This document shows positions 1-64,000 of a DNA stretch of 64,000 bases, one piece after another (the first letter of the stretch is position 1; every line of letters starts with the position of its first letter). Position numbers and translations under genes: made by a program. The stretch is from Pagrus major (Eukaryota; Chordata; Actinopteri; Spariformes; Sparidae): assembly GCF_040436345.1 (NCBI RefSeq), contig NC_133221.1, forward strand, positions 24,019,165 through 24,083,164, given 5' to 3'. The notes below the pieces were generated by a model. That model was not told the DNA's origin. It worked only from the letters and a program-made list of their open reading frames with translations, and did not search any database.

Positions 1-14
1 TATATATATATATA
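1..14. repeat. TA dinucleotide repeat (edge)
   Basis: A short (TA)n tract begins the window and probably continues to its left. No function is evident. Confidence 0.8.
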
Positions 15-80
15 GGTTTAAAAGAACTGGAGATGAGGTGAAAGCAATCAATGGAAGGATGCACTCCCATCACTGTCCAC

Positions 81-447
81 TAGACTTGGGCCGATATTCA
101 ATATTATTATAATTTGCCGTCATATGCAATTTTTTTTTTACAATACTGAATATTGAACAGCTGTGTGATTCTTCACCTGAGAGGAACTGCTCTGACTTTT
201 TTTTAATATAATTTATTGCAGTTATTTCTCACCTCACCTGGCCCTCTAGTTTAGAGGTGAGGGCACCAGTGACACACTAGCTGCGCTTTGTATATTATAT
301 TACACTTACTATCTATTTAATTTAAAAGTTCCTATTTGATATTATTTTGTTATTTAAAGGAATTGTATGTGTTGCTGCAAACGTTAATATTGTTTATTTG
401 GACAGGACAATATCGTGATGTAAAATTTTGGATATCACCCAGGCCTA
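81..447. mobile_element. hAT-type MITE, 367 bp
   Basis: The ends form an imperfect inverted repeat of about 25 bp: TAGACTTGGGCCGATATT at the left, and TAGGCCTGGGTGATATCC read inward from the right. The flanks carry an 8-bp duplication with one mismatch, CTGTCCAC (73-80) and CCGTCCAC (448-455). An 8-bp target duplication is the hAT signature. There is no transposase coding inside, so the element is non-autonomous. The diverged ends suggest an old insertion. Confidence 0.75.
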
Positions 448-1180
448 CCGTCCACCTGGAAAGTTTGGTGATCTACTCTACTAGGTATGTACATTTTAAC
501 GGAAGTAGAATTAATCAAATATTGGCGTGACTTATGGTTATGTCCTGTCTGTTAATATCATACAGCACATGATCCAAATACACAAACACACATAGGAACA
601 CAGGTACAAACACAGGATACAGTCAATGAGGCTCCACTAATAAAAAGACAGGAACTCGAGCTCTTCACACAACACACACATGCATACACGTCCACTATCT
701 CTCTCACACATACTGCTTATCGTTTGCCAAGAAATTTGGTAAGTGCCAAATCTACTCTGACAGGAAGGGAGTGGCTTTCCTTTCACAAAATCCCGTGAAC
801 ACTGTCAAGTCGCTATTACCTAAAATAATATCACAAACGCCTCATAACAACAGACAGTTCAAGCAAAACACATCCAATATCAATAGCAAGAAGGCATTTT
901 CTTCCACTCCTATCTGACCTTTCCCAGCTATCTTACATGTCCCCGTTTCTCATTTCTCTGACAGATTACCAAACTACCACATGGGAGCCCTTAAAGACTG
1001 TATTGGTAGCTAAGGGTCAATACAGCAGGGTCAGTGAGTGCAAAGAAAGCAAAAGAGCAAGAGAGAGGGAGACTAGAGCAAGTGTAGCTGTGCACCACAC
1101 CCCACACTCTTAATTACTGATGCTACCTCTGGCACACAAAACCTCTGGCACACAAAATATGCATATGCTCTGAGCCTGAA
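448..1180. other. Intergenic, no gene seen
   Basis: This stretch holds CA-rich low-complexity sequence around 585-700 and no convincing open frame, splice pattern or terminal repeat. The open frame around 336-530 lies mainly in the MITE and starts at TTG. Confidence 0.5.
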
Positions 1181-1541
1181 TTTAAAGGTGCAACTGGCTA
1201 CATGTTGAATTTATACCCAAAACAAATAGGGTGCAGCATGTCAAGTAACTGCTAACTGCTGCAGAATGTAGCTGCTGTTAGCTCAGTTAGCTGTGCAGCT
1301 AGCAGTCCGGACTGGGAGCTTGGAGAACAGAGGAAGTGTCAATGTTTATACCGCTAGCACAGGAGCTTCGGACAAGGACAGGCTGGGGCTAGCTGGTTAG
1401 CATGCTAACTTCAGTAGATGTCTCTGCAACACAATGCACAGATGTCATAATGTCAAAACTGTTACATCTTCAGAATCTGGTGATCGTTTTGGTCAATTTT
1501 AGATTGTTTTTGACTAAAATGTTACACAATGCACCTTTAAA
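1181..1541. mobile_element. Putative TTAA-target MITE, about 360 bp
   Basis: The ends are inverted copies of TTTAAAGGTGCA, and each includes a TTAA (1182-1185 and 1537-1540). The next bases inward remain loosely similar (CTACATG against GTAACAT). TTAA duplications are used by piggyBac and Kolobok elements. The interior has GCTA-rich motifs common in fish repeats and no coding. The perfect terminal match is short, so the family is uncertain. Confidence 0.5.
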
Positions 1542-1983
1542 TGTGACAAAGTGAAATGAGCATTCAGCAACATCTGTGGCATTGTGTCGTGTGATAAAAC
1601 GGCACAATTTGGAGTGGCCTTTCATTGTGCCCACTCCACGGCACACCTGCGCAACAATCGTGCACTTTAATCAGCATCTTAATATGAAACACCTGCCAGG
1701 TGGATTGATTATCTTGGCAAAGGAGAAGTGCTCACTCACGGCTTCTAACAAATGTGTGCACGAAATTTGAGAGAAATAAGCCTCATGTGTTCACCGAAAA
1801 ACATAGGCGAAAAATGGGAGCAAAAACAAAACAATGCTGTTTTGTTCAGTGTATGTATATTTCACACAGTGCATAGCTACACGGGTCCTGTGAAATAATG
1901 GCCACAAATCATAGGCTACAAATGTCTCTTTCTGTTTCTTGAATGAAAGCTACAAAAAATAAAGACATTAAACCTACATCTCC
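1542..1983. other. Intergenic flank of the large transposon
   Basis: No gene is supported here. An open frame at 1576-1770 begins in weak context and lacks codon bias or family resemblance. Confidence 0.5.
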
Positions 1984-2022
1984 CCCATATGGAAAAGATA
2001 TAGATAAATCTTATAAAATTTG
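1984..2022 (+). repeat. Left terminal inverted repeat of the 9.57-kb transposon
   Basis: It begins CCCATATGGAAAAG and matches the reverse complement of 11515-11553. The ATATGGAAAA core is probably part of the transposase binding site; that is inference. Confidence 0.8.
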
Positions 2023-2599
2023 TATCTCCTTTGTCTGAAACTTGTGTGTAAAGCATACAACAGTGAAACCAGATATAAGATCCTTAGTAAATTTGAACAA
2101 AATTAAACTTGTATGATTTGGGTATTTATCAGAACAATATATGACAGTGATGTTGCATACAATATCCTTAGTAGGAAAATGTAATATCAAACCTATATAA
2201 GTTGGGCAATCATCAATGAAACTAAACTGTTGTAAATATTATAGAAAATACTTACAAATTTTACTTGTGTTGCCACAAATCTGAGACGTTTAAATAAACA
2301 ACATGATTTGACAATGAAATTACAGGGAAACGCATGATTGACTAAAAGCAGGTTTTCAACTCATAATGACAATGACTATTTTCTTTTTTTTTTTGCTAAT
2401 ATTGTGTAACATTTTATGAGCAATCATATCCAATAATATTCATCCCATTCTTCTTGTAGAAATATTTTTAATTTTGCACAAGATCAGCAGATTACATTAA
2501 ATCAGTACAGTACAGTAGTAATTGTATGGACAAATATTTCATTTTCTGCTCAGAAACCCAAAATCAGTAACTCCATCTTCACATTTAGTTGACACTCAA

Positions 2600-5500
2600 T
2601 CATTTACAGTAATACGTATTCAGTAACCGACAAACAATTGAGTTGGACTGTGGACACTGTATGTACATACATGGTCTAACTATCAGAGTGGCATTTATGG
2701 CTTTGTGGAGGCCTGTGGGAAAGTGGACAGTTGACATGTAGCTCAGTTGAGTTCTGATTAGAGAACCTCTGGCCAACTTCTGCACTGTACAATTGCCATA
2801 TTTTCCTATGGCATATAAACATTGATCACCCATGTCAATAAAGTGTGAGACTGTAAAAATACTTCCATCCTTCAAAAGCACAACAGAGTTGTTTCTCTGT
2901 TTTGTTTTGCTGTAGGTATGACCATGAACAACAACACCATTTACAGCAATTCTCTTGTAGTAACTCGCCACAGAGTGTGTGGGAACTTCTCTCACTGTGT
3001 GGAGAGCAGCTTGGTCACCAAGAGATATTAATCTCACATTTGGTGGCCCAAGGGCAGTCACCTCAGTAAACTTTTTATACTTCTTGGTATGCTGGTTTCC
3101 CTGTCTCATTTCATTGCAGAAATCTTTAACTTCTGCTGGTGCATTTGTCAAGAATTGCTTTGCTAAACGGGGGAAAGCACGGGATAATGCCACTTGTTTG
3201 CATATTTGTTGTGGAACAGCTTGACTACTTTTTACTTGTTTCAGGAGGTACCCGTTGAAATCTTCAAACATGAAGGCTGAGTGAGCCCACAGAGGACCCC
3301 AGTGTACAACGCTTTTACTTAAATGCAGTAGTGAATGAACATTAAATGTCATGTGCTCTTTCCCATACAGTGACTGCACACCTCCAACAAAGTACACCAA
3401 TGCGTCATGTGCGTGATTTATCAGCTCAGCATTTAATTCAGACCCCAACAGAATGCTTATGCCCTCTATCAGTAATGCCCAATGAGAGTGATACCTCTGT
3501 GGAAGTATGCCTTTCAGAACTGGCAAGCTGTAGTACAAAAGCCAGTGCTGCCACTCATGGGCTTTCCAAAATCTGCGTTCTGTTAGAGATCTTGGAACAC
3601 GAGCAACAATACTTGGAGGTTTAATAGACAAGAGGTGTCTGTCCATGATGGCTGTTTGTGTACCAATATACCATGGCTCAGAACTGCTTTTAGAATCCAT
3701 CCATAAATTTGCCATGTATCTGCACACACCAAGCAGCACACAGTGCATGTAGTCAGGGACCATCCCATTGATTAGATCAAACAATGGTAAATCTGCAAGA
3801 GCAGATGAGCCCTTTATGCCCAATATAGTCTTCCCTTCTCTTTCAGCTATTTGTCCTATTTCTAATGTGGTTTTATGATTTCTGTCACTTGGCTTTTCAT
3901 CTGGACATGTGTAAACCCTTGTGTTTCCTTTTCCTTTCCTTGTTTGCATCCCAGGGTGAAGGCAGACTCCACAGCCATACTCACCATTAAACTGCTTAAA
4001 ATTCTGCAGTAATGGCCTTGCTACTGCATCACGCACACAGCACAACGTGTGCACTTTTATGTGTCTCAATGACTGATCACTAGGATGCTGCCACTCAAAA
4101 CCAGCTTGAGAAAGACTGGCACATTCCTCAACAAATGGTTTAAAGAAGCAAGACATATCTGGCTTCTTGGCTCCAAACCACAAAGCACATAAAAGTATAT
4201 GTTTATCTCTACTCTCAGGTGGTATCTCATTAACACAACATAATATTGGCCAAATACTAAATTTGGAGGACTGAAAAACTGGTACACCATCACAATTGAA
4301 TGTGAGGGACAGAAAATCCTCTTTACTGTTATTTTTCAAGGTCTGATATAAGGTGCCATCACATATGTCCTTTATTACATGCTCTGTACTGGCATCAGCA
4401 CAAAAACATAGATCCTGCATATCCTGGTGCTCAAGAATATCTTTCAGTTGATCCTTTAATGGTATGCTAATAAAGAAATGCCCTTCCTGTAAACTGGCTT
4501 TCACTGTTGTGAATGAGGAACATGACACACATTTGAGTGTTTCTTCCATAGATTGTGAAGAACCAATGTACTTAGTACAAACTCCACAGTAATGGTGTCG
4601 TTTTAACTGATGTGTAATATCAGCTAATGGTTTCTCCAGAAAATACTTGCTTGTTGGAACAGCACTAGTCCGAGCAGAATGCAATTTGAGCAGTTTCAGC
4701 AGGTCTTCCATTAATACACCTGTTGTGTTGTGCCTCAGTGCAAAGGAGAGAATCGAGATGATGCTTTGCTCTTCCGTTAGTCCATGGGAGGAGTGGACAT
4801 CATCTACCTCTTGAGGGACATTGTCCTAAATGATAGAAAAAGAAGCACTGCAATGAAACTGATCAGGTTTCACTTGTTTTACTCATAACCTTGTTTTGGC
4901 AGACTGCACTTAGCATGGAAAATAAACAGAAGCTACAACACATGAGAAAGAAAAAAGAAGCTGATGGATGGAAAGTGTACACGTCAATGAACTGCAGAAT
5001 ATGTTACAGTTAGTCAAATGGCAAATGAATCTAATGTTAAAAAAAATTTAATCAAACTCACATGTGAATGCTTAAGTTTTGTCTCACCTGCACCATTGTG
5101 AAAGATTCTGCTCTCTGTTCTTGACTTTGGCTTCCATCTTCATTGTTTTCCTGAAAAAGACAGTAATAAACAACTCAGTAAAGTGAAAGAGAGGGATAGC
5201 GGTGGAGCAGATTATATGACACTGTAGTTTTGTCACCTGTGGCACAGTGAGAGGTTCTGCTCTCTCCTCTTCTCTCTGGCCATCATCTTCATCACTTTCC
5301 TAAGAATGACACAAAGAAACAACAGAGATAATAATTGTAATTTGACTGTAAGAGTAAGCAACAGAGGTAGGATGGTCTAATATTGTAGTTTTGTCACCTG
5401 TGGCACAGTGAGAGGTTCTGCTCTCTCTTCTTCTCTCTGGCCATCATCTTCATCACTTTCCTAAGAATGACACAAAGAAACAACAGAGATAATAATTGTA

Positions 5501-7025
5501 ATTTGACTGTAAGAGTAAGCAACAGAGGTAGAGTGGTCTAATATTGTAGTTTTGTCACCTGTGGCACAGTGAGAGGTTCTGCTCTCTCCTCTTCTCTCTG
5601 GCCATCATCTTCATCACTTTCCTAAGAATGACACAAAGAAAGTCTAATATTGTAGTTTTGTCTCACCTGGGTGGCATCTTCACTTTCCTGAGAGGAACAC
5701 AAGTCCATCATTTATTGTATAAATAAAATAATTAGAGATGGGACTGAACTGATTTAACAGTGACCTAATTCATGGAATGGATATTGGACTGATGGCACCA
5801 AGCCACTATGGGCGGCTGAAGAGAAGCCAAGCTCATGTGAAGACATCTGTGAACTGTACATCTCTCTCTACTACACTGTGATGTAGCAGTGTAGGGGAGA
5901 CTCGGTGCACACAGAACAACATAAGAATGAAGGAACGACTGTAACTTATAGTCTGGTCGCTTATATGCAGATTTTAAAAGCCAGGAGAAAAAAGGTTACA
6001 TAAATTAATATGTAATCATACACATAACACCAACAACAACAGTAAAGTTGATGTTAATAACAATATTATTCAAGATAAAAAGAGTGCTAATGTCAGAATC
6101 AGATCTGAACCGAAACACGTGGATTGGTGCATCTCTAAAAAGAATGATGGAGGGACATAGAGAATGGCAGTAGTTTGACTGTGTGAGAGAGGGGAGGCTG
6201 TATAATAATTCTGTATTTTTTTCTCACCTGGTGTGGTACTGTGAGAGGTCCTGGTCTCTGCTCTTCTCTCTGGGTATTATCTTCATCACTTTCCTTAAAA
6301 TGGTATATCAAGAACTTGTTTGAGACATATTTTCACAAAGCTCCCAATACAGTTTTTCTCCCTTTCCATATTGTTGACTAGTTGTTTTTGAACTTCACAA
6401 TAACATAGTGTTTTGTTTATAAGTTAAAAACAGTTCATTTTCTTCTTCTAGTAAACAGTTTACATTTACTTAAGTAAAATCTTGGATAACTTGTACTGCA
6501 GAAATATTATTTAGCGATTTCCAACAACAAATGCACATTATTCAACATTTATGTGGCAAACAAAATGGATTATGTTAAATATATAGCCTACCACTGTAAT
6601 TTGTGCCCATCAAAACATAATTGATTATCCATAAGTGTACAAAGTTTCATACTTTTCATGCTTTTGTAATCAAATTAACACTTAAGCTCACATTTGGTAC
6701 ACATAACTTGACTCGAGATTCAATTATTATAGTGCGGTGGGCAGCTCACTTTACATTGGCTGATAAAACAGAGAGGACAATAAATAAATTGCACTTAACA
6801 TGTTGTTGCGTCGTGTGCTTCCCGCTGTCACTCAAAGCTCTGTTGATTTTCCTAATGAAACAACAGACAGTAACTAGTAACGATAAATGTAACGTCAACA
6901 TCACTTGTGAGCTGCAGGGAGCGCGCATACCTTTTTTTCCATCTTGTCAAAGTCCGTGTAGGAACGTTTCTCCGCAGCCAGTCTCTTTCTGTTGTGTCAG
7001 GTGTCACGACTTTTCTTTTCGGCAT
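2600..7025 (-). CDS. CACTA/EnSpm-type transposase, 9 exons, about 903 aa
   Basis: I assembled nine exons whose phases all agree: 7025-6931, 6851-6800, 6293-6228, 5687-5667, 5621-5559, 5460-5398, 5299-5237, 5150-5088 and 4825-2600. The predicted protein starts MPKRKVVTP and has a basic N-terminus. Next comes an acidic tail of exon-encoded repeats (residues about 50-165). A zinc-binding pair CGVC and CVSC follows (242-264), then the transposase core. Typical Tnp2-like blocks are the DGVPVFQSS...WPI segment (acidic residue about 341), VPDYMHCVLLGV (Asp about 520) and the NVHSLLHL...GPLW...FE region near 650. The family cuts and pastes DNA using acidic catalytic residues. No stop or frameshift interrupts the model, so it may be functional. 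The terminal repeats around it argue against a domesticated host gene. The 52-nt second exon is my weakest call, but it restores phase exactly. Confidence 0.8.
5088..5621 (-). repeat. Tandemly duplicated 63-nt exons in the transposase gene
   Basis: Three units, each one 63-nt exon plus about 98 nt of intron, recur at an exact 161-bp period (exon starts 5299, 5460, 5621) and are nearly identical. Each exon is phase 0 at both ends and codes 21 residues beginning ESDEDDGQREEERAEP. A diverged fourth copy is at 5088-5150 and a 66-nt relative at 6228-6293. Because each unit is symmetric, copies can be gained, lost or skipped without breaking the frame. Confidence 0.85.
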
Positions 7026-7403
7026 GTTTGTAACATTACAGGAGCCGGTTTGACAGTCTGTTTACCATGCTGTGGAAAGCCAAGTCATGCCCGCCAAAAA
7101 ATAACCAACAAAAAAAGGCAATGCCCGCTACAAACCATTTTACCCAGGAAGTTAAAAGTTTGTTTTTAGCCCTGAGATCGTTGATTTGCTAGGAGTAGGT
7201 AAAATATCAGGATACGCCAATCAAAGGGAGCGTAGGGCGGGTCATCATGCCCATCATCCCACAGGTTGCCTGGCAGCGATCAACGCGAGACCTTGGCACG
7301 GTCACGCGAGGGTGGTTCATTTTGAACACACGGCGGCGGCAGGTCTGACGTTCGGTTGACGGTTGATGCTCTCTCTCGGCATATCATCGCCCATTCGGAT
7401 ACA
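7026..7403. promoter_or_regulatory. Divergent promoter region between transposase and BEN gene
   Basis: The two start codons lie 378 bp apart in opposite orientation. The interval is GC-richer than its surroundings, with a GGGCGGG box near 7234 and several CpGs between 7270 and 7360. There is no clear TATA box. A shared bidirectional promoter is the simplest reading; transcription starts were not determined. Confidence 0.55.
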
Positions 7404-10400
7404 ATGGAGACAAATGAACCTCCCGTTAGTGGTAAGTAAAATTACGTATCTGAAGGAGTTGGTTTACATCAGATTTTCGGTTTATGTAGCATTGCTAAAA
7501 GTGATAGTTAGCTTAATGCTAAAGGGTAACGTTAACGTTACACATTAAAACAAGTGAGAAATGTGGTTGTTCTCAGTTTTTTTTAACAGATAGCCTGTAA
7601 AATTGATTTTTTTTTTTAAAAAAGAAGATAAAATGTATGTCTATTGGTCATATTGTTCGGCTTAGAAATAATAGATTATTTTTTTCACTTCAGAACACAA
7701 GGACAGGAAATTTGCAGTGGTGCAGTGGAGTGAAGGGGAGGATTCCGGGAAGCTCAGTGAAGTAAAGATTGGCAATATACGCGGGTATGATGATTCCAAG
7801 ATGGACCAGCATGGGAATCCCATTTCCACCTACTCAGCCTTCATCGAATGGCGCCATGGGAAGAAGCAGCGTGGAGGGTGGCCCCACTACCGGGCCACTG
7901 TTATTTTTGTCAGTGGTAAGTTAATGTTGCTATGGTTCAAAGTGAAGATTGTCCTTTCTACATAACTTGAAAATAGGTGACTAAAGTTAGACAGGGAAAA
8001 TTTTTACCTGTCTGAATTTGTGTGCTTACTTTACTTGCCAGGTGGGTAAATGCTTTCCAACAAAAGTTTTGCAGGATACATGATGATTACAGTATTATTG
8101 GTGGGAAAGTCATGTCAAATGAGCCCTATTTAAATAAGCCAACTCTTGATTTAAAATGTTATGCATATTATTTACAACAGTTTTGTCACCATTTTATCAT
8201 GTGTTAGTTACTGCTCTACAAAATGCTTATCTACACAACTTCCCTCCTCTCTAAGTGAATGCATTAACGACACTATAACACAGTAATCTCATGATGTTAA
8301 TGTCTATAGCAGTGGTTCCTACTTTTAAGTATCCCTAACCTGACACAAATTGGAACACAAACCCCTGTCTGATAGATTTTTTTTAATAGCTGTTTTAGTA
8401 CATAAAGTTTATTAAACATTAACCAAAGTTTCATATGGATTGGAAATACATGTTGTAAAATATTAATTATTAGCATTTTTTGCAAAGCCCACTGTGTGAA
8501 CAACAGCTCTACACAACACATACTATGATACTGACAATGTCATAACATAACATGATACAAAAACTGCTCTTGAGTATTAAGCAGTTTGTCATTAAATGTG
8601 TTTGTTTGTATTCTTTCTTCATTTGTTCTCTAGTTACTCGTTATGAGGCAACCCGTAAACTTAATGCACTGCTGAAGGAAAATGAACCTGCAGAGCTGAC
8701 CAAGAGGGTATCAGTCCGTCCTCAAAAATATCAGGAAGATTCAGATGACTCAGATCCAGATGAGACTCAGATTTTGACTCAGCCATTGCAAGTCAAGGTG
8801 ACTATTTGCTTTTAACTATTTTGAGGTTTCCATATTTTTCGGTTGTATCATGTAAATAGAATGTCAGATCTTTTTTTTCTTTCTCTCTCTCCCTCTCTCT
8901 CTGTATACCCAAAAGTCAAAGGCTCTCACAAGGAAAGACCCTGCAGAGGAATTCCTTGCAATGTACAGCGATTCACCACCTTCAGTCATTCATCTTGATA
9001 AAAATCCGACAAAGACAACGGCTGAATTAAAGCGGGAGATCAAAGATCTGAAAGAAGAGAATGCTAATTTGAGGGAGTTGCTTGTCCAAGGTATCACTTC
9101 TTATCACTTATTTAACAATTAGACAACCAAAACACTTTAAAACACTTTAGCCATACTTTATATTGTACTAAAGAATGATGTACCGTTTTTGTTTGTCATC
9201 TTCTGTGTATAGATGTGCCTGAACTCCTAAAGACCATGAAGAATGTCATTGATTTGGCTGAAACTCCTAAGAGATCCAGTTTGGAGCTGACCTCACCACC
9301 ACTGCCCCCCCAAAATTCTCTGCAGTCCAGGCCCGGTTCATCATCTGCAGATTCACTGCTGTCCCTCCCCAGATCTTCAGCATCCAGCTCCACATCAGAG
9401 TCTGTTATTCCATCAACAAGGGACTGCCAGTCGTCCAAGGTAATTGATTTTTAAAGAATAAATAAATCTAGTGCATAAATTGGATCTACTGCCTCTTAGA
9501 TGTACATGTATGAGTATGGAAGATCTAATTTTTGTTTTAATGTCTTAAGTCTCTAGGGGTGAGCACATTATATTTAAACCCTAAATATTCACAATGTCTC
9601 CTTGTTTAAACAGGTGGAGATCCATCCTGGGACTGGAGTTATGGTAGAGAAACTGGCGTGGGCCTATGCAGTTAATGCAAATTCGGCTACAGTATTTGTG
9701 AGGCATCTGCTCACAGCAGTCTTCCCAATGGAGATACTGCTGGTGAGCAATCTTCGAGGGGGGAAACGAGGCAGAGGAGATGCTCGTCTACCTCTGGACA
9801 AAACTAAACTGGATGCCATCTACAGTAAGTTTTCAACCTTTTATGGTATGTGTTTTGGCAATAGTCCATGCTTTTTTTTTTTTAACTGATACAGTTACTG
9901 TTACTTCATACACCATACCAGCATTCTACAGTGTCAGACTTTAGTGTCAGTTGTGTTAAATTCTATGACACACATGGAGAACATACAGTATCTACCCAAC
10001 ATTTCTACATTGTATAAGTGTTAATGAAACAATGCCTTTGCCAAATGGAAGAACCTAATTCATAGAATACTGTCTGATCTTCCCTTGCTTATACTGTATT
10101 ATATACACAGGTGTAATATTGGTCTACTCATGACATGCTATTGTAAGCTACCTCGTTCTCTCCTGTTTCAAGTGCCTCTGAATTATTTTTTGTCCAACAT
10201 CAAATAAACAAATGATTACATTTAGGAAAATAAGTATATTTTAGTCTGAAGTATAATCTTGCATTTGATAGAGGCATCTCTTCATCAGAGGTTATACATT
10301 GTGATGTATTTCCTTTTAGTTAACTTCTCTATGCATCTCCAATACAGTGCAATAAAGCTAGCACCATTAGACATTATATTATGTAATGATTTTTTTTGGG

Positions 10401-10584
10401 TTACTTTCAGATTAATAATTGTATTGTTATTTGTTTCCATATTCCCCTATTGTGTTCATATATAGGTGCAACGCTTGAGAGGTGGCCTGGGACCCAGCCC
10501 TCCAGCATAGGCAGCACAATCAATGCCAAGATCACAGAGCTCCGTGCCAAAAGTAAAATTGTTTCTGTTACAACAACCCCTTAA
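7404..10584 (+). CDS. BEN-domain protein carried by the transposon, 7 exons, 381 aa
   Basis: Exons are 7404-7431, 7694-7915, 8634-8797, 8916-9090, 9213-9439, 9614-9824 and 10466-10584; they join in frame to 381 residues. The start is METNEPPVS. Residues about 11-75 (FAVVQWSEGEDSG...) look like the small beta-rich N-terminal module seen in other fish transposon-linked proteins. A charged helix, probably coiled coil, lies near 175-196. A Ser/Pro-rich linker follows. The C-terminus (273-381) is a BEN domain: HPGTGVMVEKLAWA, then AVFPMEILLVSNLRG, then a basic segment and INAKITELRAKSK. BEN domains bind DNA and join chromatin-regulating complexes. Lying inside the same terminal repeats as the transposase, it may bind element ends or control transposition. 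That role is inference; the domain call is by remembered family pattern. Confidence 0.75.
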
Positions 10585-10758
10585 AACAGTGTTTACCACA
10601 CAACGAACATGATCTACCTGGTAGTTACTGTTACTGTTACAGTGTCACATTTGTAGCCAGGTTTTACCTGTTAGAGGGAAATTGTTTTAAGTGGGCAGGT
10701 TTTTATCCCTCCCTAGTTTTGCCCATGTTGATGTTCATTGTAATATCAGTTCACTGCT

Positions 10759-10764
10759 AATAAA
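10759..10764 (+). terminator. Polyadenylation signal AATAAA of BEN gene
   Basis: A canonical AATAAA lies 175 bp after the BEN-gene stop codon and inside the transposon, so the whole transcription unit fits within the element. Confidence 0.65.
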
Positions 10765-11514
10765 GTCCATCAAATTAAAAGTTTGCCTAACAGACATTTT
10801 TTCAGCATTACAGATATTGAAATATTGCATTTATAGACTGCAGTCATGTAGCTGGGATGGTAGAAAGTAGTATTTCAGTAGTAAAGGCAAAAATTAAGTT
10901 TCGTCACTTTCATATGTGAGTCACGTGTTTCTTATGATAGAAATTTATATGACGTTGCATGAAATAATTCATAAAAAAGTATGTAATTTTTATAATCATA
11001 TTGCAAATTTCATAGGCTGACATTTAAGAATTCTTATACAAAAAACATGAAGAAAACATAGTTTACCATGGCATTACATTCCCATAACATACAAAAAATC
11101 TATATGTAATGGTATATATTCCTATATCTTTTTATACAGATTTTTATTATATGCCATTTAATAAACTTATATAAAACATATAAAGACAGCATAATTCACC
11201 TGCAAAAAATATTCACTTTTCATAAAGAAAACTTACATATAGTGGTATTTATTCATATATGTAAAGTATATGTCTTTAAACAGACATAGTAAAAAAAACT
11301 GCAAAAATTATATGAAATGTGTATGGAAAACATACGTTGACATGTGCTTTCCTTATTTTCTACATATATAGTTTTCACATGATTGTTATATAATTCTTTT
11401 TATTATCTTGTATGAAAATAATGCAAAAGTGGCCACTTTCAGGAGTAAATCATATACTATACATGAAACATACAATACATGAAACATAAACTGAAGGCGG
11501 TGGAAAGTTATAGG

Positions 11515-11553
11515 TTTTTTTTATAAGTTTCTTCTATTTCTTTTCCGTATGGG
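11515..11553 (-). repeat. Right terminal inverted repeat of the 9.57-kb transposon
   Basis: Read inward from 11553 it begins CCCATACGGAAAAG. Just inside, ATACATGAAACATA is directly repeated (about 11457-11488), as expected of subterminal transposase-binding repeats. Confidence 0.8.
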
Positions 11554-13466
11554 CCCGCTCATTGTTAAAGTCTCTCGGGCTGGTATCCATTGATAAGCAC
11601 TCCCTAACGTCAGCACAACAGAAATGTGCTGAAATCAGATTAAATTAATGAAAGTGTGTCACCATTTTCCCTGTAATGAGGCACATTAACAGAATTATAC
11701 CAAATATAAAACTAATTAAAGACAATTACCATGTGCACCTCTCGGACCACGTGTAGAATAACCTTAATTTGGTGCCGGATGTTGGCTTTGACCCATAATG
11801 CCCTTAACTAAACTCTGCCCCTGCATTAAAATAAGAGCTTACATAATATCTTAAACAAACATCTTTTTAAGATTGTGCTTTTCAGACACCTTTTCCAACA
11901 ATACTCCATAATTAACACCTTATTTTATTACTTTTTAATCACTTTTTAATGGCTTTATGAACTCAAATACTCTACTCCAGGGTTAGACCAATGTAAATAG
12001 ATCAAAACTCATATCTGTGAGACACAAGCAATGCAACAAAGGGAAACTTCAATCACGCTTCTGAAGCCCAAGCTTACTCCTGAGACTATGGTGCCATCCT
12101 GTGGCAGAAGTATGGCAGCATATTGTAGAAGATCCAGACAACATAAATGTTCACTTTAAAACTACATTATTGGTAGTTTATATAATTACAATAAACTTTT
12201 GCCAATATGTTATTCAATTATTATTACACACAAGCAACTAAGATCCCTGTTAAGACTGCAAGCATGGAAGTTCATCAGAGCTGACTGGGACATGCTGATG
12301 AAACACAAGAAAATGCAAATACTGTGCAGAGAAACTATTGAGCATAAATGATTAGTTGGAAAAATAAGTAGGAACATACTGAATGACTTCCCTATTACAA
12401 GCAAGTCCTGCAATAAAAGTGAATAAGTCATATTTTTTGTTATAATTGATGGAGATGGAGACAATATATTCCACATACACAGTACTCCTATTAAAAATAC
12501 ATTTCATCCAGAGTAAGGCAGCACAGAAACAGTTCCAAACAAATCAGGAAATAAGGATACGGAAAAAGAATGGAAAACAGATACTTCTTTAATTGGAAAA
12601 ATAATCGTATTTTATTACCAGGCTTTTGTGAGAACTTGATTCTAATCGGTCAATAACACCTTTCTACTGTGTTATTTCTGAATAGCAGACCCCTGCTGTG
12701 TACGTTGTTCTGATAATTGATTCTGGAGGACTTAGTGGAAGCAATGAAATCATTTCAAATAAAAAAAAAACAAGGTTCTAAATCAATATTTTGTCAAATT
12801 ATTGTTTTTAGCAAGTAGCTGTGTATTAAGTGAAATAATGTACAGTGAGGGGGGAAGGTGGTTGTAGACCTCATGCATCAATCTGTTGGGGTTTATTTTG
12901 CCATAATTACCTGCTCACTGTACGTTATCTCTTACTTGTAGCTGTTCTGGAGCTTTCAATCGTTTGACCATCTTTAATTCTATGACAACCGGCTAAACTC
13001 CATCTGAAGATCATGTGATATGATCAAAAGCTTCAGAACGGTTACAAAACCAACCTTGTTTTGCTGCACGAGCAGATAAAAGATCCAAATGAATTTACAT
13101 ACAGTGGTAATGATGTGGACAAGGATGTTCTTAAAGAGACAGGATACTGTCGAAAAAACTGTTGCGGATGAAAAAGCACAGAGATAACTATAGCCATATA
13201 CTGTAGTTGGCACTGGAAGGAAAAATAAGTGTAGTTCGTAAAGCAGATATACGTCATACTACATTGTACAAGTGGAGAATATGTTCCCTCCAGTCAAAAT
13301 CTTGTATTTCTTATATTCCTACAGTGAATGTTGGAGCTTCACTCTGTACTGTGTCTGTGCTGAGTTTGAAACCATAAACCTAATAAATCTGTTTGAAACT
13401 AAAAGGCAGTTTTCATTTGTTTCTCCTTTTTTTTTTTTTTTACAATGTTTTAATAAACTAAAGCAT
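11554..13466. other. Intergenic between transposon and dnajc16
   Basis: The stretch is AT-rich. Small open frames near 12210-12476 and 12980-13257 lack splice logic or recognisable domains. A plus-strand AATAAA near 13382 has no gene that I can attach to it. Confidence 0.45.
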
Positions 13467-13472
13467 TTTATT
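13467..13472 (-). terminator. Candidate polyadenylation signal of dnajc16
   Basis: TTTATT on the plus strand reads AATAAA on the minus strand, about 1.06 kb after the dnajc16 stop. It is followed by a long A tract on the minus strand. A closer AATAAA (14293-14298) is an alternative. Confidence 0.4.
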
Positions 13473-14531
13473 ACAACAAGAGGATAAATTAACTACTGAA
13501 GACAACTGAAACAACTGAGAGAAGCAGACATTTTTTTTACACCGATGCATGAAAGGAAAATAAAACGGTAACAAAAGCATTTTTGATAGATCCATGTAAA
13601 ACATTCACCAAATCTTTCAAGTTACATACATTTTTAAAATACAGGTCCAATAGATAACATGATAATGTACAATATTTACATCACACGGTACCATCAAAAT
13701 GATATCAAAGACATTTTTATACTTGACAGAACAAGTTAATAAACCAAGCAAGCACACAGTAAGTTTGACTTTAACTTTCATGTCTACATAATGATAATGT
13801 ATCCGTCAATGGTGTCCGTTTGGAAAACATTCAGAAAATTAAATGCAGGGCCTGATCGTTATGTTTGCTACATAAAGCTACTGGCTAACTGAGGTTGTTA
13901 AATAGACCAAGGCTGCTAAATAATTCTTGCTCCTAGTGAAGAACATATTAAATCACAATCCCAACAATTTCCATGTAACAAAACAGATATTTTTCTTTTG
14001 ATGCAATCACATGATCAGGAAGACCATGGAGAAACCCTTGAAGTCCAGGGTACAAGGCATTGTCATTACAGCAGTAGGCTATATTGCACAAGCGAGCCAG
14101 CATTCAGGAGATAAATCTATAACGGAAAACAAAACGGCCTGAGATGCATAAAAAGACATTGAGTGTTAAAGACATGCATCTCTATTCACAGTATTCATTA
14201 ATGAAGACGAAGGTAGTTGTCCTGCCTCCTTTAGTGTGTGTGGAAATGACTGATGGTCATGAAGGCAGGAGAGTACAGGTGACCACAGTGATTTTATTTT
14301 CTGTTCGCAAGGCTGTAGCAGCAGTAGCGTTTGCCTGAATTTAATATATATAAAACAGCATGCGATGACCGTAAGAGGGGTACGCTAAAGGACGTGTCCC
14401 ACAGTAGTTTGTCATATTATTGACCCAACTTTAAAAGTAACTATTTATTATCTCAAGTGCAAGAAAGGCAGCTCTAGCCTAACACAAAGGGACAGTAGAT
14501 AAATACTAGGTCCTTCCTAACTTGCCTCCAT

Positions 14532-17500
14532 CTATTTACTCTGGGTTATCTTGTCGAGTCCAGGCCATGCAGGAATGTAATAACGAGGCAAAGTGCCTTC
14601 CATGAGCCTTTCCATCCACAACCCCAGGCGGTCCAGTTTGTGGTGGATCTGCAGAGTGGATATGCTGCGGGATCGGTTGGATTTGCGTGGCAGATGGTCT
14701 TCGCGGGAACTGGACCTCGACCTCCCCCCTGAAGTGCCCCCTTCGTCCTCGGACGACTTACTGTCGAGGTCTTCCCCTGTGTAGACCGGCTTAAAAAGAC
14801 AAAGGTACTTCTTGTGCCCGTTGAGCGCCAGCACATAGCCGGTGTAGTCCATCTTGTGGTTTCCTCCATCGTCCTCGTCTGCATCAATCTGTGTAGCGTC
14901 CTGGGCGTATTCCAGCAGAGTGTTCATCCACTGGCTGTGCTTGTCAATATTCAGGAAGGAGAAATGCAGCGTCAGGCTCCTAGGAGAGAGATGAGAGAAT
15001 GAATGTGATGAAGTATCTATAAACATGATTGACCCATTATGCACATTTCCAACCCTATGTTTTTATACAGGTACACTACAGTAGCTTTGCTTTCACAGTT
15101 TTAAAAAGTCCTTATTTATCTTATACTGGCCCCTCAGTTCATCCTCTGTCTGACTCATGACAAACTTCTGTTAGCATCTCTAAAAACAATAAATAAATAA
15201 AAAAGAATCACCCTAGTTAGTAATCTATGCAGCTAGTTAGCTCAGAGAGCAGCTACAGCTAGCGGTCCTATTAGCAGTTGACTCTGCTCCACGGAGGACA
15301 TCAGAGACAAAACCAGAAAATATTTTCTCCATAAAATGTGTTCCACAACAGAGTCGGAGCATCTGTAAATCACCTCATTATGAATAGACACACTGAGTGG
15401 GTGGATGGACGTTTTTCAAAGATTCAACTTTTCACTCAAATTGTTAGCCCTGATATTATTATTTGTAATGAAACAAAGTGGTATTTTCACTAGTGTTTTT
15501 AGACCTTAATGTATATATGACAATGAAAATAAGCAAATGCACAATAGGTCCTGTTTAACACACAACAAAAATGTTCTTGCTCCACACAAGGAAAAGTGAA
15601 TGTTTAGTTTACCCTGTGAAGGAGTAGACCTCTTTGGCAAACTTGCTGAGCAGGATGTTCTTGGAGGCGTCTGTGAGAACCAGCACGATGTTCATGTGTC
15701 CCGGCCTCAGCTTCACCAGGTTGCTGATGTAAGTGATATCCGTCAGCTCAGTCACCTCCACAAAATTCTTCTTGGGAGGCCGACTAAGGATCAACAGCAA
15801 AAATACAGAACTTTAAAAACACGACGATAAATTGTGCACTCTATAAAATATGTAATAAATGTATTCTTGCCTTGAAGTACCACCAGACCCTGGTGACCCA
15901 TTTTCTGCTTTTGTTCCATCTTTGGCCTTTGGTTTAGTCTGTTTATCATCACTTGAGTCACTGAAAAACACACAAATAAAATGTTTTGCCCAAAGGGGAT
16001 GTGCAGGCGTAGAAGGAAAAACATGATAGCATTATTACTGTCTTTTCTTTGGCAGCCTTTCTATCTTTCTTCACCGTGTTTTACTAATCCCAGAAGATGG
16101 TGATGTTGCTATAGTTACATTTTTTGGTGGTCTAGTTAAACGTGTGTATGGTAAAGCAACCAACCTGAAGGCCTGGATGACCACAGTTCCAAACAAGATG
16201 AACAAGGCAGAGAAGATGAGGGACAGAAGAGGCATCATCTCACGCCTGCAAATCACCACAGATGTCTTAGTGCAACAAGATACATCTGTATTTACAGCTG
16301 GGTTGTCATCATGTGTTCTCCTATAACAGGTTAAGAGTTAAAGATCTCTGCCTACCAGTTGTTATGCAGAATATCGTCAATGACTTCAGACAGGTAATCG
16401 TAAGAGGCATAGATCCATCTGATTACAAACATCTGTAGAGTGACAGTTGTTTTAGTAGCAGGACTGGTGGTTGATATTAACAAACAGTACTTGGTTATAA
16501 GAATATTGGCTACACAGACAAACATTAGTTAGATACCCTACATTACTGAAAAGGAACATACAGAGGCAAACTCGTTGTTGAGCTCGGGCAGCATGGCGTC
16601 ATGGATGAGGATGGACGGGTCCCTCTGCAGTCGCTCCAGCTCCTCCAGAAGACGCTGCTTGTCTTCCTCGCTGCCGTTCCAGGCGCTCACTGGCTTGTAC
16701 AAGGCCTTGCCTGCAGCATTACGCCTCTCCAGGATCACCACCTGAGTAAAAACAAAAAAAGTCTAATAATATGAATGTTGAATGATACATTTTCTCAGGA
16801 GCAAGAGAGGTATCAGGTCAAGCGTCTAATCCAAAGACTTCATTGAAAATTTAAAAAAGAACTTTGTGAGTCTTTTCTATTTTGTTTTTTTTGGTGTAAT
16901 TGGGGGCCGACCTGAGCCGTCATTAATTTGTCTTAATTCAGAGCACTAATACATTATTTTACTGATGAGGGGAGACACTTCTTTGTTTGGGTAAAATGTT
17001 TAACTAATAGCTATCACCATGAAACTTCCCCCAGTCGATTACTTACATTAAGATGATTATTTTTTGGTTTTACAAGTTTTCTGAAATTTTATGTGTAAAT
17101 ATTCCATTAGTCTAGACGAAGACAAGTTATGGACACAGTTTTCACCTTTAGTGTCTCCCCTTAAAACAAATTTGCTATGCTCATAGATTCACAGTGGAAC
17201 CTGCAGATGTAGTGTTGGACGTGTATGAACGTACCTGTGTTGGTGACTGTGCACTATCTTTGTTCTGCATGAGGATGTCACAAAGAGGCTGCTGTAACCG
17301 CTGGTACACGTAGGCAAATCTAACAACCTCCTTGCCGTTTGTGGAGGCAAACGAGAGAAACGCCTGGTTCCCAAAAGAAAAGGTCTCTTCATCACCTGTG
17401 ATCAGCAGGACACAGTATCTGAGGGGAGGAAAGACGTGACAGTAACTTAGCATATCCAAACTAATTCACAAACAGTGTGTAAGCAGACGTCTAAAAATGA

Positions 17501-19293
17501 GGTTCTCGTACTTCCTGCGTCTGTGGAACTGTTTGACAGGACAGAGCTCATCAAAGAGCTTCTGATTGACCAGCCGTGGCACGAGCAGAAACTTGTTGTT
17601 TGACATGAACTCATCAATGATTTGCTTTTTCATTCCTTTGGCCTGCAGAAGACAAACATGATCACATAGAAAAACAAGAGTAAACACAAGTGCAACTAGA
17701 TCAGTGTATACGAAATGAGTGAATAGGAAAGTGTAATAACTTTCTTTCCCTGAGCTCCCTGCTGCTGTGATATACCTGTATAATGTCAGCAGGCTTGTCA
17801 GTGTTCTCTTTGAAGACCAGCATGGTTGGAGCGTAAGTGTTAATATTGAACTGTTTCTGCAGGTTGGCGGTCTCTGAAAGGCCCTGGTCCACATAGCCAA
17901 ACTGCAGGTAGTCCTTATAGGCAAAAGCTGTCAGCTACGGAGATAAATCATTAACATGTTTGTGTTAATAATGCAATTAGTGTCAGTTGAACCTGAGGTA
18001 CTTTTCACATAAAATGAATACAAGGCAAGAGCCTACTTTGTATAACAGAGGAACTACAGGCACTTGGTCGAACAGAAGCACGTGTGGCTTGTTGAGCTCG
18101 TGCCAGCTGTTCAAGAACTGCAGGTCATTCTTGTCGGTGACCTGAAACAGAGAAAATGCTAAATGTTTCATTGACATATATAAAGGAATGTTTTAGTCTT
18201 CCTTCCTGTAATGGACTGCGACTGTTTTTTTCCGAGGAAAGGCAGATATTTACCCGCTCCACTAGTCTCTGAGGCAGAAGGTCTTCTACAAACTGCCTCA
18301 GGTGCTCCTTTGCCACAGCGTAATGGAAAAACGTCACTTTGCCATTGATGACTCCAAGTATGGATGGGGTGCGATGGGCTCCGAGGTGATTGGCTAACCT
18401 CCTCTCATAGCCCACATCCACCACACCTATCCCAACACCTGCAAGGATGGGATATCCATAAACATAAGCACATCAACCCTTTCAACTCGTCCTGTGCAAT
18501 TTCATAGATGTTATGATTTATAAGTTCATCCCAAACCTAGAGTCTCCATCTCCTGCACCACCTCCTTCCAGACAGGCTCGATGTGGATGCAGCTGAAGCA
18601 CCAGTCAGAGGTGATCTTTATCAGGTACGGTCTCTTGTAGCTGTCGGGCACCACGTCGTTGACATACTGGTTAAAGTGCAATATGTACTTGCTGTCAGCA
18701 AAGTCCCTGTGGTTCTTGCTGTTGAAGGGAAAGTTGAAGAAGGACTCGTCGAAGTAGAAGCTGTCATGGCGATGACCATAGCGACCGCCACCATACGGCT
18801 GGGTGTCATCTGTCTGGCCGTAACGGTCATAATTGGCACGTTTGTCCTCATTGGAAAGGATCTAGATTTGAGGAAAAGCAAATGTCAATATGGTGGACAT
18901 CTTCCTCACATACATACATATATTACTGGCTTTCATTCCAGCTGACAGCTTGAAATAAATAAAAATGACTCGCCTCATAAGATTTGGTTATCTTGATGAA
19001 CATGTCCTCTGCTCCTGGATTTTTGTTTTTGTCCGGATGCCTTGAGAAGAAGATGCTCATTAGTTGAGATCTGAATGATGATGATGAGAACAGGTCAGGG
19101 TTATGAGAAATATTTACCATTCTTTTGCAAGACGCTTGTAGACCTTCTTGATCTCAGCCTGGCTTGCACTCCTGGTCACTCCTAAGATTTTGTATGGGTC
19201 TATCTCAGGCCCGGCATGGGCTGCTCCTGTCAGCAGCACCAACAGGAGGATCAGCACTACAGCCAGTGGCACAGACATCTTTGGCCCCGCCAT
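14532..19293 (-). CDS. dnajc16: DnaJ homolog subfamily C member 16, 14 coding exons, 792 aa
   Basis: Coding exons are 19293-19118, 19040-18974, 18861-18537, 18438-18254, 18141-18037, 17934-17776, 17642-17512, 17418-17235, 16741-16562, 16432-16356, 16245-16165, 15960-15871, 15783-15613 and 14979-14532; all phases join. The product is an ER co-chaperone. It has a hydrophobic N-terminal signal or anchor (residues about 5-25), then a J domain with the HPD motif at 60-62, which stimulates Hsp70. A thioredoxin-like region carries CFSC at 169-172 in SDWCFSCIHIEP, and a transmembrane segment follows near 535-555 (LLSLIFSALFILFGTVVIQ). The C-terminal region is conserved (VEVTELTD, DYTGYVLALNGHKKY, LWMERL). 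Length matches human (about 782). The ATG at 19293 is chosen because the acceptor lies only 12 nt upstream; a second ATG four codons later is possible. Two introns use GC donors. Confidence 0.95.
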
Positions 19294-19319
19294 CACAGCT
19301 ACCTGAGACACGTTAGCAG

Positions 19320-20299
19320 AGCTATCACCATCAGGAGGAATACATCAGCACAGTGTTCAGACCTGAAACGATGACATAGCCTTTAGCTGACAGCGTTTCC
19401 TCCACACTGGCGTTAGCCTTGTAATGATTCATAATGATGAAGGCAGCTAAATAGGGTGGCATTATAGCATGCTAACTTCACAAGCTAGACGAGCTAGGCA
19501 TGTCAGCTACAACAACAAACATTTCAATGCTACAATCCTGCTGACATGTCTCTCGGCTGTGATATCAACGTTATACATCGAGGATAAAAACGTTTACGCA
19601 TTTTCTTTTTTCACATTAGGGTTAGTTACGTTGCTACAGCAGCTAGCTGTCTGTCTCAACGCAACAGCTCTACGTTCCCATTCACCTGCAGCAGACGCGC
19701 TCAGCCGGTACTACGCCACATAGTGAATGTAGCTTTTCATGCTGTTCAGCTTGTTGGTTAACGCTGATGTGAAAAGACAGCGAAAAGGGCAGGGTGTGTT
19801 CAACAGCATCCCACAGTTCCTCCCCTCAGGACGAGCTGACAACCTGCTGCTGCGAAGCAGGAGTAGAGGGGGAGGTGTCCAGCATCGAAAGTCATTTCGG
19901 GAGATTGAGTATTTGATGATAAATTAGGCTTCTTTTGTGTGTGTTCGGTTTAACCCTCGTCGCGCCGTGGCTTTTAGTGTGAACGTATTGAGGCACGCCG
20001 GCCGTGTGGCAGCGGCACGCGGTATAACAATCAAACGCACCTTGTTTTTTCTCTCTCCGTACTCTCTCAATGGACCAATCACAGACAGCGGTGATGTAAA
20101 CAAGGAAATGGCGAACGCAACCGAGAACAAACAAGAGAAAGGGAAAGGAAACTTGTGATATTTTGACAGGAACAAGGTGTCTGTTCCCTTTAACAAGCGT
20201 GTTGAATCATTTTGGGATACCGACTGACTCTGACATCGTGACAAAAGTCACAGTGTTTATGATATTTTCCGTCTCGCTCATTGAGGTCTTTTGTTTTGA
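19320..20299. promoter_or_regulatory. Head-to-head promoter interval, dnajc16/casp9
   Basis: The start codons of dnajc16 and casp9 lie about 1 kb apart in opposite directions. The coding exon of dnajc16 has an acceptor just upstream of its ATG, so a noncoding first exon must lie in this interval. The part at 19930-20030 is CpG-rich. Open frames here start or end without splice support and are probably not coding. Confidence 0.5.
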
Positions 20300-22593
20300 A
20301 TGGAGGAAAGACACAGGAAGATTCTCCAACGCAACAGGAGCAATCTCGTGGAAGGCTTGGACCCAACAAACCTCTACGATGGCCTTATTGAAAAAAGGGT
20401 TTTCACCCAAGACATGATCGATGAAATCAAGGTAAGACATCGAGTTTCAGGTTGACTCCCTGTTGTTTGTGAAACATTATGCTGGTGGTTACACACCTGT
20501 TACTGTGTCTCCTATCAGAGCTCTGGGACCAGGCGCGAACAGGCCAGAAAGTTAGTTGTGGACTTAGAGACCCGTGGGAGTCGAGCCTTTCCATTATTTC
20601 TGCAGTGCCTTCAGGAGACAGGGCAGCACAGTCTGGCAGAGCTCCTACAGAATGGAGCTCCAACAGTTCAGCTACAGCCTGCTACACCTACTCAGGCTGA
20701 TCGCCCTGTTCTCCAGCCTCTCCCAGTGTGTAAGTGTGTCAAACTATGGTGTATGTCATGAATAATAAAGTCATAACTATCCTTAAGCATGATCTGGATA
20801 ATAATGATTTAGGGTGTCGTGTATTACTCATATATGTGCTGTTTGTTTCTGTAACAGCCTCTCCAATGGATGTGGATAAGCAAAGAAGAGATGATGTCCC
20901 TGTCCATCCAGTACCGAGACCCAATACTACTCCCACTCCATGTAAGCTATGTGGTTAATTTACTTTTTGGTTACAGTCTGATAAGTTCCTTGATGCTTAA
21001 CACATTGATGCTTATGTCCCAGCACCTGAACGGGAGTACAGACTAAGGCCTCAAGGCAGAACCAGACGAGACAGCATTCAGGTGAGTAACATTTATTTAT
21101 CATGCATTTGATCAACAACAGAAGGACAAAGGCTGCTGTAGAAGCAAATTGGCTTTATCAAATTATCTTCTATGCTTCCTTCTTTCTGTCTATGTGCGTG
21201 TCAGAGCTATAAAATGGACGCCAGCCCGTGCGGACACTGCCTCATCATAAACAACGTGGAGTTTGACCCCCAGAGCGAACTCAGCAATCGCAGAGGGTCC
21301 AACATAGACTGTGACAAGCTGGAGAGCAGATTCAAGGCGCTCAACTTTATCGTGGATGTCAAGACGAACCTGAAACAAAGAGTAAGAATCACAGTCCTTG
21401 AAAAACCACATGTAAACCTTTGAGCTCCTGCTTGGAAAGCTAACAGTCATCTCTGCATTTCAGCAAATCAAACACGAGCTGTCAGCTTTATGTAAGAAGG
21501 ATCATTCACAATATGACTGCTGTGTGGTCATCATGCTGTCACACGGCACTGAGGTATGACATGGCTAATTATTATACCAGCTATGTTAGAATATCAATGA
21601 GTAATAAAATGCCATCAGATCTTTATCTCTGACCTACTGGAGTCTGGAGTCCAGATGAATTATACGACCTAATGTAAGCTCATATCTTTGTTTACAGGTG
21701 AGCCACAACCGCTTCCCTGGTGCCGTGTACGGTGTGGATGGACAGCATGTCCCGGTCCAGCACATCACAAACTACCTCAATGGCCAGCACTGTCCGTCTT
21801 TACAGGGCAAACCCAAACTTTTCTTCATCCAGGCTTGCGGAGGAGGTAGCTAATCTTGAACGTACTGTTGAATAACTCCATTAAAAATTAAAAAAAAGGA
21901 AACTCATAGGGAAATATTTGTGCTTGTTCCTGAGGTGAAAGAGACACAGGCTTTGAGGTGTCCCCGGATGAGGTTGAACCATCCATCGGCAGAGCAGATG
22001 ATCAGACGGACGCCATTCCCATGTCATCCAGCAGCGACTCTCTGAGCATGTCCGATGAACCGGACGCCAGAGCCACGCTTCCGACCCCGAGTGACATTCT
22101 GGTGTCCTACTCTACTTTCCCTGGTGTGTTTGCATTGCATTCACACATCTGTGCTTATTTTGATTAATAACTCAGTCTTTCAGATGCAAGTCAGAGGTAT
22201 AGATGGACTCGACTTGACCTGTATGTCTTCGTAATGCCGCTTTGATTGTATGAATGCAGGTTATGTTTCTTGGAGAGACACCCAGTCGGGCTCCTGGTAC
22301 GTCGAGACACTAGACCGTATTCTTGATGAAAACGCTGCTACGGATGACTTGGTCACGATGTTGATGATGGTGAGCTTCTCTCAGTATACAGGCAAAGTTA
22401 GCTGTGGCTCTCTTAAACTCCCTTCATCATTCAGAGCTTTTAAATTCAAACATACACACATATGATTATTGCCTGTGCTTGTTTCCAGGTTAACCACGAA
22501 GTCTCCCAAAACTCTGCGAAGGGGCTCTACAAACAGATGCCTGGTTCCTTCAACTTCCTCCGCAAGCTTCTCTACTTTCAAAGCCAAGCATAG
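20300..22593 (+). CDS. casp9: Caspase-9, 10 exons, 434 aa
   Basis: Exons are 20300-20431, 20519-20729, 20858-20941, 21023-21081, 21205-21381, 21464-21553, 21698-21845, 21935-22123, 22260-22369 and 22489-22593. The initiator caspase of the intrinsic apoptosis pathway acts in the cytosol on the Apaf-1 apoptosome. It has an N-terminal CARD (residues about 1-92), a Pro-rich linker and a caspase domain. The catalytic His is in MLSHGTE (about 248) and the catalytic Cys in QACGG (about 298), the caspase-9 form of the pentapeptide. The inter-subunit linker contains DQTD, like the human caspase-3 site DQLD, directly followed by AIPM. The small subunit includes [15 protein letters not shown] and ends [13 protein letters not shown]. 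Length is close to human (416). No defect is seen. Confidence 0.95.
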
Positions 22594-23500
22594 CGGCAAA
22601 GTTCAGCTCTCGGTTTCACTTTCAGGGAATCTTAGTCTATTTCAGTGCTGTCAGGCATGACTGTAATTGCTTAGGATTATGATTTAGCAGATTTGTGAAG
22701 TGTATGTATTTGTTAAATTCTGGTTCTACTTTTACTGACACAATCATGTCTTATTTGATTTTCATGTCCTGTATTTTTCTAAATGAACTCTGTGGGTTTT
22801 ATGTGTCATCTTGGAAAATATTAACATCTTGTGAAAATGTGGTTCAGGTTATTTTTTATATATTATTTTTGTCTTATGAAGACATAGCATCTGTCAGTGT
22901 TTAAGAATAGACAATCATTGTCAAATACCTTGCTGATTTTTAATTCATATGTCTTAAATATACTGATTTTGTAACAAAACTGGATTTTTTGGAGTTATTT
23001 TCTGAAAATGGAGGTGGAGGAGAGGGAATACAAGCAGAGACAAAATGCTATGTTTTTAGCAACAGTACTTGTTGCCATTATATATTAGCATGCTAGTGTT
23101 GCTGTGTGTGCTACCACCGAGTTACAGTATGTGAGGCTGATGACAAATGCAAGTAAAACAGTAGTGTACTTTATGAGACAGTAGATGGTGTTTGTGAGTC
23201 ACAGAAGACTCAAGCTTCTAGATGAGTCTTATATTTGCAGAGGTCTCCATAAAATTAGAAATGTTGCTGTTTAATTTGAATGTCAATCACTGTTTCAAAC
23301 AGGTTTATATTCAATATCCTAAGCTGCAAACTATTGCAACACTTTAAAACAAGTCACGAGACATGAACATCACCATGACATTTCTCATATGGAAGTGGAG
23401 TCTACGGTAGCCTATTATGTATTTGGAGAACTGTGAAAACATTGGTTCCTTTTTTACCTTGTTCACCAGTTCCTCCATACAGCTCAAATGTCAAATAAAA
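22594..23500 (+). other. casp9 3' untranslated region and flank
   Basis: There is no further coding after the stop at 22591-22593. An AATAAA at 23494-23499 could end the transcript. The intervening sequence is AT-rich. Confidence 0.4.
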
Positions 23501-23559
23501 TATAACCACTAAAAAGTGGTTTTAATGTCAACATTGCTATCCATAAAGACCTGCCTCCA

Positions 23560-23910
23560 GCATGGCTCGATTGAGATTGACATTTGTAGTTTTTGTTGAA
23601 ATGTCTCTGTAACTACTGGATGGACTATCAGATTTCCATGAAACTTGTTTCCGATATCCGAGGTGCCCAGTCCACTTACTTTCCATACTTGACATTAATT
23701 AATGTCATTAGTAATGTGTTTATCTACTATTCCAAGTGAAGAAAAACGTCTATTAAAAAAAAGGTCTATTAGCAAATGTTAGCATGTTAACATGGTGACC
23801 ATAGTAAATTATATATATAGTAATTATACTTGCTTAACATCAGCATGTTAGCATTAAACTCATAGCACTGCTTTGCACTGTTGACTCTGAGCCTTGTTTT
23901 CTCTCTTAGA
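23560..23910. repeat. Degenerate fish interspersed repeat
   Basis: The segment has the hallmarks of a very common teleost repeat: a 'GTAACTACTGGATGGACT...CATGAAACTTG' type of start (in parts), followed by GCTAACATG-type runs (AGCATGTTAACATGGTGACC). It is recognised by pattern memory only and its ends are not defined. The following 23910-24480 shows no gene that I can support. Confidence 0.45.
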
Positions 23911-24673
23911 GTTGGCCAAATAATTCACCAGAAAATCTCATTTAATCAAAATTCAAACAATGGAAACCTGATCTGTCCTACACATCTGTGAGTGGCTGAG
24001 GATTTGTTAGGGTTAGAGTTCGGTCAGGTGTTTACTAAAGTCTACTAAAAATAACTCACCAAAAGCCACATAAATAAATTCTGGTTCTTTATTCATTTCT
24101 GGGTGATCATTATTTTGTATTCTCTTCTTCCTTCTTTTCCTCCTCATTGTGATCTTTGATGGTCTTTTTGACATCTTACTCTTCGTTCTGTGTTTGTTTG
24201 CTGCAGTGGTTTTGTTTCTTTCCTGAATAGAAAAATCCATATTGTTTATACTCTTTCTGCTCAACAAACTCAATGAAGCTTTTGAGGATTTTGCATCCAT
24301 GTCTGGTCCAATCAGGTTAAACCTTGATCCTCGGGATCTGTCTTTCCAAACTATTGCAACTATTGCAAACACCCACCCCCAGACAGGTCTTGCACTTGAC
24401 TCTCTTTACTGGCAGCATTTCTCTGTTTCTCTTTAATAAACTTTAATGCGTAACATGGGCTGAAAACAACTCAAACCATTCACCTGCCATACGTTTTGTA
24501 ACTCAAGATAAGATTATTGATCCCTCGTACAGGAAATTCAAGTTGACACAACAGCACAAAGGAACAAACAGTGTGCAAGCAATAACAAAAGGTAGCAGGG
24601 CAAGTGTAGGAATATACTCTGAGAAAAACAAAATAGAACTAAATAAGAATAAAAATATAATTCCTGAGATATA

Positions 24674-26306
24674 CAGTGGGTACGGAAAGTATTCAGACCC
24701 CTTTAAATTTTTCACTCTTTGTTTCATTGCAGCCATTTGCTAAAATAAAAAAAGTTCATTTTATTTCTCATTAATGTACACTCAGCACCCCATCTTGACA
24801 GAAAAAAACAGAAATGTAGAAATTTTTGCAAATTTATTAAAAAAGAAAAACTGAAATATCACATGGTCATAAGTATTCAGACCCTTTGCTGTGACACTCA
24901 TATTTAACTCACATGCTGTCCATTTCTTCTGATCCTCCTTGAGATGGTTCTACTCCTTCATTGGAGTCCAGCTGTGTTTAATTAAACTAATTGGACTTGA
25001 TTAGGAAAGGCACACACCTGTCTATATAAGACCTTACAGCTCACAGTGCATGTCAGAGCAAATGAGAATCATGAGGTTGAAGGAACTGCCCAAGGAGCTC
25101 AGAGACAGAATTGTGGCAAGGCACAGATCTGGCCAAGGTTACAAAAGAATTTCTGCAGCACTCAAGGTTCATAAGAGCACAGTGGCCTCCATAATCCTTA
25201 AATGGAAGAAGTTTGGGACGACCAGAACTCTTCCTAGACCTGGCCGTCCAGCCAAACTGAGCAATCGTGGGAGAAGAGCCTTGGTGAGAGAGGTAAAGAA
25301 GAACCCAAAGATCACTGTGGCTGAGCTCCAGAGATGCAGTAGGGAGATGGGAGAAAGTTCCACAAAGTCAACTATCACTGCAGCCCTCCACCAGTCGGGG
25401 CTTTATGGCAGAGTGGCCCAACGGAAACCTCTCCTCAGTGCAAGACATATGAAAGCCCGCATAGAGTTTGCCAAAAAACACATGAAGGACTCCCAGACTA
25501 TGAGAAATAAGATTCTCTGGTCTGATGAGAGGAAGATTGAACTTTTTGGCGTTAATTCTAAGCGGTATGTGTGGAGAAAACCAGGCACTGCTCATCACCT
25601 GCCCAATACAATCCCAACAGTGAAACATGGTGGTGGCAGCATCATGCTATGGGGGTGTTTTTCAGCTACAGGGACAGGACGACTGGTTGCAATTGAAGGA
25701 AAGATGAATGCGGCCAAGTACAGAGATATCCTGGAAGAAAACCTCTTCCAGAGTGCTCAGGACCTCAGACTGGGCCGAAGGTTCACCTTCCAACAAGACA
25801 ATGACCCTAAGCACACAGCTAAAATAACAAAGGAGTGGCTTCGGAACAACACTGTGACCATTCTTGACTGGCCCAGCCAGAGCCCTGACCTAAACCCAAT
25901 TGAGCATCTCTGGAGAGACCTGAAAATTGCTGTCCACCAACGTTCACCATCCAACCTGACGGAACTGGAGAGGATCTGCAAGGAAGAATGGCAGAGGATC
26001 CCCAAATCCAGGTGTGAAAAACTTGTTGCATCATTCCCAAGAAGACTCATGGCTGTACTAGCTCAAAGGGGTGCTTCTACTCAATACTGAGCAAAGGGTC
26101 TGAATACTTATGACCATGTGATATTTCAGTTTTTCTTTTTTAATAAATTTGCAAAAATTTCTACATTTCTGTTTTTTTCTGTCAAGATGGGGTGCTGAGT
26201 GTACATTAATGAGAAATAAAATGAACTTTTTTGATTTTAGCAAATGGCTGCAATGAAACAAAGAGTTAAAAATTTAAAGGGGTCTGAATACTTTCCGTAC
26301 CCACTG
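24674..26306. mobile_element. Tc1-like transposon, 1633 bp, apparently intact
   Basis: Inverted repeats of 216 bp (24674-24889 and 26091-26306) differ by very few bases. They begin CAGTGGGTACGGAAAGTATT and are flanked by the TA target duplication (24672-24673, 26307-26308). Each repeat contains two direct copies of AAGTATTCAGACCC, one near the tip and one near its inner edge, the IR/DR arrangement known from Sleeping Beauty-type elements. The transposase frame is full length. Confidence 0.95.
25050..26090 (+). CDS. Tc1/mariner transposase, 346 aa
   Basis: A single uninterrupted frame starts with ATG (MSEQMRIMRLKEL). It has two N-terminal helix-turn-helix (paired-like) DNA-binding segments, with RISAALKVHKSTVASIILKW in the first. 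Then comes a basic PRPGRPAKL link of the GRPR type. The DDE domain has LWSDERKIELFG, FQQDNDPKHTA and WPSQSPDLNPIEHLW; exactly 34 residues separate the second Asp from the Glu, the DD34E signature. The enzyme cuts the element out and reinserts it at TA. Usual length is about 340 residues, so nothing is missing. Confidence 0.95.
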   Translation: MSEQMRIMRLKELPKELRDRIVARHRSGQGYKRISAALKVHKSTVASIILKWKKFGTTRTLPRPGRPAKLSNRGRRALVREVKKNPKITVAELQRCSREMGESSTKSTITAALHQSGLYGRVAQRKPLLSARHMKARIEFAKKHMKDSQTMRNKILWSDERKIELFGVNSKRYVWRKPGTAHHLPNTIPTVKHGGGSIMLWGCFSATGTGRLVAIEGKMNAAKYRDILEENLFQSAQDLRLGRRFTFQQDNDPKHTAKITKEWLRNNTVTILDWPSQSPDLNPIEHLWRDLKIAVHQRSPSNLTELERICKEEWQRIPKSRCEKLVASFPRRLMAVLAQRGASTQY

Positions 26307-26781
26307 TACATACAGTGTACACCCTTATACAGACTGTTTGTGTACATGTGCAATATCTGTCATTAACTATAAGTGGTGTATGATATGAGTCTTGGTGGAT
26401 TAGGAGGCACTGTGTGCTGCAGTGTTGTGCAGTCTGATGACTGATGGTATGAAGGAGCCCCCTGAGCGCGCTTTGAGACACGCGGCTGGGCGAGTCTGTG
26501 GCTGAACAGTTCTCAGTTCAAGCATTCAGCTTTCCTCTCATCGTCTTCTCAGTCACTGCCGCCACATTGTCCAGTTCCATCCCCACCGCAGAGCTGGCCT
26601 TTCTGACAAGCTTATTCAGTTTGGTTACGTCGCACCTGCTGATGCCACCCCTCTGGGATCCAGCTCTCTCAAAATCAAGCAAACAGGCCATACTCTATAC
26701 ATGTATACATCCATCTGTATCCATGTAGTTGTCCTGAGTACAGTAACTGTTCACGAACGAAACCGATAGCTTCCTGAAAAT

Positions 26782-27480
26782 TAACGCCTATTGAGCAGTA
26801 GTACTATATCAGCATACTTAATGCCCAGTTGAAAGTAAAATACAATGAGCTGATCCATGCTGTTGTGCTGGGAGCAGCTGAGCAAAAGTAAAAATATGGC
26901 TCTGAAGGACAGGAAGGAAAAAAGTATTGTGAGGGAAAGCAAAAGTCTGCCTAAAAAAATTCTCGCCGTGACCCTTAGGGGCCTCCATAGAAGACAGATC
27001 ATATGCCCTTCTGACATCTTCCATGATATATCAGAAGGCATTGTTCCAGCTGAGTTGTCCCTGTGTCTTACAGACCTGATAGGCAAGAGGTATTTCACAC
27101 TACATATGCTCAATCAGACCATCAGCAACCTTAAATAACATTTACTGACAAAACAGACCGACCTCAGATGATTGGAAAGGGATTTTACGTCAAAGGGACC
27201 ATTGGCGGAAATGCCCATGAGAATTGGTGTCATAAGGCTCCTTCCATTTCTTTTTGGTCATTGTAGGCTTGTTGCTTGCTGTAACACCAAGGCAAACTGA
27301 AGCGACAATGCATTTCCTGGAGTGAAAGATAGCAGAGCACAGACGCTTGCTGCAGTCAGCATTTCCGGGTTTTCGTTTAAGGCCAAAGCATCATTACCCT
27401 CCGCTTGTGAGGAAATTTGGTCCTCTGTCTGAGATTTGGACAATGTGCTACGAGGGAAGGCATATGTTCTTTAAAAGGGC
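26782..27480 (+). pseudogene. Decayed CMC/EnSpm-type transposase fragment
   Basis: Fragments in shifting frames resemble the C-terminal half of fish EnSpm-like transposases. DISEGIVPAELSLCL is near 27017-27060 and KRYFTLHMLNQTI just after. GGNAHEN is at about 27204. LRPKHHYP and KFGPLSEIWTMCYEGRHMFF are at about 27371-27470. The order matches the family (domain order as in the intact element's NVHSLLHL...GPLW region), but there are frame changes and gaps. No terminal repeats were found. Family recognition is from memory of protein patterns. Confidence 0.65.
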
Positions 27481-27787
27481 AAATTCACAATGCACAAATT
27501 CACACAGTATTATTGTTACTCCACATGTACTGTATTTTTTTCTGTATGCTAAGAATAACTTGTAATATCCAGTAATTTATCAGACTGCTGCTCCTCTCAG
27601 CTCCCAGCGTCGTTCTTTTTGTGTGCCTTGGCCTGGTTCCCAATAGACTTCGCACTGCTGCACCTCAAACTTTGGGACAAAGTGCTCTCATTTTGGAGAT
27701 TACAGCCAGTTGAATAGGAAACCACTGTAGTTAGGTTTTGCACAACAGATGCAGACTCCTCTATAGACTTCGCTGTAGATCCGAATG

Positions 27788-27795
27788 TATAAATA
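27788..27795 (+). promoter_or_regulatory. TATA box of first lectin gene
   Basis: TATAAATA lies 56 bp before the start codon, a fitting distance for a TATA-driven gene with a short leader. The second lectin gene has a similar AATAAATACTG at a comparable place (about 33229-33240). Confidence 0.6.
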
Positions 27796-27850
27796 CTGAG
27801 TGAGTATGTCCCCACCATCAGTCTTGCCTGCCACTGGGTCCTGTAAAACC

Positions 27851-30800
27851 ATGCTTCGCTTCAGCATCACACTCTGTGAGTATAATCATAACCATAATAA
27901 CATTAAAGATGGCTGTAGAATACATAAACATGTAAAATATATGTTTTCTTACAAAGAAGCCAAATCGTGGTTTTAGTAAAAGAAAATAAAAAATAATACT
28001 GTCCATTTAAAACTTGTTAAATGTTCTGTTTTTATGGATTTCAGTCTAACAGTGCCTTTTCTTTTCAGTGCTGACAGCAACCTTTCTGCTCGTAAATGCA
28101 GGTAATGATCTCTCTCTCTCTGTGCGTGTGTGTGTGTGTGTGTGCATAATATGAGGATGCTTGAATATATTTTTGCCCATGTGCCCTTGAGTAATTACTT
28201 CCACATCCGTTTTTAGATTTCCCCACAGAGACAGTCACCACCTGTGCAGCCAACTCAGTCCATCGGCTGAGCTGTGGTATGACTCTGTTCACTCTAAAAC
28301 TTTCTGTCCTGATTTGCTTACATTTTGCCCTCAAGAGCTGCTTTGGTTTGTCTGACTCATCCAGATACTGGAGTGATCAATGTTGAGACAGCACTGTACG
28401 GACGTGCAGACAATGTGACCTGCAGCGAGGGAACAGCTCGACAAGAGACTTCTGACACAAGCTGCCCTACGGTGTCTGTCACAGCCTCCCTCGGAAATAG
28501 GTATACACTTGTTTAAATTTTGATTTATGTTGCACAATGACATGGCTACCAGGATGCAGTAATCACAGCCTAAGAGACAGTACAAGGCCAGTGGAAAGGG
28601 GCATTTGATGAGAAGAGGGGTGTCAGGGAGTCTTGGCTGAGTTTTTAAGGTAGCTGATCTCTTACCGAACAAGCATATATTGACATATACTGAAAAATGT
28701 AATGTAATACATAAAAATACATCTCAAAAATTAGAACAAAGTGAGAGTGTAGTATACCCAAATCACAACACTGTAGTATTTTAAAGCAGGTGTTAACGTT
28801 CAGCCAAAATGTGGCATTCCATCTCTCCTCTTCTATTGCATTCCTGCCACAGTGTTGTTCAGATCAGCTGCCCCCTCAAGTGGCTGCCATTTGTTACACT
28901 AGCTAACCTTTCTAACGCTAGCTAGCAAATGTTAACATTGCTAACGTTAATGTTAGGGCAGTACAGTATCCTGGCCAATTATTATAAATAAAAATCAACC
29001 ATTTTTATGTTTTCTCCACAAACTGGCAACTACCAAGACTCTTGATGCTAATGAAACATGGACCGTCAGAAATCTTACACAGAGATAAACAAAACAATCA
29101 TTTTGGACCCAACAAACATTGTAAAATTATCAATACGCAATCATAATGATGTTTTCAAGGAAAATACTTTCATTCGGCACCTTTCTACAAGCTCTGTAGA
29201 TGTTGTTGTTTTTTTTTAAAATGATTTGTCTACATAAAAATGTTATCAATGTGACCTTTGTTTTGTTGTGATTCAGCTTTAACTGTGCTCTTTATGTTCT
29301 CCCTGCAGCTGTAACGGAAAACGGGTGTGTGAGGTAAACAGTAACATCGTCAGCGAATTAAATCCCTGCCCACACACCTCTAAATATCTGCAGACCAAAT
29401 ACACCTGCGTGCCAGCACGTAAGTCACAGCTACGTGAAACCAACGGTAAATGCTAGACAAAGCAACAAACAGGTGCTCTCTGCATGTTAATGAGCAGACA
29501 GGACTCTTTATGTCCTGATTGAATAAAGTGGGCAGCGATACCAGAAAATAGACTTTCTCTTTTACTGCATGAGCAGGAGGAGGAGAGACAAAAGTACTGA
29601 CCAAACACTATAACAGTGATTACGTTTGGAATACAGATTTATTTAACACTTATTTTAATTTTTAAAAAAGATATATATCACTTACAGCAGCTTTAACTGA
29701 TTTGGTTGGTTTATGTTTTCGCCTGTTTGTACAAAAGATTTCAAACACAAAGGAAATGTAGAGTACAGCTTGTGACATTGTTTTTGTTTGTTTTACGCTT
29801 TTGGCCCTAGCTGTTTGGTGTGGGTTTCAATGATTCAAACAGCATATGTAATGTTGCCTAGAACCTGTGTGCTACTCTGAAGTCCTATTTATAGTCTGAT
29901 CTGAAGATCAAGAATAAGAAGAGGTGTGATTTATGACACAAAATGTGTCAACTGGGTGTTAGGGGTTTGATAACAGATGTTTACCATGATTCATGTTATT
30001 TTCACAGTTCACAAAGTGACATGTGAGCACTCTTTGGCACACCTGCAGTGTGGTAAGATCACTCTCTCCCCTCTTTGTATAAATGTTGCATGAATATGAG
30101 AGAGGTGTTATTGTACTTGATTGACTCCAGCACCCACTTACCCCTCACCATACATAGCTACATATTTACATACATATATATACCCACTTTCCTTTCTGCA
30201 AAATATAAATAAGTACATAAATAAACAACCAATACAAAACAATACAGTTACAATTACTTCATGTCACTTCAGCATCAGCACTGTCTCCATCTCCTCTGCT
30301 TTTTGCCAGATGAAGGGCAGGTTCTAATGATCTACTATGCTAATTATGGACGCCACGACCGGCGCACATGCATTCACTCATGGCCTACTCCTCAGATCCA
30401 AAACACTGACTGCTCTCGCCTCGTCACCCAACAAGTTTCTGACCGGTACAGTTGGCCTTTTATTTACCTTCATAACACTTGTGCATCGCTAGAGGCAAAA
30501 TTTGTGATGCCACCTACTTGAGCTGTTCTCAAAAACACCCAAATTTCATATGTCCTAACTCACATTCAAGCCTGCATTCACACATCACTCTGTCTCAACA
30601 GCTGTGCTGGGAAAAACAGCTGTATTGTCAGAGCAGGCAACTCAGTGTTTGGAGACCCCTGTTTCGGCATTTACAAGTACCTGGATGTGTCTTACAGATG
30701 TTTATGTAAGTAGCTCAAATCCATTACTGAAGCTTGTCTGTGATCAGAACACACAGACTAACAGACTATTATGCTGTATTTTTTTATGGTATTAGAGCCT

Positions 30801-31461
30801 AATATGTCTCTAAAAGGAGACATATTATGCTGATTTTCAGGTGTATAATTTTATTTTTGGGTTACTACAAGAATAGATTTACATGTTTTAATGCTCAAAA
30901 AACACATCAGTTTTCTTAAACTGTCCAGTGCAGCAGCACTGAATTCCCCCTCTGTCTGAAACTCTCTTTAAGGCCCCCCTCCCAAACACCCAGTCTCCTC
31001 TGATTGGTCAGCTCACACATGCCTGAACCGGCAAAGCTAACAACAACAGAGCAGCTGTGCTAAATTAATTCTTAAGTGCCAAACTAGCCTTAAATTGTGC
31101 AAATGTGTGACTGTGTGACGTAGTGTGTTGAAGTCACATAATTAAAGATGAGACTAACGATGAGGCGTTTCCAGAGCAGTGTTTTCTGTGGGAGAGAGGA
31201 GCTTCTGTTGATGTGGAATTTGACCTTCCTCTTCTTGGCTCTATTAATCCACGTATTCCATTTTTAGTGTGGTTATATTGGTTCTTGATTTTAGAAAAAA
31301 AAATTGTCTAAGCAACTGCTGTAACGCAGACACAGTGTAAAAGGCAGGGGTTTGTTTTTTGCCATTCTGCAGTAACCCAATCAGTGACTTTTCCGAAGTC
31401 AATCTTTAATCTGTTTTTTTTTGTTGTTGTTGCAGATAGGATCACTGAAGAGGAGACTTAA
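27851..31461 (+). CDS. L-rhamnose-binding lectin 1 (two SUEL domains), 9 exons, 224 aa
   Basis: Exons are 27851-27875, 28069-28101, 28217-28276, 28365-28500, 29309-29418, 30008-30052, 30310-30445, 30602-30705 and 31436-31461. The product is a secreted lectin of fish eggs, mucus and blood that binds rhamnose/galactose on microbes. A signal peptide (MLRFSITLLLTATFLLVNA) is followed by two galactose-binding SUEL-type carbohydrate domains of about 95 residues. Domain 1 has ALYGRADN and, unusually, NPC where DPC is typical; domain 2 has ANYGRHDR and DPCFGIYKYL. Four-exon modules repeat for each domain, showing internal duplication. The final small exon adds YRITEEET and the stop. All phases join. 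AATAAA lies at 31505-31510. Confidence 0.9.
28123..28145 (+). repeat. GT microsatellite in lectin 1 intron 2
   Basis: A run of GT dinucleotides, 23 bp long. It is likely length-polymorphic. Confidence 0.8.
30795..31240. repeat. Common teleost interspersed repeat in lectin 1 last intron
   Basis: The block contains AAAAGGAGACATATTATGCT, TTTTCAGGTGTATAATT and TCCTCTGATTGGTCAGCTC in the order seen in a very abundant fish repeat. It is recognised by pattern memory; its ends are not resolved. Confidence 0.5.
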
Positions 31462-31665
31462 GTGTGAGATCCCAATAAGATCACACCAAATATATATTCA
31501 ATTAAATAAAATACATTCAATCAGCTGCATGTGTCTTGTCATTTCACGATTAGGTCTTCATTATTTTAACAAAAATCTGAAGAAATGTGCAGCAGCAAAG
31601 CTTCATGAATCCTATCAGATCTAGAGTACCAGATTCATCTGAAGCTCTACTGCAGTGTGCGGAAA

Positions 31666-32589
31666 CCCTGAGGGGCAGGTGAGGATTTTTTTTTTTTTTA
31701 TGATGATCAATTTCCTACATCTGATCTAATTTGTTTTCTCTCCCATGTTTATGACTTGAGAACTGCTGGGAAAAAAAGGTTTTGCCAGGATTATCTTTCT
31801 AAGTATTTTTTTATTTTCATCTTTGAAAAGGTGGAGAAAAAAAATTTCAGGACAATATTTCTTTCATGTGTGAAACCAAGTGAACCAAAAAATGACGTGC
31901 TTTTCTAAAGAATATATATATATATATATAAATATGTAGTGGCCATTTGTCGGATAATCTAAATCAAACTTTAAATCAAACTTCATGGTAAAAATCAAAG
32001 AGCCACTGCTGCACCATGGGTTTGTGATGTACGCAGGCAAAAGAAATTCAATGTCCATTTAACGTTCCTTTGGTTTTCATGATTTATTTTCCAAAAACAA
32101 GCAAGCAAACAAAGAACAAAGGAAATCTGCATGCCTTAAAAAAAACATAAAACATAAAACATAAAAAAAACATAGGCCCACACAGGTGCATCCTGGTCCT
32201 ACACCTATCCTTCTGCCTATATAACCTTGGGTGCCCACAGAGTTACCCAACTTCCTAGAACAAAACAAAAAACAAAACAAAATACTAACTCGACAAAAAT
32301 GAACATGCTAAAGAGGGAAATAAATACACTAAACAAATAACTAGCAAGAGAAAATGCTATCAAACTCTAATCTAAATAAAGCAAACATCTAGAATAATCA
32401 AACAAAAAATACTGCTTGTTATACGCAAAAATAACAACCGTAACTAACAACAAACAAATAGCTCCAACAATATATATTAATGGACTTAGAAAGATCATAG
32501 TCATAAACTCAGGAGAGAAAACAATTTAGATCAGACTTACAAAATGGATCATCAGAAGAAGAAAAAGTGTCCTCACATGCCCCTCAGGG
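31666..32589. mobile_element. Non-autonomous DNA transposon with long terminal repeats, 924 bp
   Basis: The ends are inverted copies starting CCCTGAGGGGCAGGTGAGGA (left) and CCCTGAGGGGCATGTGAGGA (from the right). Similarity extends inward for about 89 bp, through matching TGATCTAAWTTGTTTTCTCTC and GTTTATGAC blocks (to 31754 and from 32500). The interior is A-rich with CATAAAA repeats and an (AT)n run at about 31912-31930; it codes no protein. The target duplication is unclear. Confidence 0.8.
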
Positions 32590-33303
32590 CCTCTGTTGCA
32601 GTAACACTCTTACAAAAGATAACAGTTATTTTCCAGGAAGTCCTCAGAGAAAATAACATTGCAACATATGTTCATTTGCTGACATTTGTTTGGCAGTTTT
32701 CAAGCACCCAGACCACATTTTTGTAAAAAGCAACTGCAGAACTGGTTTGACCTCAAAGATGTTCCATCAACTACTTTGAAAAGTTGAGCCCCTCGTTTAA
32801 TCCAAATTAGTGTCTGTTTTATTCCAAAGCAAGCACTGTGAGGAGGGTAAAGAGATACATTAGGAAGACTGGCGAGGACTCTGCGGTGTATACCTCAAGG
32901 ACAGGGAGCATTCATTCAAGGAAGTAAAGGTAAAAAATCGAACTGATGATTTGAAAAAACATGAATGAGTCTGTTGTCAGTCTGGAAAAACTGTTCTCTG
33001 AACAGGATGATGGATCAACAAAGGAGTAATCCATTTAAATACCCTTCTTGTAAGTTTTTCAATGCTGTCTTTCACCAAACTTTATCTCTCTTTTGTTTGG
33101 GGACCTTTGCATGTGTCACCTTGTGGTATTTCTGGTAATGTGAGGATTATCCTCTCTCGTTGTTAGCAATGGCGCAAGGTCGAGCTATTGTTGTGCGCAT
33201 AAGACAAAGAGTGTTCTTTGACGAAGCAGAATAAATACTGGTGTGTCTGTTCCAGCCACCATCATTCCTACTGCTCGCCTCAGGCTGGATCTTCTAAAAA
33301 ACC
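32590..33303 (+). promoter_or_regulatory. Upstream region of lectin 2
   Basis: No gene is seen. Just upstream of the start, GCAGAATAAATACTG resembles the TATA region of lectin 1 (TGTATAAATACTG), consistent with a duplicated promoter. Confidence 0.45.
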
Positions 33304-36300
33304 ATGCTCCGCTTCAGACTCAGCACCACACTGTGTGAGTACACAACTAACTGACTAATAGAGCAGTATTTTAAATGAGTTAGTTGTTTTTTAAAAGTAT
33401 TTTCAAAGAAAGATGTTAATATATAACTATGACTGGAATTTCAGGATGCTGGTTGGAGTCATCATTGACACTGTGTGTGCACCATGGATGTATTTAATAA
33501 TACAGCACCAAATATCAAAAAATTAACACTATTGTTCTGATAGTTCTTATGAGGGGGCAGATATCTTAAAAATGGCAAATATCATCCTATAACATCCTTG
33601 TCTGTCTTATCATTATAGTTGACCCAACACATATTTTGCAATTCGATGATTTTAATCTTAGCAATGCATGTACAATTCTCGGGCACATAAAGAGAGCACA
33701 AGGAGTACTCTTTGACGTTATGTAAACCTTGTCAAATTATGTATTTTCCCTTTTTTGTCAAAGAACAGCTTGCTTACAATCATGTTTTTTTTTTCTTTCC
33801 AATTACCTGCCAATTCCCTGCCAGTAAAATACTTTGCCAAGCAAAGTCTTTTACAGTTTGACACATTACAGCTCCAAAATTTCTATGATTGCATTTCTAA
33901 CTGTCTAAATGTCTAATATCACAGCCCACCTCCTCTAGCCTTATTAGTCAGGAAATTTGAAGAAATACATCTGATGAGCTTTTGGATGTGTTGAGAGACA
34001 TATACTTAATATAGACTTACTAGAATCTTCCCATTGGTTTAAGCTGTTTGTGACCAATGTAAATCAGGTGACAGGACCCTGATTCATCTTTTATTGCAGT
34101 TTTCCCCTAAAGTTCAAATACTATGAGTGTAAATACTAAATTTTTGGGGGTATAATCACTGGGAGAAAATTGTTCCAGATGTTGCAGTTGCTGTTTTGGG
34201 TTACTCTGACAGCTCCCCTAAACTGCCATTATAGATCCAGATAAGATATGTGGCTTTTATATCTTAACATAGAAGCTTCAAAATCATGTTGATGGTACAG
34301 TGTCTTGTAACAGGATGAATGGTGTCTCTGTCTCAGCCACTCCGCCCCTATCACTTATTTCTGCATTACATAACTTCAATGAGAGGGTAGGATCACAGCA
34401 TTACATACATGTTTACTTCAAGATAAAAGTTTTTAACACATAACATTGTTATGACGCAATGAGTTTTGTTTGTAGTTAGCACCTACATAATGTCTGACAA
34501 ATTGTTAGAGACCTGGAATTTGTGGTGATGCACTCAGAAGCTGGGGGGGGGGGGGCAATTCGCACAAACTGTCGATTTCTACATACTGTATGTAGCTTTA
34601 TTGTTTGTATAGCTGAAAGGGTTTTTTGAGGGAATGAAAATCTGCCTCCCCTCCTTGTTTTAACCAGCTTTATTTAGAGATCAAGTACTCCTCGTCTCAT
34701 TTATATTGTAAAATGATGATATCATAAAGAAAATTGACTGGGTTGCAGCAAAGTACTGTAGGATGACTTATGTGCCTCTTGTAAGTACAATTAACTGATC
34801 ATATTTTAAGTGTATACCACATTTACTATTGTTTTATGATATTTATACTTGAACACATATTCAAACCTTTTTGAATAAAGTTGTGTTCTGCGATAAAGCA
34901 GAATACCATAAAGATCCTTCAAGGTTTAAAGCAAGACTTTTTAAACTTTTGCTTGTGTTTGGCTGATGCAGTTTGACATGTTTCTTTTCCAGTGCTGGCA
35001 GCAACATGTTCACTCTTCATGACAGCAGGTAAATGTCTGAGAGCATATAAGAGAGCACTCGTGTTTATTTTCTGCATACAGTTTACGGTTTGAACACACT
35101 TCAACTTACATTTTCGTATCTGTCATTTTAGTTGTTTCCACAGAGAGAGCTATCACCTGTGCTGACAGCTTCAACGTCCATCGCCTGAGCTGTGGTATGA
35201 CTGAGCTCTCCACGTCTTTGTGTCCACGTTAAGTCTGATGGCCTTAATAAACTGACTCTACCGGTGCTGACACATTTTGCACGACATTTGGGGAACTACA
35301 CATTCAAATTTTGTCTGGATTGGAGTGGCCAGTGATAAGTTGTGTAAAGCCAACATCCTGCAGGCTTTCACTGCTATCAGTCACATCAGAGGGTAACATC
35401 ACTGATAAGTTCATCTGTGCTACTTACAGGATTCCTGGTGAGGGGTTGGAGTCTTTGTTTGGGATGAAAACCTGCAAATATTTGGCTCAACATTGGTTGA
35501 CAAGCCCTTGGTTTAAACCAGTCCTGCCCAAAGTAGGGTCTGAGGCCAAAAGTTGGTGCAAAACAATAGGTGTTTGCTTTTGGCCTGTGGTCCATCATGA
35601 AGTTTCAGTTTTCAGTTCAGGCACCCTGGTTTAAACATTCTGGCCTTTAAAAAACAGAAAAGACACTGGCAGGGAGCTCCCCATTCCCATTGTCCTGCAA
35701 CCACAAATATATAACCTCAAATATTCTACATTTACAGGTTTTTTTGAAAGTTTCAGATGTAAGTATACAGGATGTACTATACAGTATCATCCTGAGCCAG
35801 AGACTGTGGAAATACAAAGATAACAACATATTATTCCATATAAACAAATATAATGAAGGGATCTAAAAGGAAGCTTTCCAGCTGCTCTTGTTTCTGAATT
35901 CCTCCCTTGGTGCGTCACAGATATCGGAGTGATCATTGTGGAGGCAGCACTGTATGGACGTGCAGACAATGAGACCTGCAGTGCAGGCAGACCTCCACAA
36001 CAACTTGCCAATACAGACTGCTACCAGGAGGGCACAGTCGACATCCTGAAGAGAAGGTACACCATAAATGGAATAATAGAATAAAAATATACCATTTTAA
36101 CTTAAGTGCTACTGCTGGCAATGGCAACTTAACATTGCACCTGACTTACATTTGCCACAAAAGAAAGTGCGGTGATGACATAGTGCAGTCTGCTACAGTA
36201 TTTTATTTGCACCATTCTGGTTTTAGTGGGCTTTATTGGGCTAAAACATGCTCTTGTTCTCTTTCCCACAGGTGTGATGGCAAGAAGGTGTGTGAGCTAA

Positions 36301-38001
36301 ACATAAATTCTGTCCAAGCCTCTGATCCCTGCAACGGCATCTACAAATACCTGGAAACCAACTACACCTGCTTCCCAGCAAGTCAGTCACATATCTGTGT
36401 CAAACTACCAGTGAAGAAAAGCTGCATGTTTTATAGTTTATCTAAAGCGATTCATTCATATTACTTTGACAGTTCACTTTGCTACATGTGAGCACTCTTT
36501 GGCACACCTGCAATGTGGTAAGATTACAATTTTTGTTTTTTGCATTTATGGAAGATTCATTTGATCAATGAAACATAACATTTTACTAGGTGCTCGTTTA
36601 TTTGCCTGCTTCTTGACTACCTTTACATCCTCCCTGCCTTGCCAATTCTTCCTCCTCTTTCTATCAGATGAAGGGCAGGTTATATTTGTCTACGGCGCTG
36701 ACTATGGCCGTCGTGACATGACCACATGCTCCTACAAGCGGCCTGCCTCTCAGATTGCGAATGTCCACTGCACACGCCACACCAGCAGAGTTGCTGACAG
36801 GTACGGCTGCACGCTCTTTGTTACATTTAAGAAATAAATCAAGAGGCAATTTCATATTAGCACAGGTAGACAGGTGAGTTGGAATTCTTGCAAGGCTCCC
36901 TGAGACAATTAAGAAGAAAGTAACACAGATATGAAAATGTAAATCGCTACCATCTTTCACCTTCTTCAAAAAACATATGTCACTTGTGTCCACAGCTGTA
37001 ATGGCAAAAACAGCTGTACTGTCAGAGTGAGCAATTCACTGTTTGGTGATCCCTGTGGCGGCACTTACAAGTACCTGGAGGTGGCTTACATATGTGAATG
37101 TAAGTATCTTAAGCCATTGTGTGGTGTCCATATGGGGAAGTGAGATGATGTGGAGATATTTCCACTTCACATTGCAAGCACACTGCTGGTAAAACAGCAA
37201 CTCCAATCAAAAAGAGAAACATTTTACAGTGATAATTAAAAAAGATATCTATCATCACGAATACATATAGCTCCTCTCAGCTGTAGTGCAATGTATGCAG
37301 CAAGATTGTTTTGGTTTGAGTTGCAGAGTTTTGGAGATATCTTTTGTTGAGATGTCTGCCAACGCTTGAATATAACTCAATTCACTTGGCTAAAAGATAC
37401 ATTTGAAAAACTCAACAGCAATGTCTCCGACAGTAAATCATGACACAGTTAGTCAAGATAATCCACAGCCCGTGTTGGGAGCAGCTTAATGTAGGAACCA
37501 TTTTATTTTTGCCATATCACTACGCAGAAGTAATCTGCTCATGGACAAGAGGCTTGTGTTTGTGACCGAACAGGATGTAAAAATGAATTACCTGCCTTGG
37601 CTGAACACAGTAGATGCACGCTTCCTTCTTGCGCAATGATAAGATTGGCAGGTGTACTTCGGTAGAAAGACAATAGTTCCTACATACAACTGCCAACAAC
37701 AAGGTCTGTGGATTATCTTGAGTAACCGGTTCATGATTTCTGGAAAGAGACATTGCTGTTGGGAGTGCCATCTAATTCCATTATATTCAAGAGAGGACAG
37801 ACATATTTACTGCTGATATCTCCAAAAATGAGCTAATCAAAACAATGTAGATGGATAAATAGCACTACAGGAGAGAAGAGAAGAGGAAAAAAATATGTGT
37901 TTTTGATTTAGGGGTGAACTCTCCCTTTAGATTATTTGTTTGAATTGAATTTTTTCTGTTCTTTTGCAGATCCTGTGGTCATTCCAAATCAGTCTGTGTG
38001 A
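33304..38001 (+). CDS. L-rhamnose-binding lectin 2 (two SUEL domains), 9 exons, 229 aa
   Basis: Exons are 33304-33334, 34993-35028, 35132-35194, 35921-36056, 36272-36381, 36473-36517, 36668-36800, 36996-37099 and 37970-38001, with the same phases as lectin 1. A signal peptide ([19 protein letters not shown]) precedes two SUEL-type domains. Both keep the sugar-contact motifs: ALYGRADN and [10 protein letters not shown] in domain 1, ADYGRRDM and [10 protein letters not shown] in domain 2. The peptide [10 protein letters not shown] linking into domain 2 is identical to lectin 1. The tail is [15 protein letters not shown] follows at 38028-38033. Same exon count, order and strand show a tandem gene duplication. 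Confidence 0.92.
34543..34555 (+). repeat. G13 homopolymer in lectin 2 intron 1
   Basis: Thirteen consecutive G bases. The run is prone to length error in sequencing and replication. Confidence 0.8.
37271..37880. mobile_element. Foldback MITE in lectin 2 last intron, about 610 bp
   Basis: The two halves are inverted copies around about 37580. Matched blocks include CTGTAGTGCAAT against CTGTAGTGCTAT, TTTTGGAGATATC on both sides, CTTGAATATAA, CAACAGCAATGTCTC, and TCAAGATAATCCACAG. Each pair lies at mirrored distance. Nothing codes inside. RNA from this intron could fold into a long hairpin. Confidence 0.8.
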
Positions 38002-38033
38002 GCATACTGCAATTTCATTCATATCCCAATAAA

Positions 38034-38804
38034 CCTGCAGTGCATTAAATATACCTGTCAGTTTGTCATTTTGTCCACTGGTGAGAATAAACTACAAAAA
38101 AACTACAGCAGGATCCTATTTCTGATATATAACTCTACTAGAGCACCAATATGGAATAGTTTGACCCATAAAGATCATTAAGAAGTTCAGTGATTTCAAT
38201 GATTTTTTCCCTCAGATGTTCTTGGACACACTTGAAATACAACGAATGAAACAGGAGGATATTTAATGTGTAGTTCATACATTATTTGCTGCTGCTTAAA
38301 GGGAAAATGCCAATACTTGATAAATTGATAAATAGCCATACAAATCTTCCAGTACGACAGATAAGTGACCTGTCCAGACTTAAAGTCAATGTTAGTTGAA
38401 CAAAATTAATATTAGCAACGGACAAGTTGTTTTCAGTTTGTAAATAATACAAAAATAAGGATATTTTAACATACACTTAGTCATGTTGATCATCCTTTGA
38501 GGAAGTGGTAAGATGAATTAAAGTACAACAACATGTGGTTCAAAAAATGTACATTAATCAAATGTTAACATTCATCATCAGGCATCACTTATTTTTTAAC
38601 TAAAAATCAAACTGCTGTTGGATGTTGCTTTAATCACAGAAAAATCCTATTAGGATCAGATTTCCTGCGCTCCCTGAAGTAAAGGGATGTCATTTTGTTT
38701 CATGCTGTCAAAACTAGCCTTAAAGTCCTACAATTTTAATCTGTTTCAGTGACTTCATGTAGCATTTGAGTGAGTGTAAACATCAGTGGTTATCCACAGC
38801 CTGA
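38034..38804. other. Intergenic between lectin 2 and lrrc47
   Basis: The lectin 2 and lrrc47 genes converge here. ATTAAA on the minus strand near 38630 is a possible lrrc47 polyadenylation signal. No additional gene is supported. Confidence 0.4.
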
Positions 38805-43601
<4,797 letters not shown>

Positions 43602-44245
43602 GCTGCGAGACACAAGTTAACAAGACAGCCAAGACAATGAAATGCACGACATCCGTTTTAATTTTTCAAAATAAATGATGTCCGGGGCGTACATATTTGA
43701 GCATGATTAAAAAAAAAAAAAGAACACATGCCTGACTCAATAAACAATTATAAAAACACAATTATAAAAATTTATATGGATGACTACTATTTTAAAACCT
43801 AAATCATTACATAATCATGAGTTGTCATTATGAGACCTGTGCATCTGAGCATTAATTTGTGGCATATTTTTTTAATCTTTGGGAGAATCATTTTGCGAAT
43901 ACCCTGTAGATTCACTGCAATACTGCAAGAGCAAATAATTTTGTAGTTATCGCTACATGCGATACCTTTATTTTGGAGCCGAATATTTTACTTCCGGCTC
44001 AGCTCCGCCCGAGCACCAGGAAGTTGTGAGAAAACGCTGACTAAAATGTATTTTGGGTGTCTAACGATATGCAAATTGTCTTGATGTGTAGTTAAAAACA
44101 TAAAACGACCATATATGTCAAGGTTGGTTTTAAAAAAAATGAGAGTTGATGTCAAAATCGACTTGAACGCAAATTAAACTGCTTCGACCACAATCCATTG
44201 CGCATGTCCGTGCTGGTAGTTGTCAGCGGTGGTTATGGAGATGAG
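43602..44245. promoter_or_regulatory. Bidirectional promoter region, lrrc47/cep104
   Basis: The lrrc47 start and the first cep104-side exon are about 0.65 kb apart and divergent. The interval holds an ETS-type ACTTCCGG at 43990-43997, a CTCCGCCC box just after, and an NRF1-like TGCGCATG near 44200. This mix is typical of shared housekeeping promoters without TATA. Confidence 0.6.
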
Positions 44246-45871
44246 ATGCGACTACGAGCTGTCAAGATTACGGTGATGTTCGTGGTAAGATATCTTTGAA
44301 ATACGGGCAAGAAAACCTTTATTTACTCGAAAATATATACCAACAAAGTGTAGGACATGACGAATGACCGTTGTCAGCACACTTATTGGATTTTAGCAAG
44401 GTAAAATACCTTAACTAAGAATACTGTTTATTGTAAGGCTAGCCGTGTTGGCTAGTTGACAGTTAGCTTACACCCCCTGCCCAACAAGTTCAAGTCAGCA
44501 TGAAGGAACTCTCTGTCCTGTCCAAGGGGGTTGAGCAAACTCAGGACAGTTTATTTTCATTAAAGGGAACCGTGCACTAAACTCAGTGCAGTAAACTGTT
44601 GAATATGTTCTGTCATATGTTATAGAAGCATGAGCTTGCTTGAGGTTGCTATGGCAACGGCCGGTAGCTCCTCCAAATTATGCTACGTTTTTGTTTTTTT
44701 GAACCGTGTTTTTTGTCGGTTTTGTTGCTGAAACGCGTACTGCTTATGGCAGAAATACTGTCTTAATCATGGGAGAAGAAAGCGGGTGTTTTGGAAGAAG
44801 ATCAGCGGACTTTAATGCCGTCACGGCCCTCGGTGTCCTGAGTCCGGCTGGATCGCGGTCCAGGGAGGAGGAGGGTCGGAAGTAGAGCCATGCTAATCCA
44901 GTTTGGTTTAAGGCTGCTCCTGGCTGATGTCTTTTCGGAGGAACAGGAATTGGACAACACGGGCCCAGGCTGGCAAAACAACGTGAAATCAGAGACTGTT
45001 GTGCCCACAGGGACCAGATCTCCGATGCGTGCTGCTCACACACTGTCAAAGTTGATGGACAGTGTTTGCCAGATGTCGAACTTTTAATATGCCGACCACA
45101 TTATCATCACCATCTTGTTACTGCTGTTTACATACACCCTGACCCAGAGTCTAAAGAAGCACTACGTGTTTATATTTTATTTGTGTATTAATAACTGTAT
45201 ATATGTTATGTAATTTGTGTAGCATGAAGCTGTTTACAAACTTTCATTTCGTTATACAACCCTGTGTTGTATAATGACGAATAAATTACCTTGTAGGTAA
45301 ACCCCTTCAACAAATCTTTAAGCCTCTTGGATTCGTACTTACAGCTATGACGTCCATTCAGTACACATAAATGATCCCCTGACCCCCACTTTGAGAACAA
45401 CGCTTTATAATATTCTTTTAACCTGGTTGTGAATTTTATTCAGTACTAGTTCTGATACAATACTTGGAAATACACACATTTGTAAAACAAAACTAGTTTC
45501 ACATTCAGAAAAAAGTTGCCAAATCTCTCAGATGTTGAAAATAAGCACCCATACAAGGACACCACCTGGGCACAGTAGTAGTCTGTTGGCTATTGGCATG
45601 ATTTAAGTTTGGAACTATCTGATCAAAGAATAAGTAAACTGGACTGAAAATCTGACCACACTATTGAATATACTTGGTGTACTTTCTTGCCACATTTCAG
45701 TCAGTTCCAAAAAGAGGTTTGATGGCCAGACACGAAGAGGATGTATTTTCTCGGTTAAAACTAGACATACAATACAGACGCCTACAGTTAATTAGTCACT
45801 CATTGTCAGTAGAGCAGCTCCAGGCACTAATGGAAGATGCAGATGTAATTGTTGAATCAACATCATCTTAA
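44246..45871 (+). CDS. Candidate two-exon microprotein in cep104 leader, 69 aa
   Basis: I do not recognise this protein. An ATG at 44246 opens 13 codons (MRLRAVKITVMFV) ending exactly at a GTAAGA donor after 44284. The same phase continues at the acceptor CACATTTCAG, exon start 45701, for 56 more codons to TAA at 45869-45871. The second exon reads MARHEEDVFSRLKLDIQYRR and QLQALMEDADVIV, a charged, helix-like composition quite unlike the surrounding noncoding DNA. The cep104 start codon follows 57 bp later, so it could be an upstream open frame, a separate cistron on the same mRNA, or an alternative exon. Translation is not shown; the donor-acceptor phase match is the main support. Confidence 0.4.
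44740..45290 (+). other. Unassigned GC-richer block, possible retroposon 3' end
   Basis: The block lies between the two putative leader exons. Two open frames run through it on the plus strand (about 44769-44886 and 44890-45087) and one on the minus strand; none resembles a family I know. It ends ATTTCGTTATACAACCCTG...ATAATGACGAATAAA, the style of tail seen on many fish non-LTR retroposons. AATAAA lies at 45280-45285. Confidence 0.35.
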
Positions 45872-45927
45872 CATCCATAATTTTCTCTAATTGAATTGTT
45901 TGTGTTGTATCAGTGTCCATCAGAGAG

Positions 45928-48900
45928 ATGCCTAGAAAGATAGGATTCATTGTGGTCAACTCTTCAAGTCATGAGGACAACTTTAATGCCAAGGAACTCA
46001 TGGTCCATGCACCCACAGTCAATGGCTGGAGATCCAACAGGTACATTGTTAACACAGTGCTGTACTTTTAAAAGCATAATACATTCATTCATAGCAACTT
46101 AAGATCTTCCAAAGCTCCAAAAGCAATACAAACCTTTTTTAATGAACTGAACTGTAACTCAACATTGTGTGAATCAAATACTCTGCAGACAGTGCTCCTA
46201 CCCTCAGCACATCACCCTCCAGCTGGTGGAGAGAAGTAGGGTGAGGAAGCTGCAGCTGCTGGCCCACCAGTACCTGATCCCAGACAAGGTGGAGTTCCAT
46301 ATTGGAGACACCCTTCCTGAAACCAGCAGCCCAGGATTCCCTGGGCAGCTTCGCAGACTAGGGTGAGACTGCAGACCCTGCGGCTCGGTTTTGACTTGCA
46401 CCCATGTGTGTAGTTTTGGTCCTCTGATCTGGATTTGACCAGACCATGAAGGAGGTGTAAGCAGGCAATCTTTGTGGTAGTCATTTGGACATCTTTCACA
46501 ATCTTTTGACATTTAAGATTTAAGGATTAATCAGGAAAGGTTCACTGGCAGATTAATTGATAATACAAATCAAAGGCCGACTGAGGGGAGTGTATACATT
46601 CATGTGTTAGCGATAAGCAATATGCCTGTCGCCCACCCTAACCAAGGCACTGGCTTACAACTTGGTCCCCATGTCTTACACAGATGCCACCCACTGCAAC
46701 AAGTATCTAGTATGAGTTACCCCACACTGATAGAATAATGTATCGTGTAAAATATAATTTTGGTCTTGTATGTCTCAGCAGAAGAGCTGAACTGAACCGC
46801 AACTCTGTATTCTCACCACAGATATGTGTCTTTGTCCGACAATGAGAAGACAGGCTTCAAAGCACGGGAGCTGAAGTCAGTCCATGTAGATGTCATCGGA
46901 ACGTACCTGAAAATAACCTTCCACAGGAACCATGTCAACCGTTACAATCAGTACAATCAGGTACTCTGTCGGTGGTAGCGATGGTGTTGCCCTCCATAAC
47001 TAATTTGATTATATAAATGAGAAAAAGCAACAAAAAAACTTAGCCTGCCATCTGTCTGGCCTCCGATAGGCCCGCATACCCCTCTCAGATAATAGTTAAG
47101 GGTCTTATTATTGTGATGTGTTGTGGTGAAATGAGAGCATTTTGAATTGGACTGTAAATGCGAATGATAGAAATAGTATGTTACAAAATAGTTTCAGGGT
47201 CATTTGAGCGGGACTGCAGTATGTGTTCTGCAGGCAGCTTGAGAATTGTCGTCGGATATCAAATCATGGGGATTCATTTCAAAATATTGTATAAATGTAT
47301 TTCCTGACATCATCTTGCTAATTATACCATCAACCATAAGCTTGATTTGCATTTTCATTTCTAATAGTGCTGAACTGATTAGTTGAGAGTAGTTTTATGG
47401 TCCGCAAAACATTTCTGGAGCTTCACAGCAAAACAGCGCTGCAGCATACTCCTAAACAACAGAAGTGGGGACTTGAAAAACATGAAACAAAAACTGAAAG
47501 AAAACATAAAATTGCTCCATACAGCTCGTCTGGTGTAGATAGGGGGTGAGTAGATAGTGACTAAACTTGAATATTTGGGGAAACTTATCTTTTAATCAGT
47601 ATTAACAGCAGCATGACAGTTTATGTGGGATTGATTGATTGAAATAAACAGCATGTTTTCATTGTAGTGAAGGAAAGTTTCATCAACAATGTCGCTCATT
47701 GATGTGTTTTTTGACAACAATGGTGCTCTGTGGCACAGAGTTAGATCAGGCTTCAACAACACAGTCAATACTTGTTCTTTGTTGGTTTTTAGCGTTTTCA
47801 TGTGATTTGTTGATAGTAATAAAGATATCGAATATTACCAGTCTGACCCTTTACACTAAAATGATTCCACTGTTAACCGCCCTGCACTCACCCATATGTC
47901 ACATGCACTGATTTGTTTATGTTCCCTCTTACTTTTGTTTTGTCCAACCACCTCACCAACATCTGTTTATGATTTCAGGTTGCTTTGGTTGCCATTAATG
48001 TTCTGGGAGATTCTGTGGATGGCAATGCTTTTAACACAATTGTAAGTGAGCACTCTCCTTCACCTGTCATTCGTCACTGCACTTACATCAGCACAGCAGT
48101 AGGTGGTGCAGTTGTGCTGTGATTTTGTGAGCCAATCCTCTGTCAGCAGTCACTTCGAACTGGGTAGACTGATTTTTCCTCCTCCATCCCCTGACACTAT
48201 GACAGTTTGAACTTTTGACATGTTAAACAAAACAGGTCAAAGTATTCCTCACATATCGTATATCATATATATTCATATACTTTTGTCATTTGTCCATAAT
48301 GGCCCTGAATAATGTGAATGACTGTCAAAGAGATGTTGATTCAACTTACGTCTAAGTTTTGAGGCAATATTTGATGGAGAATTATATGGAGAGGATACAC
48401 TGATTGTGTAGATATAGTGAATATATTTCATAGTTGTTTTATGTCGTATTTATCTGTATTCACTGATCCAAAGACAGTGTATAAGTGTGCCTACAGTATA
48501 TGCCCATGTGTTTACCTGAATGGTGTGTGTGTGTGTGTATATGTGTCAGGAATGTAGTAATGAGACACAAAGGGAGGACAGTATGTAATCACACAGGAGG
48601 CCTTTAGTTAGCTGGTGTAATCCGATAGTCCTGCAGACGGACAGGTCCTGGAGGAGAGAGAGAGAGCACCTTAAAACACACACAGACACAGAGACATGGA
48701 AAGACATGGACACACACTCGCACAGATTCCAGTGAACAGGCTGCGCATTGTTGCTCCGCTAATCCGACTCTGAGCACCTCCACCACAGCAGTGATCTTGC
48801 CCGGAGGGTCGGCTAGATCTTGTTCTCTTATATCTGTTGTATATGTGGAAGCTGTGTTTGTCCTGTGGAGGGAGACTGTGGCGCAGTAAAGTGTGTCGGT

Positions 48901-51813
48901 TCATCCAAACTGTGAAGAAAAAAAAACATATCTTCTCATTTACGTGTAGGGACATCTAGTGATGCAGGTAGTTTCTGTTTTATTTGTCTGAGATGTCTGG
49001 CTTTGAGATTTCGACACATAAAGAAGAAACAAGATAAAACCCAAAATATAAATAAATTAAAAATATAAAACCTATATACAAAGTGCAAGCTCTCAATTTT
49101 GACCTTACTCTAACTTTATTTATTTTTGGGTTATGTACATGTTCTGCCCTAAATGGCAATGTAATTGGCCTTTATCAGTAGATATTTTGACTTGTTGCTG
49201 TAGTAAAAGAACAGTGGATACTATTATCGCTCTCTGTGTCCCTGCAAGTCATGTCATGTGTGACAATGGGCCAGCATGAGCAATACAAGGAGCGTGAAAC
49301 TGAAGCAGCAAAATGAAATTCAGCCATCATTAGTTTTATTATTTACACCTGCGCTTATCCTTCTATGACATATCAGAAATGTGTTGCATCTCTCTCCAGC
49401 TCTCATGTACAGTAGTGGTTTATGTGATTTGTGGACCATTACATTTTATGGGATAATCATGTCATCATGATAGACATGTTTTCTTTCATTATTAGCTTTT
49501 ATTATAGTTTGTTGAGCTTTTATTATCTCCCGTTTTACTGGTGTTTTTGTTGCGTGTTCTCTTTCCTCGAGATGTGTTGTTGTGTGAACTTTGAGATGCC
49601 GTGTTACTCTGGATAATCTGCAGAACACATGGTCCCCAGTTTTCATAAGGGCTCTTCCTTTGCTGCAAAGTAGTTCCAGAAAACTGCTCACTGCCTGAGG
49701 ATTTTTCAGAAAAAAAATGTACATAGTTGATGTTGAATTTTTAAATATCATTTTCCACTTCTGAGCACACTGCAGAAAAAAATCCATTCACCTTTATTGT
49801 GTTGAGTGGTGGCTAAAATCTTTTGACTTTAACTTGAACAGTTAAAACCAAAACTATCTGTATCAAGAAAGTTTCTTTTGTAATTTGAGTGAACTGCTCT
49901 TTTTAGAAATAGCTTAAGAAGTGTAGTTCGAGAGCATCACTTACAAATGTGCTTATTGCCAAAGCAATGACATCACATCTAATCTGTGTCAATGATTAAT
50001 AGAGAGGATGTGACATTAACACTTCAAATCAGTTAGCAACATGTCAAGCTGTCAGTTAAGCAATAATCTAAGTTATCTGAAATAGGGATGTATTAAACAC
50101 TTCTGACTGCTCTGGGTCCTCTTGGACATTTCAGCTTCTCATTTCAGACACATTATATGATAAAGTAAGTTTACAGTATTGTTCATGTTCCTACTTACTA
50201 CTGGTTAACAGGAAGTTGTGCTCTGCTCTACAAGGAAGTTTGTCCTTTGTCTTGATAAATGATGGTTTGTTTTGCATGAAGTACTGCAAGAATGATGTCA
50301 TCAGCAGACAGTGTTTGCTGTTCTCATAATGATTGGCCACTTAACATTTCAGGGGATAGCAGTGTACACAGTAGATTACAAGTCTCCATGTATGACCATA
50401 GCCTGGAGGCATTGATTAATGATTGGGTTTGTGTGTGTGAGTGTATGAGTGTATGAGTTAGTACTTGTAGTACTGCCATTGTGAGGTCCAAGGAGTTTTT
50501 GAAAGAGCCAGTTTAAGGTCAAGGTAAGGGTTGAAGTTGAGGGCCACCTTAAAGCTAATGGGATTAGAAAACTAGTAATACAAGAGTATATTCGCACGTG
50601 TGTGTGTGTGTGTGTGTGATTTGTCCATCTGTTTACCCCCAGCCAAGCCGAGAGCAGCTGATCGAACACTACCTCAACAGTACCCAGCTGGAAGCCGCCT
50701 TGGACACGACCTTCATGGGGTGAGGCTAGGCCATTGAACCCTGGTTTCTTTGTCTTGTGACAATAACATTGTTCAACAAAGCCATTTAGTCTGGAAGCTA
50801 ACCAATAAGGCATTCAAGGTCACTCGCATTTGAAGACAATGCAGGTGGTGGTCCGTCCAAAGAGGAAAACACATTTCGAAATTGTTTTTTTCTGTGAATC
50901 TATCAACCCCCAAGGGACGCTTCACCTCAGGGTCTCAATCCTTGGGGGGTCGGTCAGTGTTTTTCCTCTTTGATCAGGAATTGCACAATACGTAGCCCAT
51001 TTAACTGATGATGACGCATGTATTTTACACTGGCATTATTTCAAATTCATTTAGACACTAAATCATCTTTTCTGTTTCTATATTCAACATGGCTCAGAAG
51101 TGTAACCTAACAGAACTGTGTTGTTGTGTATAAAAGAAATGTTTTAATGTTTCAGTTTATTTAATGTTTCAATTTTTTGTCACCCTTGTGTCCTGTCTTG
51201 CACCCAGCAAATGTGAGTCTATCTCCCCCTTGGACGACCTGGCTTTTGACATGTACCAGGACCCCGAAGTCGCCCATATCATCCGTGTCCTAGACCAGAA
51301 AAAGCAGGACATGGTCCGGCAGGAGAAATTCGAGCAGGCCAAGAATCTGAAGCAGGCCATCGCAGACCTGCAAAAGGTACTGTAACTGCTCAGAGGCAGA
51401 CTGGATGGCTACAATGCACTGACACCAAATATTTTCTCACATGGTTGAACAGGATGTGTTCTTTCTGCAGTGAGAACATTTAGTGTCTTGCTGAGTTACT
51501 GTCAGTTTGAATAAGTCTTGAATAATTCATATTAAAACCCTTCAGAAGATTAAATAGGGCTTATGGACAGTTACCAAGTCCCATTCAAAACAAAATTAAA
51601 AATTGTTTAATTTTCTGTTTTTGTACCAATTAAACAAACAAATACAATGTGTTATTACTGAGCTTTTTAGGTAGTGGTTGGTGGAAAGAGCGAGGCTAGC
51701 TTTTTTCCTGTGCTCTCAGTCATTATGCTAACCTAAGCTAATCACCTGCTGGATCTAGCTCTAGAATTATGAGGCACATAACACACAGGCGCACGCGCAC
51801 ACGCACACGCGCG

Positions 51814-51867
<54 letters not shown>

Positions 51868-54800
51868 TGTTAAATATCCGTGTTTACTGGAAGTGTTTTT
51901 TTTTTTCAGCAAAAGACAGTAGATTTGGGCAAGAATTCCTGGGCGAATGCCAGCATCTCAACTCCCTATATTCAACCTTATTCTGGACCAGTAGTGGAAT
52001 GTAAACCATGTACATTTACTCAAGTACTGCACACACTTATGTACAATTTCTACTTTCTTCTTCTCTGCATTTCAGTGGGAAATGTTGTACATTTTACTCC
52101 ACTACATTTCTGACAGTTCTAGTTCTAGTTACTTTGCAGATCCAGATTTTGAGATTCACAACAATTTATTTAGATAAATATGATGCTTTTTTATAGATTA
52201 AAGTACCCAGCAATATGAAACGTAGTCCACATTAGCTCCACCTCCACTAGAGGTAAAGTTCAGTAAAAGTCAGTAAAAGTTCTGCTGTCCTGTGCTCCTT
52301 TCAGCCATGTTTGCTCTTTTGGCTTTTGACAGCTCTTTTCACTCTGCAAGTAATGACCACATTTCTTCCTTGTGTCATCATTCCAACCACACACTTTGAC
52401 TACAACCTATGTAGAATACATTTTGGCTGTTATCTATGTCTGTTAGTGGCTACTATCCTGTATGGGGGCAACAGCCAGCTCACGTTTATATGTTTATTTT
52501 ACATAGGTTTCTTTTATAACAATAAGAAATGTGTGTAAGGAAAATGTTATTTGAATTTTGACACAGCTATGATTAGTGCTGTGGTCAACAAGCAGGCCAT
52601 TTACAGTAAAGTACAGTTATGAAAACTGTAAGCAATGTTTTATTGTGATAAGGAAACCATTCAGGACCAGATACCAGCATCCATCTGGTATCTGGTAAGT
52701 GCCACTGCTACAGATATTATGATGATTTTTCTTTTTCAAATGTCAACTTTGTGAAGCTTGTATTCTTTTTGCACACATCCAGTGAAATTTTACCACTGTT
52801 TGTAACAGTAGTTGTTAAACATTGTTCAGATTCCTGTTACTGACCCCCTTTGTATACAGCGTTACCATGCTGACCATGAATTCTTAATAAGCTCAACAGC
52901 TGCCGTGATGCTCCTCGGGTAGTGTCTCTCCCACGCCCAGCTACAAGCCTGTCTGTAACCAGAGAACACACATACATACTAGCATCTTGTCAGCATGGCA
53001 TATTAGCATCGCGGACAAAGCAGTTGCCAAGGTAGTCATGCTGAAAATCCCTTGCCATCACACCCTCAGAATGTCACATAAGATGTGAAAACACAGGACA
53101 GAAGGCAGAGAATGGTGTATATCTTCCTTCATGGAGGTTTATGGAGTAGAAATAACTTTATGCTGGAGATCCTAAGTACAAGAGAAAAAGCCACCATGTT
53201 TATTGCAGTCCAAAACAGAGTAAAGATTCACAAGGTGTTAATGTTCACACTGTGTCACTTGGCGCCTGGTTAGCAACTTAATTCAGCTTAATGGAATTTC
53301 CTCAGAAAGAAATTACGTCTCTGACTTACTGGAAGTTGCTTTCAATTTTCCAGCTTGTAAATCTTGATGATTCACCATGTGGCACACTTACTGTTATGAG
53401 GCACCAGGTCTTTGTCATTGTGCGGGCAGAACTGCCCATGTCTGGTCCAAGTCAATCCCCAAACCAACTCCACTTAGGTGAAAAGGATCATTCTGGTTAA
53501 TTTCAACAGGGTCTAATTTGTGTAGTTTCTGGTAGTTGTTTCTATTGGTGATGGTAACACAGTACTCATTAATTGCTGACATCTGGGAACACAGTGACAT
53601 CAGTACAATGAGGCCCAAGGTGGCAAAAAACACAAGGATCTAGCCAATCAGCTGATGGTTGCCAGATAACTAATTTTATTCTGAGGTAAAACTGAAGGTG
53701 TATGCACCTCAAATATTCACAATAATCTCCCACTGTGCAGGAAAACTGTGCACAACTACAGAAAGTAAGGCAGGTCGAAAGTTGAACCAGGAAGTTGGCC
53801 GATAAATGGTGATGGATTTTTGCAACCTCTCTGATCATCTGACTGCTCATGTTCCTTGCCCCTTTAAACTCGTTTTGAGTATTGTCACTTCATTCCCCAA
53901 TCTCACCAATTAACTTGGAGGGTAAAATTATATTACTATTAGAAGTCTAGAGAATGGAAAATAATCTCTTGAGCTCTCAACAGGGCTAGGTGAAAATAGG
54001 AAATATAAAAGAGTGTTTTTCAATGTAGGCACAAAACAACCAAATCTAAGACATCATTAGACCAAGCAGATGCATGAAACAACTTCTGTGTATAGTCTTC
54101 TAAACTTGCAGTTTAGGCTCACTGTGTCACTGCAGAAGTGTCTTTACTTCTCCCTGTCTTGGGCTTTTCCAGGTGGGGGAACGTTTGGCTCGGTATGATG
54201 TGGATAAACGCTGTGCCATCGAAAAGGAAGACTATGACCTGGCCAGAAAGAAGAAGGAGCTGATGGAGGAGTACAGGAGGAGCGTCTACCAGCAGCTGGA
54301 GGTCCACAACCTGCTGGACATGTCAATGGTCAGTCACCAAACACTGATAGTGATGCTTCATCTGTATAGTAACAAAAAAGCAAAGCATGTTCTTGTCATC
54401 AGTGTTGGTGCTAAACAAAATGAGAAAGTATAGGATTTGAGTGAAAATCATGACTCATTCTGCCTAAACTGAATTCTGCTCTGTCCTCCCACCATTTCAA
54501 CAGATCTCCAGGGCAGCAGATTCAACCCCAGCCCAGGATCCTCCCTCTCTTCAGCCCTCTCCACGTCATCATTCAGTCCCCACCAAGCCCCTTGTGTCCA
54601 CAGACACTTTAAGGAAGGAGAAAAAAACAAACGCTTCACAGAACCAGCAGTCAGACGCAGGAAGTGCTGCGCCCAGACTAAGCAGTCAACCTGACACACC
54701 GTGCACCCCCACTGCTGTACCTAAGATAGACGTAAGTGCCATTTTATCAAAAGTGTCCAACACCTACAGACACTTAAAGACAGTATCAACTTGTCCAGTT

Positions 54801-57800
54801 CCCATTTTTGATGGTCAGTGATGACAAACCCACTGTTTTCTCATTTATGATCCAGTGGTGGCCAGCTGTACCTGTATCTTGTTCTGCTTGCATGAATTCC
54901 TGTATTATGTAAAACTAATCCCAGCCTAATGCAGCACCTTGTGAACACGTCTCCTGCTTTAAGCCTCTGTAGTGTTGGAACACAGAGCACATAGGGAGAT
55001 TATGACCAGCAGGGGCTTTTATGCTTTACTCACCACCTACAGAGACCGGCCCCACTGCAGGTTTGGGTTTCACTATTTAATTAAAAGCGTGCAACAGTTG
55101 GCTGACTCCCACGGCTGCCAACCTGGCCTCAAGGCAGGGCTTTGAGCCTTGTATGAGGCAGCTGGATGCCAGTTGGCACCTGGGCGCAGGAGACAGTGTT
55201 GACTGCATGGAGCTTGGGTTTGTACAGATGGGGTTAAACATTCATTGTCATCATGATGTTGAATGAGCAACCTATTGAGTAATCAAATGCTAGTGAGAGT
55301 TAGTGAAAAGAACAGGGGTAGAGTGATAAATATTTCAAAAGTATCGCCATTCTTTTCAGGCTTGAAAGTGTAGATCAGTTCTCTTTGAGCCTTTGAACTT
55401 AGGGATATTTATTGAGTGCTAAGAATAGCTGCTAATATGAATAAAAAATGTGAAAGTTGTAGAATGTAAAAATGATATTCTGGGATTTAGATATCAATGT
55501 TGTTGTCTTGTGCTGACAGGTTACCAATGTGCCTTATGATGATAGGCCACTGCCAGCCCTTCAGAGAAAAGACTGGCCTTTGGAGTCCATTCAGAGCCCT
55601 GCAGAGCAGCACTCCTCTCAACCTGACGCCCAAAGGACTCCACACAGCCCTGAGATGAGCGGAGAGCCAGAGCCCCTGACGGAGAAGGCCCAGAGAGAGG
55701 CTGGCCTTCCTTTAGAGGTGTATGGAGAAAGCCTGGTAAGACAAAAAAGGTGGAAAAAACATGCATAGCTAAGCTAAGTGAGGGTTTTACTTTCTCAGGG
55801 GGTTGGCGTACCATTCCTTCAGGATATTCTGTACTTTTGGATAATATTGCCCTATTTTCAGTGTTCTAGATATATTTGTATCAGTGTATATATATCAGCA
55901 GATAAGTAACAAAGATTTCAGATCACACATCATCATTTGATCCATTGATAATATTAGAAATACTGATTGGCGTCAACTGGTCCATACCAAAAATGTTTAT
56001 GTTTATAAACTAAAATTGGCAGATATATGGGTTTGTAATATATGATCTGTATACATTAGACAGCATATATGAAAATCTCTATCCACATCTGCTGCAATAC
56101 CCACATAACTATGGGGGCTATTTTGGGGGCTATTTTCTTGTAAATTTTCCAGGTAGCTAGAGCGTATTCCAAAACCTGGTCCTACAGAGAGGATGCTCTC
56201 CTGGCTGTGTACAAGAAACTGTCGGAGCTATCACCCACCACCCCCAGGGAGGAGCTTAGAAACATGATAAGAGCTGCAGTCTTCCTGGTCCAGAGGTCCC
56301 TGGTGGATAAGGTGTCATCTGTAAGTCATTTCCTCAAAAGAGAATTGTCTTGATGGGAAAATCCCCAATTAACTGAACAGAAACTGCAGTAAAGTAGTCC
56401 TTATCAATGAAGTTGTTATGGATACGTTGAGTTCGTCGCTGTCACTGTCTTCTTTAAATCATGTTCTCTGGATTCCTGTTACAAACACAGCTAACATTCA
56501 TGTTGTTAAATCATAGGCACACACTCACACATGCACACTCTAAACAGTGTTTCCCCTGTACCATATGCAACTCCAGTTTTCTCTACCAGAGCTGGCTTCC
56601 TTAAACAAACAGTTTTGACAAGGATGGCCTTGTAACCTCTCTCTGGAAGTTTGTATGGAGCTTGTATGGTAATAAAAAGGCTAGTGCCTCAATAATTCGA
56701 GTGATTTATTTTTCTAGCTACATGATGCACAGAATGCTCCATTAAGATATTCACTGGTTAATTTGCAGCTCCATAAATGTGTTTCAGTTTAGGTTATAAT
56801 AAATACAACCTTCTGTGGGAACTGTGGTCTACGCTGCATTAAGTGTCATGTGGGTGTGAATGTAGCACAGGGTGTTATATGTATATATTTTCAGTCTTAA
56901 TCTACCTAGTCACCTGAAAATGATCTGGTAATTCAATTGACCTGTAAAAAACATGTCTGTTAGCTTCTATGCCTTATACTGTCTGGTGAGTATGCCTGGT
57001 TGGTGAGTCCAAAAAACCCCATCAACCTTCATCTGTATCTGCCAATTGTCTCCATCTGTTTACTCAAACTAAACATTGCCAAGTCTAACCTCTCTGCTAA
57101 TTGACATCATCCTGGTGCTAGCTTTTCTTGGAAACTCCTCTAACTTTGCAGCTAAAAGTCCACTGGCTCTTTCCTCAGGTTTTCCACGCCTCCTTGAAGC
57201 TGCTGCGGCTGCTGCTGAGCCAGCTGATCACAGGTCTGGGGCTGGGCCGGGCCGAGTTGACCCACTGCTTGAAGCAGACCTGGCCAAACCTGCTGGCCAG
57301 GACTGGAGAGTCAGCCAGCCGCCTCCGGGCCACAGCCACTGCCTTCATACAGGTATTGTATCAGGCACCGGTGGCTGCATTTCATCCACTCTTTGCTTCT
57401 TGTCAGTGTGCCCTCTGCCTAGATTTTTTAATCTGCCTTCTCTCCCTCCGCCATCCTCCTTTGTATAGAGATCTTTTGTATAGAACTCTGTGAAAGCTTT
57501 TGTTTGATAATGTTATAAAATCAGCACCCTCTTTCTTTTTTACTTAACAAAACAATATCACAATGTGCTGCAAAGTAACCCAGCTGATGCAATGTAAAAT
57601 GTACTGACGAAGCTGCTGATGTCCTTGGTGATTCTCCCTTTTGTTTATGGTTATTATATCTCAAATTTGACGTTGTGGTGATTTCTTGATATTAAATCGC
57701 TACATGTACAGTACCAACTGGGTGGAACATCTTTTAGCAAATACAAAATGGTTCCCAGTAACCTCCCTATCCCATGAGGCGACTCTCAAGGGTGGAACGT

Positions 57801-60004
57801 TGACCAAGACAGGATGACAGCAAACCCAAACACATTAGAAATCAATTCAACACAACTGTGCCGTGATAAAACAAAAAACATTTACCATAAAAAACACATT
57901 AGTACAACAGTATTCAAGACAAATATAGACGTGCCCTTCTGAGAGTGCCCTTCATCTTTCATGTACAAAAGAAGGATTACCTAACAAAACAACAACTCTA
58001 CCACTTCTCAAAGACTAATCATTCACTGAGGAAAAATTATCCAGTATTGTCCTATTGTATACCTCACTTCCTCACTATTAAATGACACCAGCTAGATAGA
58101 CTGAAGCCAGTTGTGTAGCAGTCTATAAGAAGGACAGAGAAGATAATGCAGCACAGACATTTTTTAGACCACAGATATCATGTACAGGCAGATGGGCGCA
58201 CTAGATAATTCAGATGTTCTCAAGAAATGTAGTCATCAGATCAAGATAAAATCTCTCTAAAAGATTCCTTTACTGAGCTGATTTATGAGATTTAACACAG
58301 CATTTTTCTCCTCTTGGAGCAGTATATCTAACATAGACTGTGTCACAGAACCCGAGTCTGAAAATGTCTGTCTTCTCTCTGCTGTCTTGTATTGGTATTG
58401 TTGACTCCATACATACATACAGTCATACACACTTATATACACTGCAGCCACACACACACAACAAACAAAATAGCTCATCTTATTGAATAAACTGTCAAGT
58501 ACCTACAGAAAGAAACAATGTTGACATCCTTTCAGTAAACACAAAATTATTAGTCAGTCACAATTCCTCAAGAATTTGTGGCAAACATATAATGTTATTA
58601 TGAACAATATAATAGTTCTAGTGTTACTCTGTGAGATTGACCTTACATTATATAATTATCTATAGTAGTTATCTAACACCATTTTTGTAATTCACACACA
58701 TAAGAATGGTGTTTAAAATAGTCTGATAGACTTTAAGAAACACGTCCTTCTGACTTCCGACTAGGTTGTTTGCTTTTTAACTATACAGGATCACACTTAC
58801 ATCAAAAGAGAGGAGTTAGAATGGGTAGCTGTAGCTGCAGCTCTTATACCTGTGTGGTTATGAGCTTAGGGAAGGAGAGATTCATTAATAATCAAAAAAT
58901 AATGTGTGCAGTGCGTCTTCTTTGACTATTTCTGGTTCACCGAAGAAAATGGTTTTCTAATCTCCTATCCGTCTCTCGAGGAGCTTTTTCGAGTTATTTT
59001 ATCAGGATTAGTTGAATAGACAACATTGTGTCTCAATTCTTGATATATATTTACAGCCAGAGATTTACCATCATTGATCTTGGGTGTGAATAATTGCATT
59101 CTGATGTTCGCAAATACATAATCATAATGTCAGTGACCTCGGTATGAATAGTATTCACCGTAGATAAATACATAAAACATGCTACAATCATTGTCTGTGA
59201 ATACATGCATCTGCAGGACAAACGTATTGTATTTGTATGCGTAATGGGCTTGTATGTGGATGTATACATGGTTAAATGGAGCATGTTTTGTTCCTCCTTG
59301 ATACAATCGGAGTAATGGACAGCAACCACAAGTCTGCATTCTGCACGCGACCAACTGTCATTATTTGGTTTGAATATGAAACCAGTACTAAGAGTGGTAA
59401 TGAAATGCAACAAAGGCTACTGGCAGGATTCAAATGAGGCACAATGCTGTTTCCGTGGTATGCGTCTCAGCCTCTACCTTTTGGATTTTGATAGATTTTT
59501 TTGTTGTTGTTTCGGGTTGTTTTCTTAGAGCTTTAGTGTCAATTGCTCACCTAGCTGAAAGTCTTTTTAGGCACTAAAAGGACACAAAAACATAACTTCT
59601 ACGCCTTTGCATCATTATTTTTCAACTGTAATTACATATGCAGATGTTTGTGTGTGGAAGTTATTTTATGCATTTTAAAAAGGAGCTGGAAATTAGTTTT
59701 AGTCTTTGTTAGCTTTCCTTAAAATGAGCTAGATTACAGAGGCCTAACTGACTGTGTGCTGCAGTGTGTTGTAGCCTACTGCAGTGAGGGCGAGTTAGGA
59801 GGTGTCTGAGGTGTTGTCATGTTCTACCCCAGCCTTCAAACAAGCCCGATGTTGTAGTCACCCCAACTGCCTTGACGGCCTCCTTGTAGCCTTAAGCCTC
59901 AACAGAGCCGTTACTGAGGCTGTTTGTTATTTGTGCACTGTACTTCCTGGAGTTTGGCCCTTTCACATGTACTGGTGGGCGAAATATGGAGCAGTGTACT
60001 CATG

Positions 60005-60038
<34 letters not shown>

Positions 60039-60196
60039 GAGTAAGAAAGTAGCTTCTGCTTCATTGAGTTCAACTCAGGACATTACCATGAGTCTCAGCC
60101 CTCTGAAATCATCGCCTGGCCCCTCTGGATCTGTTCGGGGCTCCATTAAAGCAATGACTGAATGTCTCTTTGTATGTTGAGGACAAATTATATGTT

Positions 60197-60233
<37 letters not shown>

Positions 60234-63200
60234 TTGTGTCCCATATTTCCAACTTACATTCCACTCACCTGATGAGGCTGAAATGACAAACGACTGAGAG
60301 AAGTTTTTCCAAGAGCCTTCTCTCGTCTTGCTTTGATTGTACACTTGTATTCTCTGTCACGACTTGTCTCTCTAACGGATGTGCTGAATGACAAATCATC
60401 ATGTGTAGCATCACACAGATAAGTTTTGTTAGCGGCTTACAGCACATGTATTACATAATTTAAAGGTACATGCTGTAAGTATACAGTGACATTGCTTGAC
60501 TTTTACACTGTTAAATTTCAAAGTCGTCTGTTTCTCATGTCCCCCTTTTAGGAAATTGCTGTTCTGAAGGATGTTCGTGCCCTCCAGGTAATTCCTGGTG
60601 AGCTGGTGAAGCCTTTCAAATCCAACTTCCCCTCTCGTCTGGCACAGAGTCGGACCGAGCTCACCGAAAAGCTGCTCGCTGAACTGGGAACAGAAAACTC
60701 TGGTTTCACCCTGGATAATGTCATGACGGTAAAGGACCTAAAGTATGCTAATGCATCGATCTAAACTTATTTTTTTGCAATGTTGCAGCCCTTAATTACT
60801 TAATTATTTTAAGTCTCTGGTACGGAAGCCAAGAGTGGTTGCAATTATCTTCATAGACCTGTTTGCTTAAGATCACAATTTAAATATGTTTTTATCTTGC
60901 AAAATGAGATAAAAACAGGCCTTTTGTTTGCCTCGGAAACCAAATTTCAGAGTATGGAAGTCAAGAGCAAAAATCTTTAGATAACTAAATTGTTTCTTGT
61001 GTTATCTCAAGAAAAAAAAAGTTCAAACCCTTTTGGGGTCACACTGTCTAAATTTGGTTTGGGAAGCTTTTCCATCAAGTCAGAATTATTCTGAAGGACA
61101 CACTGGACATTTTCAGGAGATTTTATAGCTATAAAACAACTTCAAGTGTCAACTCCGTCTCCCCAGTCATTCTCTTTCTGATCTGGAAATAGCAATTACG
61201 ACATACATATCCTGGATAACATGATAACACATGTACTGTATAGAGATAAATACAATATAATGCCTGCATTATTCCACTTTCTAAATAGGCACCCATCACA
61301 CTGTTTTTCTGTTACATTTGGCTTAAAAAATACGGTGTGACTAACTGAAATGGGAGCAGTCCCTCCCTGGCTTTCTGTGGCCATTCAGTTCACCCAAACA
61401 GGCTGTCAGTGAGCTTCAGTCAGCTGAGTCAATGTTGTCACCATTGACATCCACTCTATGTCCCCTGCACTCTTGGTTTCCAGCAGTGACCTAATATCTA
61501 CGTGCAAACTATGCAACTGTTGACCAGGCCGGGTGGGACAACAAGCCATCCCGTCCTCCCTTCTATAGTTTACGGCCGGTCCTCCACCCATCCCCCCTCC
61601 ACTCAGCCCTCCTCATGACTTTACACGGCTTTCATCAGTGAGAGCAAATTGTTAGGTTTGTCTTGTAAGTTTCTCTGCCTTTCTGAAGCAAAAGCCACAC
61701 AGGTGGCATTGGCCAGCCTGTGTTTGCATGTTTGTGCATGCTTGCTCAGCGCCTGTCCCCTTTGTGCTGGCTGCCTCCCATGTTTGCCTGGGAAACATTT
61801 CCAGTCTTGATTGAGATGTGACAGGAGGACTGTGCTTTATTCCACAGATTGCCTATTCTCCTGTCTGTCACATTAAATAATTTGATTGGAAACACGTACA
61901 AGACACAGGGTTTAAACAGAAACTCAGTTTCAGTGAAGATTGGATCGTGAAATTGTCTTGTCTTGTTTTGTTGATACACCTGATAAGCCACTGTGTTAAT
62001 CAGATTGGGTTCTTGTTTTCCTACCAGCTTAAAGCAGGTACTATTTCTTGTTAATCTTGCATACCATTAAGACGTCATTAGCCACTGGAACAAAGGTACA
62101 ATAGCTGAGCCCATCTGTACTTTGGACAAATATTCCCTAAAAAAGTTTTGGAGATGGTGGAAACTGGTGTGATACTATTGCAACAAGCAATACAGCCCTT
62201 ATTAAAAAATGACAGATGGTTCAGGGTGGCTACTTGATTCCTGTGTGGAAATCAATATACTAGATGTTTAAGCAACAGCATGTTGAAGGTGGTGATGTAG
62301 GTGAGGAGCTTACAGAAAACCTTCTTCAACCTTCAATTTTACAATCACATCTTCCCTTCCAAGTACTTGAAAAGTCCTTGAAATGAGTCTTTGAGAAGGT
62401 GTGGAAACCCTGGCACGACTACAGATTTAACCACCCATTATGTGCATATACCTGTGTATATCGTGCTTTTGGTTTGGTGGTAGTAGCTCCCCCCAAACTC
62501 AAACATGAAGTTGCTTCACTTCACAGCTGAGACCTCTACTGGTGTCTGCCTCTTTTAGCTCATGTGACCATCCCTTAGTTTCAGGTTTACTCTTGACAGC
62601 TCTACAGTGTTAGCCCAGAGATGGTTTGAACATTTTTCCTTTTTCCTCCACTGTTACCTGGGTGATCTGCTCCGAGGCGGGAGCCAGAGTAAAAAAGGGG
62701 GTGATTGAATTTCCTGTAATTAAAATGAGAAGTGGTCAGCAGAGACAACGGAGAATAATGGCAGGCTGACGTTGAGCCTGTTGAGCGAGGGAGGGGCGGC
62801 CTTTGTACACAGTTTACCTCTGGATGTTAATGTTCTCCACTAGCAGCGTTGCCATTGTGTTGCACCTCTCTTCACACAGAGATTATGTCGGATAATGGGC
62901 TCTTTTTACGTCATTATTAGCCCTTCTCTGAGAGGACTCCCTCAACAGTGTTGCTGTTTTGCACTTAGAACTATAATACAAATATAGCAAATACTGCTTC
63001 ATGAATTATTGACTTTTATCTGTTCAAAAGCCTGCACTGAATCATACCGTGGCCTGTTTCCCCATCATACTGTCGATAAGACCAGCAAGTCGGGGTTAAC
63101 TGTATGGCACCTTTCAAACACAGAGGCTATTTAAACTGCCTTACACACGGTTAAGAAATGCATTAGAACCACATCTGAAAGTAGCGGACTAACAAGTTGA

Positions 63201-64000
63201 TTCGAAGTTGAGCAGAGTAGATAGAAAGAGTCAATCAAAGGCACAAACCAGATTATTGTAAACTCTACTGTAAACCTGTAGCAGGTCAGCTCTGACTTTG
63301 AATGACGTTAATTCTAGATATTGAGTATATGGATGTATCGCTATGTGTAATGATCTCTCATTTCATCCCACCGCTTTGCAGTGACACAGTCTGAAAGTCT
63401 TTGCCATTCACATGTGCAAGAACTTTTGCTTCCAGGAGAATTCTAGCTGGGGAAATCCTTAATCCCCCTCTCTGATTACAGAAACCTGGTTTCATCTATG
63501 CGTGACATTTATCAGACTCAGGTTGGTCTGGAAAAACAATTGCAACCCAGTTACTAAATTGTATGAACTGATTGAAGTTTATGTTCACCATTTTTTGTAT
63601 TATTTGTTTATCATTTAAGGTTGAAATATGACTTGTAGTTGCAGATAAGTTTCATTCCAACAACAAAAAAAAAATGTTTCTTTTTCAAAATAAAAAGTCT
63701 GTTTTTCCTCTCTCAGTTCTGTACAGCGGCTTTGGAGCACAGTGCATCAGAGGTTCGAGAGCCGGCAGTGCGCATCATCTTATCCATGTACCAGCAGCAC
63801 AGAGCTGCTGTTCTCAGCTATCTTCCACCCAGCAATTCTGCCACACGTTGGGATTTCCTCTACAAGACTCTCTTTGATGGCTTTGCCAAGATTGACGGAA
63901 AGCTGGTGGATTTTCAGGCAGGAAGTTTTTTTGTTTGGTTGGTTTTTTTTTCTCACTGCAAATGAATCTCTTGCACTTAAAGAAGGGACATTAACTTCAA
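45928..64000 (+). CDS. cep104: Centrosomal protein of 104 kDa, 5' part, 13 coding exons in window
   Basis: Exons are 45928-46040, 46189-46362, 46822-46960, 47979-48041, 50643-50719, 51208-51376, 54173-54328, 54504-54731, 55520-55735, 56153-56320, 57179-57352, 60552-60728 and 63717-63917. They join in frame to 685 codons; the gene runs past the window. CEP104 sits at the distal tip of centrioles and cilia and supports ciliary tip structure and microtubule growth. Visible parts are the N-terminal jelly-roll-type domain (residues about 1-155, MPRKIGFIVVNSSSHEDNF). A coiled coil follows (about 205-290, VGERLARYDVDKRCAIEKED). Then a Ser/Pro-rich linker leads to a TOG-type helical-repeat domain (from about 430: TWSYREDALLAVYKKL, ASEVREPAVRIILSMY). 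The zinc-finger C-terminus and the EB1-binding tail lie beyond 64000. Each exon aligns with human sequence as I remember it. The last exon seems to end at a GC donor. Confidence 0.95.
48600..48960. other. cep104 intron 4 content, unresolved
   Basis: Within the 2.6-kb intron 48042-50642 this part is purine-rich then CA-rich (ACACACAGACACAGAGACATG). Open frames on the minus strand here are driven by this composition. No transposon ends were found. Confidence 0.3.
50597..50619 (+). repeat. GT microsatellite just upstream of cep104 exon 5
   Basis: A (GT)n run ends about 25 bp before the acceptor of the exon at 50643 and lies within its branch-point and pyrimidine region. Confidence 0.8.
51783..51866 (+). 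repeat. CA/CG alternating tract in cep104 intron 6
   Basis: About 84 bp of alternating purine-pyrimidine sequence: first mixed CACGCGCACACG, then a pure (CA)n. Such tracts favour left-handed DNA and are highly length-variable. Confidence 0.85.
51985..52290. repeat. Common teleost interspersed repeat in cep104 intron 6
   Basis: CATTTACTCAAGTACTG, TTTTACTCCACTACATTTCT and the following AGTTACTTTGCAGATCC are in the order of a very abundant fish repeat, recognised from memory. The rest of the intron to 54172 shows no gene; 53480-53860 may hold another old repeat. Confidence 0.55.
60003..60038 (+). repeat. TG microsatellite
   Basis: An uninterrupted (TG)n of about 36 bp in cep104 intron 11. Confidence 0.85.
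60197..60232 (+). repeat. TG microsatellite
   Basis: A second (TG)n of similar length, 160 bp after the first, in the same intron. Confidence 0.85.
60729..63716 (+). other. cep104 intron 12, 3.0 kb, no nested gene
   Basis: I found no transposase-like frame, inverted ends or RNA gene here. Minus-strand open frames at 61196-61384, 61406-61591 and 61746-61991 look random. Confidence 0.45.

Follow-up and report, generated by a model that had tools for sequence, protein, structure and literature searches.

A TRC-type DNA transposon of Pagrus major carries a Tnp2-type transposase gene and a divergent BEN-domain gene

The 64,000-nucleotide stretch of Pagrus major DNA analysed here (the window) contains a 9,570-bp DNA transposon (positions 1984-11553) with two divergent intact genes inside its ends, one encoding a Tnp2-type transposase and the other a BEN-domain protein. 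We read it, with a probability of about 0.65, as an autonomous, recently mobile cut-and-paste TRC transposon in which the BEN protein is a second trans-acting, TnpA-like DNA-binding protein. A BEN-domain gene is shown as a recurrent second gene in an animal transposon lineage.

Results

The terminal sequence of the transposon is CCCATAYGGAAAAG, and its two ends match as inverted repeats at 30 of 36 bp, whereas chance matches to the left end reached at most 24/36 in 20 simulated 64-kb sequences. The motif CCCATAYGGAAAAGA occurs without mismatch at two places only in the window, as CCCATATGGAAAAGA (1984-1998, forward strand) and CCCATACGGAAAAGA (11539-11553, reverse strand); allowing up to three mismatches adds three window matches, the number that chance predicts. 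Both ends carry CCCATAYGG, so that the terminal repeats begin CCC, and both genes sit entirely inside them (Table 1). Homology to two further copies, termed C21 and the second C7 copy, begins exactly at 1984, and on the right the C21 copy stops at the same base as the window element and is followed by its target duplication. This duplication is 2 bp long, TG at C21 and CC in the window.

The earlier note had described inverted ends and two divergent, unbroken genes, and exon models with splice sites taken from the DNA alone bear this out, giving proteins of exactly 903 and 381 residues. The splice donor of transposase exon 2, GTTAAG, is an unusual one. The last transposase exon matches Pfam Transposase_21 (PF02992; E=2.6e-10, 40.3 bits, cut-off 28.6). 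TRC motif I (hydrophobic pattern, DG, F/Y, WP) is present as LSLTFNCDGVPVFQSSKFSIWPI at 334 (0 of 20,000 shuffles) and the box A core D-x-[LM]-H-x3-L-G as DYMHCVLLG at 520 (23 of 20,000 shuffles); the full box A wants [LVI] before the D, where this transposase has P. The CMC pattern D-D-C(2)C-H(3-4)H-E is represented by D341, D428, C447/C450 (CxxC), H659/H663 (HxxxH) and E683. These motifs line up in five of six aligned paralogs, two of the five being near-identical to each other and the sixth (L033) a partial frame with neither D residue.

The BEN protein of the window scores just under the Pfam cut-off (PF10523; E=1.4e-4, 22.5 bits, cut-off 23.2), and the homologous BEN core of a related element on C4 scores 38.7 bits, over the same cut-off. 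The two cores align with a score of 105 (5,000 shuffles reach 52 at most), and an intron splits the BEN domain at the identical position and phase in both elements; the first-exon domains of the two proteins show no significant similarity (2,018 of 5,000 shuffles equally good). Sequence-specific DNA binding by the BEN protein is predicted from its domain. Against solved structures the BEN core returned nothing at E up to 1, and the whole protein returned seven weak matches, attributed to chance, of which the best, to PI3-kinase (E 0.09), lies outside the BEN domain. The CpG-rich stretch that separates the start codons of the two genes is a candidate bidirectional promoter shared by both.

Table 1. 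Coordinates of the features of the element in the window.
Feature	Position	Strand	Details
Left target-site duplication (CC, 2 bp)	1982..1983	.	matches 11554-11555; weak on its own
Left terminal inverted repeat	1984..2019	+	starts CCCATATGGAAAAGA; 30/36 identical to inverted right end
Tnp2-type transposase gene	2600..7025	-	9 exons, 903 aa, no internal stops
Transposase exons 1-5	6931-7025, 6800-6851, 6228-6293, 5667-5687, 5559-5621	-	
Transposase exons 6-9	5398-5460, 5237-5299, 5088-5150, 2600-4825	-	
Tandem repeat, 2.6 copies of 161 bp	5223..5641	-	triplicates 63-bp acidic transposase exon
Gap between the two start codons, 378 bp	7026..7403	.	CpG observed/expected 0.94 vs 0.37 in whole window
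BEN-domain gene	7404..10584	+	7 exons, 381 aa, no internal stops; BEN match at residues 300-365
BEN exons 1-4	7404-7431, 7694-7915, 8634-8797, 8916-9090	+	
BEN exons 5-7	9213-9439, 9614-9824, 10466-10584	+	
Palindrome AAAGTGGCCACTTT	11426..11439	.	present in 10/10 sister right-end loci fetched (L010-L019)
Right terminal inverted repeat	11518..11553	-	finishes TCTTTTCCGTATGGG; paired with left end at 30/36
Right target-site duplication (CC)	11554..11555	.	read from sequence

Multiple copies and empty sites had been anticipated, and both were found. The left end occurs at 100% identity at two more places in the genome: the C21 copy, a second full-length copy in a different flank that is 99.3% identical, split by a retroelement and flanked by TG/TG, and the C7 copy, which is deleted, right-truncated and also in a different flank. 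Two paralogous loci (C3 and C17) align across the C21 junction with a single TG, and because these empty sites carry one TG the ends and the 2-bp target duplication are fixed; removing one TG at the C21 insertion point yields an open exon-like frame. The window element is thus recently mobile. Could the locus instead be a host gene pair, a domesticated transposase beside a BEN gene, with ends that are chance or relic? The intact state of both window genes would suit such a pair, but the 99.3% copy in another flank, the 2-bp duplications and the two empty paralogous sites leave this reading almost no credence. The exons of both genes are also open in the C21 copy. The two copies differ by 6 nonsynonymous and 1 synonymous changes in the BEN gene and by 9 and 2, respectively, in the transposase gene; no purifying selection is visible, as expected after insertion, and the comparison gives the favoured reading no help.

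The element is of the TRC type (CACTA-related, CMC) because it combines CCC ends, a 2-bp duplication and Tnp2 motifs. The earlier note had called it a CACTA-like transposon with Tnp2 and BEN; a mobile two-gene Tnp2 element it is, but its ends and duplication place it in TRC. A classical CACTA or En/Spm element is ruled out by CCC rather than CACTA ends and by a 2-bp rather than 3-bp target duplication. Subterminal arrays of short repeats are typical of classical CACTA and En/Spm elements; exact 8-10-mer repeats in the subterminal sequence here did not exceed those in shuffled subterminal sequence. The palindrome near the right end is a candidate binding site and only a lead, palindromes of at least 14 bp arising by chance in 86 of 500 simulated stretches. 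Scans of the window for Rfam families (gathering thresholds) and for tRNAs gave no match.

Elsewhere in the genome, BEN sequence lies upstream of, divergent from and at most 13 kb away from transposases that are about 34-44% identical (C4/C13, C14 and C6, the C6 match covering the last BEN exon only). Any BEN within 50 kb was seen at 18 transposase loci, and at 17 of these it is upstream and divergent; at the remaining one the closest BEN is part of another pair. Recurrence of BEN in divergent orientation beside related transposases holds, but constant adjacency of the two, which the earlier note had proposed to look for, is not supported. With 60 of 168 Tnp2 candidates scored, a divergent BEN inside 50 kb is missing at 29 of 46 Tnp2 loci, and 18 of 35 BEN loci lack a divergent Tnp2 inside the same distance. 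No BEN was found in about 13 kb upstream of the C23 transposase or detected beside many more distant transposases. The pairing is not universal in the Pagrus major genome, and the unpaired loci may partly reflect decay and detection limits. Recurrence in diverged elements shows that BEN has long accompanied this transposase lineage. Terminal repeats of the C4 family were sought and not found. Searches with the transposase against phages, plasmids and contigs of viruses and of bacterial and archaeal genomes gave no match, and the viral contigs likewise yielded nothing for the BEN protein or for the tip motif.

This recurrence bears on the idea that BEN was captured from the host and travels as a passenger. 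Host-gene capture is common among transposons, and unlinked BEN matches resembling ordinary host genes occur elsewhere in this genome. The repeated divergent placement in several diverged families, the matching position and phase of the intron within the C4 BEN domain, and the open state of both window genes and of the C21 exons speak against a passenger, which we regard as quite improbable.

Discussion

In the mechanism that we favour, the Tnp2 DDE-type transposase would cut at the CCC ends and produce the 2-bp target duplications; the ends and duplication are seen in the DNA, and the cutting chemistry is presumed from knowledge of the family. The BEN gene would be transcribed the opposite way out of the CpG-rich gap, and its product may bind element DNA at subterminal sites, the ends or the central promoter, where it would assist assembly of the transposition complex, keep the element's promoter active, or both. 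The BEN protein is thus most likely a second trans-acting protein comparable to TnpA of maize En/Spm. To our knowledge, BEN has not been recognised as a TNPA domain.

A different role is less probable, though worth serious attention: BEN may be dispensable for cutting and joining and act as a chromatin or silencing-escape factor that opens the central promoter or insulates the element. Host BEN proteins work in chromatin, and CpG observed/expected is 0.94 in the gap vs 0.18 in the main transposase exon, as if the gap were unmethylated. Fungal transposons, moreover, repeatedly carry TET/JBP genes, which are said to aid escape from silencing (PMC12730594). These lineages resemble the window element in having a second gene that acts on DNA or chromatin, but theirs is a dioxygenase rather than a DNA-binding domain and their hosts differ (PMC12730594). 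The conserved pairing is also compatible with a role in transposition.

For the TnpA-like reading, a close parallel is plant CACTA, which likewise has a Tnp2-type transposase and a second protein; En/Spm's TNPA binds DNA and is required for transposition. En/Spm makes TNPA and TNPD by splicing of one unit, whereas the window element uses two divergent genes. Both proteins are essential in En/Spm (PMC1636069), and EnSpm target duplications are given as 3 bp (PMC12730594). In the wider CMC/CMCT group (EnSpm, Mirage, Chapaev, Transib, Plavaka and others), as the same source presents it, termini are mostly CA..TG rather than CCC, and duplications of 2 to 5 bp cover the 2 bp seen here (PMC12730594).

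TRC, "Transposon Related to CACTA", was described as an animal branch with SmTRC1 of Schistosoma and elements of Tribolium and Aedes as members and a Danio rerio sequence listed (DeMarco et al., 2006; PMC1636069). The window element shares with it Transposase_21, motif I, the core of box A, CCC repeats, a 2-bp duplication and a size near its 4.5 to 9.2 kb; in the accessible text of that paper the products are alternatively spliced from one unit, with no BEN gene described. Terminal repeats are characterised there only in Schistosoma, Aedes and Tribolium (fluke, mosquito and beetle) and not in fish, for which a TRC element with well-fixed ends is now at hand. Among the open-access titles and abstracts listed, a scope that leaves Repbase aside, none describes a BEN gene within a transposase-bearing element.

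The BEN domain is also carried by host proteins of the BEND family. These and DUF4806 have the domain in common with the window protein, but theirs stands apart from any transposase. In zebrafish, DUF4806 is called a subtype of BEN (PMC11075544). A bolder reading, which we consider unlikely, is that BEN-TRC elements form a long-lived lineage with BEN as the end-binding or anti-silencing partner of Tnp2, and that some of the BEN proteins of animal chromatin arose from such partners, or the reverse. A parallel is RAG1, which derives from a related transposase.

Common descent of transposon and host BEN chromatin proteins can now be tested, as can the need of vertebrate Tnp2 transposases for a DNA-binding partner, as for maize En/Spm. 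With two intact frames and a sister of almost the same sequence, the window copy lends itself as the starting point for an excision assay. Relatives on multiple chromosomes were considered as giant TRC elements and set aside: near-same sequence extends beyond the TRC right tip at 10/10 right-end loci fetched, so in these the TRC relic lies within a larger amplified unit.

Structure, copies and target site

The window carries a two-gene transposon with defined ends, a 2-bp target-site duplication, two intact genes and a transposase-BEN pairing that is conserved. Both genes, a Tnp2-type (Transposase_21) transposase gene and a BEN-domain gene, lie between the ends and are divergent, and their exon models, with splice sites inferred from sequence rather than RNA, yield the 903 and 381 residues that the earlier note had given as approximate lengths. 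The donor of transposase exon 2, GTTAAG, is unusual. Within the 64-kb window, mismatch-free matches to the tip motif CCCATAYGGAAAAGA are confined to the two element ends, and the ends match in inverted orientation at 30/36 bp, compared with a top chance match to the left end of 24 in 20 simulated 64-kb sequences.

Features of the element, its empty sites and neighbouring sequence (window positions unless a contig is named)
Feature	Location	Strand	Description
Whole element	1984-11553		9,570 bp
Transposase gene	2600-7025	minus	9 exons, 903 aa, no internal stop
BEN-domain gene	7404-10584	plus	7 exons, 381 aa
Tandem repeat	5223-5641		161-bp repeat, within transposase gene
Palindrome	11426-11439		AAAGTGGCCACTTT, candidate site
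Empty-site match	C3:19966430-19966568		spans junction, 75-76% identity range of the two sites
Empty-site match	C17:1920015-1920109		spans junction, 75-76% identity range of the two sites
Tc1/Sleeping Beauty-type transposon	24669-26311		inverted repeats 222 bp, 99% complementary
SUEL (rhamnose-binding) lectin match	35973-36491		29.8 bits, below cut-off 31.4
Leucine-rich-repeat host gene	41792-43616	minus

The genome (G000; 785.9 Mb, 25 contigs) was searched, and the first 217 bp of the element were found at 100% identity in at least three places: the window (C7:24019165-24083164), contig C21 and a second site on C7. On C21 the full 9,570 bp are matched at 99.3-99.4% identity, in a copy split within transposase exon 2 by a 6,705-bp insert (C21:6363040-6369744; position 5023 of fetched locus L004 to 1757 of L006), probably a non-LTR retroelement judging by its terminal A-rich tail and the short direct repeat that borders it. 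The second C7 copy is partial, with matching blocks of about 94-97%, most of the main transposase exon missing and an end at element position 8901. Left flanks differ among the three copies and the common sequence starts exactly at CCC; the element is mobile.

The C21 junctions read CAACTG/CCCATATGG...CCGTATGGG/TGTACA, a TG duplication. Joined with one TG, the C21 flanks form a continuous exon-like frame, which is broken when two TGs are kept. When the joined flanks were searched against the genome, the matches were the flanks themselves and two other places, on C3 and C17, each with a single TG at the junction and each scoring higher with the one-TG than with the two-TG join (111 vs 104 at C3; 78 vs 71 at C17). 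The two places are paralogous empty sites of the C21 insertion and fix the element ends and the 2-bp target duplication. Of the support sought in the earlier note, further copies were found, along with empty sites in paralogous sequence. The flanks of the window copy show a CC/CC duplication, which is weak taken alone.

The 2006 description of TRC elements (Transposon Related to CACTA) from fluke, insects and other animals gives Transposase_21, terminal repeats starting with CCC and 2-bp duplications as their features; it lists a zebrafish sequence, and its authors were unable to define terminal repeats outside Schistosoma, Aedes and Tribolium (PMC1636069). The window element shares the testable features (Transposase_21, CCC ends, 2-bp duplication), with box A one residue off. 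Classical CACTA is ruled out, as CACTA ends and 3-bp duplications are absent. The label CACTA-like was right as to a Tnp2-type two-gene transposon with real ends, but the CCC ends, 2-bp duplication and Tnp2 motifs make it a TRC element.

The transposase and the BEN protein

Pfam Transposase_21 matches the large transposase exon (E=2.6e-10, 40.3 bits, cut-off 28.6). The exon contains motif I, known from animal and plant elements (0/20,000 shuffled proteins had it), and the box A core D-x-[LM]-H-x3-L-G (23/20,000 shuffles), with a proline before the D where L, V or I is expected. D341, D428, CxxC 447-450, HxxxH 659-663 and E683 have aligned counterparts in five of the six paralogs compared, all of this genome; two of the five are near-identical to each other, and the sixth is a partial frame lacking both D. 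By this alignment they would be the catalytic residues. Their arrangement is the D-D-C(2)C-H(3-4)H-E layout that PMC12730594 gives for the CMC group, which includes EnSpm. The 161-bp tandem repeat gives three acidic transposase exons sharing the same 21 residues, and a relative on C4 has a long acidic repeat within its open frame, ahead of the core.

The Pfam BEN match in the 381-aa protein (E=1.4e-4, 22.5 bits) is slightly below the curated cut-off of 23.2. The BEN gene has the same position in all three copies; its exons on C21 differ from the window by 7 single-base changes, with zero indels and zero stops, and those of the second C7 copy are kept with small indels. Between window and C21, BEN has 6 nonsynonymous and 1 synonymous changes and the transposase 9 and 2, so no selection is visible after insertion, as is usual among transposon copies. 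The case for long-term constraint is made instead on the open frames and on the similarity between families.

The C4 transposase is about 34% identical to that of the window over 859 aligned positions (BLAST; 44% in the core), and an exon pair upstream on the opposite strand scores 38.7 bits with Pfam BEN, which exceeds the cut-off. The BEN cores of window and C4 align with a score of 105 (maximum of 5,000 shuffles, 52), and the BEN-domain intron is identical in position and phase; similarity between the first exons is not significant, 2,018/5,000 shuffles being equally good. A profile of these two cores, run against 6,309 six-frame segments of fetched loci, found a BEN core 7.9 kb upstream of the C14 transposase on the opposite strand (two exons, E=4.5e-14 and 1.5e-8). 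BEN lies 12.5 kb away on C13, a near-identical C4 relative, and on C6 the last BEN exon, the only one matched, is 8.1 kb away.

As in its family, Tnp2 would cut and join by DDE-type chemistry. The BEN protein is probably the element's second factor acting in trans. The two start codons are separated by a gap of 378 bp with a CpG observed/expected ratio of 0.94, compared with 0.37 in the window and 0.18 in the main transposase exon. As indirect evidence, this suits a shared promoter that would have escaped germ-line methylation when the body did not. The palindrome at 11426-11439, in a well-kept block common with sister right ends, is a candidate site. Subterminal repeat arrays at the element did not rise above shuffled sequence.

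Pairing across the genome

The transposase search gave 61 matches, or 52 entries (two merging two matches each, with 7 further matches left out, all within or beside listed loci) at 46 loci, a lower bound since 60 of 168 candidates were scored; BEN matches, counted up to E=0.09, fell at 35 loci. A divergent BEN lies within 50 kb of 17/46 transposase loci. In seven pairs the distance is no more than 13 kb (window, C21, second C7 copy, C4, C13, C14, C6), and in the other ten it is 32-43 kb. By chance, roughly 0.0003 would be expected per locus within 15 kb. One further locus has BEN within 50 kb in another orientation, and that BEN is part of the C6 pair.

There is no divergent BEN within 50 kb at 29/46 transposase loci, including long frames at C14:4.31M, C6:36.59M, C4:0.33M and C5:35.9M and five sister-family fragments, and no divergent transposase within 50 kb, among the matches listed, at 18/35 BEN loci. 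The expectation that BEN and transposase are always adjacent is not supported; the pairing recurs, in diverged families too, but not throughout. Because many loci on both sides are unpaired, BEN either marks part of TRC diversity or is elsewhere too diverged or decayed to see. BEN is absent within 7 kb of a degenerate C1 copy and in about 13 kb upstream of the C23 transposase (open over 725 aa), which also has none nearby in genome-wide searches. In an unrooted tree of six transposases, C23 falls in with the window's branch and away from C4/C13/C6 and C14, so loss or divergence of BEN on C23 is the simpler reading. Two open BEN stretches 21 kb apart (C15:31003637-31003894 and C15:31024973-31025233), 43% identical to window BEN and with no transposase nearby among the matches listed, may be either decayed elements or domesticated genes.

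The ten pairs at 32-43 kb, each a 1-112 transposase fragment and BEN exons, belong to one amplified unit (nine are 97.9-99.97% identical to the tenth) found on many chromosomes (loci L010-L019, L032, L034-L047 and BEN loci), with several copies near contig ends. Ten right-end loci (L010-L019) share 71-77% with the right end of the window element, and in all ten nearly the same sequence runs on past the tip. Because of this common sequence, a first half of the BEN core that was unmatched in the BEN search, and a stop in the transposase fragment, we read the unit as a related BEN-TRC relic inside a larger repeat, which has probably spread by other means. The relic still displays the divergent transposase-BEN pair. 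Related frames of 99-114 aa lie beside the transposase relic at L032 (2338, plus) and L038 (2257, minus).

Probable host BEN genes and neighbouring sequence

Searching the genome with Pfam BEN yielded 7 matches, spread over 5 places. On C5 there is a frame of 743 aa with three BEN matches and no transposase near it among the matches listed; it looks like an ordinary host gene, presumably BEND3-like. The place at C14:797956 also matches the transposon-type BEN, though weakly. Among the open-access papers found, no title or abstract describes a BEN gene inside a transposase-bearing element; a consensus of the element may already exist in Repbase.

Elsewhere in the window, the Tc1/Sleeping Beauty-type transposon looks young; its frame of 361 aa is unbroken and carries the domains HTH_SB, HTH_Tnp_Tc3_2 and DDE_3. 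The SUEL lectin stretch looks like part of a tandem duplication (repeats 28362/35918, 29989/36454 and 30591/36985), and the leucine-rich-repeat gene may be LRRC47.
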